Source: Flavobacterium azooxidireducens
GTDB taxonomy: Bacteria > Bacteroidota > Bacteroidia > Flavobacteriales > Flavobacteriaceae
NCBI RefSeq assembly: GCF_023195775.1
Contig: NZ_CP096205.1
Location: forward strand, 2,232,001-2,296,000
Direction: 5' to 3'
DNA length: 64,000 nt
This document shows, piece by piece, positions 1-64,000 of the stretch; position 1 is the first letter of the stretch; each line of letters opens with the position of its first letter. The notes beneath the pieces are model-generated. The model was not told the DNA's origin, did no database searches, and was given only the letters and a program-made list of their open reading frames with translations. Both the position numbers and the translations under genes were made by a program.

Positions 1-2148
1 CAAGGAACAGTAGATTTGTCTGCAACGGCAAGTGCAGGCACAATTAAATGGTATATTGCAGAAACAGGAGGCGAATTATTAGCAACCGGTGAAACATTCA
101 CAACACCAGTTTTAACTGAAACTACTTCTTTTTGGGTAGAAAGTGCAACAGGTTCAACTGAATCTGCTGGAAAACCGGCTCCACCGGCATCAGCTACAGG
201 ATCTTCTATAGCAAATTGGGGAATTGTTTTCAATGCAACAGATTCAGTTGACTTACAGTCAGTTTCAGTTTATTCAACTACAACCGGTACAATCGACATT
301 AAAGTAACGGATTCAAATTTAGTAGAATTATACTCAACAGGAAATATTAATATTGCTGCTGGAGGTACAACAACTCCAAATATAGTACCTCTTAGTTTTA
401 CAGTACCTGCTGGAACAGGGTATAGAATTTTAGTTAAAGCATTCTCTGGTGTTAATTTAATTAGAGATTCATCAACCTTAGCATTCCCTTATGTAGGATC
501 TGATGGTGTTGTTAGTGTTACCTCTTCAGAATGGGGCGGAACTACTACCGGAACGTATTACTACTTTTATGATGTAAAATATTCTACAGGTTGTGCTTCT
601 GAAAGAACAGAAGTTATTGCAACAGTTACAGCCGCTCCTGATTTTTCATTAAGTTCAGACAATTTAGCAATTTGTCCGGGAGAAACTTCTGAAGCTTTAA
701 TCATCGAAATAGGAGATGAAGACTATGATACATATGTTTGGTCCCCATCTACAAATGTAACTGGTGATGCTGAAAACGGATGGGTATTTAATCCTTCTGA
801 AACAACAATCTATACATTAACTGCTTCTCAATCTGCAGGAGCATTGTGTGAAACAACTACAGAATTAACAGTAACTGTTAATCCGGAACCGGTTATTACT
901 GTTAGTGATGATACCAGTATTTGTGCAGGAGAATCATCAACATTATCTGCAACTTTATTAGAAACGGTTGTTTTGGGAACAGATACAACATTAACTTCTG
1001 CAACAACTCAACCAACAGCATTTTGTAATCGTTGGGATCAATATTGGAATCAAACCATTTACACTGCTGCAGAGCTTCAAGCAGCTGGGTTTTCAGCCGG
1101 ATCAATTAATGCAATAACCTATGAAATTACAACAATTGGTTCAGGAACAAATGTTACAAACTTTTCAATAAGAATTGGAACCACAACCGAAACAACTGTG
1201 TCATCTTTTGCAACTTCAGGTTTTACAACTGTTTATGGTCCTGCAACGTATGAACATGCGATTGGCTTAAACACCATCACGTTTGATACACCTTATGTTT
1301 GGGACGGAGTTTCAAACATAATTATCGATGTTAGACAAGATGGAGCTGACTCAACAAATAACGCAATTACCTATTACACCGCTACAGCACAACCAATGAC
1401 AATTTCGGCAATAACATCTACAGATTCTGCAGTAACAACATTGCAAGATTTAGTAGCTACTGCATCTGTAACACCATCCACTTCATTACAAAGATTAAAC
1501 GTTGTTTTTGATGTTACAGGAGATGCTTCTGCCATAGAATGGTTATGGACACCGGGTAACTTAGCAACAAGTTCAATCGATGTTACACCAACTCAAACAA
1601 CAACTTATACCGTTAGAGCAACCAATACAACAACCGGATGTTTTACAGAAGAAATAGTTGAAGTTACAGTTAACACAGTAGCAGCTCCAACCGGAAATGC
1701 ATTTCAAACACTTTCAGAAGGTCAAACCCTTGCTGATTTAGTTGTAAATGGTGAAAACTTAATCTGGTATTCAGACGATAATCTACAAGAACAAATCCCA
1801 TCAACCACAGTTGCAGAAGATAATACAACGTATTTTGTAACGCAAACCGTGGGCGAATGTACTAGCGAAGCTCTTGCAATTACTGTAGAAGTAACGTTAA
1901 GCACAGGCGATTTCAACCTAGTTTCCTTAAAAGCATATCCAAACCCAACAAGCGATTTCGTAACTGTTTCATACAACAACGACATCACAAATGTTGCCTT
2001 AATCAATATGTTAGGTCAAACGCTTATGACAAAAAATGTGAATGCAAACACAACCCAAATTGATATGACATCGCTTCCAACCGGAAATTACTTCGTAAAA
2101 GTAACCGTTGAAGGAGCTGTAAAAACAATCAAAATTGTGAAAAACTAA
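1..2148 (+). CDS. T9SS-exported multidomain surface protein, 3' part only
   Basis: The frame is open from the first base of the window, so the start, signal peptide and N-terminus lie upstream; 715 residues are visible. The visible part is Thr/Ser/Gly-rich beta-sandwich sequence. It includes at least two PKD/Ig-like segments marked by patterns such as ICPGE and SICAGESSTLSA, which are common in Bacteroidetes adhesins. The last 70 or so residues form a type A T9SS sorting domain: AYPNPTSDFVTVSY, then a GQTL turn, LPTGNYFVKV and a basic KIVKN end. Family knowledge says such proteins cross the outer membrane by the type IX system and are cleaved and attached at the surface. The TTG at base 16 is only an internal Leu codon. 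A strong terminator follows 22 bases after the stop. Ligand or enzymatic activity cannot be told from this fragment. Confidence 0.9.
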   Translation, partial: QGTVDLSATASAGTIKWYIAETGGELLATGETFTTPVLTETTSFWVESATGSTESAGKPAPPASATGSSIANWGIVFNATDSVDLQSVSVYSTTTGTIDIKVTDSNLVELYSTGNINIAAGGTTTPNIVPLSFTVPAGTGYRILVKAFSGVNLIRDSSTLAFPYVGSDGVVSVTSSEWGGTTTGTYYYFYDVKYSTGCASERTEVIATVTAAPDFSLSSDNLAICPGETSEALIIEIGDEDYDTYVWSPSTNVTGDAENGWVFNPSETTIYTLTASQSAGALCETTTELTVTVNPEPVITVSDDTSICAGESSTLSATLLETVVLGTDTTLTSATTQPTAFCNRWDQYWNQTIYTAAELQAAGFSAGSINAITYEITTIGSGTNVTNFSIRIGTTTETTVSSFATSGFTTVYGPATYEHAIGLNTITFDTPYVWDGVSNIIIDVRQDGADSTNNAITYYTATAQPMTISAITSTDSAVTTLQDLVATASVTPSTSLQRLNVVFDVTGDASAIEWLWTPGNLATSSIDVTPTQTTTYTVRATNTTTGCFTEEIVEVTVNTVAAPTGNAFQTLSEGQTLADLVVNGENLIWYSDDNLQEQIPSTTVAEDNTTYFVTQTVGECTSEALAITVEVTLSTGDFNLVSLKAYPNPTSDFVTVSYNNDITNVALINMLGQTLMTKNVNANTTQIDMTSLPTGNYFVKVTVEGAVKTIKIVKN

Positions 2149-2170
2149 TTCCACATTTCAATGCATACAA

Positions 2171-2195
2171 AAGCCACCGCGAGGTGGCTTTTTTT
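2171..2195 (+). terminator. Rho-independent terminator after the T9SS protein gene
   Basis: An 8-bp perfect stem, AAGCCACC/GGTGGCTT (2171-2178 with 2183-2190), is closed by a GCGA tetraloop of the GNRA type and runs into seven T residues. It sits 22 bases after the stop codon of the preceding gene. Confidence 0.93.
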
Positions 2196-2223
2196 ATACA
2201 ATAAACCGAAACTAATTTTAATT

Positions 2224-2382
2224 TGGGCGTTACCCTCCGCAAGCTACGGGTCAGGCTTTTCGTTACAAGTCCTCGCAAAAAATGCCATTTTCTTTAACCC
2301 AAAAAGAGCTTCCTCTGGTCGCTTTTTTGGCTTAAGAAAATTGGCATTTTTTTGCTCCGGGCTTTCCACTTCAATCCTTAAC
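2224..2382. repeat. Modular intergenic element, copy 1 (variable palindromic centre)
   Basis: This is the main content of the 405-base gene-free stretch 2149-2553. It opens with a GGGCGTTACCC...GGGTCAGGCTTTTCGTTACAA segment and closes with GGGCTTTCCACTTCAATCC. The two ends enclose an imperfect inverted repeat of about 28 bp (2277-2309 against 2321-2353, around AAAAATGCCA / TGGCATTTTT). Related elements lie at 29421-29565 and 47166-47276, with the same type of ends and a different centre. A 78-codon open frame across it looks accidental. From memory such elements are scattered through Flavobacterium genomes; function unknown. Confidence 0.75.
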
Positions 2383-2470
2383 GCGAAGAAGTGCTAAGAG
2401 GGGAATAGTTTTGAGAAGTATGTTAGTTATCCTCAAATTGCTATTCAAATTGTTTAATCAAAACATTATT

Positions 2471-2498
2471 AAAAAAACCGAAGCACTAACTTCGGTTT
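2471..2498 (-). terminator. Rho-independent terminator of the M3 peptidase gene
   Basis: On the minus strand AAACCGAAG / CTTCGGTTT form a 9-bp perfect stem (2490-2498 with 2475-2483) with a 6-base loop, followed by a run of T (the A run at 2471-2477 on the plus strand). It lies 56 bases past the M3 stop codon. Confidence 0.85.
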
Positions 2499-2502
2499 CT
2501 AA

Positions 2503-2557
2503 AATCTAACAATCTAACAATCTAACAATCTAATAATCTAACAATCTGAAAATCTAG
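2503..2557. repeat. Octamer tandem repeat (AATCTAAC)n overlapping the end of the M3 gene
   Basis: Seven consecutive 8-base units: three perfect AATCTAAC, then AATCTAAT, AATCTAAC, AATCTGAA and a truncated AATCTAGA. The last unit contains the CTA (2554-2556) that is the TAG stop codon of the M3 peptidase on the minus strand, so the array runs into the coding sequence. The same octamer occurs four times between hpt and adk (9710-9741). Confidence 0.85.
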
Positions 2558-4572
2558 ACCAACCCCGCTCTCTTCAACAACGCCTCAACTTTCGGTTCCT
2601 GACCTCTAAATTTTTTATACAATTCCATAGGTAATTCCGTTCCACCTTTTGAGAGAACGTTATCTTTAAATTTGGTCGCCACTTCTGGATTAAAAATTCC
2701 TTTTTCCTGAAAATAAGCAAACGCATCGGCATCCAAAACTTCCGCCCATTTATAACTGTAATAACCCGACGAATAGCCACCTTGAAAAATATGCGAAAAA
2801 GACGTACTCATACAATTTTCTTCCACATCAGGATACAAAGAAGTCCCTTCAAAAGCAGCTTTTTCAAATGCTTTTACATCATCAATCGTTTGTACTTTGG
2901 CGTGATAGGCAATGTCCAACAACCCAAAACTCAACTGACGCATCGTCGCCATTCCTTCCAAGAAACTCGCACTTTCCTTGATTTTTTCCACATACTGTTG
3001 CGGAATCACTTCGCCGGTTAAATAATGCTTTGCAAACAAAGCCAACGCTTCGGGTTCGTAGCACCAGTTTTCCATCACTTGACTTGGCAATTCCACAAAA
3101 TCCCAATAGACTGATGTTCCTGACAAACTCGGATACGTAGTATTTGCCAACATACCGTGCAACGCGTGACCGAATTCGTGAAACAAAGTCGTCACTTCGT
3201 TAAACGTTAGGAGGGAAGGTTTCGTTTCTGACGGTGGCGTAAAATTGCACACAATCGAAACGTGTGGTCTTTCGTTCACACCATTTCTACTATATTGCGG
3301 TTTAAAAGATGTCATCCAAGCACCATTTCGTTTTCCTTTTCTTGGAAAAAAATCAGCGTAAAAAATCGCAACTAATTCTCCTTCGAAGTCTAAAACTTCA
3401 AAAGTCTGCACATCATTATGGTATTTATCAATGTCAAAAACTTCTTTAAATGTAATTCCGAACAATTTCTCAGCAATCGTAAAAGCTCCATTCAACACAT
3501 TTTCCAATTTGAAATAGGGTTTCAACAATTCATCATCCAAACTAAATAATTTTTGCTTCAGTTTTTCCGAATAAAAAGGGCCGTCCCATTTTTCTAACTG
3601 ATCGATTCCATCAATTTCCTTCGCAAAAGCTGTCAATTCAGCAAATTCTTTTTGAGCAGCGGGTTTTGCTTTTTCCAACAAATCGTTCAGAAACGATTTC
3701 ACTTTTTCCGGATTTTGAGCCATTCGTTCTTCCAAAACAAAATGCGAATGCGATTCATAACCCAATAAATTCGCTCTTTTATGACGCAATTCTACAATGC
3801 GTTTGACATTCTCTTTATTGTCAAATTCATTATTTTGAAAAGCTTTTTTTCCGGCTGCTATAGCGATTTCTTTTCGTAATTCACGGTTTTCAACATAAGT
3901 CACAAATGGCAAATAACTTGGGAAATCCAGCGTAAAAACCCAACCATCCAATCCTTTCGATTTGGCTAAACTTGCCGCCATTTCTTTGGTTCCATCAGGC
4001 AAACCTTTTAAATCAGCTTCGTTGGTAATGTGTAATTGATAATTGTTAGTTTCGGCTAAAACATTTTCGCCATACGTCAATTTTAATTTGGCTAATTCAG
4101 TGTCAATTTCTCGTAATTTCAATTTATCTTCTTCCGAAAGTAACGCTCCATTTCGAGAAAAACCTTTGAATTTTTTATCTAATAAAGTTGCTTGTTCGGT
4201 CGTTAAAGTCAATTTATCTTTTTGGTCATAAACGGCTTTCACACGTTTAAATAACTTTTCATTCAACGAAATATCATTGCTGAAAGCGGTCAACAAAGGC
4301 GAAACCTCTTGAGCGATTTTCTGCATTTCATCACACGTTTCAGCCGAATTTAAATTAAAAAATAGTGACGATAATCGATCCAACGCTTCACCTGAAAAAT
4401 CTAATCTTTCAATCGTATTTTCAAAAGTAGGAGCTTCAGTATTATTGACGATTTCATCAACTTCTGCCTTTGCTTTTGCAATCGTTTCTTCAAAAGCCGG
4501 TTTATAATTTTCTAATTTTATTTGCGAAAAAGGTGCTGTGTTGTGTTTGGTTTGAAATACTTCGGTTAACAT
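2554..4572 (-). CDS. M3 family metallopeptidase (oligopeptidase A / peptidyl-dipeptidase Dcp type)
   Basis: The 672-residue protein is full length for the thimet oligopeptidase/Dcp family. The zinc site is visible: HEFGH at residues 465-469 and the third ligand Glu in DFVELPSQ near residue 494. A long helical N-terminal region and a C-terminal segment (YSYKWAEVLDADAFAYF) typical of bacterial M3 enzymes are also present. There is no signal peptide, so it is presumably cytoplasmic and trims oligopeptides left by other proteases. The substrate mode (dipeptidyl carboxypeptidase or endo-oligopeptidase) cannot be decided by eye. The start ATG at 4570-4572 begins MLTEVFQTKHNTAPF, the usual N-terminus of the family. 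The gene stands alone, divergent from the hypothetical gene at 4705; its stop codon lies in an octamer repeat. Confidence 0.93.
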   Translation of the reverse strand: MLTEVFQTKHNTAPFSQIKLENYKPAFEETIAKAKAEVDEIVNNTEAPTFENTIERLDFSGEALDRLSSLFFNLNSAETCDEMQKIAQEVSPLLTAFSNDISLNEKLFKRVKAVYDQKDKLTLTTEQATLLDKKFKGFSRNGALLSEEDKLKLREIDTELAKLKLTYGENVLAETNNYQLHITNEADLKGLPDGTKEMAASLAKSKGLDGWVFTLDFPSYLPFVTYVENRELRKEIAIAAGKKAFQNNEFDNKENVKRIVELRHKRANLLGYESHSHFVLEERMAQNPEKVKSFLNDLLEKAKPAAQKEFAELTAFAKEIDGIDQLEKWDGPFYSEKLKQKLFSLDDELLKPYFKLENVLNGAFTIAEKLFGITFKEVFDIDKYHNDVQTFEVLDFEGELVAIFYADFFPRKGKRNGAWMTSFKPQYSRNGVNERPHVSIVCNFTPPSETKPSLLTFNEVTTLFHEFGHALHGMLANTTYPSLSGTSVYWDFVELPSQVMENWCYEPEALALFAKHYLTGEVIPQQYVEKIKESASFLEGMATMRQLSFGLLDIAYHAKVQTIDDVKAFEKAAFEGTSLYPDVEENCMSTSFSHIFQGGYSSGYYSYKWAEVLDADAFAYFQEKGIFNPEVATKFKDNVLSKGGTELPMELYKKFRGQEPKVEALLKRAGLV

Positions 4573-4704
4573 AAATTCAATTTTTTATTTTTCAAAAGTA
4601 CGGATTTCGATACGTTTTATCAATCGAAGAATTAGGGTTTATTTTAGAATAATTATCTTTCCTCATTAAATTTCACTACCTTTTCAATTAATTGAATTTA
4701 AAAA

Positions 4705-5382
4705 ATGAAATACAACGTCACGATTAATAGCATTTTGAATGTAAATGAAATTCCGGAATACTGGAACGAACAAGATTATTTAAAATTATTGGAATTATTT
4801 AATTTTCCAGACCCTGAAACGATTGCAAAAGAAAACCTTTTGGAATATCTGAAAATGGCCATCACCGATGAAGAACCAACCGATGCTGCTGTTATTCTAT
4901 TGACTTATAAATTAAGCGAGGAATTAAACGAAGGTCAGATTTCACAAATTTCAAACGATATGCTTTTGGATAAAGTTTGCGAAGAATATCCTGAAATTGA
5001 TTTGCACGAACCTTTATTTCACATCAACCAATTATTGTATCTAGCTTACAACGGAAAATTTCCGAATGCAACCGCTACAATTTTAAACTGTGAGATTATC
5101 GCTGATAATGAAGATGATAAAAGCGAATTAGGAAAAGAACAAATCCTGAAAATTCTAGCTCAAGGCTTAGGTGAAAGTGCTTTATTGAAACGGTTATTTC
5201 CCGAACAACTTTCAGGAAGCAAACCATTTCCGGAAGCAAATGATATTGTGTGGGAATTGGAATCTTTAGGTTCAAACCAATACAAATTAATCACTTCAGA
5301 ATATTGGCTTTCTAAATCTGACTTTGATAAAGGAGAATACCAGGCGGATATCGTTTTTGAAGAAGAAATGGATGAAGAATAA
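4705..5382 (+). CDS. Conserved-looking hypothetical acidic cytoplasmic protein
   Basis: A 225-residue protein that I cannot assign to a named family. It has no signal peptide and no membrane segment. It is strongly acidic, with a C-terminal tail FEEEMDEE. The N-terminal 150 residues look helical and the last 50 (NDIVWELESLGSNQYKLITSEYWLS) look like beta-strand. The start is ATG after an A-rich stretch, and the codon use is ordinary for the window. It lies between the divergent M3 peptidase and the convergent purE, so it is probably a single-gene unit. Function unknown; confidence refers to its being a real gene. Confidence 0.75.
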   Translation: MKYNVTINSILNVNEIPEYWNEQDYLKLLELFNFPDPETIAKENLLEYLKMAITDEEPTDAAVILLTYKLSEELNEGQISQISNDMLLDKVCEEYPEIDLHEPLFHINQLLYLAYNGKFPNATATILNCEIIADNEDDKSELGKEQILKILAQGLGESALLKRLFPEQLSGSKPFPEANDIVWELESLGSNQYKLITSEYWLSKSDFDKGEYQADIVFEEEMDEE

Positions 5383-5403
5383 ATAATTTATTGAAATCTG
5401 TAC

Positions 5404-5423
5404 GGACAAGTCGCGACTTGTCC
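5404..5423. repeat. 20-bp perfect palindrome, copy 1, at the 3' end of purE
   Basis: GGACAAGTCGCGACTTGTCC is a perfect self-complementary sequence. With flanks GTA...TAC the symmetry extends to 28 bases with one mismatch. It directly abuts the purE stop region and lies between convergent purE and the hypothetical gene. An identical copy lies at 7191-7210, on the other side of purK. This has the look of a REP-type element. Confidence 0.85.
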
Positions 5424-5909
5424 CTACTTTTTCAATCCTTCCGAAGCTTTCAGAACCGCTTCTTTCAAACTTTCTTTATAAAAAATAATTTTATCCAACA
5501 CACATTTATCGTAACTTCCGATAATTTGTGCGGCTAAAATTCCGGCATTTTTGGCTCCGTTCAACGCAACTGTCGCTACCGGAACACCGCTCGGCATTTG
5601 TAAAATCGACAAAACCGAATCCCAACCATCAATAGAATTACTTGATTTCACGGGAACGCCAATCACTGGCAATGGCGACATCGAAGCAACCATTCCCGGC
5701 AAATGTGCTGCACCACCGGCTCCGGCAATAATTACCGAAATGCCACGCGTGTGAGCATTTTTACTAAAATCAAACAATTTTTCCGGTGTTCGGTGTGCCG
5801 AAACAATATCTACTTCAGTTTCGATATCAAATCCTTTTAAGATGTCGATGGCTTCCTGCATAACCGGCATATCGGATATACTTCCCATTATTATGGCTAC
5901 TTTGCTCAT
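5424..5909 (-). CDS. purE: N5-carboxyaminoimidazole ribonucleotide mutase PurE (class I)
   Basis: This 161-residue enzyme moves the carboxyl group of N5-CAIR to C4 to give CAIR, a step of purine synthesis. Class I hallmarks are present: the phosphate loop GSISDMPVM at the N-terminus, SAHRTPE near residue 40, and the active-site AGAGGAAHLPGMVA segment. The start is ATG at 5907-5909 (MSKVAIIMGS); a TTG five codons upstream is less likely. It follows purK on the same strand, and the two form the bacterial PurK/PurE pair that converts AIR to CAIR through N5-CAIR. The 90 bases between them hold tandem repeats, so co-transcription is likely but unproved. Confidence 0.95.
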   Translation of the reverse strand: MSKVAIIMGSISDMPVMQEAIDILKGFDIETEVDIVSAHRTPEKLFDFSKNAHTRGISVIIAGAGGAAHLPGMVASMSPLPVIGVPVKSSNSIDGWDSVLSILQMPSGVPVATVALNGAKNAGILAAQIIGSYDKCVLDKIIFYKESLKEAVLKASEGLKK

Positions 5910-5918
5910 TATTTTTTG

Positions 5919-5974
5919 TTTCAAGTTTAATGTTTCAAGTTTAATGTTTCAAGTTTTATGTTTCAAGTTAATTA
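5919..5974. repeat. 14-bp tandem repeat (4 units) between purK and purE
   Basis: Four head-to-tail units of TTTCAAGTTTAATG: two perfect, the third with one change (TTTCAAGTTTTATG), the fourth diverging at its end. They lie 10 bases upstream of the purE start. Just beyond, at 5985-6024, is a second word array built from ACTGCGACTGATT/ACCACTGATTACT that reaches into the 3' end of purK. Confidence 0.85.
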
Positions 5975-5999
5975 GTTTTATGCTGCGAACTGCGACTGA

Positions 6000-7163
6000 T
6001 TACTGCGACTGACCACTGATTACTCTAATACTATTCTTCACTTCCTCTGCAATTCTTCTCGCTACCACCATATCTTCATTCACAATCGTTACGTGACCCA
6101 TTTTTCGGAAAGGTCGAGTTTCTCTTTTTCCATAAATATGAGGAGTTACTCCATCAATAGCCATGATTTTTTCGATGTTTTCATAAATCACTTGACCGGA
6201 GAAGCCTTCTTCACCCACCAAATTTACCATTATTCCGGCAACTTTACTAGCGGTATTTCCCAAAGGTAAATCTAAAATGGCACGTAGATGATTTTCAAAT
6301 TGAGAAGTATAACTGGCTTCAATGCTGTAATGTCCTGAATTGTGTGGTCGTGGAGCTACTTCGTTAACCAAAATTTTATCGTTTTCGGTTTGAAATAGTT
6401 CAACCGCCAATAAACCAACGTGATTAAATGATTCTGAAACTTTTAATGCAATTTCTTGAGCTTTTAGAGCCACTTTTTCGTCAATTCTAGCCGGACAAAT
6501 CACATATTCTACTTGATTGGCTTCAGGGTGAAACTCCATTTCCACCACAGGATAGGTTTTTACTTCACCGGAAACAGAACGAGCCACAATGACCGCTAAT
6601 TCATTTTTAAACGGAACCATATCTTCTGCAATGCATTCTACATCAGGAAGTTTGACTAAATCTAAAGCAGAACGACAAATTTTAACACCGGTTCCGTCGT
6701 AACCAAATTGAGCACATTTCCATACAAAAGGAAATTCCAGTTCATCTTTTTTAATGGATTCCAATAATGATTTTAAACTCACAAATCGTTTGAAATTTGA
6801 AGTTGGAATGTCATTATCCGCATAATGATCCTTTTGTCTTCCTTTATTTTGAATTTGATGTAATGTTTTTGGAGAAGGAAAAATCGGCAAGCCTTCTTCT
6901 TCTAATTTAAGAAGAGCTTCCAAATTTACATTTTCGATTTCGATAGTTAGTAAATCAACCATTTTACCGAAACGATAAACGGTTTCAAAATGCATCAAAC
7001 TTCCTTCAAAGAATTGGTTGCAACCAAATTGTGCAGGAGCTTCCGGGCTTGGATCTAAAACAAAAGTTTGTATGTCAAATTTTCGGGTTTCAGCCAAAAG
7101 CATTTTGCCTAATTGACCTCCTCCCAAAATTCCTAATTTAAAATCGGATGAAAAATAATTCAT
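6000..7163 (-). CDS. purK: 5-(carboxyamino)imidazole ribonucleotide synthase PurK
   Basis: An ATP-grasp enzyme that carboxylates AIR with bicarbonate and ATP to N5-CAIR, the substrate of the adjacent PurE. The N-terminal LGILGGGQLGKMLL loop, the ATP-grasp core (FPFVWKCAQFGYDGTGVKI) and the catalytic tail NEVAPRPHNSGHYSIEA are all visible. The chosen start ATG at 7161-7163 gives 387 residues (MNYFSSDFKLGILGGG). The frame stays open 22 codons further upstream, but that stretch crosses the 7191-7210 palindrome and is non-coding. The C-terminal residues ISGQSQ and the stop are encoded by a short-word repeat (6000-6024), so the natural C-terminus has been replaced or extended by the repeat. Confidence 0.95.
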   Translation of the reverse strand: MNYFSSDFKLGILGGGQLGKMLLAETRKFDIQTFVLDPSPEAPAQFGCNQFFEGSLMHFETVYRFGKMVDLLTIEIENVNLEALLKLEEEGLPIFPSPKTLHQIQNKGRQKDHYADNDIPTSNFKRFVSLKSLLESIKKDELEFPFVWKCAQFGYDGTGVKICRSALDLVKLPDVECIAEDMVPFKNELAVIVARSVSGEVKTYPVVEMEFHPEANQVEYVICPARIDEKVALKAQEIALKVSESFNHVGLLAVELFQTENDKILVNEVAPRPHNSGHYSIEASYTSQFENHLRAILDLPLGNTASKVAGIMVNLVGEEGFSGQVIYENIEKIMAIDGVTPHIYGKRETRPFRKMGHVTIVNEDMVVARRIAEEVKNSIRVISGQSQ

Positions 7164-7190
7164 TGTGTTGTTGTTTGTTATTTCTTGTAG

Positions 7191-7210
7191 GGACAAGTCG
7201 CGACTTGTCC
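7191..7210. repeat. 20-bp perfect palindrome, copy 2, upstream of purK
   Basis: GGACAAGTCGCGACTTGTCC, identical to 5404-5423. It sits 28 bases upstream of the purK start and 12 bases from the end of the PIN gene. The two copies bracket purK-purE exactly. Confidence 0.85.
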
Positions 7211-7221
7211 ATACATAATTT

Positions 7222-7638
7222 TTATTCAATGGTGCTCAAAAAATCATCAGGCGTTAAAACGCTTATTTCTGCAAATTTATAATCTTTTAAATCTCTAGTG
7301 ACAATACAATCCATATTATTTATTGATTGTGCGGAAACAATTTGAATGGCATCTTCAAAATCTTTGTGATTGGATTTTAGGCTTTTTTTGATGATATTTA
7401 TATCTACAGAAATTATCGAAAGAACAGTAGTAACTTCATCCAACGATTTTCTAATGTTTTCTTCAGTTGTAAATTTTTTTAATAAATAATGCAACGTAGA
7501 AATAGTGTTTGATGAAGTAAAAAGAACAACTTTTTTTCTTAATCCAAGTTTGTAAATTTCAGAGGATGATTTGTAAAAAGGTTGTCGATTAGCTAAAATA
7601 TCCATCAAAACATTGGTGTCGAGAAAAATATTTTTCAT
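7222..7638 (-). CDS. PIN-domain ribonuclease toxin (VapC-like)
   Basis: The 138-residue PIN-domain protein has the acidic metal site visible: Asp in FLDTNVLMD at the N-terminus, the middle acidic residues in KDFEDAIQ near residue 93, and the late Asp in CIVTRDLKDY near residue 110. PIN toxins cut RNA, often tRNA or mRNA, unless bound by their antitoxin. Its ATG overlaps the stop of the upstream antitoxin gene by four bases (ATGA), the usual coupling in type II toxin-antitoxin pairs. The frame is intact and all acidic residues are kept, so it is probably active. The specific RNA target cannot be inferred. Confidence 0.87.
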   Translation of the reverse strand: MKNIFLDTNVLMDILANRQPFYKSSSEIYKLGLRKKVVLFTSSNTISTLHYLLKKFTTEENIRKSLDEVTTVLSIISVDINIIKKSLKSNHKDFEDAIQIVSAQSINNMDCIVTRDLKDYKFAEISVLTPDDFLSTIE

Positions 7639-7895
7639 AAACCATATTTTTCTTTATGGTATTCTTCTTTGGCTTTTTCAATGTCAAAATCATCTGGCAA
7701 AGTAACAATTCCAGTAATTCTTTTTAATCGTTCGTCAATATCATTACTGTCATCAGTATTTTTTTCTGCTTTTGAAACCAAATTTTTAAAATAATTCTCC
7801 ACCATTTCAGATAAGCTTCTTCCTGTGCCTTTGGCATAGATTTTAGCTTTCTCAATGATTTCTTTGTTTAGTGATAATGTGAGCTTGGTATTCAT
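7635..7895 (-). CDS. Type II antitoxin, DUF6364-like, partner of the PIN toxin
   Basis: A small protein of 86 residues beginning MNTKLTLSLNKEIIEKAKIY, followed by the helix GRSLSEMVENYF. This beta-strand plus two-helix pattern is that of ribbon-helix-helix antitoxins; I recall the group as DUF6364. The charged C-terminal half (FDIEKAKEEYHKEKYGL) would wrap the toxin. The ATG at 7893-7895 is preferred over a frame extending 15 codons upstream, because the promoter and operator lie just before it. The toxin gene overlaps its end by four bases. The pair is probably autoregulated through the palindrome at 7899-7911. Confidence 0.82.
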   Translation of the reverse strand: MNTKLTLSLNKEIIEKAKIYAKGTGRSLSEMVENYFKNLVSKAEKNTDDSNDIDERLKRITGIVTLPDDFDIEKAKEEYHKEKYGL

Positions 7896-7898
7896 ACG

Positions 7899-7940
7899 TG
7901 TAATTTTTACAAATGTACGTAAAATTATTATTTCGAACAA
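7899..7940 (-). promoter_or_regulatory. Promoter and palindromic operator of the PIN toxin-antitoxin pair
   Basis: On the minus strand TTG (7938-7940), 20 bases, then TACATTTG (7910-7917) match the Bacteroidetes -33/-7 form. A palindrome TGTAA-TTT-TTACA (7899-7911) overlaps the end of the -7 box and lies three bases upstream of the antitoxin ATG. It is a likely site for autorepression by the ribbon-helix-helix antitoxin. Confidence 0.72.
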
Positions 7941-7957
7941 TTTTTACACTTTCAAAA

Positions 7958-8257
7958 TCACAACAATTTTAAATAATCTTTTGGGTTTTGACGGTTGTCA
8001 ATGAATAGCAAGATGCTGATTATTTGTTCAGTTTCATCATATTCATAAAACATTGAAGCGTTTTTATGAAGCACAATTTTTCGAATATTTTTTGTAAAAG
8101 GTTTTCCTGATTCGGGATTTTTTTGAAGTTGAACGACACTTTTCTCAGTTAAATTAATAAATTGATTAAGCGTTTTGCTATCCCATAAAAATAAAATAAA
8201 TTCAGAAACATCTGCAAATGAAGATTTTCCTAAGCTTGAAATTTCAACTTTAATCAT
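7958..8257 (-). CDS. RelE/ParE-family toxin-like protein
   Basis: A 99-residue protein with the ParE/RelE profile: N-terminal strand MIKVEISSLGKSSFADVSEFILFLWDSKT, two helices, PESGKPF linker, then strands RKIVLHKNASMFYEYDETEQIISILLFIDNRQNPKDYLKLL. The paired C-terminal strands with the basic RKIVLHK segment and the DNRQNP end are typical of the superfamily. RelE members cleave mRNA on the ribosome and ParE members poison gyrase; sequence alone does not separate them here. Its ATG overlaps the stop of the upstream gene by four bases, the expected antitoxin-first order. Confidence 0.82.
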   Translation of the reverse strand: MIKVEISSLGKSSFADVSEFILFLWDSKTLNQFINLTEKSVVQLQKNPESGKPFTKNIRKIVLHKNASMFYEYDETEQIISILLFIDNRQNPKDYLKLL

Positions 8258-8493
8258 TTCAAACCGTACTTTTCTTTAGCTTCATTTACAACATCAAAAA
8301 AAGATTCCTTTTTATCCTCTCTTATTTCTTTTGACGATTTGTCTAATAATTTTAGGATTAAATCTTTGCCTTCCTCAGTTTCATCCCACGTTTTATCACG
8401 AATAATATCATAATAAATTCTTGAAATAAAATCATCAGAATTAGATTGATTGATTTTATCAATAATGGCTCGCTTTTTTTCTTGAATGTTCAT
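8254..8493 (-). CDS. Putative antitoxin partner of the RelE/ParE toxin
   Basis: A 79-residue, highly charged, predicted all-helical protein (MNIQEKKRAIIDKINQSNSDDFISRIYYDII, C-terminus FDVVNEAKEKYGLK). I recognise no named family. Assignment as antitoxin is inference from its position directly before the toxin, the four-base ATGA overlap and its size. The C-terminal charged helix resembles that of the neighbouring PIN antitoxin (both end in KYGL), suggesting similar toxin-neutralising tails. A good promoter lies 19 to 49 bases upstream of its start. Confidence 0.75.
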   Translation of the reverse strand: MNIQEKKRAIIDKINQSNSDDFISRIYYDIIRDKTWDETEEGKDLILKLLDKSSKEIREDKKESFFDVVNEAKEKYGLK

Positions 8494-8512
8494 TTCAAAA
8501 TTATTTCTACAT

Positions 8513-8542
8513 CAAATATAAAACTTATTTCAATCGTTTCAA
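8513..8542 (-). promoter_or_regulatory. Promoter of the RelE/ParE-type toxin-antitoxin pair
   Basis: On the minus strand TTG (8540-8542), a 19-base spacer, then TATATTTG (8513-8520) match the TTG / TAnnTTTG consensus. The -33 element lies inside the 3' end of the upstream HEAT-like gene, so the pair has its own promoter. Confidence 0.7.
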
Positions 8543-9057
8543 AATATTCCTCGCCGCCGCTTTATAACCCGCAGAATGATTCGAATAATCCTGACTTAAT
8601 ATTGGTTTTAACTCCTCATATATCCAATCGTATTTTTTCCTAAGACAAATAAAGCTTTCATTGCGTAGGCTTTAGAAGCTACTTTTTCGTCTTGAATTAA
8701 TCGGTCAATCAACGCTTCAATAAGAATATGTTCTTGCTCTTTTGATAAATTAATTCCGTTTTTTCGATGATTGCTTTTCGCTAAAAACATCGCAATTCGA
8801 GTCGCAGGTCGCAACGAAGAATCATTTTTAATTTTTGGTAAAACTTCGCAAAATTCATCAATATAAGGGACAAGTAATTTTAACTTTTTTTCACCTACTA
8901 AATCCAAACTCCAAAAGGCTTTGACGTGCAATTCGTGTGTAATATCAAAAGCAATCGAAATCAATTCTTTCAAATTTTCTTCACTCTTCATAGCAAAATT
9001 ACTTACCATAACTCTACTTTTTACGTGAGGGGTGCTTCCTTCAACTTTTTGATACAT
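8525..9057 (-). pseudogene. HEAT-like hypothetical protein gene broken by a one-base homopolymer frameshift
   Basis: From ATG 9055-9057 (MYQKVEGSTPHVKSRVM) the frame reads through helical repeats (AFDITHELHVKAFWSLDLV, LRPATRIAMFLAKSNHRKNG, KVASKAYAMKALFVLGK) and then stops early at 8608. In the next frame the same kind of sequence continues without a break (YDWIYEELKPILSQDYSNHSAGYKAAARNILKRLK) to a stop at 8525. The break falls in a run of six A on the coding strand (T at 8633-8638); seven would restore LGKKYDWIY. It is a small all-helical repeat protein common in Flavobacteriia, which I recall being misannotated as adenylosuccinate lyase. The change may be real decay, a slippery switch, or a base-calling error. 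Confidence 0.8.
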
Positions 9058-9111
9058 TATCGAGTTCATTCGGTAAATATACCAATTTTACAAAAAAGTC
9101 GAAATTCTTAC

Positions 9112-9141
9112 TTCGTAATACTGAAGACTTCCTTAAATTTG
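9112..9141 (+). promoter_or_regulatory. Probable hpt promoter
   Basis: TAAATTTG (9134-9141) matches the -7 consensus TAnnTTTG. A near-match TTC stands in the -33 position (9112-9114) with a 19-base spacer. It lies 22 bases upstream of the hpt ATG in the divergent region. Confidence 0.55.
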
Positions 9142-9163
9142 CACTTTATTAAAAACCACAAAT

Positions 9164-9694
9164 ATGATACACCTTCACGACAAAACATTTGTACCGTTTA
9201 TTTCTTCGGAAGAATTGAATTTTGCAATTAAAAATTTAGCCAAACAAATGGACGACGATTTTTTTGATGAAGTGCCCGTTTTTGTTGGTGTTTTAAATGG
9301 AGCTTTTATGGTTTTGTCGGATTTAATGAAAGAATATCGCGGAATGTGTGAAGTGAGTTTTGTAAAAATGACTTCTTATGAAGGAACCCAAACCACCAAT
9401 GACGTAAAACAATTAATCGGTTTAAACCAAAATTTAGAAGGAAGAACGGTAGTCATTGTTGAAGATATCATCGATACCGGAAATACAATTGAAGAATTAA
9501 AAGCAATTTTTAAAGATCAAAATGTAAAACATCTTAAAATTGCCACTTTGTTTTTGAAACCCGATGCATACAAAAAAAACATCAAAATTGATTATGTCGG
9601 AATTCGAATTCCAAACAAATTCATCGTAGGCTACGGTCTTGATTATGATGGTTTGGGTAGAAATTTACCAGACGTTTATCAACTTGCAGAATAA
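9164..9694 (+). CDS. hpt: Hypoxanthine phosphoribosyltransferase
   Basis: A purine salvage enzyme that joins hypoxanthine (and often guanine) to PRPP to give IMP or GMP in the cytoplasm. The 176 residues are normal for the family. The PRPP-binding loop VVIVEDIIDTGNT is at residues 96-108. The early GVLNGAFMVLSDL pyrophosphate loop, the flexible SFVKMTSYEGTQT loop and the C-terminal purine contact segment PNKFIVGYGLDYDGLGRNL are all present. The start MIHLHDKTFVPF is the usual N-terminus. adk follows 52 bases downstream across an octamer repeat, and the two are probably co-transcribed. Confidence 0.95.
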   Translation: MIHLHDKTFVPFISSEELNFAIKNLAKQMDDDFFDEVPVFVGVLNGAFMVLSDLMKEYRGMCEVSFVKMTSYEGTQTTNDVKQLIGLNQNLEGRTVVIVEDIIDTGNTIEELKAIFKDQNVKHLKIATLFLKPDAYKKNIKIDYVGIRIPNKFIVGYGLDYDGLGRNLPDVYQLAE

Positions 9695-9709
9695 ATATAA
9701 CTATCCAAA

Positions 9710-9741
9710 AATCTAATAATCTAACAATCCAACAATCCATT
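9710..9741. repeat. Octamer tandem repeat (AATCTAAC)n between hpt and adk
   Basis: Four 8-base units, AATCTAAT, AATCTAAC, AATCCAAC and AATCCATT, end five bases before the adk start codon. It is the same word, on the same strand, as the array at 2503-2557. Confidence 0.8.
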
Positions 9742-9746
9742 TTAAA

Positions 9747-10322
9747 ATGATTAACATCGTTCTTTTCGGAAAACCGGGTGCGGGAAAAGGTACACAAGCT
9801 GAATTTTTAAAAGAAAAATACAATTTAACTCACTTGTCTACCGGAGATATTTTTCGATTCAATATAAAAAATGACACCGATTTAGGAAAATTAGCCAAAA
9901 CATTTATGGACAAAGGCGATTTAGTTCCGGATGAAGTGACCATTCAAATGTTGCAAAGCGAAGTAGATAATAATCCTAATTCTGCCGGATTTTTATTTGA
10001 TGGTTTCCCGAGAACAATTGCTCAAGCCGAAGCGTTGGATGCTTTTTTAGATTCTAAAAATCAAGAAATTACAGCTACAGTTGCTTTAGAAGCGGATGAT
10101 GAAATTTTAGTTCAACGCTTATTGAAAAGAGGAATAACTTCGGGAAGAGCAGACGATCAAGACGAAGAAAAAATTAGAAATCGTTACCAAGAATACAATG
10201 AAAAAACAGCTCCGTTAATGGAATATTACAACCAACAAGGTAAATTTCATTCGGTAGACGGAATAGGTTCAATTACAGAAGTAAACGAACGGTTGAATTT
10301 TGTATTCGATAACTTAAAATAA
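9747..10322 (+). CDS. adk: Adenylate kinase
   Basis: Catalyses ATP + AMP to 2 ADP. The P-loop GKPGAGKGT is at residues 8-16, followed by the AMP-binding LSTGDIFRF and FLFDGFPRTIAQAEAL motifs. The LID region LLKRGITSGRADDQDEEKIRNRYQEY is short and lacks the four zinc cysteines. At 191 residues this is the short form usual in Bacteroidetes. The ATG is the only sensible start. It sits directly after hpt, giving a small nucleotide-metabolism unit, with a weak terminator-like hairpin after it. Confidence 0.96.
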   Translation: MINIVLFGKPGAGKGTQAEFLKEKYNLTHLSTGDIFRFNIKNDTDLGKLAKTFMDKGDLVPDEVTIQMLQSEVDNNPNSAGFLFDGFPRTIAQAEALDAFLDSKNQEITATVALEADDEILVQRLLKRGITSGRADDQDEEKIRNRYQEYNEKTAPLMEYYNQQGKFHSVDGIGSITEVNERLNFVFDNLK

Positions 10323-10383
10323 ATACTTATTTATCTAAAAATTGGCAAATTAGTGCTGTTTTTTTTAGATATTTGCAAAATTA

Positions 10384-10426
10384 AAAGGAGCTTCATCCGG
10401 TTCATCGGAAATGTTGCTCTTTTTTT
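10384..10426 (+). terminator. Possible terminator between adk and the CNNM gene
   Basis: AAGGAGC (from 10385) pairs with GCTCTTT (10416-10422), with an inner CATCCG / CGG..ATG stem and internal mismatches, followed by seven T. The stem is imperfect, so it may only attenuate. Confidence 0.5.
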
Positions 10427-10440
10427 GCTAAAAAATACAT

Positions 10441-11715
10441 ATGGAAATTTTAATAATTTTATTTTTAATTTTATTGAATGGTGTTTTTTCGATGTCCGAA
10501 ATCGCACTAATTTCAGCTCGAAAAAGTCGTTTAGAAACTGCTGCTAAAAAAGGAAATCCTGCTGCGAAAGTAGCATTGGATTTGGCGAATTCTCCCAACA
10601 AATTTTTGTCAACCGTTCAAATCGGAATCACGTTAATCGGGATTTTAACCGGTATTTATTCGGGAGATAAAATTACGACCGATGTAAAAACGTTTGTAGC
10701 CGGTTTTGAAATTTTAAAACCTTATGCAGATTCGCTGGCGGTTGGAATTGTTGTTGTTGTTTTGACCTTCTTTTCACTCGTTTTGGGTGAATTGGTTCCA
10801 AAAAGAATCGGTTTAAATTATCCGGAAGCAATTGCAAAGGCAGTGGCTGTTCCGATGAAAATTGTTTCAAAAATTACAGCTCCGTTCATTTGGCTTTTGA
10901 CTATTTCAACAGAATTCATTTTAGATTTATTCAGAATTAAACCAACTGCTGATGGAAAAGTGACGGAAGAAGAAATCAAAGCCATTATAAAAGAAGGTAC
11001 AGAAGTGGGTGAAGTTCAAGAGATTGAGCAAGACATTGTGGAACGTGTTTTTCATATTGGTGATCGAAAAGTTAACTCGCTGATGACCCATCGTTCTTCG
11101 GTTGATTATCTTTCGTTGAATGATTCGATGAGTGAATTAAAAGCAAAAGTGTTAGAAGATTTACATTCATTTTATCCTGTTTGTAAAGAGAATTTGGACG
11201 ATTTAGAAGGTATCGTTTTATTGAAAGATTTATTTACAATTTTTGAAAAGGGTGAATTTGATTTAAAAGCAATAATAAAAGAACCTGTTTATTTAATTGA
11301 ACATACTTCAGCTTACAAAGCTCTTGAAATTTTTAAAAAATCCAGAGTTCACTATGCGTTAATTGTTGATGAACACGGAGTTTTTCAAGGAATAATCACG
11401 TTGAATGATATTTTAGAAGCGTTGGTTGGAGATGCATCCGATTTTTATGAAGAGGAATTTAAATTGGTCTCTCGTGAAGATGGAAGTTGGTTAGTTGACG
11501 GACATTATTCTCTGCACGACTTTTTGACTTATTTTGATATGGATGAGCACATTAACGATTATGATGTAACGACTGTAAGCGGATTTATCATCACCGAATT
11601 AGGAAATATTCCAAAACAAGGACAAAAATTAATTTGGAACAAACTAGAATTTGAAGTAATTGATATGGATGGCGTTAAAATTGATAAAATTCTTATCAAC
11701 AACTTAAAAGAATAA
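10441..11715 (+). CDS. CNNM/DUF21 and CBS-domain membrane protein (CorC/TlyC hemolysin family)
   Basis: The 424-residue protein has the standard architecture. The DUF21 membrane domain covers roughly residues 1-170 with hydrophobic helices (IILFLILLNGVFSMSEIALIS, ADSLAVGIVVVVLTFFSLVLGEL, FIWLLTISTEFILDLF). A pair of CBS domains spans about 200-330, and a CorC_HlyC transporter-associated domain (about 345-420) ends the protein. Proteins of this family are linked to magnesium or cobalt transport; the hemolysin name is historical. The GELVPKRIGLNYPE motif after the third helix is conserved. The ATG at 10441 starts directly in the first membrane helix. Specific ion not inferable. Confidence 0.9.
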   Translation: MEILIILFLILLNGVFSMSEIALISARKSRLETAAKKGNPAAKVALDLANSPNKFLSTVQIGITLIGILTGIYSGDKITTDVKTFVAGFEILKPYADSLAVGIVVVVLTFFSLVLGELVPKRIGLNYPEAIAKAVAVPMKIVSKITAPFIWLLTISTEFILDLFRIKPTADGKVTEEEIKAIIKEGTEVGEVQEIEQDIVERVFHIGDRKVNSLMTHRSSVDYLSLNDSMSELKAKVLEDLHSFYPVCKENLDDLEGIVLLKDLFTIFEKGEFDLKAIIKEPVYLIEHTSAYKALEIFKKSRVHYALIVDEHGVFQGIITLNDILEALVGDASDFYEEEFKLVSREDGSWLVDGHYSLHDFLTYFDMDEHINDYDVTTVSGFIITELGNIPKQGQKLIWNKLEFEVIDMDGVKIDKILINNLKE

Positions 11716-11799
11716 TGAATTAGTGGTCAGTAAGCAGTTTTAGTAATCAGTTTGTTTCAGACAACAGATAAAAGACAACCGACCACAGAAAACAAAAAA
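11715..11799. repeat. Short-word degenerate repeat before obg
   Basis: The 85 bases between the CNNM stop and the obg ATG consist of words such as AGTGGTCAGT, AGTAATCAGT and AGACAACCGACCAC. Related words occur at 5985-6024 (complement strand) and 15935-16020. No promoter or stem is obvious. Confidence 0.6.
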
Positions 11800-11800
11800 A

Positions 11801-12805
11801 ATGACTGAAGGAAATTTTGTAGACTACGTAAAAATATATGTTTCATCGGGAAAAGGAGGGAAGGGTTCTTCGCATCTTCACCGTGAAAAATTCATTGAAA
11901 AAGGTGGTCCCGATGGTGGAGACGGTGGTCGAGGTGGTCACGTTTATTTAAAAGGAAACAAAAGTCTTTGGACATTATTTCATTTGAAATTTGTTAAACA
12001 CATTCGTGCCGGACACGGTGGTGATGGTGGAAGCTCAAGAAGTACTGGACACGATGGCGAGGATAAATTTGTTGAAGTCCCGCTGGGAACAGTAGTTCGC
12101 GATCAGGAAACAGGCGAAATTTTATTTGAAATTACTGAGCACGATGAAGTAAAAATCATCGCAAAAGGTGGAAAAGGCGGATTAGGAAACTGGAATTTCC
12201 GTTCGTCAACCAATCAAACACCGCGTTATGCTCAACCCGGAATGCCTGTGGAAGAAGTCGATGTAACTTTAGAATTGAAAGTATTGGCCGATGTTGGTTT
12301 GGTAGGTTTCCCAAATGCAGGAAAATCAACGTTACTTTCGGTGATGACTTCAGCTAAACCAAAAATTGCTGATTATGCTTTTACAACGTTAAAACCAAAT
12401 TTAGGAATTGTGTCATACAGAGATTTTCAGTCTTTCGTAATGGCTGACATTCCCGGTATCATCGAAGGTGCTGCCGAAGGAAAAGGACTCGGGCATTACT
12501 TTTTACGACATATCGAACGAAATTCAATTTTGCTGTTTTTAGTTCCTGCCGATGCTGCAGACATCAAAAAAGAGTACGAAATTTTATTAGATGAACTCCG
12601 ACGATACAACCCGGAAATGTTGGATAAAGATCGAATTTTAGTTGTTTCCAAATGTGATATGTTGGATGATGAACTCAAAGCAGAACTTGAAAAACAAATG
12701 AAAAAAGAGTTCAAGGGAGTGAAATACCATTTTATATCTTCTGTTGCACAACAAGGTTTACAAGAATTAAAAGATATGTTGTGGAAAATGTTGAACGAAG
12801 AATGA
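11801..12805 (+). CDS. obg: GTPase Obg, 50S ribosome assembly factor
   Basis: A 334-residue Obg GTPase. The glycine-rich Obg fold occupies about residues 1-160 ([32 protein letters not shown]). The G domain follows with G1 GFPNAGKST near residue 169, switch [18 protein letters not shown], and G4 SKCD near 285. It has no long C-terminal extension, as usual in Bacteroidetes. Obg proteins bind the 50S subunit and couple ribosome assembly to GTP level and stress. The ATG gives the expected [15 protein letters not shown]-terminus. A terminator follows 25 bases after the stop. Confidence 0.96.
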
Positions 12806-12830
12806 TTAAAAAATTATATATTTCTTACAA

Positions 12831-12857
12831 AAGCATCCTAAATGAGGTGCTTTTTTT
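12831..12857 (+). terminator. Rho-independent terminator after obg
   Basis: AAGCATC / GGTGCTT form a 7-bp stem with one G-T pair (12831-12837 with 12846-12852), with an 8-base loop, followed by a T run to 12857. Confidence 0.82.
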
Positions 12858-12961
12858 ATGGAATTCTAAAAAATAAGTTAAAAAATAGAAAAACGTAATT
12901 GAATTTTGAAACAAAAAAGAACTACTGAATACAAATTAAAGTATATTCGCAAATATTAAAA

Positions 12962-15121
12962 ATGAATCAAAAAATGAAAAAAATTATTTTAAGTTTTGTG
13001 GCATTAATTGCTTTTGCTCCGGCAACCGTTTTTGCTAACGAAGGAATGTGGTTTTTAATGCATATTCAACGTCTAAACCAACGTGATATGCAAAAAATGG
13101 GATTGCAATTAACCGCAGAAGAAATTTACAGCGTAAACAATTCCAGTTTAAAAGATGCAATCGTTCAATTTAATGGCGGATGTACGGCAGAAATGATTTC
13201 CAAAGACGGTTTGGTTTTAACTAATCACCACTGTGGATATGATGCAATTGCTGAATTATCTTCGCCTGAAAGTAACTATTTACGTGACGGATTTTGGGCT
13301 CAAAATCGCAAAGCCGAATTAAAGCCAAAAAGTTTATTCGTGCGTTTCTTTGTTCGTATGGACGATGTAACGAAAAGAATTTTAGGTGTTGTAAATGATA
13401 AAATGACCGAAGCAGAACGTGAAGCTGCTATCAATCAAGAAACAGCAAAAATTCAAAAAGAAAATGACGGTGGCGGAAAATATACTGTTTCTGTTCGTCC
13501 GTTTTTCCAAGGAAATGAATATTATTATTTTGTGTATGAAGATTTTACCGATGTTCGTTTAGTTGGTACTCCAACTGAAAGTATCGGAAAATTTGGGGGT
13601 GATACAGACAACTGGGAGTGGCCTCGTCACACAGGAGATTTCGCTTTGTTCAGAGTATATGCAGATACAAACGGAAATCCTGCTACTTTTTCTGAAAACA
13701 ATGTTCCATTAAAACCAAAACACCATTTACCAATCAGTTTAAAAGGTGTGCAAGAAAATGATTTTGCAATGATTTTAGGTTATCCTGGTCGAACAAACCG
13801 TTGGATGCCGGCTGAAGGAATTGAGCAAAACGTAAAATATGCTTATCCTGCTTGGGTTGAAGGGTCAAAAATGTCGATGGACAAAATGAAAACGCACATG
13901 GATAAAGACGATGCAGTTCGTTTACAATATGCTTCAAAATATGCTCAAATTGCTAATTATTGGAAGAATCGACAAGGAATGATTGATGCTCTTTCTCAAT
14001 TTAAAACAGCTGATTCTAAAAGAAAAGTTGAAAAGAAATTTGATAAATGGGCAAATAGCAAAGCAAATAAAGAAAAATACGGAACAGTTATAAAAGACAT
14101 CAACGCTTATTACGCTCTAACGAATGAAAAAGCTAAACATGATAATTATTTGATGACTTTTTTACGTGGTTCGGCTTTTGGAGTTTTACCTGGTCGTTTA
14201 GGAACGCAACTTACCAATTATGCTAAAGCAGATGCTGCTCAAAGAACACAAATGAAACCTCGTTTAGTAGAAATGATTGAAGGAACATTTGAAACCGTTT
14301 ATTTGCCTGTTGAAAAAGACGTAATGGCTGGTCAATTAGCACTTTATGCTGATAAAGGAAAAGGATATAAATTGGCTCCAAGCGTTGCTGAATTAGTAGC
14401 AAACAAAACTGATTTAGCAAGCTATGCTTCAAACGCAATTGATTTAAGTTTATTTACTTCAAAAGAACGTTTATTAGCCTTTTTAGAAATTCCGAATGTA
14501 GAATTAATCAATAACGATCCATTGTACAAATTGTCTTCAGATTTATTAGACCATTACAACAAAAAATCGGACGAGTTAAAAGCTGCTGAAGAAAAATACC
14601 AATCAGGTTTTAGAAAATTAGTGGCTGGTTTACAAGAGTCAAAATTAAGTCCGATTTTATATCCGGATGCTAATTCAACATTGCGTTTGTCTTACGGAAA
14701 AGTTCGTTCATTACCTGCTGACAAAAGAAATGATGCAAAAATCAACAATTATACAACGTTAGAAGGAATGGTGAAAAAGCATAAAGCAGGTGATCCTGAG
14801 TTTGATTTATCACAACCTTTGATTGATTTGTATAACAAAAAAGATTTCGGTCAATATGCTGATAAAGCTGGATATATGCCGGTAAATTTCCTTTCGGACA
14901 ATGATATTACAGGAGGTAACTCAGGTTCTCCGGTATTGAATGGAAAAGGAGAATTAATCGGATTAGCGTTTGACGGAAACATTGAAGCGATGGCTGGAGA
15001 CGTTATTTTTGATGACAAATTACAAAGAACAATTAATGTAGATATCCGATTCGTATTATTCATTATCGAAAAATATGCCGGTGCTAAACACATTATTGAC
15101 GAGTTAACTATCGTTAAATAA
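12962..15121 (+). CDS. S46 family dipeptidyl-peptidase, DPP7-type specificity
   Basis: A periplasmic serine exopeptidase that removes N-terminal dipeptides; the 719 residues match the family. A signal peptide is clear (MKKIILSFVALIAFAPATVFA). The triad is visible as His in LTNHHCGYDAI (about residue 85), Asp in GKFGGDTDNWEWPRH (about 220) and Ser654 in ITGGNSGSPVLN. The specificity position is Gly672 in GLAFDGN. In the Porphyromonas enzymes Gly here marks DPP7 (hydrophobic P1), while Arg marks DPP11 (acidic P1), so DPP7-like cleavage is inferred. Two ATGs lie four codons apart at the start; the upstream one is listed. The gene has its own terminator and lies alone between obg and a TPR gene. 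Confidence 0.93.
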   Translation: MNQKMKKIILSFVALIAFAPATVFANEGMWFLMHIQRLNQRDMQKMGLQLTAEEIYSVNNSSLKDAIVQFNGGCTAEMISKDGLVLTNHHCGYDAIAELSSPESNYLRDGFWAQNRKAELKPKSLFVRFFVRMDDVTKRILGVVNDKMTEAEREAAINQETAKIQKENDGGGKYTVSVRPFFQGNEYYYFVYEDFTDVRLVGTPTESIGKFGGDTDNWEWPRHTGDFALFRVYADTNGNPATFSENNVPLKPKHHLPISLKGVQENDFAMILGYPGRTNRWMPAEGIEQNVKYAYPAWVEGSKMSMDKMKTHMDKDDAVRLQYASKYAQIANYWKNRQGMIDALSQFKTADSKRKVEKKFDKWANSKANKEKYGTVIKDINAYYALTNEKAKHDNYLMTFLRGSAFGVLPGRLGTQLTNYAKADAAQRTQMKPRLVEMIEGTFETVYLPVEKDVMAGQLALYADKGKGYKLAPSVAELVANKTDLASYASNAIDLSLFTSKERLLAFLEIPNVELINNDPLYKLSSDLLDHYNKKSDELKAAEEKYQSGFRKLVAGLQESKLSPILYPDANSTLRLSYGKVRSLPADKRNDAKINNYTTLEGMVKKHKAGDPEFDLSQPLIDLYNKKDFGQYADKAGYMPVNFLSDNDITGGNSGSPVLNGKGELIGLAFDGNIEAMAGDVIFDDKLQRTINVDIRFVLFIIEKYAGAKHIIDELTIVK

Positions 15122-15144
15122 GGTTTATTATTAATTCAATTAAA

Positions 15145-15176
15145 AAATCTGCTTCAGTAATGGAGCAGATTTTTTT
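15145..15176 (+). terminator. Rho-independent terminator after the S46 peptidase gene
   Basis: AAATCTGCT / AGCAGATTT form a 9-bp perfect stem (15145-15153 with 15164-15172), extended by two weaker pairs, followed by a T run. Confidence 0.9.
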
Positions 15177-15245
15177 ATGGTAAACATTTCTAAAATTATT
15201 AATTAACTAATTTCATTTCCTTACTTTTGAATACAAATAAAAACT

Positions 15246-15932
15246 ATGTCAATTCTAAAACTGGTATTCTTTCTAGTTTCATTTCAACTGATGGCCAATT
15301 CAGATTTTGAAAAAGCTGAGCAATTGTTCCAAAAGGAAAAATTTGCCGAAGCTAAAGTTTTGTTTGAAAGTCACTTAAAATCAAATCCAAATCATACCAA
15401 AACTTTAGAATATTTAGGCGACATAGCCGGTAAAGAAAAAAATTGGGATGAAGCAATTGCTTATTATAAAAAAATAAAAATTCAATTTCCAAAAAATGCA
15501 GATTACCACTATAAATATGGTGGTGCAATGGGAATGAAAGCCAAAGATTCAAACAAATTCATCGCTTTAGGAATGATTGATGAAGTTGAACAATGCTTTT
15601 TAACTGCTGCAAGTTTAGATTCAAAACATATTGAGTCGAGATGGGCTTTGGTTATTTTATATGTTGAATTGCCTGCAATTGTAGGCGGAAGCGAGACAAA
15701 AGCACAGAAATATTCCGATGAATTAATGAGTTTGTCAAAAGTTGATGGATTTTTAGCAAAAGGCTACATTGATGTATATTTCAAAAGATATGCTAAAGCT
15801 GAAGCAAATTTAAAAAAAGCCCATGAAATCGGAAATTCCCAAAAAACATTTCAAAAATTATACGATTTGTATCAAAACAAATTAAAACAACCCAAAAAAG
15901 CAGAAGAATTAAAAAAGAAATTTGAAAAATAA
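15246..15932 (+). CDS. TPR-repeat protein, exported
   Basis: The 228-residue protein begins with a short signal-like segment (MSILKLVFFLVSFQLMANS). Tetratricopeptide repeats follow: FEKAEQLFQKEKFAEAKVLFESHLKSNPNH, then TLEYLGDIAGKEKNWDEAIAYYKKIKIQFP, and a C-terminal pair around YAKAEANLKKAHEIG. TPR proteins act as scaffolds for protein contacts; nothing shows the partner. It lies between the S46 peptidase and mpl and is separated from mpl by an 88-base word repeat. Similar TPR proteins are common in Flavobacteriia, without assigned function. Confidence 0.82.
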   Translation: MSILKLVFFLVSFQLMANSDFEKAEQLFQKEKFAEAKVLFESHLKSNPNHTKTLEYLGDIAGKEKNWDEAIAYYKKIKIQFPKNADYHYKYGGAMGMKAKDSNKFIALGMIDEVEQCFLTAASLDSKHIESRWALVILYVELPAIVGGSETKAQKYSDELMSLSKVDGFLAKGYIDVYFKRYAKAEANLKKAHEIGNSQKTFQKLYDLYQNKLKQPKKAEELKKKFEK

Positions 15933-15934
15933 TT

Positions 15935-16020
15935 GACTGTTGTCCGTTGTCCGTGATCAGTTAAACAAAAAACCGACAACCGACAACCGACAACTGAAAA
16001 CCGACAACCGAAAACAGAAA
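15935..16020. repeat. Short-word repeat (CCGACAA / ACCGACA)n before mpl
   Basis: Successive units CCGACAACCGACAACCGAC, AACTGAAA and ACCGACAACCGAAAAC fill the gap up to the mpl start, preceded by TGTTGTCCGTTGTCCGTGA, a loosely complementary form. The array is open in the mpl frame and would add 27 meaningless residues if an upstream start were chosen. Related words lie before obg (11765-11790). Confidence 0.78.
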
Positions 16021-17376
16021 ATGAGAACCCACTTTATCGCCATCGGCGGAGCCGCCATGCACAATTTAGCACTTGCTTTACACCACAAAGGATATCACGT
16101 TACAGGAAGTGACGATGCTATTTTTGAACCTTCCAAATCACGTTTAGAAAAGTTCGGACTTTTGCCTGACGAAATGGGATGGTTTCCTGAAAAAATAACA
16201 TTAGATATTGAAGCAATTATCTTGGGAATGCACGCCAAAGCAGACAATCCAGAATTGTTGAAGGCGAAAGAATTGGGTTTAAAAATTTATTCCTATCCTG
16301 AATTTTTATACGAACAATCAAAAAATAAAACTCGTGTTGTAATTGGTGGTTCGCACGGAAAAACAACAATTACTTCAATGATTTTGCACGTGATGCATTA
16401 TCATAACATTGAAGTCGATTATATGGTAGGAGCACAGTTGGAAGGTTTTGACACGATGGTTCATCTAACCGAAAAAAATGATTTTATCGTTTTGGAAGGT
16501 GATGAATATTTATCATCTCCAATTGACAGAAGACCTAAATTTCATTTGTATCAACCCAATATTGCATTACTTTCCGGGATTGCTTGGGATCATATTAATG
16601 TGTTTCCAACCTTTGAAAATTATGTAGAACAATTTGAAATTTTTGTCAATCAAATTACAAAAGGTGGCATTTTGGTGTATAATGAAGAAGATGAAACGGT
16701 GAAAAAAGTAGCCGAAGAAACGACCAACACCATCCGAAGATTGCCTTATCAAACACCCAATTATTCCGTTGAAAATGGAACAACTTATCTCGATACTCCT
16801 GAAGGACCAATGCCAATTGAAGTATTCGGAGCTCACAATTTGAATAATCTTGCCGGAGCCAAATGGATTTGCCAAAATATGGGTGTCGATGAAGCCGATT
16901 TTTATGAAGCCATTGCCAGTTTTAAAGGAGCCTCTAAACGATTAGAAAAGATTGCAGAGGGGAAAGGAAAAGTAGCCTACAAAGATTTCGCTCATTCACC
17001 CAGTAAAGTTTCTGCGACTACCAAAGCCGTTAAAAATCAATATCCCGATAGAAAATTAGTAGCTTGTTTAGAATTGCACACCTATAGTAGTTTGAATGCT
17101 GAATTTCTAAAAGAATATGAAGGAGCTTTAGATGCTGCCGATCTTGCCGTTGTTTTTTATTCGCCAGATGCGGTAAAAATCAAACAATTGGAAGAAGTAA
17201 CGTATGACCAGATCGCACAATCGTTCAAACGAAATGATTTGATTATTTACACAAATCCAACCGAGTTTAAAGATTTTTTATTTTCAACTAATTTGGATAA
17301 TTCTGCTCTGTTATTGATGAGTTCAGGGAATTATGGTGGGTTGGATTTTGAGGAGGTGCAGCAGTTGGTTAATTAG
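16021..17376 (+). CDS. mpl: UDP-N-acetylmuramate:L-Ala-gamma-D-Glu-meso-DAP ligase (Mpl), Mur ligase family
   Basis: A cytoplasmic ligase that reattaches the recycled tripeptide L-Ala-D-Glu-mDAP to UDP-MurNAc, saving peptidoglycan material. It starts at ATG 16021 (MRTHFIAIGGAAMHNLALAL), the characteristic Mpl N-terminus, giving 451 residues. The ATP loop GGSHGKTTITSM is near residues 108-119. The central domain has LEGDEYLSSPIDRRPKFHLY and WDHINVFPTFENY; the third domain has KDFAHSPSKV and ELHTYSSLNAEFL. All Mur ligase landmarks are intact. Its stop is followed by the repeat cluster around the GIY-YIG gene. Confidence 0.93.
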   Translation: MRTHFIAIGGAAMHNLALALHHKGYHVTGSDDAIFEPSKSRLEKFGLLPDEMGWFPEKITLDIEAIILGMHAKADNPELLKAKELGLKIYSYPEFLYEQSKNKTRVVIGGSHGKTTITSMILHVMHYHNIEVDYMVGAQLEGFDTMVHLTEKNDFIVLEGDEYLSSPIDRRPKFHLYQPNIALLSGIAWDHINVFPTFENYVEQFEIFVNQITKGGILVYNEEDETVKKVAEETTNTIRRLPYQTPNYSVENGTTYLDTPEGPMPIEVFGAHNLNNLAGAKWICQNMGVDEADFYEAIASFKGASKRLEKIAEGKGKVAYKDFAHSPSKVSATTKAVKNQYPDRKLVACLELHTYSSLNAEFLKEYEGALDAADLAVVFYSPDAVKIKQLEEVTYDQIAQSFKRNDLIIYTNPTEFKDFLFSTNLDNSALLLMSSGNYGGLDFEEVQQLVN

Positions 17377-17392
17377 ATAATTCATTTTTGAT

Positions 17393-17440
17393 GAGATTGC
17401 TTCGCCAGTTCGCTATCGCTTGTGTCCTACGAAATGACAA
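17393..17440 (-). repeat. Long-form GAGATTGC...AATGACA repeat, copy 1
   Basis: GAGATTGCTTCGCCAGTTCGC, then TATCGCTTGTGTCCTACGAAATGACAA. It is a longer relative of the short repeats that follow and shares their ends (GAGATT..., ...AATGACAA). A homologous copy in the other orientation is at 23185-23249, sharing AGCGAACTGGCG.AGCAATCTC. Confidence 0.72.
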
Positions 17441-17461
17441 TATTGTTGAAAAACTAAGTAT

Positions 17462-17582
17462 GAGATTCCTACGGAATGACAAAATTGCGGGTAATTTTTG
17501 CTAAAGATTACATCAAAGATGTTTCAGAAACTTTTAGTATGCGTAAAGCTCAACGTCTAGTTTGTCATTCCGTAGGAATCTC
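17462..17582. repeat. Composite inverted-repeat element 1, left of the GIY-YIG gene
   Basis: Two inverted copies of a 21-base hairpin repeat (GAGATTCCTACGGAATGAC.. at 17462-17482, and GTCATTCCGTAGGAATCTC ending at 17582) enclose a core of about 79 bases. Each copy has an internal hairpin ATTCC-TAC-GGAAT. The core shares GCGGGTAA, CAGAAACTTTTAG and CAACGTCTAG with the core of element 2 (17998-18115). It ends 32 bases before the GIY-YIG start codon. Confidence 0.88.
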
Positions 17583-17614
17583 AAAATCGATTACTTTTTA
17601 AATTGATTTTTACT

Positions 17615-17926
17615 ATGATTGAATTTACAGAAGGAATTTATACTTTTTACGTTTACATTTTAACAAATAAAAGTAAAACAGTTCTATATACCGGTGTAAC
17701 TAATAATTTGAAATTACGTTTACAACAACATAAAGATAAACTGAATCCAAATAGTTTCACTGCTCGTTACAATACTCATTTTTTGATTTTTTATGAAAAG
17801 TTCGGTTGGATTCAATTAGCAATTGAAAGAGAAAAGGAAATTAAAAACTTATCAAGAGAAAGAAAATTGAATTTGATTAAAGAAATGAATCCTGATTTGG
17901 AATTTTGGAATGATTTTTTTAAGTAG
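17615..17926 (+). CDS. GIY-YIG domain nuclease, single-domain, embedded in palindromic repeats
   Basis: The 103-residue protein consists of little more than one GIY-YIG domain: FYVYILTNKSKTVLYTGVTNNLKLRLQQHK carries the two Tyr motifs and the catalytic Arg, and AIEREKEIKNLSRERKLNLIKEMNP carries the Glu helix. Single-domain members of this group (UvrC N-domain/YhbQ-like) are frequent in Flavobacteriia and mostly uncharacterised. ATG 17615 is preferred over an upstream TTG at 17603. The gene is bracketed by seven near-identical copies of a hairpin repeat and two homologous composite elements, with no other gene inside. By analogy with REP-associated transposases, it may act on these repeats; this is inference. 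Confidence 0.88.
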   Translation: MIEFTEGIYTFYVYILTNKSKTVLYTGVTNNLKLRLQQHKDKLNPNSFTARYNTHFLIFYEKFGWIQLAIEREKEIKNLSRERKLNLIKEMNPDLEFWNDFFK

Positions 17927-17953
17927 TTGATTTCGTAAAGTTCAAGCTTTCGT

Positions 17954-18213
17954 TTGTCATTCCGTAGGAATCTCAATCAAGTAAAGCTAAGTTTTTTAGA
18001 TTCCTACGGAATGACAAGATAGCGGGTAAGCTGTGTTAAAAATTAAACCAAAGATTTTTCAGAAACTTTTAGATTGCGTGTAGCAACGTCTAGTTTGTCA
18101 TTCCGTAGGAATCTCAAGTAAAACAATGTTGCCTTTTTAGATTCCTACGGAATGACAAGATTGCGTTTAAACTGCCGCGGTGAAGTATGATCGAGATTCC
18201 TGCGGAATGACAA
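17954..18213. repeat. Repeat cluster right of the GIY-YIG gene (five hairpin copies, composite element 2)
   Basis: This takes up most of the 305-base gap 17927-18231. Copies of the GTCATTCCGTAGGAATCTC repeat lie at 17954-17974 (forward), 17998-18017 (reverse), 18095-18115 (forward), 18139-18158 (reverse) and 18193-18213 (reverse, with one change, CCTGCGG). 17954-18017 and 18095-18158 each form a 64-base inverted pair able to fold into a long hairpin. 17998-18115 is homologous to the left composite element, including the core words CAGAAACTTTTAG and CAACGTCTAG. The last copy ends 18 bases before the convergent DUF1287 stop. Confidence 0.9.
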
Positions 18214-18231
18214 AATTACGAAAGATTAACT

Positions 18232-18822
18232 CTAATTTTTAGGCTTGTAAGTGTAGTGCCCCACAATCTTCCAACTAAACAAACAATCCTCCAAAACCTG
18301 TCCGCTTCCAACATTGTGCACAATTAAATTGCGTTTTCCATCGGTTGATTTTTTGTGTGTAACAATACCGATGTGCGGAAGTTTGTCGCCAATCATCCAA
18401 GTTACTAAGTCACCTGTTTTATAATCGGAAGCATTATTGGTAATGGTTAATTTTTCTCCTTTTCGTTCAAAAAATACTTCTAAATTTGGAACTCTACGAT
18501 GATCAATATTAGTATCCGGTTTTTTTAATCCCCATTTTTTTAAGTTTGGGTATTTGGAGAAATTCGCTTTCAAATCTTCGTGTAATTCTTTTTGCAAGTC
18601 AATGCCTAATTTCCGATAAGCTCGAATAATTACATCGGTGCAAACTCCTTTGTCTTTTGCCACATCACCGTTTGGATATTTAATACCAACATATGATGGG
18701 TCATAAGTCACTTTATCTTTCGTTAATTCTAAAGCCGCATTAGATAATTTCTGCGAAAAAGAAGTTGGATTAATCGTGAAAATCCAAAGTAATAGAAAAG
18801 AGGGGAGAAGTTGTAATTTCAT
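18232..18822 (-). CDS. DUF1287 domain exported protein (possible cysteine amidase/peptidase fold)
   Basis: The 196-residue protein has an N-terminal signal peptide (MKLQLLPSFLLLWIFTINPTSFSQ). It matches my memory of the DUF1287 family: VTYDPSYVGIKYPNGDVAKDKGVCTDVIIRAYRKLGIDLQ, then DHRRVPNLEVFFERKG and LPHIGIVTHKK with IVHNVGSG. The conserved Cys (GVCTDVI) and His (LPHIGIV) are placed as in NlpC/P60-type Cys-His hydrolases, which suggests a cell-wall or peptide amide substrate; the activity is unproved. It lies divergent from radC, and its 3' end abuts the repeat cluster. Confidence 0.85.
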   Translation of the reverse strand: MKLQLLPSFLLLWIFTINPTSFSQKLSNAALELTKDKVTYDPSYVGIKYPNGDVAKDKGVCTDVIIRAYRKLGIDLQKELHEDLKANFSKYPNLKKWGLKKPDTNIDHRRVPNLEVFFERKGEKLTITNNASDYKTGDLVTWMIGDKLPHIGIVTHKKSTDGKRNLIVHNVGSGQVLEDCLFSWKIVGHYTYKPKN

Positions 18823-18920
18823 CGTTTGTATTTTTGGTTCAACGCTTTTTTTAAGAAGATTATTGCATAGTTAAATAAATTGATTAATTTTAAAATCAGA
18901 TTATTATAAACGCCAAACAG

Positions 18921-19616
18921 ATGGAACCAAACACTCCTTTTTCAATAAAATATTGGGCAGAAGACGACAAACCTCGTGAAAAACTCATGCTCAAAGGAAA
19001 AGCAGCTTTAAGTGATGCGGAACTTCTTGCCATCATTATCGGTTCCGGAAGCAGAAACGAAAGTGCTGTTGATTTGAGTAAACGAATTTTGGCTCATGTT
19101 CAAAACAACCTAAATGCTTTAGGGAAATTATCACTTAAACAACTTACAGAGTTTAAAGGAATTGGCGAAGCAAAAGCCATTTCTATCATTGCTGCCACAG
19201 AATTAGGCAGGAGACGAAGGGCAGAAGAAGTACCGGAACTAATGAAAATCAATTCAAGTAAAGTGATTTTTGAGGTTATGCAACCCATTATTGGCGAGCT
19301 GCCTTATGAGGAGTTTTGGGTTTTATATTTGAATAATGCAAACACGATTATTCATAAAGCTCAACTAAGCAAAGGCGGAATCACAGGAACCGTTGTTGAT
19401 GTTCGAATTATTCTAAAAACCGCTCTAGAACATAATGCCTTAGCTTTTGTGCTTGTTCACAATCATCCCTCGGGAAAATTATTTGCGAGTGAGTCTGATT
19501 TCGAAATCACAAAAAAAATACAATTAGCAGCAAAACAACTTGATATGCGAGTTGTTGATCATGTGATTATTGCCGAAAATGGCTATTATAGTTTTGCAGA
19601 TGATGATAAGTTGTAA
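18921..19616 (+). CDS. radC: RadC family JAB/MPN protein
   Basis: The 231-residue protein has an N-terminal helix-hairpin-helix half (LSDAELLAIIIGSG, LKQLTEFKGIGEAKAISIIAATELGRR) and a C-terminal JAMM metalloprotease-like half. The zinc motif HNHPSGKLFASESD is at residues 180-193 and complete. RadC was named for DNA repair, but that role is not supported in the main model organisms; it may assist fork processing or simply be a metal hydrolase. ATG gives the standard MEPNTPFSIKYWAEDDKPREKL start. Confidence 0.93.
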   Translation: MEPNTPFSIKYWAEDDKPREKLMLKGKAALSDAELLAIIIGSGSRNESAVDLSKRILAHVQNNLNALGKLSLKQLTEFKGIGEAKAISIIAATELGRRRRAEEVPELMKINSSKVIFEVMQPIIGELPYEEFWVLYLNNANTIIHKAQLSKGGITGTVVDVRIILKTALEHNALAFVLVHNHPSGKLFASESDFEITKKIQLAAKQLDMRVVDHVIIAENGYYSFADDDKL

Positions 19617-19649
19617 GCAATTTATTTTTAAAATTTTTAATTTATTTGA

Positions 19650-20473
19650 ATGAAAAAACTACTATTAGTCACTTTTTTTTATTGTTTTTAAACTTAGCTT
19701 TTTGTCAAATTACCATTAATGGGATTGTGCAAACTGAAAGCAAAACACCTTTGCAATATGTGAACATTGGAATAAAAAATAAAAATATTGGAACTATTTC
19801 AAACGAAAAAGGTCATTTTTTAATCACAATTGATAATTCAAAAACAGAAGAATTATTAACTTTTTCATCCATTGGATTTGAAGAGAAAAGTATAAAAATT
19901 GAAGAATTAATTCAGTCGAAATTCCAAGAGATTATTCTCAAAGAGAAAATAAGTGAATTGGATGAAGTTATTGTGGTTTCAAAGAAAGCAACTGAAATCA
20001 AATTAGGAACAAAATCATATAGCTCAATGGTTGCAGGATATGTTCGAGCAAATAATGATGTGAATAATGATATTCAAGAGTTGGCAAAAAAAATTAAAAT
20101 CAAAAAACCTTCACATATTTTAGATGTCAATTTAAACTTATTTAATGTTAGGGTTGACACAGCCAGTTTTCGAATAAATATTTACAACATCAAAAATGAT
20201 TTGCCAAATGAGAAAATTAATTTAGAGAATATTATTGTTGTAAAAAAAGTTGAAAACGGATGGAATAAATTTGATTTGCAAAATTTTGATTTAAAATTTG
20301 ATGAGCCACTATTTATTAGTATTGAATATTTACCAAAACAAAAAGATGAAGAGGAGCCTTTTCGATATAGCGGACAGTTATTTGGCGAATCCATAACTCG
20401 ATCTTCTAGTCTAGGAAATTGGAATTCAAAGAGCGGTTTAACGATAGCAATGTATGTTACAGTTAAGCAATAA
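19650..20473 (+). pseudogene. Carboxypeptidase-like regulatory-domain exported protein, frameshifted in its signal peptide
   Basis: ATG 19650 starts a perfect signal peptide, MKKLLLVTFF, but the frame stops 13 codons later at 19689. One extra T in the T8 run (19673-19680) would join it to the long downstream frame as MKKLLLVTFFLLFLNLAFCQ, followed by ITINGIVQTESKTPLQYVNIGIKNKNIGTISNEKGHF. That is the CarboxypepD_reg-like beta-sandwich of TonB-associated proteins (about residues 20-95). The rest (ELDEVIVVSKKATEIKLGTKSYSS onward) has no recognised domain. The downstream frame has no ATG until deep inside, only a TTG at 19646. Decay, phase variation at the T tract, or a sequencing error are all possible. 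Confidence 0.8.
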
Positions 20474-20591
20474 ATAGGTGAGAAAATTTTATTTGATAAA
20501 AAAGAAATCTTTACTCTTAGGCTAATTTTTAGAATTGATTAACAACTCATTTTTTAAATTATCAGTATCTTTCCAATCTAATTAAAATGGA

Positions 20592-21221
20592 ATGATTTAT
20601 ACAGAAAATTTAACTTTCTCATTTAACGAAACTACGCATTTTTCCTTTCCGAATATCACAAGTAATGAATCAGAAATAGTATTGATTACCGGAAATTCAG
20701 GAAAAGGGAAAACCACGTTATTACATCTTTTGGGTGGGTTGCTGCGACCAAAATCGGGATCCATTTCGATTCAAAACACCAACATTTCTACTTTGTCTGA
20801 AAAAGAATTAGATCGCTTTCGCGGAAGAAATATCGGTTTAGTTTTACAACAATCGCATTTTGTAGCTTCTTTAAATGTGCTTGAAAATGTGGTGTTAGCG
20901 TCATGGTTGGCAACTGGTAAAAAAGCAACAGAAAAAGCAAAATCATTGTTGAAAGAGTTAGATTTAGAAGATCAAATGTATAAATTACCTTCCAATTTAA
21001 GTGTTGGACAACAACAGCGAGTTTCAATTGCAAGAGCATTAATTAACGAACCAAAATTGCTTTTAGCCGATGAACCAACCTCAAGTTTAGATGATGAAAA
21101 TGCAGCAAAAGTAGCCGATTTATTAGCTCATTTATCCAAAGAATACAAAGCTGCGTTGATAATTGTGACTCACGACCAACGATTAAAAGATAAATTTTCT
21201 AACCAATTAAACTTAAACTAA
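20592..21221 (+). CDS. ABC transporter ATP-binding protein (LolD/MacB-like)
   Basis: The 209-residue ATPase has Walker A GNSGKGKTT at residues 34-42, the Q-loop in VLQQSHFV, the signature LSVGQQQR near residue 136, Walker B LLLADEPTSSLD and the switch His in IIVTHDQR. The family (LolCDE/MacB/FtsE type) drives mechanotransmission permeases instead of classic importers. The next gene encodes exactly such an FtsX-like permease and starts at the base after this stop, so the two form one transporter. It has no close upstream gene in the same unit. Confidence 0.93.
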   Translation: MIYTENLTFSFNETTHFSFPNITSNESEIVLITGNSGKGKTTLLHLLGGLLRPKSGSISIQNTNISTLSEKELDRFRGRNIGLVLQQSHFVASLNVLENVVLASWLATGKKATEKAKSLLKELDLEDQMYKLPSNLSVGQQQRVSIARALINEPKLLLADEPTSSLDDENAAKVADLLAHLSKEYKAALIIVTHDQRLKDKFSNQLNLN

Positions 21222-22607
21222 ATGATAGCAAAATTAGCTTGGAAAAACCTTTGGTTTAAGCCGTTGAATACAGTTTTAAGTTTGGTTTTATTAACCGCTT
21301 CGGTTGCGATAATTTCATTATTAATTTTATTACAAGAGCAATTTGAAAAGCAATTTTCGAGTAATATTGATGGTGTCGATTTGGTTTTGGGAGCACAAGG
21401 AAGTCCGCTTCAATTGATACTTTCTTCTGTCTATCACGTTGATGCTCCAACCGGAAATATTGATTACAAAGAAGCCGAAGTTTGGATGAAACATCCGTTT
21501 GTAGAAACTGCTATTCCATTGGCTTTTGGCGATAATTACCGTGGATTTAAAATTGTGGGAACAATACCGGATTATATTAAAAAATATACTGCAACCATTT
21601 CTCAAGGCAAAGTTTTTGAAAAGAATTTCGAAGTCGTTATCGGAAGCGAAATTGCCAAAAAACTCAACATCAAACTCGGAGATAAATTTTTCGGAACCCA
21701 CGGCGATGCTGAAGAAGGTCACGTACACGAAGAATATGCGTATGTTGTGGTCGGAATTGCCTCACCAACCGGGAAGGTAATTGATAATTTAATTTTATGT
21801 ACGGTAGAAAGTGTTTGGGAAATGCATTCCGGACACGATTACGGTGGAGAAGCACATTCAGAAGATGAAAATCCACCTCACGGAGAAGAAGGTCATATTC
21901 ATGTGGATGGCGACGAACACGACCATGAAGAACACGTTCACGATGAAAATTGCAATCACGATCACGACGATTCTACAAATCCTGCTCACGGCGAAGAAGG
22001 TCACGTGCATGAAGATGGTGATGAACATGACCATGAGCACGATCACGACCACGATGAAGCCAAAGAAATTACGGCTGTTTTAGTGAAATTTAAAAATAAA
22101 ATGGGAATCATTTCTTGGCCGCGAATGATTGCTCAAAATACCAAAATGCAAGCCGCACTTCCTGCCATAGAGATTAACCGATTATTTTCGTTATTCGGAA
22201 TTGGGTTGCAAGCATTACAATATTTGGCTTATGGAATTATGTTGATTTCAGGAATAAGCATTTTCATCGCCTTGTATAACCGATTGAAAGAGCGAAAATA
22301 TGAATTTGCGTTGTTACGAGTTTCCGGTGCATCACGAATCCAAATGTTAGGTTTAGTATTGTTTGAAAGTTTATTACTTTGCATTGTAGGCTTTATCTTT
22401 GGTACGCTTTTTGGAAGATTAGCATTAGTTATGATTTCGAGCACCACGGACGAACAATTCAAAATGGCGTTTGATCCAATGACAATAATTTGGGAAAAAG
22501 AAGGAATTTTATTTTTGGTCACTATCTTTGTCGGGATTTTGGCAGCCGTGATTCCTGCGGTGAAAGCGTATCGATTAAATATTTCAAAAACATTAGCAAA
22601 TGCGTAA
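21222..22607 (+). CDS. FtsX/MacB-type ABC permease with a histidine-rich loop
   Basis: The 461-residue permease has one N-terminal membrane helix (TVLSLVLLTASVAIISLLILL), a large external MacB-like domain and three C-terminal helices (about 340-455), as in LolC/FtsX proteins. Residues about 200-278 hold 20 histidines with many Asp/Glu. They include an internal duplication of an HGEEGH(I/V)HxDGDEHDH block, a likely zinc or other transition-metal binding segment facing the periplasm. It is translationally linked to the ATPase upstream and overlaps the next gene by eight bases. The set resembles, from memory, zinc-regulated ABC modules such as Vibrio zrg; substrate export or import is not settled by sequence. 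Confidence 0.9.
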   Translation: MIAKLAWKNLWFKPLNTVLSLVLLTASVAIISLLILLQEQFEKQFSSNIDGVDLVLGAQGSPLQLILSSVYHVDAPTGNIDYKEAEVWMKHPFVETAIPLAFGDNYRGFKIVGTIPDYIKKYTATISQGKVFEKNFEVVIGSEIAKKLNIKLGDKFFGTHGDAEEGHVHEEYAYVVVGIASPTGKVIDNLILCTVESVWEMHSGHDYGGEAHSEDENPPHGEEGHIHVDGDEHDHEEHVHDENCNHDHDDSTNPAHGEEGHVHEDGDEHDHEHDHDHDEAKEITAVLVKFKNKMGIISWPRMIAQNTKMQAALPAIEINRLFSLFGIGLQALQYLAYGIMLISGISIFIALYNRLKERKYEFALLRVSGASRIQMLGLVLFESLLLCIVGFIFGTLFGRLALVMISSTTDEQFKMAFDPMTIIWEKEGILFLVTIFVGILAAVIPAVKAYRLNISKTLANA

Positions 22608-23172
22608 AATTTATATAGTTTTTATTCTACTATTCGGAATTATAATTGTGTTAGATGCTTCATTAGAAGTAAAATATCCTTTTTCTAACAAAGCAACTTC
22701 TGATGAAATTCCGGTTCAGAAAGCTGGATTTATTTCTTCCTTTGATACAAAAGTTGATTCAGCAGAAGATGATTTATTCACACAAGTGAAACCCGATACC
22801 TTATCTTGGAAATTGTTGGGTGTGATAAAATATATCAAAAAACCGGACAAAGATTATCCTGACGGCGTGATGTTTCCAATCATCAATTCGGATTTAAAAG
22901 CAAAAAGCAAAAAGAAAATCGTGATGAGCGGTTTTATTATTCCGATTGATAATGTGTCGTATGCATTGAGTAAAAATGTATTTGCTTCTTGTTTTTTCTG
23001 TGGTCAAGCCGGTCCCGAAACCATTATGGGAATTAAGTTTAAAGGAGCAACTCCAAAACTTAAAACCGATCAATATGTAACAATGGAAGGAACTTTTCGT
23101 TACAACGATAATGACGTAAACGACTGGATTTATCACATTGAAAACGCCGTAATTGTGAAAGGCGGAAAATAA
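22600..23172 (+). CDS. Exported or membrane-anchored protein, DUF3299-like, third gene of the ABC module
   Basis: The 190-residue protein has an N-terminal signal/anchor (IYIVFILLFGIIIVLDAS). Its C-terminal beta-rich domain (KIVMSGFIIPIDNVSYALSK, then CFFCGQAGPETIMGIKF, ending WIYHIENAVIV) resembles DUF3299-type OB-fold proteins. The CFFC pair could bind metal or be redox-active. Its start overlaps the permease gene by eight bases, so the three genes are one operon. The role is unknown; a metal-related periplasmic partner of the His-rich permease is a reasonable inference. Family assignment is from memory and is moderate. Confidence 0.72.
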   Translation: MRKIYIVFILLFGIIIVLDASLEVKYPFSNKATSDEIPVQKAGFISSFDTKVDSAEDDLFTQVKPDTLSWKLLGVIKYIKKPDKDYPDGVMFPIINSDLKAKSKKKIVMSGFIIPIDNVSYALSKNVFASCFFCGQAGPETIMGIKFKGATPKLKTDQYVTMEGTFRYNDNDVNDWIYHIENAVIVKGGK

Positions 23173-23184
23173 ACAGACACTTCT

Positions 23185-23249
23185 GTCATTCCGAAAGATG
23201 ACGAAGTCGAAATAGGACACGAGCGTCAGCGAACTGGCGTAGCAATCTC
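23185..23249 (+). repeat. Long-form GTCATTCC...GCAATCTC repeat, copy 2
   Basis: GTCATTCCGAAAGATGACGAAG, then TCGAAATAGGACACGAGCGTCAGCGAACTGGCGTAGCAATCTC. It shares AGGACAC.AGCG and AGCGAACTGGCG.AGCAATCTC with the complement of 17393-17440. It lies between the DUF3299-like gene and the HAD gene. Confidence 0.72.
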
Positions 23250-23295
23250 CTACGAAGTAGGATAGTATTGATTAACCACCACTCATCACCCTGCA

Positions 23296-23988
23296 ATGAA
23301 ACCCTTCCAACATAAATCCGACATTTTTTTTGATTTAGATCATACCTTGTGGGATTTTGAAAAAAATTCAGCTTTAGCTTTTGAAACCATTTTCAAAAAG
23401 CATCAATTAGAATTGGATTTAGCCATTTTTTTAGAACATTACATTCCTACCAATCTTAAATTTTGGAAATTGTATCGGGAAGAAAAAATTTCGCAAGAAG
23501 ATCTTCGTTATCAACGTTTAAAAGAAGTTTTCGATTTGATGAATCAAGATGTTGCAGATGATTTGATTCACCTTCTTTCCCAAGAATACATTCATTATTT
23601 GCCACAGTTCAATTATTTATATGACGGAGCGATGGAAATTTTAGAGTATTTGCACCCAAAATATAATTTACATATTATCACCAATGGTTTTCAGTCTGTT
23701 CAAGATGGAAAAATGAAAAATTCAAATCTTTTGAAATATTTCAAAACCATTACCAACTCTGAAAGTGCGGGTGTCAAAAAGCCAAATCCGATAATTTTTA
23801 ATTATGCCATTCAATTGGCTAATGCCGAAAAAGATAAGTCTATTATGATTGGTGATAGCTGGGAAGCCGACATTGAAGGAGCAATTAACAGCGGAATTGA
23901 TGCCATTTTTTTTAACGAGTTTAATGCTCCGGTAGAAAATAATTTTCCGCAAGTAAACCATTTATTAGACTTAAAGAATTATCTTTAA
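23296..23988 (+). CDS. HAD hydrolase, YjjG-type noncanonical pyrimidine nucleotidase
   Basis: The 230-residue HAD phosphatase has motif I DIFFDLDHTLWDF with both Asp residues, motif II ITNG after an alpha cap of about 75 residues, motif III Lys in SAGVKKPNPIIF, and motif IV GDSWEADIEGA. The DHTLWDFEKNS pattern and the YHYLPQFNYLYDG-like spacing identify the YjjG subgroup, which dephosphorylates UMP, dUMP and damaged pyrimidine nucleotides. This is probably a house-cleaning enzyme in the cytoplasm. ATG 23296 gives the expected N-terminus. Confidence 0.88.
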   Translation: MKPFQHKSDIFFDLDHTLWDFEKNSALAFETIFKKHQLELDLAIFLEHYIPTNLKFWKLYREEKISQEDLRYQRLKEVFDLMNQDVADDLIHLLSQEYIHYLPQFNYLYDGAMEILEYLHPKYNLHIITNGFQSVQDGKMKNSNLLKYFKTITNSESAGVKKPNPIIFNYAIQLANAEKDKSIMIGDSWEADIEGAINSGIDAIFFNEFNAPVENNFPQVNHLLDLKNYL

Positions 23989-24005
23989 ACTTATTTATTT
24001 TTAAG

Positions 24006-24764
24006 ATGAAAAAATTACTTTTTATAGTTTTATTATTGAGTTCTGTTCAATTGTTTTCTCAAAGTTTGAACGATTATCAATATGTTATAGTTCCAACTAA
24101 ATTTATCGATTTTGATGTAGAAAATCAATACAGATTAAATACGATAACAAAGTTTAATTTAGAAAAAATGGGTTTCATTGCTTTTTATGAAAATTCTGAA
24201 ATTCCAAAGGAAATAATGAATAATAGGTGTGATATTCTTTCAGCTGAAGTTATTAAAGATAATAATCTTTTGTGGACAAGACTTTATGTTGTTTTTAAAG
24301 ATTGTTACGGAAAAGTGGTTCATCAAAGTGAAACAGGAAAAACAAAAGTAAAAGAATTTATAACAGCCTATCCAATAGCTTTAGACGAAGCATTTCAATC
24401 TTTATTCAAGTTGAATTATAAATACAATGGAAAAAAAGTGACTACTACAGAATCTGTTGTACAAGTAACCTTGCCCAAAGAAAATGTTGTAGAAAAAAAA
24501 CCAAATGTAAGTTTGCCCACAACGGTTTCAGAGACAACAGATTATTCTAAATTGTTATTTGCCCAACCAACTGCAAACGGTTATCAATTAGTTGATTCTA
24601 CACCAAAAGTTGTTTATAAATTATTCAAAACAGACAGCCCATCACTATTTTTAGCTCAGAAAGGAAACCAAAATGGTGTCGTTACTTTAAAAGACGGCAG
24701 TTGGTTTTTTGAGTACCAAGAAAATGAAAAAGTGGTTTCGGAGAAATTGGAGATTAAGTTTTAA
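24006..24764 (+). CDS. Exported hypothetical protein of Flavobacteriia type
   Basis: The 252-residue protein has a clear signal peptide (MKKLLFIVLLLSSVQLFSQ). The mature N-terminal domain (LNDYQYVIVPTKFIDFDVENQYRLNTITKFNLEKMGFIAFYE) looks like a conserved alpha/beta fold, seen by memory in many uncharacterised Flavobacteriia proteins. A Thr/Val/Pro-rich linker separates it from a small C-terminal beta domain (FLAQKGNQNGVVTLKDGSWFFEY). It is unlinked in function to its neighbours. Its stop overlaps the end of convergent rarA by four bases. Confidence 0.82.
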   Translation: MKKLLFIVLLLSSVQLFSQSLNDYQYVIVPTKFIDFDVENQYRLNTITKFNLEKMGFIAFYENSEIPKEIMNNRCDILSAEVIKDNNLLWTRLYVVFKDCYGKVVHQSETGKTKVKEFITAYPIALDEAFQSLFKLNYKYNGKKVTTTESVVQVTLPKENVVEKKPNVSLPTTVSETTDYSKLLFAQPTANGYQLVDSTPKVVYKLFKTDSPSLFLAQKGNQNGVVTLKDGSWFFEYQENEKVVSEKLEIKF

Positions 24765-26038
24765 TACCCATACTTATCCTTCCATCGATTCTTTAAAAAA
24801 TTTCGCAACTCTTTTTCTCTCGCATTATTTCCGGGTTCATAAAAAGAAGTATTTTGAATTTCATCTGGAAGAAATTCTTGTTCAGCAAAATTATTTTCAA
24901 AATCATGTGAATATTTATATTCGTCTCCATAACCTAATTCTTTCATCAATTTAGTTGGAGCGTTTCGCAGATGTAACGGAACGGGCAAATCGCCGGTTTG
25001 TTTGACGATTTGTTGAGCTTTTCCAATAGCTAAATAACTCGCATTGCTTTTGGCAGAAGTCGCTAAATATATCGCACATTGACTTAGTAAAATTCTACTT
25101 TCAGGATAGCCAATAGTTGTTACTGCTTGAAAGGTATTATTCGCCATAATCAACGCAGTCGGATTGGCATTACCAATGTCTTCGCTGGCTAAAATGAGCA
25201 TTCTTCGGGCAATGAATTTCACGTCTTCGCCACCTTCAATCATTCTGGCTAACCAATACACCGCACCATTTGGGTCGCTTCCGCGAATGGATTTGATGAA
25301 AGCCGAAACAATATCATAATGTTGTTCGCCCGTTTTGTCATATAAAACCGTGTTCTTTTGAACCAATTGCATCACTTTTTCATTCGTGATTTCAATGTAA
25401 TCTTCTTCGGTCGCATTAACAATTAACTCAAAAATATTCAGCAATTTTCTTCCGTCACCACCGGAAAGTCGCAAAAGAGCTTCGGTTTCTGTTAAGGTAA
25501 TTTGTTTGGTTTTTAAAATCTCGTCTTGCTCAATCGCTCGGTGCAAAAGCTGTTCTAAATCATCTTTGGAAAATGCATTTAGCACATACACCTGACATCT
25601 TGACAATAGAGCAGGGATGACTTCAAAACTTGGATTTTCAGTCGTGGCTCCAATTAATGTAATCCATCCTTTTTCGACTGCGGCTAACAACGAATCTTGT
25701 TGTGATTTGCTAAAACGATGAATCTCATCAATAAACAAAATCGGGTTTTTGGCTGTGAATAATCCACCACTCATTTTTGCTTTTTCAATGACTTCGCGAA
25801 TGTCTTTAACCCCCGAATTAATGGCACTCAACGTAAAAAACGGACGTTTACTTTCCTGAGCCATAATTTGAGCTAAGGTCGTTTTTCCGGTTCCGGGCGG
25901 TCCCCATAAAATTAAACTCGGAATGATTCCTTTGGCAATTTGATGCGTCAACGAACCTTGTTCGCCAACCAAATGCAACTGACTAATGTATTCCGATAAA
26001 TGTTGTGGCCGGATGCGTTCGGCAAGTGGTGCTTCCAT
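24761..26038 (-). CDS. rarA: Replication-associated recombination protein A (MgsA/RarA AAA+ ATPase)
   Basis: The 425-residue clamp-loader-like AAA+ ATPase has Walker [10 protein letters not shown] at residues 46-54, Walker [11 protein letters not shown] near 101-110, sensor 1 [13 protein letters not shown], the arginine finger in LLSRCQVY, and the RarA C-terminal region ([32 protein letters not shown]). RarA acts at stalled replication forks. The N-terminus [24 protein letters not shown] is diagnostic. It is divergent from the rhomboid gene by about 60 bases. Confidence 0.95.
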
Positions 26039-26100
26039 GGTGTAAAAATACTCATTTCTGACAAAAAAGCACTATTTTCGTTTTGGATGTGTTTTTGATA

Positions 26101-26868
26101 ATGAATTTTGATATGAAACAAAACTCCTTTATTTTTTCAACTTCAGTCGTTGCTTGGCCCTTATTTTTTGTATTGGCTTTGTGGATTGTTTTTTGGGTAG
26201 AAGTTCGATTCAAAATCGATTTGGGCATTTATGGTATTTTACCAAGAACAGTCAGCGGATTAAAAGGCGTTATTTTGAGTCCGTTTTTACACGGCGACAT
26301 CAAACATTTGTATAACAATTCGATTCCGTTATTATTTTTAATTGCGGTTTTGCGTTATTTCTACAGAGAAGTTTCGTTGCAAGTTTTAGTGTTTGGTATT
26401 TTAATTTCCGGACTCGGAACATGGTTAATTGGTAGAGAAAGTTACCATATTGGTGCTAGTGGATTGATTTATGTTTTAGTCAGTTTTATTTTCTTCAAAG
26501 GAATTCAAACCAAACATTATCGGTTAGTCGCACTTTCATTAGTTATCGTGATGTTATATGGCGGAATGATTTGGTATATTTTTCCGGAAGTCGAAAACGG
26601 CATTTCGTGGGAAGGTCATTTGGCCGGATTCATCACCGGATTTTTATTTTCACTTTTATACAAAGCCGAAAAGTATAAAAAACCAATTCGTTACGACTGG
26701 GAAAAACCGGATTTTAATCCTGAAAATGATCCGTTTATGAAACATTTTGATGAAAATGGAAATTTCGTAAATACTCCAAAACCGGAAGAATTAGAAGTAG
26801 AGTACACGTTTTTCAACATTGATGAAAATGTGTTTTATGAATTTAAATCGGAGAAAGAGAAGGAATGA
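26101..26868 (+). CDS. Rhomboid family intramembrane serine protease
   Basis: The protein has about 255 residues with six or so membrane helices. The catalytic dyad is visible as Ser120 in HIGASGLIY and His173 in WEGHLAGFITG, numbered from ATG 26101; the HLYNNSIPLLFL segment carries the oxyanion-hole type H..N motif. Rhomboids cut substrates within or next to the membrane. A soluble 60-residue tail follows the last helix. ATG 26101 and 26113 are both possible starts; a TTG at 26083 is less likely. The substrate is unknown. A 35-base palindrome follows the gene. Confidence 0.9.
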   Translation: MNFDMKQNSFIFSTSVVAWPLFFVLALWIVFWVEVRFKIDLGIYGILPRTVSGLKGVILSPFLHGDIKHLYNNSIPLLFLIAVLRYFYREVSLQVLVFGILISGLGTWLIGRESYHIGASGLIYVLVSFIFFKGIQTKHYRLVALSLVIVMLYGGMIWYIFPEVENGISWEGHLAGFITGFLFSLLYKAEKYKKPIRYDWEKPDFNPENDPFMKHFDENGNFVNTPKPEELEVEYTFFNIDENVFYEFKSEKEKE

Positions 26869-26885
26869 TTTGTTTTAGATTTTTC

Positions 26886-26920
26886 TACACCTGACAGGTT
26901 TTTAAAACCTGTCAGGTGTA
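26886..26920. repeat. 35-bp near-perfect palindrome between rhomboid and rlmB genes
   Basis: TACACCTGACAGGTTTT, one T, then AAAACCTGTCAGGTGTA: 17-bp perfect arms around a single base. Placed between two convergent stops, it can serve as a bidirectional terminator for both genes (T4-5 internal). The sequence also has the look of a dispersed REP-like element, which I recall from other Bacteroidetes. Confidence 0.85.
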
Positions 26921-26937
26921 AGAGATTATCAAGTTTA

Positions 26938-27672
26938 TTATCTTCTCTGCCTCACCACTTCATATAAAAAAGCTCCGCAAGCAACCGAAACATTCAATGA
27001 AGCAATTGTGCCAAACATCGGTAATTTAGCTTTTTCATCTACAATTTTTAAAACAGATGGATTAATGCCTCTGTCTTCACTTCCCATAATAATCGCTAAC
27101 GGTTCATTAAGTGCTAAATCATAAATAGCATCATCTGTTTTTTCAGTGGCTGCAATGGTTTTGATTCCTGAGCCTTGAAGGTAAAAAATGGCATCTTTAA
27201 TATGTTCCACTTTACAAATCGGCACATTAAAAACGGCACCGGCACTGGTTTTTACCGTATCTCCGTTCACGGGAGCGGCACCTTGTTTGCCAATGATGAT
27301 TCCATCCACACCTGTACATTCTGCCGTTCGGATGATTGCACCAAAATTTCTGGCGTCCGAAAGTTGATCTAATATAAGAAATAGAGGAGTTTTACCACTT
27401 TCCAACACATTGGAAATTAAACTTTCTAAATCGTGAAAATTTACAGGAGCAATAGTTGCCACGGCACCTTGATGATTTTTTGAAGTAAGACGATTTAATT
27501 TTTCAACAGGAACGTAAGTGAAATTCACTTTATGTGATTTCATCACTTTCATTAATTCACGCATTAAGTCGCCTTGAATATCTTTTTGTAAAAATACTTT
27601 GTCGATTTCTTTTCCTGCCTGAATTGCTTCAATAATCGCTCTAATTCCAAAAATTTGATTGTCTTTTTCCAT
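26938..27672 (-). CDS. rlmB: 23S rRNA (guanosine-2251-2'-O)-methyltransferase RlmB
   Basis: A 244-residue SPOUT methyltransferase. An N-terminal L30e-like substrate-binding domain (IFGIRAIIEAIQAGKEIDKVFLQKD) precedes the knotted catalytic domain with motif 1 LILDQLSDARNFGAIIRTAECTG, motif 2 LAIIMGSEDRGI and motif 3 LNVSVACGAFLYEVVRQR. It methylates G2251 in the P loop of 23S rRNA. The length is normal. The start at 27670-27672 (MEKDNQIFG) is about 30 bases from the end of the upstream outer membrane protein gene on the same strand. Confidence 0.94.
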   Translation of the reverse strand: MEKDNQIFGIRAIIEAIQAGKEIDKVFLQKDIQGDLMRELMKVMKSHKVNFTYVPVEKLNRLTSKNHQGAVATIAPVNFHDLESLISNVLESGKTPLFLILDQLSDARNFGAIIRTAECTGVDGIIIGKQGAAPVNGDTVKTSAGAVFNVPICKVEHIKDAIFYLQGSGIKTIAATEKTDDAIYDLALNEPLAIIMGSEDRGINPSVLKIVDEKAKLPMFGTIASLNVSVACGAFLYEVVRQRR

Positions 27673-27701
27673 GCGGCAAAGGTATGATTAGTTTTGATAA
27701 A

Positions 27702-29375
27702 CTAAAAATTTGTCCTAAAACTAATATGCACAATCGAATTGGAGAGTTTAATCTCCTGATTGCCCACACTACCATTGGCATAAACCAAATTAAAAAGTCC
27801 ATTTTTGGTAAGAAGTCCAAAACCAAAACCTAATCCAAGCAACGAATCGCTAAAATCAGTAGTTTGATCCTGATAATAACCATAATCAATAATCGAATGC
27901 ACATACATTCCGGAAGACAAAACATAACGGTATTCCGTTAGAATAGACGAAAATAAATTTCCTTGTAAACTATTTTCATTAAAACCCCGAATCGAATTAA
28001 TTCCGCCAAAGCGATGCAATTCATTCACAATAAAAGAATCGCTTTTGAGGTAATAACTTTGCGATTTCAGATGCACAATGTTTTTAGCGTTCAAATACAC
28101 GTTATGCCTTAGTTCTAACTGACCAAACAACTGACTTTGTGAATCGGTTTTAGAATCCCTGCTTCCTAAACCAACTTTTAAATGCAAAGCAGTTTTTTCC
28201 GGAAACAAAAAATCATCGGTTTTAAAATCGGTATATTCAAACTGTCCGGTTACGAACGAGTTTTTAAAATCACTAATAAAACTCGAATTGGTGTTCTGAA
28301 TATCACTTGATTCGGTGGACTGATAACCCAAATAAACTCTCGTATTATATGTAAAAAGATAACCCAAATCAATCGAAGTACGCGTGTTTTGAAAAGTACT
28401 GTCTTGCTTAAAAATCTGTAATTCCGTTTTTAATCCCAACGAACTTTTAAACAGATACGGAATTTGCAAACCGGCATTAAACGTAGTTTGTTCGTTACCG
28501 TCGCTTTTCCAAAATAGCGAAAACTGTTCGCCGGAATTCAAAAGGTTGTGCAAAAGCAAATCAACATAACCATTAAAATTTATTTTTCCTCCCTCGTCAT
28601 TATTAAAACCTACAAAACCATCAAATCGATTGGCTTTGGCTTTTTCTAAATAAACATACACTTTGGTAGAATCTTGTGTAAACAAAATTTCAGGATATTT
28701 CGTTTGCCGCACAAATCTGAATCCTTCTACGGTTTTATAAAGTTTTTCTAAATTCGATTGATTAAACGTTTGTTTGGCATACATTTTTTTTAAATTGATC
28801 CGATGACTTTCCGGAAACTTCTCAAAACCTTCAACAACAATGTCGTTTAGAGCTCTTTGTTTGTTTGGTTTTATCATTAAATCAGCATACAGACTATTTT
28901 CTTGCGTTCTAAAATTTTCTAATTTCAACTGAGCTAATGAAAAACCGGTCGCTTCCAAACGTTTTAAAATACCGGACATAAAAGGTTCCACATTTTCAAT
29001 CGGAAGCTTTAATTCTCCATTATCCACCTCAAAATCATCATTTAAAAAAGCCAACATTTCTTTACCTATATATATATGTAGGTGAGAAGTTCTTTTTCCC
29101 AACCTATATTTAAAAAGAAAAGTAGAATCGTTTGCTTTTTTATTACTCAGGTTTTCGCTTTCCAAATAACCTAATTCAAAAAGTTTTTTGCTTAACAGTT
29201 TCGTTTCATCCAACACACCTTTTGCATTCACAAATTGTTTGGCATAACCAATCGAATCAATTTTTTTTGTTTCTTCAGTAGTCGAACCTTCGATGGTTAA
29301 ATAGACATTTTGAGCCTTTCCAAAACAGAAAACCAATACAAACAACACGATAAATAAAAGCCTTTTCAAAACCAT
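27702..29375 (-). CDS. BamA/Omp85-superfamily outer membrane protein
   Basis: The 557-residue protein starts at ATG 29373-29375 with a signal peptide (MVLKRLLFIVLFVLVFCFGKAQ); the frame extends 24 codons further but into repeat DNA. POTRA-like sequence follows (about residues 140-250: ALNDIVVEGFEKFPESHRINLKKMY). The C-terminal half is an Omp85 barrel containing GGINSIRGFNENSLQG, the conserved RGF loop of BamA/TamA proteins, and ends in aromatic HISFRTNF. It is shorter than true BamA, so a TamA-like or specialised translocation role is more likely. It lies upstream of rlmB on the same strand. Confidence 0.85.
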   Translation of the reverse strand: MVLKRLLFIVLFVLVFCFGKAQNVYLTIEGSTTEETKKIDSIGYAKQFVNAKGVLDETKLLSKKLFELGYLESENLSNKKANDSTFLFKYRLGKRTSHLHIYIGKEMLAFLNDDFEVDNGELKLPIENVEPFMSGILKRLEATGFSLAQLKLENFRTQENSLYADLMIKPNKQRALNDIVVEGFEKFPESHRINLKKMYAKQTFNQSNLEKLYKTVEGFRFVRQTKYPEILFTQDSTKVYVYLEKAKANRFDGFVGFNNDEGGKINFNGYVDLLLHNLLNSGEQFSLFWKSDGNEQTTFNAGLQIPYLFKSSLGLKTELQIFKQDSTFQNTRTSIDLGYLFTYNTRVYLGYQSTESSDIQNTNSSFISDFKNSFVTGQFEYTDFKTDDFLFPEKTALHLKVGLGSRDSKTDSQSQLFGQLELRHNVYLNAKNIVHLKSQSYYLKSDSFIVNELHRFGGINSIRGFNENSLQGNLFSSILTEYRYVLSSGMYVHSIIDYGYYQDQTTDFSDSLLGLGFGFGLLTKNGLFNLVYANGSVGNQEIKLSNSIVHISFRTNF

Positions 29376-29420
29376 TTTAATTTCGATAAAAGTAACGCAA
29401 AAAAAGGAGATATGGTATAA

Positions 29421-29565
29421 GGGCCTTTTTCCTGCTTTCCATTCCAAGTCCGTTTGTTGGGGTTGGTTCGGCTAAGCTCCGCCAAGAGCTCCTACTGTCG
29501 CTTTGGCAAAGCAAGCCTCACACAACCCCAACAAGCCAGGCTTTCCATTTCAATCAGGGGCAGGG
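29421..29565. repeat. Modular intergenic element, copy 2
   Basis: This fills part of the 497-base gap 29376-29872. Ends: TGCTTTCCATTCCAAGTCC on the left, AGGCTTTCCATTTCAATCAG on the right. The variable centre contains a perfect 12-bp inverted pair TTGTTGGGGTTG / CAACCCCAACAA (29454-29465 with 29523-29534) plus an inner GGCTAAGCTCC...GGCAAAGC stretch. Compare 2224-2382 and 47166-47276. Confidence 0.75.
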
Positions 29566-29623
29566 GTGTGGCAAATATCAATTTCAATTTCAATATCAAA
29601 TATCAAATTCAAAAAATTTCAAA

Positions 29624-29751
29624 ACTCCCAACTCCCAACTTCCAACTTCCAACTTCCATCTCCCATCTTCCATCTTCCATCTTCCATCTCCCAACTCCCA
29701 ACTCCCATCTCCCATCTCCCATCTTCCATCTTCCATCTTCCATCTTCCATC
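29624..29751. repeat. Heptamer tandem repeat upstream of rpsL
   Basis: About 18 head-to-tail 7-base units that alternate among CCAACTT, CCAACTC, CCATCTT and CCATCTC. Because the unit length is not a multiple of three and stops are absent, it is open in several frames on both strands; these are not genes. It ends 39 bases before the rpsL promoter. Confidence 0.88.
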
Positions 29752-29789
29752 AAAAAAATCCAACTCAAACAAAATAAATAAATTATGAT

Positions 29790-29819
29790 TTGTTTTAACA
29801 AAAAAAAGTACTACATTTG
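29790..29819 (+). promoter_or_regulatory. Promoter of the str operon (rpsL-rpsG-fusA-rpsJ)
   Basis: TTG (29790-29792), a 19-base spacer, then TACATTTG (29812-29819) match the Bacteroidetes -33/-7 consensus exactly. It implies a leader of about 47 bases before the rpsL ATG. Confidence 0.85.
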
Positions 29820-29872
29820 CAACCCCTTAAAATAGGGTAATTTTAAAAACATAGAAATTTTTAGTATTAATT

Positions 29873-30277
29873 ATGCCAACAATTCAACAATTAGTAAGAA
29901 CAGGGAGAGCCCAAATAACTAAGAAGAGTAAATCGGCTGCTTTAGATTCTTGTCCTCAAAGAAGAGGTGTGTGTACTCGTGTTTATACAACGACTCCAAA
30001 AAAACCAAACTCAGCGATGAGAAAAGTTGCAAGGGTTCGTTTAACAAACGGAAACGAGGTAAATGCATACATTCCTGGAGAAGGGCACAATCTACAAGAG
30101 CACTCGATAGTATTAGTTAGAGGCGGAAGGGTAAAAGATTTACCAGGTGTTAGATACCATATCGTACGTGGTGCGTTAGATACTGCTGGAGTAGCAGGTC
30201 GTACGCAACGTCGTTCAAAATATGGAGCAAAACGTCCTAAACCAGGTCAAGCAGCTGCACCCGCAAAGAAAAAGTAA
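29873..30277 (+). CDS. rpsL: 30S ribosomal protein S12
   Basis: The 134-residue decoding-site protein of the small subunit. The [16 protein letters not shown] and [28 protein letters not shown] segments are conserved. The streptomycin position in TTPKKPNSA is Lys, the wild-type sensitive state. The C-terminus is extended by an Ala/Lys tail ([12 protein letters not shown]). It is first in the ribosomal cluster and is followed by rpsG after 23 bases. Confidence 0.97.
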
Positions 30278-30300
30278 TTAGAAACTTTTAAAGAAAAGAC

Positions 30301-30777
30301 ATGAGAAAAAGACAGGCCAAAAAAAGACCTCTTTTACCAGATCCAAAATTCAATGATCAATTGGTAACACGTTTTGTAAACAACTTAATGTGGGATGGTA
30401 AGAAATCTACCGCTTTCAAAGTATTCTATGATGCTTTAGAAATAGTAGAAACAAAAAAGCAAGATGCTGAAAAATCTGCTTTAGAAGTATGGAAAGATGG
30501 TTTAACAAACGTTATGCCACACGTAGAAGTTCGTTCACGTAGAGTGGGTGGAGCTACCTTCCAAATTCCAATGCAAATTCGTCCGGATAGAAAGATTTCC
30601 TACGCTATCAAATGGATGATTCTTTATGCAAGAAGAAGAAACGAAAAATCAATGGCAGCTAAATTAGCTTCAGAAATTTTGGCAGCAGCTAAAGAAGAAG
30701 GAGCAGCAGTTAAGAAAAGAATGGACACGCACAAAATGGCAGAAGCTAACAAAGCGTTCTCTCACTTTAGATTTTAA
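30301..30777 (+). CDS. rpsG: 30S ribosomal protein S7
   Basis: A 158-residue primary 16S rRNA binder of the small-subunit head. It opens [19 protein letters not shown] and carries the conserved [19 protein letters not shown] and [17 protein letters not shown] segments, ending [15 protein letters not shown]. It is placed between rpsL and fusA as in other bacteria. In E. coli S7 represses this operon; no equivalent site was identified here. Confidence 0.97.
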
Positions 30778-30787
30778 TTCATAAGAA

Positions 30788-32944
30788 ATGGCTAGAGATT
30801 TAAAATACACAAGAAATATCGGAATTGCAGCTCACATTGATGCAGGTAAAACTACAACAACAGAGCGTATTCTATTTTATACCGGAAAATCACACAAAAT
30901 TGGTGAAGTACACGATGGTGCTGCAACAATGGACTGGATGGCACAAGAGCAAGAAAGAGGTATTACCATTACTTCTGCTGCAACTACTTGTGAATGGAAT
31001 TTTCCAACCAATCAAGGAAAACCAACAGCGGAATCAAAACCGTATCACTTTAATATTATTGATACTCCCGGACACGTGGATTTTACCGTTGAGGTAAATC
31101 GTTCACTTCGTGTACTTGACGGCTTAGTATTCTTGTTTAGTGCAGTGGATGGTGTTGAGCCACAATCTGAAACAAACTGGAGACTTGCTGATCAATACCG
31201 AGTACCAAGAATGGGATTTGTTAACAAAATGGACCGTCAAGGGTCTAACTTCTTAGGGGTTTGTCAACAAGTTAGAGATATGTTGAAATCAAATGCGGTT
31301 GCAATCACATTGCCAATCGGAGATGAAATCGATTTTAAAGGAGTTGTGGATTTAGTTAAAAACCAAGCTATTGTTTGGCATGACGAAACACAAGGAGCAA
31401 CTTTTGATATCGTTGATATTCCAGCTGATATGGTTGACGAAGTAAAACAATACCGTTCCATTCTTATTGAAGCGGTTGCGGATTATGATGAAAACTTGTT
31501 AGACAAGTATATGGAGGACGAAAACTCTATTACTGAAGACGAAATTAACAATGCATTACGTGCAGCAACAATCGACATGGCTATCATTCCTATGATTGCC
31601 GGATCTTCTTTCAAAAACAAAGGAGTTCAGTTTATGTTAGATGCTGTTTGTAAATATTTACCATCTCCAATGGATAAAGAAGGTATTGTTGGGATTAACC
31701 CTGACGATAAAGATTTATTGGAAGAAGATCAAAGAAAAATTTTACGTAAACCGGATGTTAAAGAGCCATTCGCTGCTTTGGCATTTAAAATTGCTACTGA
31801 CCCTTATGTTGGTCGTTTAGCTTTCTTCCGTGCCTATTCAGGTCGTTTAGATGCAGGTTCTTACGTATTAAATACTCGTTCAGACAACAAAGAGCGAATT
31901 TCACGTATCTATCAAATGCACGCCAACAAACAAAACCCAATCGAATATATCGAAGCAGGTGACATTGGTGCAGCAGTAGGATTTAAGGATATCAAAACAG
32001 GAGATACATTGTGTGATGAAAAACACCCAATCATTCTTGAGTCAATGAAATTCCCTGATCCGGTAATTGGTATCGCGATTGAGCCTAAAACAAAAGCTGA
32101 CGTTGATAAAATGGGTATGGCTTTAGCTAAATTGGCTGAAGAAGATCCAACATTTACGGTTAGAACAGATGAAGCTTCCGGACAAACTATCATTTCAGGA
32201 ATGGGAGAGTTACACTTAGACATTCTTGTAGATCGTATGAAAAGAGAATTCAAAGTTGAAGTTAACCAAGGTGAGCCACAAGTAGAATATAAAGAAGCTT
32301 TCACAAAATCAGCACAACACAGAGAAACTTACAAAAAGCAATCGGGTGGACGTGGTAAATTTGGTGATATCGTATTCAAACTTGGGCCAGCTGACGAAGT
32401 TGACGGAAAACCATTTGTAGGTCTTCAGTTTGTGAATGAAGTAAAAGGAGGTAACGTTCCTAAAGAATATATCCCTTCAGTTGAAAAAGGTTTCAGAGAA
32501 GCTATGAAAGCAGGACCTCTTGCAGGTTATACTGTAGATAGTTTAAAAGTTACACTTTTAGACGGATCTTTCCACCCTGTGGATTCGGATGCATTATCTT
32601 TCGAATTGGCTGCAAAAATGGGTTACAAAGAGGTTGCTAAGGCTGCCGGAGCTGTAATTCTTGAGCCAATCATGAAAATCGAAGTAATTACTCCGGAAGA
32701 AAACATGGGTGATATCGTAGGAGATTTGAACAGAAGAAGAGGTCAAGTGAATGATATGGGCGACAGAAATGGAGCTAAAACTATCAAAGCAAATGTGCCT
32801 TTATCTGAAATGTTTGGTTATGTAACTACTTTAAGAACATTGTCTTCTGGTAGAGCAACTTCAACAATGGAATTTTCACATTACGAACAAACTCCTTCAA
32901 ACATCTCTGAAGAAGTTATCAAAAAAGCAAAAGGTAACGCTTAA
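30788..32944 (+). CDS. fusA: Elongation factor G
   Basis: The 718-residue GTPase moves tRNAs and mRNA during elongation. G1 [15 protein letters not shown]2/switch [15 protein letters not shown]3 DTPGHVDFT and G4 NKMDRQGSN are intact; domains II-V follow, with [13 protein letters not shown] in domain IV and [27 protein letters not shown] in domain V. An insertion after switch I ([18 protein letters not shown]) is typical of Bacteroidetes EF-G. It lies 10 bases after rpsG and 11 before rpsJ. Confidence 0.97.
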
Positions 32945-32955
32945 TTCTAACGAAA

Positions 32956-33261
32956 ATGAGTCAAAAAATCAGAATAAAATTAAAATCTTACGATCACATG
33001 TTGGTGGATAAATCAGCAGAAAAAATCGTAAAAACGGTAAAAAGTACCGGAGCTGTGGTAACTGGACCAATTCCATTACCTACGCACAAAAAAATATTCA
33101 CAGTATTACGTTCTCCACACGTTAACAAAAAAGCGAGAGAGCAGTTTGAAGTGAGTTCATACAAAAGATTGTTAGATATCTATTCTTCTTCTTCTAAAAC
33201 TATTGATGCTCTAATGAAATTAGAGTTACCAAGTGGTGTAGAAGTTGAAATCAAAGTGTGA
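32956..33261 (+). CDS. rpsJ: 30S ribosomal protein S10
   Basis: The 101-residue S10, with [29 protein letters not shown] and the [25 protein letters not shown] loop, is complete. Here it is attached to the end of the str operon, as is usual in Bacteroidetes. A 113-base gap with a strong hairpin separates it from rplC, so the S10-operon genes may have their own control. Confidence 0.97.
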
Positions 33262-33279
33262 TAAATGTACAAAGATGAA

Positions 33280-33318
33280 AGTATTAAGTGTTAAGATATC
33301 CTCTTAATGCTTAATACT
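33280..33318 (+). promoter_or_regulatory. Strong hairpin between rpsJ and rplC
   Basis: AGTATTAAGTGTTAAGA (33280-33296) pairs fully with TCTTAATGCTTAATACT (33302-33318) around a TATCC loop; 17 pairs include two G-U wobbles. A further CTTAATAC follows at 33323-33330. There is no T tract immediately after, so it is not a simple terminator. It could be an attenuator or protein-binding leader for the rplC unit, or another short-word repeat (AGTATTAAG). Confidence 0.6.
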
Positions 33319-33374
33319 CTTGTCTTAATACAAAACAAAAAAGAATTTTTTTAATCATTTATAAATAGTTTAAT

Positions 33375-33992
33375 ATGTCTGGGTTAATTGGAAAAAAAAT
33401 CGGCATGACTAGCATTTTCGACGAGAACGGGAAAAATATTCCTTGCACCGTGATTGAAGCAGGTCCATGTGTCGTTACCCAAGTCAGAACCAAAGCGGTT
33501 GACGGGTATGAAGCGTTTCAGCTTGGTTTCGATGACAAAACAGAAAAACACGCAACTAAAGCGGCCGTAGGTCACTTTAAAAAAGCGGGAACTTCTGCTA
33601 AGAAAAAAGTCGTTGAATTCCAAGATTTTGAAACAGAGTATAAATTAGGTGATTTAGTCACTGTAGATCAATTCAGCGAAGGAGAATTCGTTGATGTACA
33701 AGGAGTATCTAAAGGTAAAGGTTTCCAAGGAGTTGTAAAACGTCACGGTTTTGGTGGTGTTGGACAAGCTACTCACGGACAACATAACCGATTAAGAGCA
33801 CCAGGTTCTGTAGGAGCTTCTTCTTATCCATCTAGAGTATTCAAAGGAATGCGTATGGCAGGAAGAATGGGAGGAGACAATGTAACAATTCAAAACCTTA
33901 GAGTTTTAAAAGTAGTAGCAGACAAAAATTTGTTATTAGTTAAAGGATGCGTTCCTGGACACAAAAACTCTTATGTAATCATTCAGAAGTAA
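33375..33992 (+). CDS. rplC: 50S ribosomal protein L3
   Basis: The 205-residue L3 binds near the peptidyl transferase centre. Opening [19 protein letters not shown] and the loop [21 protein letters not shown], followed by [24 protein letters not shown], are standard. The stop codon overlaps the rplD ATG by one base (TAATG), which suggests translational coupling. Confidence 0.97.
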
Positions 33993-34621
33993 TGGAAGTA
34001 AAAGTTTTAGATATCAACGGAAAAGAAACAGGCAGAAAAGTTCAACTTTCTGACGCTGTTTTCGCTATCGAGCCTAATAAACATGCTATCTATCTTGATG
34101 TAAAGCAATATCTTGCCAACCAAAGACAAGGTACTCACAAAGCAAAAGAGAGAGCAGAAGTAACAGGAAGTACTCGAAAAATTAAGAAACAAAAAGGAAC
34201 GGGTACAGCTCGTGCCGGTAGTATTAAGAATCCATTGTTCAAAGGTGGAGGTAGAGTTTTCGGTCCAAGACCAAGAAGCTATTCTTTCAAATTGAACAAA
34301 ACTTTAAAAAGATTAGCTCGTAAATCGGCCTTCTCTCAAAAAGTAAAAGATTCAGAATTAGTAGTAGTTGAAGATTTTAATTTTGAAACACCAAGCACTA
34401 AGAATTTTATTACAGTTCTGAAAGCCTTAGGGTTAGAAAATAAAAAATCTTTAATTGTGTTGGGTGATACAAATAAAAATGTATATTTGTCGTCACGCAA
34501 TTTAAAGGCTTCTAATGTGGTAACTAGCTCAGAATTAAGTACTTATGCGATTTTAAACGCAAATAAATTAGTGCTTTTAGAGAGTTCTTTAGAAGGAATT
34601 GAAGAAAATTTAAGTAAATAA
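33992..34621 (+). CDS. rplD: 50S ribosomal protein L4
   Basis: A 209-residue protein starting at ATG 33992 ([19 protein letters not shown]); an upstream in-frame start inside rplC is rejected. The tunnel loop region [33 protein letters not shown] is conserved, and the C-terminal [28 protein letters not shown] is typical. In E. coli L4 regulates the S10 operon; no such leader was recognised here except possibly the 33280 hairpin. Confidence 0.96.
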
Positions 34622-34627
34622 TAGGCC

Positions 34628-34918
34628 ATGAGTATCATAATTAAACCTATCATAACTGAAAAAATCACGAAGCAAAGTGAATTAAACAATCGTTATGGTT
34701 TTGTAGTGGACAAGAAAGCAAACAAAATTCAAATCAGAAATGCTGTGGAAGCAGCTTATGGAGTGAAAATTATTGCTATCAACACTATGAATGTTAGACC
34801 AGACCGTTCTGTAAAATATACTAAAAGTGGAATGATTAGTGCTAAAACGAATTCTTTCAAGAAAGCAATCGTACAAGTACAAGAAGGAGAAACAATTGAT
34901 TTTTACAACAATATCTAA
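34628..34918 (+). CDS. rplW: 50S ribosomal protein L23
   Basis: The 96-residue L23 sits at the tunnel exit and contacts SRP and trigger factor. MSIIIKPIITEKITKQSELNNRYGFVVDKKANKIQIRNAVE and the extended KIIAINTMNVRPDRSVKYTKSG loop match the family. It lies six bases after rplD and six before rplB. Confidence 0.96.
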   Translation: MSIIIKPIITEKITKQSELNNRYGFVVDKKANKIQIRNAVEAAYGVKIIAINTMNVRPDRSVKYTKSGMISAKTNSFKKAIVQVQEGETIDFYNNI

Positions 34919-34924
34919 TAAGAA

Positions 34925-35749
34925 ATGTCAGTTAGAAAATTAAAACCTATTACCCCGGGTCAGCGTTTTAGAGTTGTGAATGGTTTTGACGCCATCACGA
35001 CTGATAAGCCGGAAAAGTCATTATTGGCACCGAAAAATAACTCAGGAGGTAGAAATAGTCAAGGAAAAATGACCATGCGTTACACAGGCGGTGGTCACAA
35101 ACAAAAGTATCGTATCATTGATTTCAAAAGAACTAAAGTAGGAATTCCTGCTACAGTTAAATCAATTGAGTATGATCCAAACAGAACAGCATTTATCGCT
35201 TTGTTAGCTTATGCAGATGGTGCTAAAACCTATGTGATTGCACAAAACGGTTTAAATGTTGGTCAAACAGTAACTTCAGGTGAAGAAGCATCTCCGGAAA
35301 TCGGAAATGCACTTCCTTTAAGTAAAATTCCATTAGGAACTGTAATTTCTTGTATTGAGTTACGTCCGGGTCAAGGAGCTATCATTGCTCGTTCGGCCGG
35401 AACATTTGCTCAATTAATGGCAAGAGATGGAAAATATGCCACTATCAAAATGCCTTCTGGCGAAACAAGATTAATCTTGTTGACTTGTATGGCTACTATT
35501 GGTGCAGTGTCTAACTCAGATCATCAGTTGATTGTTTCCGGTAAAGCCGGTAGATCAAGATGGTTAGGAAGAAGACCAAGAACAAGACCAGTTGCAATGA
35601 ACCCTGTCGATCACCCAATGGGTGGAGGTGAAGGACGTTCTTCTGGAGGTCACCCACGCTCTAGAAACGGTATTCCTGCAAAAGGATACAGAACCCGTTC
35701 TAAAGTGAGCCCAAGTAATAAGTATATTGTTGAACGCAGAAAGAAATAA
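34925..35749 (+). CDS. rplB: 50S ribosomal protein L2
   Basis: The 274-residue L2 is needed for subunit joining and peptidyl transfer. The conserved [26 protein letters not shown] and the C-terminal [25 protein letters not shown] segment (with the catalytically important His) are intact. It ends [11 protein letters not shown]. Confidence 0.97.
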
Positions 35750-35759
35750 TTAGATAGAC

Positions 35760-36038
35760 ATGGCACGTTCATTAAAAAAAGGACCATTTGTACATTACAA
35801 ATTAGATAAAAAAGTTCTAGAGAATATCGAGAAATCAAACAAAGCAGTGATCAAAACTTGGTCAAGAGCTTCAATGATTACACCGGACTTCGTAGGACAA
35901 ACTATCGCAGTACACAATGGTCGTCAGTTTGTTCCAGTTTATGTAACTGAAAACATGGTAGGACACAAGTTAGGAGAATTTTCACCAACAAGATCATTTA
36001 GAGGTCATGCCGGTGCTAAAAATAAAGGTAAAAAATAA
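35760..36038 (+). CDS. rpsS: 30S ribosomal protein S19
   Basis: A 92-residue head protein: [21 protein letters not shown], then [54 protein letters not shown], near-universal S19 sequence. It lies between rplB and rplV with gaps of 10 and 6 bases. Confidence 0.97.
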
Positions 36039-36044
36039 GAAGCA

Positions 36045-36455
36045 ATGGGAGTTCGTAAAAGAGAAACAGCAGATGCGAGAAAAGAGGCTAATAAGTCTAT
36101 AGCTTTCGCGAAATTGAATAACTGCCCTACTTCACCTAGAAAAATGCGCTTGGTTGCAGACTTGGTAAGAGGTCAGAAAGTGGAAAGAGCACTAAATTTA
36201 TTACGATTTAGTCAAAAAGAAGCTTCAAGAAAACTAGAGAAATTGTTGTTATCAGCTATCGCCAACTGGCAAGCTAAAAACGCAGAAGCTAGTATTGAAG
36301 AAGCAGCTTTATTTATAAAAGAGATCAGAGTTGACGGTGGAATGATGTTAAAAAGACTTCGTCCGGCTCCTCAAGGTCGTGCACACAGAATCAGAAAACG
36401 TTCAAATCACGTTACAATCGTGCTTGGAGCTAGTAATAACACACAAAGCAATTAA
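36045..36455 (+). CDS. rplV: 50S ribosomal protein L22
   Basis: The 136-residue L22 lines the exit tunnel. The [30 protein letters not shown] core and the C-terminal hairpin [28 protein letters not shown] are complete. The N-terminal extension [17 protein letters not shown] is usual in this phylum. Confidence 0.96.
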
Positions 36456-36463
36456 TAAATAAG

Positions 36464-37213
36464 ATGGGACAAAAGACAAATCCAATAGGAAACAGACTTG
36501 GGATCATCAGAGGATGGGATTCAAACTGGTATGGTGGAAATGATTACGGTGATAAAATTGCCGAAGATTATAAAATCAGAAAGTACATCCATGCTCGTTT
36601 ATCAAAAGCTAGTGTATCAAAAGTAATCATCGAGAGAACTTTAAAACTTGTAACCGTTACTATCACTACAGCCAGACCTGGTATTATTATCGGAAAAGGT
36701 GGACAAGAGGTAGACAAGTTGAAAGAAGAACTTAAGAAAATTACTGACAAAGAGGTTCAAATTAACATCTTTGAAATTAAAAGACCTGAGTTAGATGCTT
36801 ATTTAGTTGCAACAAGTATCGCTCGTCAAATCGAAAGCCGTATTTCATACAGAAGAGCTATTAAAATGGCTATCGCAGCAGCAATGCGTATGAATGCAGA
36901 AGGTATTAAAGTTTTGATTTCCGGTCGTTTGAATGGTGCTGAAATGGCTCGTTCAGAAGGTTTCAAAGAAGGTAGAATTCCTCTATCAACTTTCAGAGCC
37001 GACATTGATTATGCTTTGGCTGAAGCTCACACTACGTATGGTAGAATGGGTATCAAAGTATGGATCATGAAAGGTGAAGTTTACGGAAAGAGAGATCTTT
37101 CTCCATTAGTAGGCATGGACAAAAAACAAGCCGGTGGTGGTGGTAACAAAGGTGGTGATGCTCCAAGAGGAGGAAAACCAAACGGAAAATCAAACCCACG
37201 TAAAAGAAAGTAA
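36464..37213 (+). CDS. rpsC: 30S ribosomal protein S3
   Basis: The 249-residue S3 has the type II KH domain ([23 protein letters not shown]) and the C-terminal domain with [55 protein letters not shown] Gly/Lys-rich tail ([12 protein letters not shown], ending [10 protein letters not shown]) is a lineage extension. S3 helps form the mRNA entry helicase site. Confidence 0.97.
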
Positions 37214-37232
37214 TTTTTTAAATTAAAGAAAA

Positions 37233-37652
37233 ATGTTACAGCCTAAAAGAACAAAATACCGTAAGGTACAAAAAGGTAGAATGAAAGGTGATTCTCAAAG
37301 AGGTCACGAGCTTTCAAATGGGATGTTCGGAATAAAATCAATGGATTCTTCGTTCTTAACTTCACGTCAAATCGAAGCAGCTCGTATTGCAGCTACTCGT
37401 TTTATGAAAAGAGAGGGACAATTATGGATCAAAATTTTCCCGGATAAACCAATCACTAAGAAGCCTCTTGAAGTACGTATGGGTAAAGGTAAAGGTGCAG
37501 TTGAATATTGGGCTGCCGTTGTTAAACCCGGAAGAATTATGTTTGAAGTAGGAGGAGTACCTTTGGCAGTTGCAAAAGAAGCGTTACGCTTAGCAGCCCA
37601 AAAGCTTCCTGTAAAAACTAAGTTTGTAGTTGCTAGAGATTTCGAAGCATAA
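37233..37652 (+). CDS. rplP: 50S ribosomal protein L16
   Basis: A 139-residue A-site protein: [19 protein letters not shown] start, then [55 protein letters not shown]. The Arg in KFVVARDF ends the core. It is followed by rpmC 13 bases later. Confidence 0.97.
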
Positions 37653-37665
37653 TCTTATATACATT

Positions 37666-37857
37666 ATGAAACAATCAGAAATTATAAGTCTATCTGTAGC
37701 TGAGTTACAAGAACAACTTAGTCAGTCAAGAAAAACGTATGCCGACCTAAAAACGACTCATACTATATCTCCAATTCAAAATCCGCTTCAAATTAGAGCG
37801 ATGAGAAGAACAATTGCGAGATTAGTTACTGAGCTAAGTAAAAGAGAGTTACAATAA
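37666..37857 (+). CDS. rpmC: 50S ribosomal protein L29
   Basis: The 63-residue two-helix protein at the tunnel exit starts at ATG 37666 (MKQSEIISLSVAELQEQLSQ); the 12-codon upstream extension overlaps rplP and is rejected. The NPLQIRAMRRTIARLVTELSKRE end is diagnostic. Confidence 0.95.
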   Translation: MKQSEIISLSVAELQEQLSQSRKTYADLKTTHTISPIQNPLQIRAMRRTIARLVTELSKRELQ

Positions 37858-37874
37858 TTGTATTCTGCTGAAAG

Positions 37875-38135
37875 ATGGAAGAAAAAAGAAATTTAAGAAA
37901 AGAGAGAATTGGTGTAGTTACTAGCAACAAAATGGAGAAATCTATCGTTGTTTCTGAAACAAGAAAAGTAAAACACCCATTATACGGTAAGTTCGTGTTA
38001 AAAACAAAGAAATACGTTGCACACGACGAAACAAACGACTGTAACATTGGAGACACTGTAAGAATTAGCGAAACGCGTCCTTTAAGTAAGTTAAAATGTT
38101 GGAGATTAGTTGAAATCATTGAAAGAGCGAAGTAA
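37875..38135 (+). CDS. rpsQ: 30S ribosomal protein S17
   Basis: An 86-residue OB-fold protein: [76 protein letters not shown] matches S17 throughout. It lies two bases before rplN. Confidence 0.96.
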
Positions 38136-38137
38136 TT

Positions 38138-38506
38138 ATGGTACAACAGGAATCTAGATTAAAAGTAGCAGATAACACTGGAGCAAAAGAAGTTTTGACT
38201 ATCCGTGTTTTAGGAGGAACGAAACGTCGTTATGCCTCTGTTGGAGATAAAATTGTAGTGTCAATAAAAGACGCAACACCAAACGGAAACGTAAAAAAAG
38301 GTGCTGTATCTACTGCAGTTGTTGTACGAACCAAAAAAGAAGTGAGAAGAGCTGATGGATCTTATATCCGTTTTGACGATAACGCATGTGTATTGTTAAA
38401 CGCGGCAGGTGAAATGAGAGGTACTCGTGTTTTTGGTCCGGTTGCAAGAGAACTTCGTGAAAAACAATTCATGAAAATTGTATCATTAGCACCTGAAGTG
38501 CTTTAA
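38138..38506 (+). CDS. rplN: 50S ribosomal protein L14
   Basis: The 122-residue L14 begins [20 protein letters not shown] and ends with the [23 protein letters not shown] signature. It forms part of the intersubunit bridge B8. Confidence 0.97.
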
Positions 38507-38514
38507 TTCGATTG

Positions 38515-38832
38515 ATGATGACAAAATTAAAAATTAAATCAGGAGACATTGTAAAAGTTATCGCAGGTGACCATAAGGGTACTGAAGGTAAAGTTTTACG
38601 TGTTTTTGTAGATGCAAATAAAGCGATTGTTGAAGGTACAAACATGGTTTCAGTTCACACTAAACCAAGTGCAAAAAACCCTCAAGGTGGAATCGTAAAG
38701 AAAGAAGCTCCTATTCAAATATCAAACTTGTCTTTAATTGATCCAAAGTCAAAAAAAGCAACAAAAGTTGGATATAAAGTAGAAGGAGATAAGAAAGTAA
38801 GATTTTCAAAAAAATCTAATCAAGTATTATAG
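38515..38832 (+). CDS. rplX: 50S ribosomal protein L24
   Basis: About 105 residues; an assembly initiator with the KOW motif [25 protein letters not shown]. Two adjacent ATG codons (38515, 38518) can start it; a TTG at 38512 is unlikely. It ends two bases before rplE. Confidence 0.95.
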
Positions 38833-38834
38833 TA

Positions 38835-39386
38835 ATGGCTTATATCCCTAGACTAAAAGAAGAATATAGAAGCAGAGTTATTCCTGCTTTGAAAGAAGAG
38901 TTCGGTTACAAAAACGTAATGCAAGTTCCAAAACTTGAAAAAATCGTTTTAAGCCGTGGTGTCGGAGCTGCTGTATCAGACAAGAAATTGGTTGATTATG
39001 CAGTAGACGAGTTGACAAAAATCACAGGTCAAAAAGCTTTAGCTACTATTTCTAAGAAAGACGTTGCTGCCTTTAAATTAAGAAAAGGTATGCCAATTGG
39101 AGCTAAAGTAACTTTACGTGGTGAAAGAATGTATGAATTCTTAGATAGATTGATTACATCTTCATTACCTCGTGTAAGAGATTTTGGTGGAATCAAAGCA
39201 ACTGGTTTTGACGGAAGAGGTAATTACAATCTTGGTGTTTTAGAGCAAATCATTTTCCCGGAAATTGATATTGACAAAGTAAACAAAATTTCAGGAATGG
39301 ATATTACTTTTGTAACAACGGCTAAAACCGACAAAGAAGCAAAATCATTATTAGCAGAATTAGGATTACCTTTTAAAAAGAATTAA
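38835..39386 (+). CDS. rplE: 50S ribosomal protein L5
   Basis: The 183-residue 5S rRNA binder has [45 protein letters not shown] and [23 protein letters not shown], all standard. It lies between rplX and rpsN in the spc operon. Confidence 0.97.
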
Positions 39387-39389
39387 GAT

Positions 39390-39659
39390 ATGGCTAAAGA
39401 ATCAATGAAAGCCCGCGAGGTAAAAAGACAAAAAGCGGTAGACAAGTATGCTGAAAAAAGAAAAGCTTTATTAGAAGCTGGTGATTATGAAGGCTTACAA
39501 AAATTACCGAGAAATGCTTCTCCGGTTCGTTTACACAATCGTTGTAAATTAACAGGAAGACCAAGAGGGTATATGAGACAATTCGGTCTTTCACGTGTAA
39601 CATTTCGTGAAATGGCTAACCAAGGATTAATTCCAGGAGTAAAGAAAGCTAGCTGGTAG
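39390..39659 (+). CDS. rpsN: 30S ribosomal protein S14, zinc-free form
   Basis: The 89-residue S14 is the long type without the CxxC pairs; the only Cys is in [29 protein letters not shown]. It is therefore zinc-independent, like the single-Cys L36 downstream. The start is [16 protein letters not shown] structured 139-base gap follows before rpsH. Confidence 0.96.
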
Positions 39660-39675
39660 TTAGTTTATTTCAGCA

Positions 39676-39778
39676 GATAATTGTACATTTGCCAGCTTTT
39701 AGCAGGTAACGTACAATTATCTTCTTTAAAAATGAGTTTAATGGTTTCAGGTTCAGCGGAATAGTTCCTCTGAAAACC
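39676..39778 (+). promoter_or_regulatory. Two-hairpin leader before rpsH (S8), candidate autoregulatory RNA
   Basis: The only large gap inside the spc operon (39660-39798). Hairpin 1: GATAATTGTAC (39676-39686) pairs perfectly with GTACAATTATC (39711-39721), with an inner TTGCC.GC / GC.GGTAA stem. Hairpin 2: GGTTT (39743-39747), CAG, GGAA pair with TTCC, CTG, AAACC (39774-39778), with asymmetric internal loops. The TACATTTG at 39684-39691 also fits a -7 promoter box, so an internal promoter is an alternative reading. Confidence 0.6.
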
Positions 39779-39798
39779 GTTGCCAAAATTTTATAAAT

Positions 39799-40197
39799 AT
39801 GTATACAGATCCTATTGCAGATTATCTAACAAGAGTTAGAAACGCAGTAATGGCTAATCACAAAGTGGTTGAAATTCCTGCTTCTAACCTTAAAAAAGAA
39901 ATCACAAAGATTTTATTCGATCAAGGTTATATCCTAAGTTACAAGTTTGATGACAGTTCTGTTCAAGGAACAATCAAAATCGCACTTAAGTACGACAAAG
40001 TTACTAAAGAGCCGGTAATTAGAGATATCCAAAGAATTAGTAAACCAGGTTTACGTAAGTACGCAGGTTCTTCTAACCTACCTAGAATCCTTAACGGATT
40101 AGGAATTGCTATTGTTTCAACTTCAAAAGGTCTTATGACCGGAAAACAAGCGAAACAATTGAATGTTGGTGGAGAAGTAATTTGTTACGTATACTAA
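39799..40197 (+). CDS. rpsH: 30S ribosomal protein S8
   Basis: The 132-residue S8 is a primary binder of 16S helix 21 and, in E. coli, the repressor of the spc operon. [21 protein letters not shown] at the start and [36 protein letters not shown] at the end are diagnostic. The structured leader just upstream makes autogenous control plausible here as well. Confidence 0.97.
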
Positions 40198-40213
40198 TAA
40201 ACAAGACTGAACG

Positions 40214-40756
40214 ATGTCAAGAATAGGTAAAAATCCAGTTGAAATTCCATCAGGCGTTACGTTAGAAGTTAACGAAGGTGTAATTACAGTAAAAGGAAAA
40301 TTAGGTCAACTAACACAGGAGTTTTCGGACGTAACTGTAAAAGTTGAAGACGGTCAAGTATTGGTGGAAAGATCATCTGACCACAAAGATCATAGAGCTA
40401 AACATGGTTTATACAGATCATTAATCAGTAACATGATTAACGGTGTATCAAACGGTTTTACAAAAGAATTAGAGTTAGTAGGGGTAGGGTACAGAGCTTC
40501 TAATCAAGGTCAAAAATTAGATCTTGCATTAGGATTTTCTCACAATATCATTTTAGAAATTGCTCCAGAAGTAAAATTGGAAACAGTTTCAGAAAAAGGT
40601 AAGAACCCAATCGTTAAACTAACCTCTCACGATAAACAACTTTTAGGTCAGGTTGCCGCTAAAATTAGAGGTTTCCGTCGTCCAGAACCTTACAAAGGAA
40701 AAGGAGTTAAATTCGTAGGTGAAGTATTAAGAAGAAAAGCAGGTAAATCAGCTTAA
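40214..40756 (+). CDS. rplF: 50S ribosomal protein L6
   Basis: The 180-residue L6 consists of two tandem alpha/beta domains: MSRIGKNPVEIPSGVTLEV and GVGYRASNQGQKLDLALGFSH. The signature PEPYKGKGVKFVGEVLRRKAGK is at the C-terminus. It lies between rpsH and rplR. Confidence 0.97.
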   Translation: MSRIGKNPVEIPSGVTLEVNEGVITVKGKLGQLTQEFSDVTVKVEDGQVLVERSSDHKDHRAKHGLYRSLISNMINGVSNGFTKELELVGVGYRASNQGQKLDLALGFSHNIILEIAPEVKLETVSEKGKNPIVKLTSHDKQLLGQVAAKIRGFRRPEPYKGKGVKFVGEVLRRKAGKSA

Positions 40757-40768
40757 AAAAGTAAGATT

Positions 40769-41122
40769 ATGTCATTAACAAAATCTGATAGAAGACAGAG
40801 AATTAAGTTCAGAATTAGAAAGATTGTAAGCGGAACTGCTACTAAACCAAGACTTTCTGTATTCAGAAGCAACAAAGAAATCTACGCACAATTAGTAGAC
40901 GACTTAAACGGAGTAACTATTTTGGCCGCTTCCTCTAGAGATAAAGGAGTAGATTCAAAAGGAACAAACGTTGAAGTAGCTAACGCAGTAGGAAAACTAG
41001 TTGCTGAAAAAGCATTGAAAGCTGGTATAGATACAGTAACTTTCGACAGAGGAGGATACTTATACCACGGTCGTATTAAATCATTAGCAGAAGGAGCGAG
41101 AGCTGCCGGACTTAAATTCTAA
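40769..41122 (+). CDS. rplR: 50S ribosomal protein L18
   Basis: A 117-residue 5S rRNA-binding protein: [22 protein letters not shown] and the C-terminal [26 protein letters not shown] are typical. It lies six bases before rpsE. Confidence 0.97.
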
Positions 41123-41128
41123 GAAATT

Positions 41129-41653
41129 ATGTATAACAAATACAAAAATGTAGAGTTAGTAAAACCTAGTGGTCTTGAATTAAAAGATCGTTTGGTAAGT
41201 GTAAATCGTGTTACCAAAGTAACAAAAGGTGGTAGAGCATTTGGTTTTTCTGCTATTGTTGTGGTAGGTGATGAAAACGGAGTAGTTGGACACGGATTAG
41301 GAAAATCTAAAGACGTATCAGAAGCAATCGCTAAGGCTGTGGAAGATGCTAAGAAAAATTTAGTAAAAATTCCTCTAAGTGGACAATCAGTTCCTCACGA
41401 ACAAAAAGGAAAATTTGGTGGAGCTCGTGTATTCTTAATGCCTGCATCTCACGGTACAGGAGTTATTGCTGGTGGTGCTGTTCGTTCGGTACTTGAATCA
41501 GTAGGAATTCACGATGTATTATCAAAATCTCAAGGATCTTCAAACCCTCACAACGTAGTAAAAGCAACTTTTGATGCTTTACTTCAAATGAGAAGTGCTT
41601 ACACAGTGTCTAAGCAAAGAGGAATTTCTTTAGAGAAAGTATTTAAAGGTTAA
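41129..41653 (+). CDS. rpsE: 30S ribosomal protein S5
   Basis: The 174-residue S5 has the double-stranded RNA-binding half ([46 protein letters not shown]) and the [41 protein letters not shown] domain, both intact. It contributes to decoding fidelity. Confidence 0.97.
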
Positions 41654-41667
41654 TATACAAGGAAATT

Positions 41668-41850
41668 ATGTCAAAGATTTTAGTAAAACAAGTAAAAAGT
41701 CAAATCAACTGTCCTCTAACTCAAAAGAGAACATTGGTTTCTTTGGGTCTTAAAAGATTAGGACAAGTAGTAGAGCATGAAAATTCATCTGCTATCCTTG
41801 GTATGGTAAATAAAGTTAAACACTTAGTTTCTGTAGAAGAAACTAAATAA
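41668..41850 (+). CDS. rpmD: 50S ribosomal protein L30
   Basis: A 60-residue protein: ILVKQVKSQINCPLTQKRTLVSLGLKRLGQVVEHENSSAILGMVNKVKHLV fits the short bacterial L30. It is correctly placed between rpsE and rplO. Confidence 0.94.
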   Translation: MSKILVKQVKSQINCPLTQKRTLVSLGLKRLGQVVEHENSSAILGMVNKVKHLVSVEETK

Positions 41851-41861
41851 CACTATTCAAA

Positions 41862-42314
41862 ATGAATTTAAGTAACTTACAACCAGCTGAAGGTTCAACA
41901 CACAATCAAAATAAAAGATTAGGTAGAGGAGAAGGTTCTGGAAAAGGTGGTACTGCGTCACGTGGTCACAAAGGAGCAAAATCTCGTTCTGGTTATTCTA
42001 AAAAGATTGGTTTTGAAGGTGGTCAAATGCCACTTCAAAGACGTGTGCCTAAGTTCGGATTTAAAAATATCAATAGAGTAGATTATCAAGGAATTAACCT
42101 TGATACTTTACAAGCTTTAGTGGATAATGGTACAGTAACTGATACAGTAGATTTCTCTGTAATCATCGAAAACCGTTTGGCTACTAAAAACGAATTGGTA
42201 AAAGTATTAGGTCGAGGTGAATTAAAAGCGAAATTAAAAGTAACCGCTCACAAATTTACAGCAACTGCCAAAGCCGCTATCGAAGCTGCAGGTGGAGAAG
42301 CTGTAACATTATAA
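41862..42314 (+). CDS. rplO: 50S ribosomal protein L15
   Basis: The 150-residue assembly protein has the glycine-rich N-terminus (NKRLGRGEGSGKGGTASRGHKGAKSRSG) and the C-terminal VTAHKFTATAKAAIEAAGGEA motif. It is followed 12 bases later by secY. Confidence 0.97.
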   Translation: MNLSNLQPAEGSTHNQNKRLGRGEGSGKGGTASRGHKGAKSRSGYSKKIGFEGGQMPLQRRVPKFGFKNINRVDYQGINLDTLQALVDNGTVTDTVDFSVIIENRLATKNELVKVLGRGELKAKLKVTAHKFTATAKAAIEAAGGEAVTL

Positions 42315-42326
42315 TTTACTGACTGT

Positions 42327-43673
42327 ATGAAGAAATTTTTTGAAACACTCGCAAACGTATGGAAGATCGAAGAACTTAAGAATAGAATTCTTATCACTCT
42401 TGGGTTACTTTTAGTTTACCGTTTTGGAGCACAGGTTACTTTACCCGGTATAGACGCCACTAAATTAGAAGGTTTGTCTGCTCAAACAGATCAAGGAATT
42501 GGATCAATTCTTAATATGTTTACCGGTGGGGCATTCTCTCAAGCATCCGTTTTTGCTTTGGGAATTATGCCTTACATTTCTGCATCTATTGTGGTGCAAT
42601 TAATGGGAATTGCAGTTCCATATTTACAAAAACTGCAAAAGGACGGTGAGAGTGGAAGAAAGAAAATTAATCAAATTACACGTTGGTTAACAATTGCAAT
42701 CACGTTGGTACAAGGTCCGGGTTATATCTATAACCTATACAGAACTTTACCTGGTGATGCATTTTTATTAGGATTTAATTCCTTCTCGTTCTTATTCTCA
42801 GCAGTTCTTATCCTTGTTACAGGTACAATTTTTGCCATGTGGTTAGGAGAAAAAATTACTGATAAAGGTATTGGAAATGGAATCTCTTTATTAATTATGG
42901 TTGGTATTATTGCCCGTTTACCGGAAGCATTCATACAAGAATTCGTTTCAACTGTAACTAAAGATCAAGGTGGTCCTGTACTTTTAGTTTTCGAAATTAT
43001 ACTTTGGTTATTGATCATCGTTGCCAGCGTCCTATTGGTTATGGCAGTTAGAAAGATACCAGTACAATACGCCAGAAGAACTGCAGGTGGTGATTTTGAA
43101 CAAGATATGATGGGTGCAAACAGACAGTTTATTCCGTTAAAGCTTAATGCTTCAGGAGTTATGCCAATCATTTTTGCACAAGCTATCATGTTCATCCCAG
43201 CAGCAGTAGCCGGTTTATCTGATTCTGAAACAGCTCAATCCGTTACAGGAGCTTTCAGTGATATGTTCGGTTTATGGTACAACATTGTTTTTGCTTTATT
43301 AATTATTGTATTTACATACTTTTATACAGCAATCACAGTACCTACAAACAAAATGGCTGATGATTTAAAAAGAAGTGGTGGTTTTATACCGGGTATCAGA
43401 CCAGGATTGGAAACATCTGACTTTTTAGACAAAGTGATGTCTTTAATCACATTACCGGGTTCTATTTTCTTAGCTCTTATTGCAGTATTTCCTGCAGTAG
43501 TTGTTAACCTAATGGGAGTTCAACAGAACTGGGGAATGTTTTTTGGAGGTACATCCTTATTAATTATGGTTGGAGTTGCAATTGATACTATGCAACAAGT
43601 GAATTCATACTTGTTGAATAGACATTATGATGGTTTAATGAAATCAGGTAAAAATAGAAAAGCAGTAGCTTAA
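42327..43673 (+). CDS. secY: Protein translocase subunit SecY
   Basis: The 448-residue inner-membrane channel of the Sec system has ten membrane helices. The plug and first helix region ([24 protein letters not shown]), [15 protein letters not shown], and the cytoplasmic loop Arg motif in [10 protein letters not shown] are visible. It exports the many signal-peptide proteins of this window before T9SS or outer-membrane steps. It lies in its usual place after rplO. Confidence 0.97.
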
Positions 43674-43678
43674 TTTTT

Positions 43679-43894
43679 ATGGCAAAACAATCAGCAATAG
43701 AACAAGACGGATCAATCATTGAAGCATTATCAAATGCAATGTTCCGTGTAGAATTAGAAAATGGTCACGTAGTGATTGCTCATATTTCCGGTAAAATGCG
43801 TATGCATTACATCAAATTATTACCTGGTGATAAAGTGAAATTGGAAATGAGCCCTTACGACCTGACAAAAGCAAGAATTACTTATAGATATTAA
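43679..43894 (+). CDS. infA: Translation initiation factor IF-1
   Basis: A 71-residue OB-fold protein: [71 protein letters not shown] is a complete IF-1. It binds the ribosomal A site during initiation and is followed by rpmJ. Confidence 0.97.
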
Positions 43895-43906
43895 AGCTAT
43901 TTCACA

Positions 43907-44023
43907 ATGAAAGTAAGAGCATCAGTAAAGAAAAGAAGTGCCGAATGCGTAATCGTTCGCAGAAAAGGCAGATTGTACGTTATTAACAAAAAGAATCCTA
44001 GATTTAAACAAAGACAAGGATAA
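43907..44023 (+). CDS. rpmJ: 50S ribosomal protein L36, zinc-free form
   Basis: A short gene of 38 codons plus stop: [19 protein letters not shown], then [19 protein letters not shown]. The C-x2-C...H zinc ligands of the classical L36 are reduced to a single Cys, so this is the zinc-independent type. It is placed between infA and rpsM, three bases before rpsM, the universal arrangement. Confidence 0.96.
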
Positions 44024-44025
44024 TT

Positions 44026-44400
44026 ATGGCAAGAATCGCAGGGGTAGATATACCTAAAAACAAAAGAGGAGTTATTGCTTTAACCTATATTTTCGGTATC
44101 GGAAGAAGCAGAGCTATTGAGATTTTAGAAAAAGCTCAAGTTAGTCAAGACAAGAAAGTTCAAGATTGGAATGATGACGAAATCGGAGGAATCCGTGAAG
44201 CCGTTTCTTATTTCAAAATTGAAGGTGAATTGCGTTCAGAAGTATCACTACACATCAAACGTCTTATGGACATTGGATGTTATAGAGGAATCCGTCACAG
44301 ATCTGGTCTTCCATTAAGAGGACAAAGAACTAAAAACAATTCCAGAACAAGAAAAGGTAAACGAAAAACTGTTGCTAACAAGAAAAAAGCAACTAAATAA
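44026..44400 (+). CDS. rpsM: 30S ribosomal protein S13
   Basis: The 124-residue head protein begins [26 protein letters not shown] and has the conserved [33 protein letters not shown] near its end. It makes contacts in bridge B1 with the large subunit. Confidence 0.97.
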
Positions 44401-44408
44401 TAAGTAAT

Positions 44409-44792
44409 ATGGCTAAAGCAACAGCAAAAAAACGTAAAGTTATCGTTGAATCAACGGGTGAAGCTCATATTAATGCAACTTTTAACAACATTATTATTTC
44501 ACTTACCAACAAAAAAGGTGAAGTAATTTCTTGGTCTTCTGCCGGTAAAATGGGTTTTAGAGGATCTAAAAAGAACACTCCTTATGCCGCTCAAATGGCT
44601 GCAGAAGATTGTTCAAAAGTAGCACTTGAGGCAGGTTTAAAGAAAGTGAAAGTGTATGTGAAAGGACCAGGAAACGGACGTGAGTCTGCTATCCGTTCTA
44701 TCCATAACGGTGGAATCGAAGTTACAGAAATTATCGACGTAACTCCAATGCCACACAACGGATGTAGACCTCCAAAAAGAAGAAGAGTTTAA
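44409..44792 (+). CDS. rpsK: 30S ribosomal protein S11
   Basis: A 127-residue platform protein: [20 protein letters not shown] core, [26 protein letters not shown], and the C-terminal [18 protein letters not shown] are diagnostic. A structured 116-base gap follows before rpsD. Confidence 0.97.
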
Positions 44793-44797
44793 TGATT

Positions 44798-44895
44798 AAC
44801 TGATTTATTTCAGTTCTTTATAATTTTTATTAAGTATAACACAAGGTAGAGATCGATTATCGAAGGATTTGACCTGAATTCATAATCACTACCTT
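44798..44895 (+). promoter_or_regulatory. Structured leader before rpsD (S4), candidate autoregulatory RNA
   Basis: After a small hairpin AACTGA / TCAGTT (44798-44803 with 44810-44815), a larger structure is closed by AAGGTAG (44843-44849) with CTACCTT (44889-44895). It continues with GATTAT (44855-44860) / ATAATC (44882-44887) and an inner AGG / CCT. It ends 13 bases before the S4 start codon. S4 leaders are known in other phyla; a described Bacteroidetes version may exist. Confidence 0.62.
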
Positions 44896-44908
44896 AAAAC
44901 AATTTAAA

Positions 44909-45514
44909 ATGGCAAGATATACTGGTCCAAAAACTAAAATAGCTCGTAAATTTGGCGAAGCTATATTCGGAGAAGACAAAGCCTTCGAAAAAAGAAATTA
45001 CCCTCCAGGGCAACATGGTTTAGCTAAGAGAAGAGGTAAAAAATCTGAATATGCAGTTCAGTTAATGGAAAAGCAAAAAGCGAAGTACACTTACGGAATT
45101 CTTGAAAAACAATTCAGAAACTTATTTGAAAAAGCAGCAGCATCTAAAGGTGTAACAGGTGAAATCCTTTTACAACTTTGCGAAGCTCGTTTAGACAACG
45201 TGGTTTACAGAATGGGTGTAGCTCCATCAAGAAGAGCAGCTCGTCAAATCGTTGGACACAGACACATCACTGTAAACGGTGAAATCGTGAACGTTCCTTC
45301 ATACCACCTAAAACCAGGCGATAAAGTTGCTGTTCGTGAAAAATCTAAATCAGTAGAAGCTATCAACAATTCGTTAGCTAATGCTAGCAAAGTTTACGAG
45401 TGGATTACTTGGAACAATGATACCAAAGAAGGTACATTTGTAACTGTTCCACAACGTTTACAAATCCCGGAAAACATCAAAGAACAACTAATCGTTGAGT
45501 TATACAACAAATAA
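44909..45514 (+). CDS. rpsD: 30S ribosomal protein S4
   Basis: The 201-residue assembly initiator has [21 protein letters not shown] at the N-terminus and the S4 RNA-binding domain with [45 protein letters not shown]. It lacks the N-terminal zinc Cys cluster. In other bacteria S4 represses its own operon; the hairpins upstream suggest the same. Confidence 0.97.
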
Positions 45515-45535
45515 TAATTGACAGAAGTCGTAATT

Positions 45536-46528
45536 ATGGCAATATTTAATTTTCAGAAGCCCGATAAAGTTATCATGATCGATTCAACCGATTTTGAAGG
45601 TAAGTTTGAATTCAGACCTTTAGAACCTGGTTACGGATTGACCGTTGGTAACGCACTTAGAAGAGTTTTGCTTTCCGCTCTTGAAGGATATGCTATTACA
45701 TCTGTTCGTATTGAAGGTGTAGATCACGAGTTTTCTACCATCTCCGGTGTAGTAGAAGATGTAACCGAAATTATTTTGAACTTAAAACAAGTTCGTTTCA
45801 AACGTCAAATCGAAGATGTTGACAATGAAACCGTTACCATCTCTCTTTCCGGAAAAGAACAAATTACTGCTGGTGATTTTCAAAAATTTATTTCAGGTTT
45901 TCAAGTGTTAAACCCTGAACTAGTAATCTGTAACCTAGATTCTAAAGTTAACATCAATATGGAGTTAACTATCGAAAAAGGTAGAGGATACGTTCCTGCA
46001 GAAGAAAACAAAAAACAAAACGCAGCAATCGGAACAATTTTCACTGATTCTATTTTTACACCTATCAAGAATGTAAAATATGCAATCGAAAACTTCCGTG
46101 TTGAGCAAAAAACAGATTATGAAAAATTGGTTTTCGAAATCAAAACCGATGGTTCAATCAATCCAAAAGATGCTTTAACAGAAGCCGCTAAAGTTTTAAT
46201 TCACCACTTTATGTTGTTCTCAGACGAAAGAATTACACTTGAAGCTGACGAAATTGCACAAACAGAATCATACGATGAGGAATCATTGCACATGAGACAA
46301 TTGCTTAAAACTAAGCTTGTTGATATGGATCTTTCTGTAAGAGCACTAAATTGTTTGAAAGCGGCAGAAGTTGATACATTAGGTGACTTAGTATCATTCA
46401 ATAAAAACGACTTGATGAAATTCCGTAACTTCGGTAAGAAATCATTGACCGAGCTTGATGAGCTTGTAGCAATTAAAAACTTACATTTCGGAATGGATTT
46501 GTCAAAATATAAACTAGATAAAGAATAA
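45536..46528 (+). CDS. rpoA: RNA polymerase alpha subunit
   Basis: A 330-residue protein from ATG 45536 ([17 protein letters not shown]); an upstream TTG start adds six residues and is rejected. The N-terminal dimerisation domain contains [23 protein letters not shown]. The C-terminal domain ([45 protein letters not shown]) contacts regulators and UP DNA. It lies between rpsD and rplQ. Confidence 0.97.
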
Positions 46529-46590
46529 ATTACTTCATATTTTGCTCTCCAAAGCGGATAGATGCAAGATGAAGTTTTAAAAAACACGTC

Positions 46591-47097
46591 ATGAGACACG
46601 GAAAAAAATTCAACCATTTAAGCAGACAACAAGGTCACAGAAGATTAATGTTGGCTAACATGGCTTGTTCATTAATTGAGCACAAAAGAATCAATACAAC
46701 AGTTGCTAAAGCAAAAGCTTTGAAACAATTCGTTGAGCCATTGATCACAAAATCAAAAGAAGATACTACGCACAACAGACGTATCGTATTTGCTTACTTG
46801 AGAAACAAATATGGTGTTACCGAACTTTTTAGAGAAGTAGCAGCAAAAGTGGGCGACCGTCCAGGTGGTTACACACGTATCATCAAGTTAGGAAATCGTT
46901 TGGGAGATAACGCTGATATGGCGATGATCGAACTAGTAGATTTCAACGAACTATACAACGGAGGTAAAAAAGAAGAGAAAAAAGCAAAAAGCCGTCGTGG
47001 TGGAAAAGCTAAGAAAACCGAAGCCGCTGCTCCAGAAGCAAAAGCACCGGAAGCTCCAGCTGCTGATTCAACTCCAACAACCGAAGCTGCTGAATAA
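46591..47097 (+). CDS. rplQ: 50S ribosomal protein L17 with Lys/Ala-rich C-terminal extension
   Basis: The 168-residue L17 has [53 protein letters not shown] at the N-terminus and [34 protein letters not shown] closing the core near residue 120. The remaining 45 residues are a low-complexity Lys, then Ala/Glu/Pro tail, longer than the E. coli protein and probably disordered. It is last in the cluster and is followed by a strong UUCG terminator. Confidence 0.96.
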
Positions 47098-47121
47098 TGA
47101 AACCATTCATTCAATAAAAAT

Positions 47122-47155
47122 AAAGGATAAACTTTCGAGTTTGTCCTTTTTTTTT
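47122..47155 (+). terminator. Terminator of the ribosomal cluster
   Basis: AAAGGATAAACT / AGTTTGTCCTTT form a 12-bp stem with one G-U pair (47122-47133 with 47138-47149), capped by a TTCG tetraloop, with a T run to 47155. Confidence 0.94.
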
Positions 47156-47165
47156 GATTTTTTCA

Positions 47166-47276
47166 GAAGCGATTGGCTTGGGCTTTTTCAGGAAACCATT
47201 TTCCCGCTTTCCGTTCCAATTTTTTGTTCACGAGCAAAGCTCGCCAACAAAAAGATTTCCACTACAATCGGGGCTA
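47166..47276. repeat. Modular intergenic element, copy 3
   Basis: Part of the 419-base gene-free stretch 47098-47516. Left end GCTTGGGCTTTTTCAGG and CCGCTTTCCGTTCCAATTTT; right end AGATTTCCACTACAATCGGGG. The centre is a short inverted sequence TTTTTGTTCACGAGC / GCTCGCCAACAAAAA. It has the same skeleton as 2224-2382 and 29421-29565. Confidence 0.75.
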
Positions 47277-47320
47277 AAAAGTAAACCATAAAAACTGAGC
47301 AATAAAAATTATAGACCACC

Positions 47321-47460
47321 AATTATCCATCTCGTCTCCCCCTCTCTCGGAGGGGTCGGGGGGAGGATAAAAACCATAAAAAGTTCAAATACTAAAAAAA
47401 ATTTAAAGACACAATTATCCATCTCGTCTCCCCCTCCTTCGGAGGGGGTCGGGGGGAGGA
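47321..47460. repeat. Two direct copies of a G/C-rich hairpin element before carA
   Basis: AATTATCCATCTCGTCTCCC, then CCTC...GGAGGGG..TCGGGGGGAGGA, appears at 47321-47367 and 47413-47460, 45 bases apart. In the second copy CCCCCTCC / GGAGGGGG forms a perfect 8-bp stem around TTC; the 3' flank TCGGGGGGAGG can also compete for the C tract. It is a striking GC island in AT-rich DNA. Confidence 0.85.
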
Positions 47461-47491
47461 AAAAAAACTTTCCCAAATTCAGAAATTAAAC

Positions 47492-47499
47492 TAAATTTG
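47492..47499 (+). promoter_or_regulatory. Probable carA promoter -7 box
   Basis: TAAATTTG matches TAnnTTTG and lies 17 bases before the carA ATG. The -33 position (about 47470) reads CTTTCCC, a weak match to TTG. Confidence 0.5.
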
Positions 47500-47516
47500 C
47501 AAAACAACACACAACA

Positions 47517-48623
47517 ATGAACTACACCACACGACAACCCGCCATTCTTTTACTAGCAGATGGCACCATTTTTCACGGAAAATCAATCGGAATAAGCGGA
47601 AAAACCTTCGGCGAAGTCTGCTTCAACACCGGAATGACAGGCTATCAGGAAATCTTTACCGATCCGTCTTATTTCGGTCAAATTATGGTGGCCACCAATG
47701 CACACATTGGAAATTATGGCGTAAACGACCAAGAAGTAGAATCCGATTCTATCAAAATCTCCGGATTAGTTTGCAAGAATTTCAGCTTCAACTATTCCCG
47801 ACCCGATGCTGCCGGAAGTTTATACGACTATTTCGAAAAACAAAACCTAATCGCCATTTCTGATGTTGACACAAGAGCTTTGGTAAGCTACATCCGTGAC
47901 CACGGAGCACAAAATGCTGTAATCTGCACCGACGGAACTTTCATCGAAGATTTAAAAACACAATTAGCCAACGTTCCCGATATGAAAGGCTTGGAATTGG
48001 CATCCACCGTTTCAACTAAAGAACCTTATTTCTTCGGAGACGAAAAGGCAACTTATAAAATTTCTGCGTTAGATTTAGGTATTAAAACCAACATCCTTCG
48101 CAATTTAGCCAAAAGAGATTGTTACATCAAAGTATTTCCATACAACGCATCGTATGCCGATTTACAAAGTTTCAATCCTGATGGTTACTTTTTGTCCAAC
48201 GGTCCCGGCGATCCGGAACCATTGACCGGCGTAATCGAAGTGGCAAAACAAATCATAGCCGAAAATAAACCTTTATTCGGAATCTGTCTTGGTCATCAAA
48301 TCATTGGTTTGGCCAACGGCATTTCAACCTATAAAATGTTCAACGGACATCGCGGAATCAATCATCCCGTAAAAAATCTAATCACCGGAAAAGGAGAAAT
48401 TACTTCTCAAAACCACGGATTCGCAGTTGTTCGCGAAGAACTTGAAAAACATCCCGATTTAGAAATCACTCACGAACACCTGAACGACGGAACCGTAGCC
48501 GGAATGCGAATGAAATCGAAGAATTGTTTCTCAGTGCAATACCATCCAGAGGCTAGTCCAGGGCCTCATGATTCAAGCTATTTATTTGACCAATTTGTAG
48601 CACATATGGTAAACAATAAATAG
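47517..48623 (+). CDS. carA: Carbamoyl-phosphate synthase, small (glutaminase) subunit
   Basis: The 368-residue subunit releases ammonia from glutamine for the large subunit CarB, feeding arginine and pyrimidine synthesis. The class I amidotransferase triad is visible: nucleophile Cys in FGICLGHQIIGLA, and His and Glu in VQYHPEASPGPHD. The N-terminal LADGTIFHGKSIGISGKTFGEVCFNTGMTGYQEIFTDPSYFGQI is conserved. carB is not in the window. It stands alone between the ribosomal cluster and the efflux module. Confidence 0.96.
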   Translation: MNYTTRQPAILLLADGTIFHGKSIGISGKTFGEVCFNTGMTGYQEIFTDPSYFGQIMVATNAHIGNYGVNDQEVESDSIKISGLVCKNFSFNYSRPDAAGSLYDYFEKQNLIAISDVDTRALVSYIRDHGAQNAVICTDGTFIEDLKTQLANVPDMKGLELASTVSTKEPYFFGDEKATYKISALDLGIKTNILRNLAKRDCYIKVFPYNASYADLQSFNPDGYFLSNGPGDPEPLTGVIEVAKQIIAENKPLFGICLGHQIIGLANGISTYKMFNGHRGINHPVKNLITGKGEITSQNHGFAVVREELEKHPDLEITHEHLNDGTVAGMRMKSKNCFSVQYHPEASPGPHDSSYLFDQFVAHMVNNK

Positions 48624-48710
48624 TGATTTTCATACAAAAAAACTCTTGACTACTTGACTGATCCCAAAATTTTAGACACTATTTTGGTTATATTTATTTT
48701 TATCTAAAAA

Positions 48711-48763
48711 TAGTTGTTTAGTTAACTATTGTTTTTGTAACTTTGTAGTTGTTTAAACAACTA
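48711..48763 (+). promoter_or_regulatory. Promoter with two MarR operators before the efflux operon
   Basis: Operator 1, TAGTTGTTTAGTTAACTA (48711-48728), and operator 2, a perfect palindrome TAGTTGTTTAAACAACTA (48746-48763), are direct copies 35 bases apart. The promoter is TTG (48714-48716), 21 bases, then TAACTTTG (48738-48745). Operator 1 covers the -33 element and operator 2 begins at the base after the -7 box and covers the start point. This is a classical autorepression layout for the MarR gene 10 bases downstream. Confidence 0.85.
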
Positions 48764-48773
48764 TAGTGTAATT

Positions 48774-49229
48774 ATGAAAAATTTAGAATTGGTTACAAGT
48801 GAAAATAAGTACAATTTGTTATCGGGTAGGCTATCTTTATTGTTAAATAAATTCTTATCACAACAATTTAAGAAAAAAGGGTTGAGTTTAACTCGTGAGC
48901 AATGGTCGGTTTTAGCGGTTTTATGGAAAAATGATGGATGTGCACAGCAAGTAATTGCCGATGATACAAATAGAGATAAACCGAGCGTAACCAGATTAAT
49001 TGATAATTTGGTTAAAGAAGGATATGTTTTAAGAAAGAATGACGAAAACGATCGCCGACTTAATTTGATTTTCTTGACCGAAAAAGGTAAAAATATTGAG
49101 AAAGAAGTTATGGAAGTTGTGGACGATACTATAAATAAAGCGACTAAAGATTTAACGAACGACCAAATTGTTGCCGTACGTGTTGCATTTCAAATTGTTT
49201 ATGATAATATTAAAGTTTTTGTAAAATGA
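48774..49229 (+). CDS. MarR-family transcriptional regulator of the efflux operon
   Basis: A 151-residue winged-helix repressor. The recognition region VIADDTNRDKPSVTRLIDNLVKEGYVLRKNDENDRRLNLIFLTEKG, with the DxR wing (NDRR), is classical MarR; flanking helices form the dimer and ligand pocket. It probably binds the two TAGTTGTTTA operators overlapping its own promoter and is released by a toxic ligand, turning on the transporter genes that follow. The tolC-like gene start overlaps its stop by four bases (ATGA). Confidence 0.92.
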   Translation: MKNLELVTSENKYNLLSGRLSLLLNKFLSQQFKKKGLSLTREQWSVLAVLWKNDGCAQQVIADDTNRDKPSVTRLIDNLVKEGYVLRKNDENDRRLNLIFLTEKGKNIEKEVMEVVDDTINKATKDLTNDQIVAVRVAFQIVYDNIKVFVK

Positions 49230-50602
49230 AAAAATGGTTAATGGTTTGTTTGGGATTACTTTCCGTTTCTGCATCATCGCAAATTTATTTAAGTGATGAT
49301 GTTTACAAGGCTGTAAATTTAGCGTTACACAAAGATGTGGAGTTAGAAAACCAAAGATTAGATGTTAAGAAATTGGATATAGAACGTAAAAGCATTTTAA
49401 GTAAATACATTCCAAAAGTTGAAGCTAATGCATTATATGGATATATAAACAGTAATGGTAATTTAGATATACCAACTATAAGTTTGCCAATTGCTGGATT
49501 TAATTTGTTTCAAGGCTCAACTGATTTTAGTACAAAAGGGCAGGCTTTTAATGGAGGTGTAGTGGCTAAAGCTGTACTCTTTAGTGGTGGTCAAATTTAT
49601 AATGGTGCAAAAGCTTTAGCATACAAAAATAAAGGAAATGCATTGATGATTGATGTTAAGTCCGATGAAGTTATTAAAGATATTATTTTAAGTTATGATC
49701 AGTTACAGTTATTAAATGCTGCTGAAAAACTTATAGATGAAAGTGAAAAACGATTAAAAAAAGAATCTGAAAGAGTAGAAAAAGCTATTTCACTTGGTTT
49801 AGCAATTCCGTATGATCGTGATAAAATTAAACTTGCTATACTTGAATTAGAAACTAAACGTATTGAGGTAGAGCATAAAAAACAATTACTAACATTAAAA
49901 ATAAATCAAGCTACTGGATTATCAATTGATGAAATAGTAAGTGCTAAACATAATGTGTCATCAATAGTTATATTAGAAGATTTATCTAACGAAAATCGAA
50001 AAGAAATAAAAGCTTTAGAAGCTTATCATCAAGCAACTGAATTTGTAATTAAAAAAGAAAAAGGTTCGTTATTACCTACATTAGGTGCATTTGGGGGTTA
50101 CAGTTATACTTCATTATTTAATACCGAATTTAGTACAAATACACCCATTACTCAAAAACACATTGATTTAAAAGTAAATCATTTAACGTTAAATCCTACG
50201 TGGATGGTTGGTGTAGCCATGAAATGGGAGTTGTTTTCGGGGTTTGAGCGTATACATAAAATAGAAGAAGCAACCATCAGTGATAAACAAATGCAAAATA
50301 ATCTAAATGATGCTAAAGAAAAAACAGCGTTACAATTGCAAAAAAACAAGCTTGACTACGAAACAGCTTTACTACAAATTGATATAGCAAAACAGCGTGA
50401 AGTTATAGCTAAAAACAATAATAGTTTAGCCGAAAAACAATATAAAGCTGGTTTAATTGGGGTAACCGAACGTATTTCGGCAGAAAATGATGTCTATAAA
50501 GAAGCACTAAACAAAATCGAAACAATCATAAAACAAAGACAAATTGCAATTGAAACGTTTCAATCAGCAGGGTCATTATCAACATATATAATTTCAAAAT
50601 AA
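49226..50602 (+). CDS. TolC-family outer membrane efflux protein
   Basis: The 458-residue protein has a signal peptide (MKKWLMVCLGLLSVSASSQ). Two TolC-type halves of long coiled-coil helices follow (AVNLALHKDVELENQRLDVKKLDIERKSIL; the second half includes NKLDYETALLQIDIAKQREVIAKNNNSLAEKQYKAGLIGVTERISAEND). The C-terminal KQYKAGLI turn is a family mark. It forms the outer membrane exit duct for the HlyD-like adaptor and ABC-2 permease encoded next, starting three bases later. Confidence 0.92.
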   Translation: MKKWLMVCLGLLSVSASSQIYLSDDVYKAVNLALHKDVELENQRLDVKKLDIERKSILSKYIPKVEANALYGYINSNGNLDIPTISLPIAGFNLFQGSTDFSTKGQAFNGGVVAKAVLFSGGQIYNGAKALAYKNKGNALMIDVKSDEVIKDIILSYDQLQLLNAAEKLIDESEKRLKKESERVEKAISLGLAIPYDRDKIKLAILELETKRIEVEHKKQLLTLKINQATGLSIDEIVSAKHNVSSIVILEDLSNENRKEIKALEAYHQATEFVIKKEKGSLLPTLGAFGGYSYTSLFNTEFSTNTPITQKHIDLKVNHLTLNPTWMVGVAMKWELFSGFERIHKIEEATISDKQMQNNLNDAKEKTALQLQKNKLDYETALLQIDIAKQREVIAKNNNSLAEKQYKAGLIGVTERISAENDVYKEALNKIETIIKQRQIAIETFQSAGSLSTYIISK

Positions 50603-50604
50603 TT

Positions 50605-51561
50605 ATGAAAAAAATATTTTTATTAACAGGGGTTTTATTGAGTATTACAGCTTGTAGTAATAAAGCAGAAATGACAAATATTATACAAGGTAAAGTAGAT
50701 AGAGAAGAAATTGCAGTTGTTGGAAAAATAGCCGGAAGAATTGAAAAAATTTTAGTACAAGAAGGTGATTATGTTAAAAAAGGAGATACCTTGGCAATCT
50801 TGAATATTCCAGAAGTCGAGGCTAAAAGAGCACAGGCTCAAGGAGCCGTAAAATCAGCTGAAGCACAATATGATATGTCGGTTCATGGTGCAACTAAAAA
50901 TCAGCTACAACAATTAAATGCAAAAAAATCAGCATTGACAGAGCAATATCAATTTGCAAAAAAATCGTTACAAAGGTTAGAAGTAATGGTGAAAGATTCT
51001 CTAATTCCTCAACAACAGTACGATGAAGTTTTTGCTAAATATCAAGGAGCAAAAGCACAATTAACAGCTGTTGATGCAGAAATTGCAGATGTTAAAAACG
51101 GGGTACGAATTGAGCAACAAATAATGGCTTTAGGTCAGCAAGATCGTGCTTTAGGAGCATTACAAGAGGTTGAAATTGCCGAAAACGAAAGATATATTAT
51201 TGCACCACAAGATATGCAAGTTGATTTAATTACGTTAAAGTTAGGCGAATTAGCACTGCCAGGTTACACTTTGTTTAAAGGTACATTAAAAGAAACAACG
51301 TTTTTTAGATTTACTATTGCCGAAAGTCAGCTTAAAAACTATCAAATAGGAAATGAAATTTCTGTAAACGCACCTTACCTAAATAAAGAAATTAAAGGAA
51401 AGATTCAAAACATCAAACAAATTGGCGTTTATGCAAATATTGCAACTGCTTATCCTGATTATGATGTTCAAGATCCCTTATACGAAATGATTGTTCGTCC
51501 TGCAAATATTGCCGATGCTAACGAGATATTATCAAAAAGTATGGTAACTATAAAAAAATAG
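50605..51561 (+). CDS. HlyD/EmrA-type periplasmic adaptor lipoprotein
   Basis: The 318-residue adaptor has a lipoprotein signal: MKKIFLLTGVLLSITACSNK puts Cys in a lipobox. A biotinyl-lipoyl barrel half (VGKIAGRIEKILVQEGDYVKKGDTLAIL), a coiled-coil hairpin (about residues 70-180) and the returning half (ENERYIIAPQDMQVDLITLKLGELALPGYTLF) follow. It bridges inner membrane pump and TolC duct. It sits in a four-gene operon with three-base gaps on both sides. Confidence 0.92.
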   Translation: MKKIFLLTGVLLSITACSNKAEMTNIIQGKVDREEIAVVGKIAGRIEKILVQEGDYVKKGDTLAILNIPEVEAKRAQAQGAVKSAEAQYDMSVHGATKNQLQQLNAKKSALTEQYQFAKKSLQRLEVMVKDSLIPQQQYDEVFAKYQGAKAQLTAVDAEIADVKNGVRIEQQIMALGQQDRALGALQEVEIAENERYIIAPQDMQVDLITLKLGELALPGYTLFKGTLKETTFFRFTIAESQLKNYQIGNEISVNAPYLNKEIKGKIQNIKQIGVYANIATAYPDYDVQDPLYEMIVRPANIADANEILSKSMVTIKK

Positions 51562-51563
51562 CT

Positions 51564-52781
51564 ATGAAAGTTTTTTTAAATTTATTAAAACGTGAGTTTA
51601 AACTTTTTTGGAACAATAAAATTTTAAGATTATTATTTTTCGGAGCTCCGTTGCTTTATGGTATTTTAATTGGCTATGTTTATAGTAAAGGCAAAGTTAC
51701 CGATTTACCAATTATTGTGGTTGATCAAGATCGATCATCAATGAGTGCTAAAACAATTGATATGATACAAGATAACGAAGTACTGAATATTGCAACTGTA
51801 CAATTTAATACGGACAATATAGATAGATTGATGATTGAAAAAACAGCAGCTTGCGTAGTGATTATTCCAAATGGTTTTGAGAAAGATGTGTTAACAAAGC
51901 AATATCCCGAAGTTACAACAATTGTTAATGCCTCTAATGTATTGACAGCTAACTATGCATCTGGAGCTTTGCAGCTTGTTCTAGGAACTTTAAAAGCAGG
52001 AGTGCAATTAGAAACCTTACGTAAACAGGGTACACCCGAAAATTTATTAATGAGCCAGTACGAACCTTTTAAAACTACTTTTATAAAAAAAAATAATCGA
52101 GCTACAAACTATATGTATTTTTTATGGCCCGGTGTTTTAGCTACAGTTTTACAACAAGTTTTACTTTTAGGTTTAGCTTTATCATTTGCTTCAGAGTTTG
52201 AATCGGGTAGTTTTAAAAGTTTAGTACTGCAAACAAATTCAACATTTTCATTAATAATGGTAAAAGTTTTGCCATATTTAATCATGAGTTTTGCTGTTTG
52301 GTTAATGTATTGGATGTTTACGTTTTGGTTTAGAATTCCGTTTTTCGAGAATTTAGGTGCGTTAACTTTTGTAGCAGGTATTTTTGTTATGTCGGTTAGT
52401 TTTGTAGGTATTTTAGTTAGTATTTTAATACCAAACCAATTAAAAGCAACTGAAGTTTTAATGGTAGTAGCAACACCAAGTTTTATGATTTCGGGCTTTA
52501 CATGGCCATTAAGTCAAATGCCAACATTTATCCAAGCAATTGCACAGGTTATTCCGTTAACTCATTTTTTGCCTGCATTTAGAATTTTAATAATTGAAAA
52601 TGGTAGTTTCGATTTAACTTATCCATACATATTAAACATGATAATAATCGCAGTAATTGGTTTTGTATTAAGTTTTATTGCGTTACATATTAAAAAGAAA
52701 AATGTGCTTAAAGAGTTGATTGTTAATTGCGAAATAGCGACTCAAGAGGCTGACGATGAAGAGGTAAGAAATAGTTTATAA
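51564..52781 (+). CDS. ABC-2 type permease (YhhJ/YbhR-like), efflux operon
   Basis: The 405-residue permease has an N-terminal helix (LLFFGAPLLYGILIGYVYS), a large external domain (about residues 45-180: ITDLPIIVVDQDRSSMSAKTIDMI-like) and five C-terminal helices (about 190-380), the ABC2_membrane_3 layout. The TPSFMISGFTWPLSQMPTFIQAIAQVIPLTHFLPAFRILI segment is a family mark. An ABC-2 pump needs an ATPase, and usually a second permease; neither is adjacent, so the module is either incomplete or uses a distant ATPase. Substrate unknown. Confidence 0.88.
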   Translation: MKVFLNLLKREFKLFWNNKILRLLFFGAPLLYGILIGYVYSKGKVTDLPIIVVDQDRSSMSAKTIDMIQDNEVLNIATVQFNTDNIDRLMIEKTAACVVIIPNGFEKDVLTKQYPEVTTIVNASNVLTANYASGALQLVLGTLKAGVQLETLRKQGTPENLLMSQYEPFKTTFIKKNNRATNYMYFLWPGVLATVLQQVLLLGLALSFASEFESGSFKSLVLQTNSTFSLIMVKVLPYLIMSFAVWLMYWMFTFWFRIPFFENLGALTFVAGIFVMSVSFVGILVSILIPNQLKATEVLMVVATPSFMISGFTWPLSQMPTFIQAIAQVIPLTHFLPAFRILIIENGSFDLTYPYILNMIIIAVIGFVLSFIALHIKKKNVLKELIVNCEIATQEADDEEVRNSL

Positions 52782-52953
52782 TTTTATAAAAAAATACCCA
52801 AATAGTGTATAACTTTTTTAAAAATGTTCATTATTGGATACTGGATGTACTAATTTAACTTTAGTTAATCTTAAGATACAACGAAAGAATGAGGTTGCAA
52901 ATAATTTAACTCACTGTTAGACATCTCTAGTTTTCTAACTTCTTTTTTTTTAA

Positions 52954-54297
<1,344 letters not shown>

Positions 54298-54320
54298 AGC
54301 TTTTTAAGTTTTGATATTCT

Positions 54321-54353
54321 AACGTCCGAAATAATTTTCGGACGTTTTTTTTT
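54321..54353 (+). terminator. Rho-independent terminator after eno
   Basis: AACGTCCGAAA / TTTCGGACGTT form an 11-bp perfect stem (54321-54331 with 54336-54346) around a 4-base loop, followed by a T run to 54353. Confidence 0.95.
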
Positions 54354-54492
54354 ACTCTTTGAGCTAAGTAAGCTGATAGTTATTGTTTTTAGTCTAAAAG
54401 TTAATTTATTAAACTTATTATTTATTTATAATAAAAATAGTTACAAAATGATGATTTGTTAACACGAAAACGTTGTAGTTGACGTTAATTTT

Positions 54493-54520
54493 TTGTTAAT
54501 GAATTATTTTTTTATATTTT
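54493..54520 (+). promoter_or_regulatory. Probable promoter of the first T9SS-type gene
   Basis: TTG (54493-54495), 17 bases, then TATATTTT (54513-54520), one mismatch from TAnnTTTG, 60 bases upstream of the ATG. Confidence 0.5.
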
Positions 54521-54580
54521 TATAAAAGTTTATTTCCAAATTTAATACCACACAAACAAATTAACCAAAAACTACTTAAC

Positions 54581-57298
54581 ATGCGATTAAAACTTTACTC
54601 GTTAGTAATTACCTTGTCTTCTATTTTATCTTATGGACAGTTTTTTTCTTCACCGCCTTCTATAGATGGTACAATTGATTCAGGCTACGGAATCGGCACT
54701 AATGGTTGGGCTATGGGCTGGGATGATACCTATTTGTATCTCCGCAAATCAACTACCGGAAATGAACCTGTTGTTATTTATTTAGATGTTAATCCAATTG
54801 TTCCAGTTTCCGGCGGTAATAATTCTAACGGAAATTTAGCAGGAATAACGCATTGGGGAATTACACCTATACTTCCTTTTAGAGCAGATTTTAATATCTA
54901 TTGGGAAGATTCCTATTTACAATATCAAACCGCTAATGGATCCGGTGGTTGGAATACAGCGGTTGCTGTGGGAGTTTCAGAAAGAACTAACGCCGGTGGA
55001 AACAAAGAATGTAGAATTCCTTGGTCTGCGTTAACTGGTTCAGGAAGACCTTCAGCATTAAATTGGCTTGGCTATTGTAATAGTCGTCCAGGTTCAGGAA
55101 CGGCTTTTATCTATCATCAAGTGCCTGATGCTGCTCTTAACCCAAGTGGTACAGTAGCTAGTCCGAGATTTCATGGTTATTATTCAATTGTTAATACAAC
55201 AAATTCAGGAACAACAAATCCGTTTGGTGCAAATCAAATTTCGTTTGAAACAAGAGCTGCTTACACGTTTAGTGCAAGTCAACCTGCAACGGTTTGGGAT
55301 ATGACAATCAATGCTCCATCTGGCACAGAAGATTTACTAATAGAGCGAAACGTTGAGATTGGAAACCGTTTAGATATTGCTTCTCCTTTTTCACGTTTTC
55401 GGGCAACTGGAGGTAATAGAACAATAACTATGAGTGGAAGCAATGGTTCTATCAGAAATAGTGGAGGAACAATGTTTGGTGAGTTTAGCGGAAATACAAT
55501 GAGTTTAGTTGTGTCAGGGGCAGTAGAATTGTTTTCTTCCGGAAATTTTATTGATTTTAGAAATTTTACTATAAACAACAGTGCAATTTTAATTGCTAAC
55601 ACGGTGCAAATGAGTTCTAATAGCGGAACAGGAAGTTTTACCGTGAATGGAACTTTAAGAACAACGCGTTCAAATGGTTTATTTGGAACCAATGATTTTA
55701 CAATTCGTAGTAACAATTTGAATCTAACTTTAGGAGCAAATTCAATTATTGATTACAATGCATTGGGCAATCAAAACATAACAACTCATTCTTATGCCAA
55801 TTTAGTACTTTCAGGAAGTGGATTAAAAACATTAGCAAACGATACAACTATTACAAAAGATTTGACAGTGAGCAGCGGTTGTCAATTAACTGTAAATTCA
55901 GGACAAAATCTAACCGTTGTAGAAGATTTAATTGCGAATGATAATGTAACTATAGAAAACAACGCCAATTTAATTCAAGAAGGAACTATAAATACTAATT
56001 CGGGAGCGATTTCTGTAAAAAGAAATTCTGCTTCGATAATGCGATTAGATTATACGTTATGGTCGTCTCCGGTAGCAAATCAAAATTTGTTGGATTTTTC
56101 GCCAAACACTTTTACGAATCGATTTTATGTTTATAATCCTTCAACAAATCAATATAATACTATCGCTCCTTCAACCAATGATTTTGAAGTTGGAACAGGT
56201 TATTTAATTCGTATGCCCGATGATCATCCGGCTACTCCAACTGTTTGGAATGGAGAATTTAATGGTGTTCCAAACAATGGCGATGTAACTGTAACTGTTG
56301 CAAATGACACGTATAATGCAGTGGGAAATCCATATCCATCAACGATTGATGCAGAAGATTTTATTAATACAAATAGTTTGACTGAAGCTATTTATTTTTG
56401 GAGAAAAACCAATAATGCCACAACCTCTTCGTATGCAACTTTCACGTTAGCCGGAGAAACAGGTCCCGAAGCAAGTGAGGGTGACCCGTTAGGATTAGTT
56501 CCTAATGGCGTAATTCAAGTGGGTCAAGGATTTATTGTGAAGTCAACTTCCACTTCAATTAATTTTGATAATACGATGCGAATTGCCGATAATAATAACC
56601 AATTTTTAAGAAATTCTTCCGAAATTGAAAACAACCGTATTCGATTAACAGTAACCGGTGCTAATGGATTTTACAGCCAAGTGTTAGTGAATTACCGTTC
56701 GGAAGCAACCAACGATTTTGATGCCACTTTAGATGGTCGTTATCTCAATGATAGTCCGAATGCATTTTTTACTATCTTAAACCAAGAGCCATTTGTTATT
56801 CAAGCAAGAGCGTTACCATTTGAAAATACAGATGTAGTTAGTTTAGGTTTTAAAACCACCACCGCCGGAACTTTCTCTATTGTGTTGAATCAAAAAGATG
56901 GAGTTTTTACTGATAATTCTGAAATCTTTATCAAAGATAATGCATTAGGAATTTGGCATAACATCACTACTGCACCGTATGAGTTTGTGAGTGAAGCAGG
57001 CACATTCTCTGAACGTTTTGAGTTAGTGTATCAAGAAGCTTTGTCTGTAGATGAAGCGTTGGTTAATGCAAATAGTTTTATCGTTTTAAAAGAAAATAAT
57101 GGTTTAACCGTACGTTCTGCACAAGAAGAAATTGCAACAGTTAATGTATTCGATTTAAGCGGAAGATTAATTGCTTCTTCTCAAAACAATTCTTCTACCA
57201 ATGTAGTTATTCCTTTAGGGACAACGCAAACACAAGTACTTTTACTACAAGTAATTACGCAAAAAGGAATTAATTTAACAAAAAAAGTAATTTACTAA
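54581..57298 (+). CDS. Large exported protein with probable T9SS C-terminal sorting domain (paralogue 1)
   Basis: The 905-residue protein starts with a signal peptide (MRLKLYSLVITLSSILSYGQ). The first 200 residues include IDGTIDSGYGIGTNGWAMGWDDTYLYLRKS, a pattern of carbohydrate-binding/DOMON-like beta domains. Then come about 200 residues of repetitive beta sequence (IRNSGGTMFGEFSGNTMSLVVSGAVELFSSGNFIDF). Then a roughly 330-residue module is shared with the next protein (LIQEGTINTNSGAISVKRNSASIMRLDYTLWSSPVANQNLLDFSPNTFTNRFYVYN). The end, EIATVNVFDLSGRLIASS...GINLTKKVIY, is a T9SS-type sorting domain. Surface adhesin or matrix component is likely; no catalytic site seen. Confidence 0.87.
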   Translation: MRLKLYSLVITLSSILSYGQFFSSPPSIDGTIDSGYGIGTNGWAMGWDDTYLYLRKSTTGNEPVVIYLDVNPIVPVSGGNNSNGNLAGITHWGITPILPFRADFNIYWEDSYLQYQTANGSGGWNTAVAVGVSERTNAGGNKECRIPWSALTGSGRPSALNWLGYCNSRPGSGTAFIYHQVPDAALNPSGTVASPRFHGYYSIVNTTNSGTTNPFGANQISFETRAAYTFSASQPATVWDMTINAPSGTEDLLIERNVEIGNRLDIASPFSRFRATGGNRTITMSGSNGSIRNSGGTMFGEFSGNTMSLVVSGAVELFSSGNFIDFRNFTINNSAILIANTVQMSSNSGTGSFTVNGTLRTTRSNGLFGTNDFTIRSNNLNLTLGANSIIDYNALGNQNITTHSYANLVLSGSGLKTLANDTTITKDLTVSSGCQLTVNSGQNLTVVEDLIANDNVTIENNANLIQEGTINTNSGAISVKRNSASIMRLDYTLWSSPVANQNLLDFSPNTFTNRFYVYNPSTNQYNTIAPSTNDFEVGTGYLIRMPDDHPATPTVWNGEFNGVPNNGDVTVTVANDTYNAVGNPYPSTIDAEDFINTNSLTEAIYFWRKTNNATTSSYATFTLAGETGPEASEGDPLGLVPNGVIQVGQGFIVKSTSTSINFDNTMRIADNNNQFLRNSSEIENNRIRLTVTGANGFYSQVLVNYRSEATNDFDATLDGRYLNDSPNAFFTILNQEPFVIQARALPFENTDVVSLGFKTTTAGTFSIVLNQKDGVFTDNSEIFIKDNALGIWHNITTAPYEFVSEAGTFSERFELVYQEALSVDEALVNANSFIVLKENNGLTVRSAQEEIATVNVFDLSGRLIASSQNNSSTNVVIPLGTTQTQVLLLQVITQKGINLTKKVIY

Positions 57299-57314
57299 AA
57301 ATAACTTAAAGACT

Positions 57315-57348
57315 AAAACCTTCTGTAAATTCAGGAGGTTTTTGTTTT
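57315..57348 (+). terminator. Terminator after paralogue 1
   Basis: AAAACCTTCTG / CAGGAGGTTTT form an 11-bp stem with one G-U pair (57315-57325 with 57332-57342), followed by a T-rich tail. Confidence 0.9.
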
Positions 57349-57428
57349 TATGATTTTTTACATACAAATAAATAATCATTTCGTAACGCAAAATTTTAGT
57401 TAATCGATTAAGTGTAACATTTTAACGT

Positions 57429-57436
57429 TATATTTG
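57429..57436 (+). promoter_or_regulatory. Probable promoter -7 box of paralogue 2
   Basis: TATATTTG matches TAnnTTTG exactly, 56 bases before the ATG at 57492. A TTA stands at the -33 position with an 18-base spacer. Confidence 0.55.
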
Positions 57437-57491
57437 CCCTCGCTTCAAAGATGCCACATTCTTGAAGTGTCCAAAAACTAAAATTTTTTAT

Positions 57492-60400
57492 ATGAATTTA
57501 TCTTTACTTAAGACTTTATCAAGAGTTTTGTTTATTACCTTTGTGTGTATTGGCTTTTGTGCAAATGCACAAACAGTTTATGTTTGGAATGGTTCTTCAA
57601 CCACTTCTAATTCAGGTATAAATCCAAACATTACATCTGCATCCTTTAATTCAACTCAAGGTAATAATAATGGAACGACTACTTTAATAACAACAGCCAC
57701 CGCTTCCTCAGGTTATGCTGGAGCATCTGGAACTTCTAATTTTGGAGCAGCCTGTAAAATAGGAGCTTTATCAACTAGTTCTAGTACTTATTTCTCTTTA
57801 GTTGTTACGCCATCAACAAATTATAAAATTCAACTAAATTCAATTTCACTTGGGTCTAGGGGTACTGGAACTGGACCTACAGTTCTAACTTTTTATTCTA
57901 GTATTGATGGATATACAACAGCAATTGGTAGTGCTTCGGTTTCGGCAAACAGTGCTTGGGCATTAACAAATGTTACTTTTACTGGAACTAATTTAATTGG
58001 TGTCTCCGATAGTTCTGTAACATTAAGAATTTATGGCTCCGGAGGAACTGGGTCACCAGGAGTTAATACAGCAAATTGGCGAATTGATGATGTAAATTTA
58101 TCTGTAACTTCATTTACTACTCCATCCGGTCCAACCGTAACCACCACAGCAGCCACAGAAATTAGCACAACAGGTGCCGATTTAAATGGTTCAATCAACG
58201 CAAACGGTACAACCACCGATGCCAGTTTTGAATATGGAACTACAGTTGCTTATGGATTTTCGGCTACGGCAACACCTTCAACAGCAACAGGAACAACAGC
58301 CACTTCAATTTCGGCTACCATTGGTTCATTAGCTTTAAATACACAATATCATTACAGAGCTGTTGGAACAGAAAGTTTAACAGCTTACAATGGTAATGAT
58401 TTAACTTTTTATACATTAGCGGCAACACCTGGTGTTTTGGCTGTATCAAATCCAATGCAAACTACTTTGGATGTAACCGTAAATGCTACTACTGAAAATT
58501 CAAATCCTTCTGTAACCGAATATGCTATTCAAGAAACAGGCGGACAATATGTGCAAGCAAATGGTTCTCTTGGAGCAACTGCTGTTTGGCAAACTGCTTC
58601 GGTGTGGGCTACAACTACTGTAACCGGTTTAAATTTTTCTACAAGCTACACTTTTAGTGCTAAAGCCAGAAACGGTGCTGCTGTTGAAACGGGTTTTGGT
58701 TCTCCGGCTTCAGAAACAACATTAGCTGCTCAAACTGTTGATTATGCAGTTATACAATCTCCAACTACTACACAAAACGTTTTAGAAGGTGGAAGTTTAA
58801 CGGTTTATATTAAAGCTTACGAACCAGGATTAACCACTTTGTCAGGTGAGCAAAGTAACCTTTTTGGTTGGGTTGGATATAGTTCAACGAATGATGATCC
58901 TTCTAATGCTGGATGGACATGGGTGCCTGCCACTTTTAATGTAGAAATTGGCAATGATGATGAATATGTAGCTACCTTAAGTGGTTTAGCAATTGGAACT
59001 TATTATTATGCGGGTCGTTTTCAAATTGGAACCGGACCTTATGTTTATGCAGGTTCAGGAGGTGTTTGGAATAATGATAATGTTACCTTAAATATTAATG
59101 CCGATGTAGTTGATTTTGCTAATATTCAATCTCCAACGTCAGGAACGATAACAGAAGGAACAACGAACTTTGATGTATATGCTCAAGTTTATGAGCTTGG
59201 TGTTACAGAAGCTGCCGGACAAGGAGCAGGAATTTCAGCATGGATTGGATATAGTTCATCGGATTCTAACCCTAATGGAAATGATTGGACTTGGGTTTCA
59301 GCAGCATTTAATGTGCAAGTTGGAAACAATGATGAATATGTAGCTAATATCGCAACTGGGTTAACTCCAGGAACTTATTATTATGCTTCACGATTTCTAA
59401 AAACAGGAAGTTCTACCTATGTTTATGGAGGAACAAATGGCAATTGGAATGATGATAATGGTGTTTTAACAATTGAAGGTTTGGGAACACCTATAGCAAA
59501 TGATGCTACTGATATTACACAAACGCAATTTAATGCCAATTGGGATGCAGTTGCGGGTGCAAGTAGTTATGAAGTGGACGTTTATACTAAAGTTGGTGGG
59601 TCTGTAGAGGTAATTGATCAAACATTTACTTGGGCAGATTATTCAACCGCTAATGGCACAGGAGGAAATTCCGGTGGATGGAATGGCTCAATTGCATCAA
59701 TCACATTTGATATATCTAATTGGACAGATATTGCAGGTTATAAAGGAGATAATTGTGCTAAAATGGGAGCAGGAAGTACACAGGGATCAATAACAACTCC
59801 TGTATTTGGAGAAGCGGGAGATGCTGTTGTTACTTTTAGAGCAGGAGCTTGGGATGGTGGTTCAGAACAAACTACTTTGTTGTTAGAAATAACAGGTGGT
59901 GGAACTTTAAGTGTTTCTTCTGTAGAGATGGTAAAAGGAGCTTTTTCAAATTATAATGTCACTATTACAGGTGCTACTGTATTAACACAACTTACATTTA
60001 GAGCATTTCAAGCAAGTAATGCTAGATTCTTTATTGATGATATAAATGTGGTAGTTGGCTCTGAAGTTATTACTCCGGTGTCAGGTTCACCTTTCACAAC
60101 ATCAAATACAACACTTCCCGTAACAGGATTGGATTCACAAACTACTTATTATTATGTGGTTCGTGCTATAAATGGTTCAGTAGAAACGGTTAACTCAAAT
60201 GAAATTGAAGTAGAAACTAAACCATCAGTTGTTACCTGGAGCGGTACAGCATGGTCAAACATCGCCGGTCCGGATGAAACAATCGATGCAATACTTGTAG
60301 GTCCTTATAACACAACAGCAAACGCCGGTTTTACAGCAAAAAACTTAACTGTTTCTACAGGAGGTTCATTAACAATCGGTGCCGGTACAAGTGTAACTGT

Positions 60401-61775
60401 AGCTAATGAATTAAACAATGAATTAACTGCTGCTGCAGTAGTTATTAATAGTGATGGTAGTTTAATTCAAGAAGGAACAACCAATACCAATTCGGGTAAT
60501 ATTACCGTGTTGAGAAATTCGCAAGATTTAATGCGTCTTGATTATACCATGTGGTCTTCTCCGGTTGCTGCTCAAAATTTAGGAGGGTTTTCACCTTTCA
60601 CAATGACTAATCGTTTTTATACATATAACACTGCTACAGATGTGTATGCTACCATTGCAAACACGAATAATTTTGCAGTAGGTCAAGGATACCTTATTCG
60701 TACACCAGATAATCACCCTACTTCAGCAACGTCATGGTCAGGTCAATTTATTGGTTTGCCAAATAGCGGCGATGTAACAGTTGGTTTATCTGCCGCTGGT
60801 CAAGGTTTCAATTTAGTAGGAAATCCTTATCCGTCACCAATCAGTATTAGTACGTTACTTTCAGAAAATACCGGTGTGATTGGTGGAAATTTATATTTCT
60901 GGAGAAAAACAAATGGAGCTACCGGAAGTGCTTATATTACTTATTCGGGTGGAACATTTAGTGATGGACCGCATGAATATAATAACATTCAGCCTGGTCA
61001 AGGTTTTATTGTAGCCGCTGTAAGTGGAGCTGATTTAACTTTTACCAACACACAACGTCAAGCCGATAATGGTGATTTCTACAGAAATGCAAACGCAACT
61101 CAATCGGAAGGAAATTCAAGAATTTGGTTAAATGTATCTACCAACAATGCTGTGGTAGGTCAAATGGCCATTGGTTATAACGCCACAGCAAGTAATGATA
61201 TAGATGCTTCTGATGCTGCTTATATTAATGATAATGCAGTTGCCTTAAATTCATTTGTAGCCAATACTGAATTAGCTGTTCAGCACCGTGCATCTTTTGA
61301 AGCTATTGATGTAGTGCCTTTGCGTTTTAAAACAAACGCAGCCGGCTCGTATACTATTGCTATTAATGACGTTGACGGTTTGTTTACAAATGAAGCTCAA
61401 ACTATCTTTTTGAAAGATAATCTTTTGAATATCGAACACGATTTAAGAAACTCTGCCTATCAATTTACTTCTGATTCAGGTGTTTTTGCCGATCGTTTTG
61501 AAGTGGTTTATCAATCAACATTAGGAGTAACAATTCCTGAATTTGCCAATCAAACCATTGTTTTTGCAAAAGATAATAATTTGAATGTTCAAAGCGGTTC
61601 TTCTATCATCAAAGGAATTCAAGTGTTTGATGTGCAAGGCAGACTTGTTTTGGATGTTAAAGATATTAATTCAACTTCTTATTCTGCGTCACTAGAACAA
61701 ATTAGCAATGGCGTTTTATTGGTAAAAGTATTTGCTGATAATGGAATTAGTACAACAAAGAAAATAATAAAGTAG
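57492..61775 (+). CDS. Very large exported repeat protein with T9SS C-terminal domain (paralogue 2)
   Basis: 1,427 residues from ATG 57492 (MNLSLLKTLSRVLFITFVCIGFCANAQ, signal peptide); an upstream start adds ten residues and is rejected. Order: a beta N-domain ending FRIDDVNL-like; FN3/Ig-like segments (ATEISTTGADLNGSINANGTTTDASFEYG); two tandem copies of a domain of roughly 110 residues (DYAVIQSPTTTQNVLEGGSLTVYIKAYEPG and DFANIQSPTSGTITEGTTNFDVYAQVYELG, each with W(I/V)GYSS..., TWV.A.FNV..GN.DEYVA and GTYYYA.RF); an MAM-like beta segment; the module shared with paralogue 1 (DLMRLDYTMWSSPVAAQNLGGFSP); and a T9SS end (KGIQVFDVQGRLVLDVKDI...STTKKIIK). Probable cell-surface adhesin or binding protein. 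Confidence 0.88.
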   Translation: MNLSLLKTLSRVLFITFVCIGFCANAQTVYVWNGSSTTSNSGINPNITSASFNSTQGNNNGTTTLITTATASSGYAGASGTSNFGAACKIGALSTSSSTYFSLVVTPSTNYKIQLNSISLGSRGTGTGPTVLTFYSSIDGYTTAIGSASVSANSAWALTNVTFTGTNLIGVSDSSVTLRIYGSGGTGSPGVNTANWRIDDVNLSVTSFTTPSGPTVTTTAATEISTTGADLNGSINANGTTTDASFEYGTTVAYGFSATATPSTATGTTATSISATIGSLALNTQYHYRAVGTESLTAYNGNDLTFYTLAATPGVLAVSNPMQTTLDVTVNATTENSNPSVTEYAIQETGGQYVQANGSLGATAVWQTASVWATTTVTGLNFSTSYTFSAKARNGAAVETGFGSPASETTLAAQTVDYAVIQSPTTTQNVLEGGSLTVYIKAYEPGLTTLSGEQSNLFGWVGYSSTNDDPSNAGWTWVPATFNVEIGNDDEYVATLSGLAIGTYYYAGRFQIGTGPYVYAGSGGVWNNDNVTLNINADVVDFANIQSPTSGTITEGTTNFDVYAQVYELGVTEAAGQGAGISAWIGYSSSDSNPNGNDWTWVSAAFNVQVGNNDEYVANIATGLTPGTYYYASRFLKTGSSTYVYGGTNGNWNDDNGVLTIEGLGTPIANDATDITQTQFNANWDAVAGASSYEVDVYTKVGGSVEVIDQTFTWADYSTANGTGGNSGGWNGSIASITFDISNWTDIAGYKGDNCAKMGAGSTQGSITTPVFGEAGDAVVTFRAGAWDGGSEQTTLLLEITGGGTLSVSSVEMVKGAFSNYNVTITGATVLTQLTFRAFQASNARFFIDDINVVVGSEVITPVSGSPFTTSNTTLPVTGLDSQTTYYYVVRAINGSVETVNSNEIEVETKPSVVTWSGTAWSNIAGPDETIDAILVGPYNTTANAGFTAKNLTVSTGGSLTIGAGTSVTVANELNNELTAAAVVINSDGSLIQEGTTNTNSGNITVLRNSQDLMRLDYTMWSSPVAAQNLGGFSPFTMTNRFYTYNTATDVYATIANTNNFAVGQGYLIRTPDNHPTSATSWSGQFIGLPNSGDVTVGLSAAGQGFNLVGNPYPSPISISTLLSENTGVIGGNLYFWRKTNGATGSAYITYSGGTFSDGPHEYNNIQPGQGFIVAAVSGADLTFTNTQRQADNGDFYRNANATQSEGNSRIWLNVSTNNAVVGQMAIGYNATASNDIDASDAAYINDNAVALNSFVANTELAVQHRASFEAIDVVPLRFKTNAAGSYTIAINDVDGLFTNEAQTIFLKDNLLNIEHDLRNSAYQFTSDSGVFADRFEVVYQSTLGVTIPEFANQTIVFAKDNNLNVQSGSSIIKGIQVFDVQGRLVLDVKDINSTSYSASLEQISNGVLLVKVFADNGISTTKKIIK

Positions 61776-61795
61776 TACAACCTACTTTCTCATTT

Positions 61796-61822
61796 AAACC
61801 TCCGAATTTCGGAGGTTTTTTT
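61796..61822 (+). terminator. Terminator after paralogue 2
   Basis: AAACCTCCGA / TCGGAGGTTT form a 10-bp perfect stem (61796-61805 with 61809-61818) around ATT, with a T run to 61822. Confidence 0.93.
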
Positions 61823-61993
61823 GTTTTCCACTTTTTACTATTGTAGTGTTTTCCTTAGTTAATTTAACATAAATTCTTTTTTATTTTTGATTTTTTTAAC
61901 ATTTGTCGGTTGTTTTGTCTGTTTGACGATATTTTTTTTTTATTTGAGTTATCGAAACTACTTTCGGTCGCTTAATTCAACTAAAAAATCTTT

Positions 61994-64000
61994 ATGAACA
62001 AATTTTTACTTCTTGCATTACTTTTTGTAGTGTCTGGAAACGGAGTTCTTGCTCAAAGTGCTTCATCTTACACTTTTACCGCAACAACTGCAACTTATTC
62101 CAATTTATCAAGCCCCAATAATATTACAGGATTAAACAATTCTTCAGATGATGATTTGTCTAATGCGGTAAGTATTGGATTTACCTTTAATTTTGCAGGA
62201 ACAAATTACACGCAGTTTAAAGTGAGTAGTAATGGTTTTATTACGTTCAATGTTTCTTCAACTGATGCTTTTTTTGATAATACAATAGCAAATGCGGGCA
62301 CAAGCAAACCTATATTAATGCCTCTATGGGATGATTTGCAAAGCACAACTCGAGTTAGATACCGATTAGAAGGCACTTCTCCAAGCCGAATCATGAAAAT
62401 TGAATTTAGAGGAAATGAGTGGAATTATGATTCCGGTGCTGATGCAATCAAATTTCAAGTTTGGTTATATGAAACCTCTAATAGAATAGAATATCGATAC
62501 CAACAAAGTTCTGATCCAGTTAATAACCCTAGTGCCACAATAGGAATTTATGATGCTAACGACACTTATTTAACATTAAATGGTTCCGGATCATCTCCAA
62601 GTGCTAGTTCAACAACATTTACTACTACTATTAACGCCAAACCAGCAAGCAATCAAGTTTTTAGATTTGATCCGCCATCGGTTCCGGTTATTACGTCATC
62701 TGCTGCAAGTTTATCAACCTTTAGTGCATGTAATTTGACAGTTTCCAACAGTCAAACTTTTCTGGTATCAGGTGTTTCATTAACTGCAAATATTGTAATT
62801 ACAGCCCCGACCGGATTTGAAGTTTCAACCGATAATGTTAACTTTTTTGATACAAGAACCTTAACTCAATCAGGAGGGAACGTTGCCACAACCACCATTT
62901 ATGCACGAATGAAATCTTTGGCTACCAACCCAACTTCCGGTAATATTACCATTGCTAGTACGGGAGCAACGACAAGAAACATTTCGGTTACTGGTTTATT
63001 GCTATCTCCAACCGGAGTTTCTGCAGGTAGTGATGTTGCAATATGTGCTTCATCCTCTGTTGTTTTAGACGGGAATGTGGCTATTGTTACTGGTACGCAA
63101 ACGCTGTCTTCTATTAACAATGAAGTTGGTTTTACTACGATGACCACAAACGACTTGGATAGATGGGGAATATCTAACACATCTAATGCAGGAGGTAGTG
63201 CCGCTGAGTTACAAATGCAATATTTTTCCGGGAGTAACCCTACACCTATTTTTGCATGGGCACAATCGCCTTTGTTGGATGCAACAGATTACACAGATTT
63301 GTCTATGACATTTAAACATAATGTAGATTGGTTTTCCGGAACAGTCCCTTTGTTTTTACAGACTTCAACGGATGGTACAACTTGGACGACCCAATGGAAT
63401 TTAAACGCCACAGCTAATGTTGCCGCAAACACTGTTACTGTAAATTTATCCTCTGTGGATAATACATCATTTTATTATAGATTTTTGTTTGATGGAAATA
63501 TATACAATATCGATTTTTGGTTCATTGATGATATAACGATTACAGGAACAGCTCCATTGCCAGCAACTTATTCTTGGACATCTGTTCCTCCAGGATTTAC
63601 ATCTTCTATTCAAGATCCTACTGTTAATCCAACTGTTACAACCACATACACTTTAGCTGTAACAAGAAATGGTTGTACAGTTACCGATGAGGTAGTTGTA
63701 ACTGTTGCATCTACTATTTGGAATGGAGCCGCATGGAGTAATGGCGAACCAACAAGTACTAAAGCAGCCTTGTTTGAAGGTGATTTTACGTCTTCCACAG
63801 ATATTAATGCTTGTTCAATAACTGTAACAAACAATGCAGAAGTTGTTATTTCCACAGGAGATACTGTTACACTTTCAGGAGGATTAACAGTAAATACAGG
63901 AAGTGCTTTCACATTAGAAAACGATGCTTATCTTATGCAAAGCGGAACAACCAATTTAAACAACGGTGCTATTACAGTTGAAAAACTAACACAAGATTTA
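61994..64000 (+). CDS. Large exported beta-rich protein, 5' part (paralogue 3, runs off the window)
   Basis: ATG 61994 opens a frame with no stop for 669 codons, up to the last base. A signal peptide is clear (MNKFLLLALLFVVSGNGVLAQ). The first 200 residues (FTFNFAGTNYTQFKVSSNGFITF, then MPLWDDLQ, RIMKIEFRGNEW) resemble the galactose-binding or choice-of-anchor domains of Bacteroidetes secreted proteins. Then come Ig-like segments (LTVSNSQTFLVSGVSLTANIVITAPTGFEVSTDN), a jelly-roll segment ending FWFIDDITITG, and TIWNGAAWSNGEPTSTKAALFEGDF. The visible end, YLMQSGTTNLNNGAITVEKLTQDL, is the beginning of the module shared with the two preceding proteins. A T9SS C-terminus beyond the window is expected. 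Confidence 0.85.
   Translation, partial: MNKFLLLALLFVVSGNGVLAQSASSYTFTATTATYSNLSSPNNITGLNNSSDDDLSNAVSIGFTFNFAGTNYTQFKVSSNGFITFNVSSTDAFFDNTIANAGTSKPILMPLWDDLQSTTRVRYRLEGTSPSRIMKIEFRGNEWNYDSGADAIKFQVWLYETSNRIEYRYQQSSDPVNNPSATIGIYDANDTYLTLNGSGSSPSASSTTFTTTINAKPASNQVFRFDPPSVPVITSSAASLSTFSACNLTVSNSQTFLVSGVSLTANIVITAPTGFEVSTDNVNFFDTRTLTQSGGNVATTTIYARMKSLATNPTSGNITIASTGATTRNISVTGLLLSPTGVSAGSDVAICASSSVVLDGNVAIVTGTQTLSSINNEVGFTTMTTNDLDRWGISNTSNAGGSAAELQMQYFSGSNPTPIFAWAQSPLLDATDYTDLSMTFKHNVDWFSGTVPLFLQTSTDGTTWTTQWNLNATANVAANTVTVNLSSVDNTSFYYRFLFDGNIYNIDFWFIDDITITGTAPLPATYSWTSVPPGFTSSIQDPTVNPTVTTTYTLAVTRNGCTVTDEVVVTVASTIWNGAAWSNGEPTSTKAALFEGDFTSSTDINACSITVTNNAEVVISTGDTVTLSGGLTVNTGSAFTLENDAYLMQSGTTNLNNGAITVEKLTQDL

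Follow-up and report, generated by a model that had tools for sequence, protein, structure and literature searches.

A stand-alone GIY-YIG nuclease gene among TGTC/CGTC-tagged hairpin repeats in Flavobacterium azooxidireducens and other bacteria: a candidate REPtron-like system

Described systems of tagged palindromes and the island in the window

REPtrons combine GTAG-tagged REPs with RAYT/TnpA-REP enzymes of the HUH type, and in the sections of Corneloup et al. 2021 considered here (PMC8266576), the gene stays while the repeats spread. Another group of palindromes, the CGTC-tagged REPs, was defined by Di Nocera, De Gregorio and Rocco in 2013 in five phyla, including the neisserial dRS3 (PMC3733652). 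According to the sections of that paper considered here, these repeats occur mostly in alpha-proteobacteria, have stems of 8-9 bp, loops of 4-5 nt and a tail that is mostly CCA, and are apparently without a dedicated transposase; GIY-YIG is not mentioned in the paper, and no associated enzyme gene is reported there. An enzyme for CGTC repeats was likewise not found in the considered parts of two works that cite PMC3733652, namely RepRanger 2025 (PMC12306157) and the 2018 HUH survey (PMC6006769). Among the matches listed in open-licence PMC papers (no preprints), no description was found of GIY-YIG proteins paired with REPs, dRS3 or Azospirillum palindromic repeats.

The window analyzed here, the whole 64,000-nt stretch from 2,232,001 to 2,296,000 of the one-contig, 3.82-Mb genome of F. 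azooxidireducens, contains an island whose sole gene by ORF and Pfam analysis encodes a stand-alone GIY-YIG nuclease (Table 1). An alternative start, TTG at 17603, is possible and would give 107 aa. The protein consists of one PF01541 domain (57.7 bits, cut-off 22.6); no second domain was found, and no NCBIfam model exceeded its cut-off. A group I intron endonuclease model was matched at E 0.01 or better by 36 of 46 aligned members, the window protein scoring 17.7 bits, far under the cut-off of 56.05.

The island repeat is the 19-mer TGTCATTCCGTAGGAATCT, present in seven copies, one of them with one mismatch. It forms an ATTCC/GGAAT hairpin with a 5-bp stem and a 3-nt loop, carries a TGTC tag in 7/7 island copies, and ends in CTCA or CTAA in most window copies; the tagged hairpin, a putative cognate substrate of the nuclease, is given as TGTCATTCCGTAGGAATCTCA. 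When up to two mismatches were allowed, the 13-nt hairpin core matched nine times in the whole window, seven of them inside the island, versus 1.56 on average and at most 6 in 100 shuffles. At the left edge, the stem of an eighth, divergent TGTC-tagged element holds a longer insert. The segment 17463-17549 is 84% identical to 17998-18084, and 17542-17584 also matches 18075-18117, so that each side of the gene holds one direct copy of a roughly 120-nt unit. The left-core 13-mer CAGAAACTTTTAG was confined, among 403 fetched loci, to loci covering the window island. No terminator-like site was detected in the island by a simple scan. The first-pass annotation had described the seven repeat copies with their orientations, two homologous cores flanking the gene, and a single-domain GIY-YIG gene as the only gene of the island, all of which were located in the sequence.

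Table 1. Coordinates of the island and its neighbors (positions within the window)
Feature	Position	Strand	Basis or remark
Mur-ligase gene, left neighbor of the island	ends 17376		
Island, presence/absence block	17377-18231		about 0.85 kb, Mur-ligase gene to DUF1287 gene
Divergent eighth TGTC-tagged element, TGTCATTTCG...GCAATCTCATC	about 17390-17439	-	island left edge; read from sequence
Repeat copy 1	17463-17481	-	exact TGTCATTCCGTAGGAATCT
Left core, between repeats 1 and 2	17482-17562		84% identical to right core region
Repeat copy 2	17563-17581	+	exact; ends 34 nt before ATG; tag away from gene
Stand-alone GIY-YIG nuclease gene	17615-17926	+	ORF, PF01541; 103 aa from ATG
Repeat copy 3	17955-17973	+	exact
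Repeat copy 4	17998-18016	-	exact
Right core, direct duplicate of left core	18017-18095		sequence comparison
Repeat copy 5	18096-18114	+	exact
Repeat copy 6	18139-18157	-	exact
Repeat copy 7	18194-18212	-	one mismatch
DUF1287 gene, right neighbor of the island	18232-18822	-	

Throughout the genome, 31 sites matched the 19-mer within three mismatches (21 exactly; reversed control, 0), with 7 in the island and 24 outside, scattered between unrelated genes. Eight copies in the same orientation form an array without a GIY-YIG gene (L037, G000:C1:3204829-3206423; 3.2048-3.2064 Mb), and the remaining sites are singles or groups of two or three. The window repeat is interspersed in that array with another, CTTTGCGTCTTTGCGACTTTGCGAG-like repeat. 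The genome encodes four stand-alone GIY-YIG genes and two GIY-YIG domains inside long proteins; in the 4 kb around each of the three other stand-alone genes, no copy of the 19-mer with up to five mismatches was found.

The window repeat and CGTC REPs are alike in their terminal tag (CGTC/TGTC/CCTC, being TGTC in the window), in a stem starting with AT, in intergenic dispersal and in inverted pairs. They are unlike in stem (5 bp in the window versus 8-9 bp), loop (3 nt versus 4-5 nt) and tail (CTCA versus mostly CCA), and because of these three departures the window repeat was not filed as a strict member of the CGTC family. It works like a CGTC REP, and its nuclease clade is common to loci with strict members.

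A REPtron and the window system share a stationary enzyme gene bordered by tagged palindromes, dispersed non-autonomous repeats, and co-variation of enzyme and repeat; in the window genome, the gene is bordered by repeats and few-copy, and the repeats are dispersed. The GTAG tag of REPtrons is, however, replaced by TGTC/CGTC, and their HUH/Y1 enzyme by a PF01541 protein. Since the GIY-YIG enzyme is unrelated to HUH, no covalent strand-transfer chemistry of the HUH type is expected. GIY-YIG enzymes are not known to form a covalent intermediate, and hence an HUH-like strand-transfer route would be closed to the nuclease alone. IS200/IS605 and window-type elements both have hairpins at the two ends and no target-site duplication, but the former use a Y1 transposase and the latter a hydrolytic GIY-YIG nuclease, in a unit of 0.35-0.55 kb. 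From the sequence comparisons we consider it likely that the island is REPtron-like, that is, a stand-alone GIY-YIG gene embedded in its cognate TGTC/CGTC-tagged hairpins, whose nuclease would cut the hairpin and thereby spread the repeats.

Association of one GIY-YIG clade with tagged hairpins

Relatives of the nuclease were found at 1e-8 in 163 of 299 Flavobacteriaceae genomes. The family set of 110 loci and 121 genes was taken from the upper part of the matches listed; it omits matches weaker than about E 2e-20 and, higher in the list, at least G007:C7. A first hairpin scan, which required near-exact short stems, failed at most loci, since bulges are frequent in the stems; a tag search replaced it. 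The tag [C/T]GTCAT occurred within 250 nt on both sides of 57 of the 116 distinct family genes, on one side of 39 and on neither side of 20, as compared with 1, 13 and 53 of 67 size-matched controls (ORFs of 80-160 aa from twenty 20-kb stretches, one from each of 20 family-set genomes). Tag density was 5.59 per kb near family genes versus 0.63 in intergenic DNA of the 20 stretches. For a control GIY-YIG clade, seeded by another GIY-YIG gene of the window genome, tags within 300 nt were present on both sides of 1, on one side of 5 and on neither side of 24 of 30 genes. The earlier proposal that the repeats cluster around GIY-YIG genes held for the clade of the island nuclease, and not for the control clade or for the three other stand-alone genes of the window genome; repeats are also found at a distance from any GIY-YIG gene, 24 of 31 own-genome sites being outside the island. 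Genes of the control clade are often paired, adjacent genes starting about 0.3-0.4 kb apart and mostly without tagged hairpins (L257/L273, L259/L274, L275/L281, L260/L276, L270/L277, L269/L278, L279/L282).

The signal is concentrated next to the gene. Within 100 nt of the gene, the string TGTCATT was counted 57 times on the upstream side (120 windows) and 60 times on the downstream side (119 windows), and it dropped to 1-6 per 100-nt bin at 700-1000 nt. Secondary peaks at 500-700 nt upstream (17 and 19) and at 1100 nt downstream (19) are suspected to stem from arrays and from loci with several nuclease copies. A motif-free comparison of 7-mers near to and far from the genes of 99 loci recovered GTCATTC (42 near, 7 far), TGTCATT (49, 15) and TTGTCAT (40, 9). 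The arms pair with each other despite their differing sequences: 109 of 434 tags had an own complement of 8 nt or more, versus 8.7 expected. Where the stem had at least 5 bp (238 tags), the tail read CCA in 89 cases and CTN in 106. Rfam yielded only hits below gathering scores, mostly to miRNA families, which were taken as hairpin noise.

A genome scan with the Azospirillum lipoferum protein gave 224 confirmed stretches, the best 80 of which made up a many-phyla set; because of this query, the set favors CGTC-type forms. It includes alpha-, beta-, gamma- and deltaproteobacteria, Planctomycetota, Anaerolineae, Nitrospirota, Cyanobacteria, Omnitrophota, Bacteroidota and Patescibacteria, among others, although many of the loci are metagenome-assembled bins whose taxon labels may be wrong. 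Tags lay within 250 nt on both sides of 45 genes, on one side of 25 and on neither side of 10 (one of the 80 genes, kept in the count, gave a 24-nt frame), versus both sides in 6 and one side in 26 in the far flanks at 1500-1750 nt. The string GTCATTCC was near the gene in 45 and far from it in 2 of 65 loci. In a second density test, limited to non-coding DNA, the many-phyla set gave 11.49 versus 2.81 tags per kb and the control clade 0.16 versus 0.88; the family set gave 9.30 versus 5.41, a 1.7-fold excess only, in a figure weakened by a crude ORF mask and by multi-copy loci that were kept. The pairing of this GIY-YIG clade with tagged hairpins is real and wide.

Variant hairpins stand beside several of the inspected genes that have no standard tag within 250 nt (20/116 in the family set, 10/80 in the many-phyla set). 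Six such loci (L137, L145, L153, L155, L158, L127) have ATTCCTGCGNANGCAGGAA-like hairpins instead and are possibly a tag-less subfamily; similar flanking coding sequence is common to L127, L145, L153 and L158. A tblastn search of plasmids returned 32 records, and six of the 10 fetched loci had standard tags, while three of the remaining four had variant hairpins of the CCTC, CGTCGC or GTCACC type; no hairpin repeat was seen at the Rhizobium tumorigenes plasmid locus. The nuclease locus of Sinorhizobium meliloti has a CCTC-tagged repeat, and that of Novosphingobium aromaticivorans the CGTCGC variant. On a Planktothrix plasmid (L167), the nuclease copy has an MmeI-type restriction gene on one side and the DISARM gene drmA on the other.

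Many tagged repeats around nuclease relatives are textbook CGTC-tagged REPs. In Azospirillum lipoferum, which is listed as a host of CGTC REPs in the considered part of PMC3733652, the GIY-YIG gene lies inside textbook CGTC repeats; in strain 4B it is enclosed by two pairs of CGTCATCCCCGCGAAGGCGGGGATCCA-type repeats, with an 8-bp stem, between sufB and sufC. The element, at L164:2360-2930, splits this gene pair.

A recurrent unit of 0.35-0.55 kb, made of an upstream repeat and an inverted downstream repeat, each within 150 nt and with tags outward, was found at 72 genes (66 distinct) out of the 201 in both sets. The nearest repeat within 200 nt pointed its tag outward upstream in 52 of 71 family and 42 of 59 many-phyla cases, and downstream in 45 of 72 (P 0.04) and 40 of 52. 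The stem differs among loci and is often the same on both sides of the gene; mixed pairs occur.

Co-variation, presence or absence, and signs of copying

The repeat was expected to co-vary with its nuclease, and it did. The 8-nt 5-prime arms were compared among the 107 of 145 distinct genes that had two tags or more; arm similarity climbed with nuclease identity from 0.57 at 30-40% to 0.95 above 95%. The correlation was modest (Spearman 0.27; 0/500 permutations) and similar in 5245 cross-genus pairs (0.28; 0/500). Of 24 genes that share their genome with a diverged paralogue, 15 favored co-variation, with a mean difference of 0.10 toward the repeat of the nearest nuclease elsewhere (Wilcoxon P 0.005).

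The window repeat, with at most one mismatch, is present in 30 of 150 Flavobacterium genomes. It is much more common where a close nuclease is present: all eight genomes of the close nuclease subfamily carry it, as compared with 22 of the remaining 142 (Fisher test with the window genome excluded, 5.6e-6). Genomes with a 77-100% identical nuclease have 27 (G000), 23 (G359), 18 (G436), 6 (G365), 5 (G366), 5 (G363) and 4 (G354) copies, and G311, with a broken nuclease copy in pieces about 82% identical or more, has 16. G435 also holds 27 copies, its best nuclease being 66% identical and bordered by other hairpins. Orphan-type repeats occur in G338, G438 and G326 (10, 9 and 8 copies; nucleases of only 44-52% identity), in G345 and G323 (6 and 5 copies, no nuclease match at 1e-10) and in G381 (8 copies, no nuclease among the matches listed).

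The comparison of orthologous loci that the first-pass annotation had called for showed the island to be present or absent as a whole. The DUF1287 gene was detected at 1e-30 in 53 of 150 Flavobacterium genomes. Among the best 30 of these 53 loci, the Mur-ligase/DUF1287 site holds the nuclease gene with tags in three and a gap of 5-285 nt with neither in 24, and three were not comparable; G365, outside the 30, is a fourth case with the nuclease and both neighbors. The nuclease adjoins the Mur-ligase gene in 6/8 subfamily genomes and in 0/22 other fetched loci. A repeat copy between yihY and nadC was absent in 15/15 relatives examined. With the gene fixed beside the Mur-ligase gene and the repeats scattered, the repeats spread and the gene stays in the window lineage. 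Elsewhere the nuclease is multi-copy, with up to eight homologue matches per genome and tandem units in L143 and L163. L143 (G255:C1:832813-840555) holds four nuclease copies and repeats in about 5 kb, apparently by tandem amplification of the gene plus its flanks. The whole Azospirillum block is absent from A. ramasamyi, A. oryzae, A. sp. B510 and A. argentinense (4/4 fetched relatives); the sufB-sufC gap, compared with these four, and the gap between yihY and nadC have diverged too far to define an empty site to the nucleotide, and one more site, where the flanks were only partial, was left aside.

No target-site duplication above chance was found in 66 distinct simple elements (2 nt, 5 versus 4.5 expected; 3-7 nt, none; 8 nt, one), and T was preferred immediately outside the tag (left 40/66, right 33/65). 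Direct flank duplicates of at least 60 nt were present at 45 of 107 family loci, versus two inverted ones and 1/99 in the far control; in the many-phyla set, 10 direct and 4 inverted duplicates were seen in 80 loci, versus 0/71 far. Four loci holding several genes were omitted from this test. Half-repeats, consisting of an extra tag and 5-prime arm on the tag side of a complete repeat, were found in 17 cases, a few of them marginal matches, at 12 of 207 distinct loci (L186, L189, L192, L197, L214, L221, L227, L242, L243, L084, L090, L403). Symmetrical search windows gave no extra copy of the 3-prime arm and tail after a complete repeat in the 207 loci. L403 was read in the opposite strand here, with no effect other than an exchange of its upstream and downstream labels. 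We infer from this polarity that breakage occurs at or near the loop and is followed by renewed copying from the tag side.

The hairpins might instead be terminators or mRNA stabilizers spread by other means, with the gene merely landing in repeat-rich intergenic DNA. The dispersal of own-genome repeats between unrelated genes and the orphan repeats in genomes without a matching nuclease would agree with this, but size-matched genes of 20 same genomes and the other GIY-YIG clade do not have the tag association, the nearest repeats within 200 nt are oriented tag-outward, stem sequence tracks nuclease sequence, the entire block is missing in relatives, and the simple scan showed no terminator-like site in the island. 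We regard this explanation as improbable.

Candidate functions of the nuclease and their meaning

The solved structures closest to the nuclease are those of UPF0213, YhbQ-like GIY-YIG proteins, and of the branched-DNA nuclease Slx1. Conserved residues are Y14, Y25, G27, R35, H39, E73, K77 and N92, and the hallmark residues Y14, Y25, R35, E73 and N92 are kept in 98-99% of 185 sequences. In contrast to UPF0213/Slx1, R81, K84 and L87 are almost invariant among the 185 aligned relatives; in three own-genome control proteins, position 81 is G/G/S and position 84 is K/F/Y. Slx1 acts together with Slx4, whereas no partner gene was seen at the window locus. The island nuclease is under purifying selection, with a dN/dS of 0.03-0.08 against three orthologues. 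The Slx1-like fold, this strong selection and the repeat close upstream of the start codon would suit a domesticated repair or genome-hygiene nuclease that trims REP cruciforms and is co-located with them for autoregulation, through a hairpin in its own leader. Such a host function would leave unexplained the rise of repeat number with the nuclease, the multi-copy patchy distribution and the absence of the block from most compared relatives, and we hold it to be as improbable as the passive landing of the gene among repeats.

A HUH (Y1) transposase of the IS200/RAYT type could move the repeats, the GIY-YIG nuclease being a secondary processor; Y1_Tnp matches number five in the window genome, and 105 of the 299 family genomes have some. 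The hairpin excess over a reversed control, however, followed the nuclease and not Y1. Its median in the 299 genomes was 17 in the 163 nuclease-positive and 3 in the 136 negative ones (P 4.5e-12, uncorrected for phylogeny, the genomes not being independent), and the second largest excess (131) was that of G094, a genome without a nuclease match. Medians with and without nuclease were 14 and 4 in genomes without Y1 (P 1e-7) and 19.5 and 1 in genomes with Y1 (P 3e-5), and Y1 presence had no effect in either nuclease class (P 0.19 and 0.90). Two of the five own-genome Y1 loci were inspected (L398, G000:C1:180452; L399, G000:C1:1680150), and no TGTCATTCC repeat was found within 700 nt of either. 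L399 has two upstream CGTCATCTACTTC strings, neither of which starts a hairpin of the window type. L398 is bordered by a different hairpin, CCGACTTCAGTCGG; with this hairpin of its own, two unrelated enzyme-plus-hairpin systems may coexist in the genome. In the considered sections of PMC3733652, moreover, no CGTC repeat flanks RAYT or IS200 genes. We therefore judge mobilization by Y1 to be very unlikely.

Least probable of all is a homing-type selfish gene, for which element-free alleles would be cut and repair would copy the island in, the hairpins being by-products or regulatory: free-standing GIY-YIG genes can be homing enzymes, most aligned members match the intron endonuclease model (the window protein far under its cut-off), and the gene keeps one genomic site in the window subfamily, but homing predicts neither repeats dispersed without the gene, nor the tags that accompany genes at unrelated locations across many phyla, nor multi-copy tandem forms (L143, L163), and the protein is one GIY-YIG domain with no second domain found.

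The REPtron-like reading remains the one we prefer. It had been proposed at the outset that the nuclease acts on a cognate REP-like repeat of its own, in parallel to RAYT although its fold is unrelated; the sequence tests agree with that proposal, with the qualification that repeats also lie far from GIY-YIG genes. The mechanism, including hairpin cleavage, the cleavage site and cleavage-driven spread, is put forward as a well-supported hypothesis. The nuclease most likely recognizes both the tag and the hairpin in its folded form, as TnpA-REP (RAYT) does with a GTAG-tagged hairpin, and would nick or break the DNA there by hydrolysis. The repeat DNA would then be copied or rejoined by host replication or repair, which may expand arrays beside the gene and seed single repeats and pairs elsewhere, while the nuclease gene itself could stay at one site for long periods.

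Beyond this island, we lean on balance toward the view that the GIY-YIG clade provides the missing dedicated enzymes of CGTC/TGTC-tagged REPs across bacteria. It would be a second REPtron of independent chemistry: a structure-specific nuclease would open the hairpins by hydrolysis, in the loop or close to it, and would drive copying with a tag-side polarity that leaves half-repeats on that side only. With the clade found within tagged repeats in many phyla, the question of a CGTC-REP transposase is now testable at the bench. If this view is true, repeat systems made of an enzyme and a hairpin have had at least two origins, chemically unrelated to each other, and many genes annotated only as GIY-YIG nuclease family protein would gain a likely substrate. 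A very small structure-specific nuclease with subfamily-specific hairpins would also become available.
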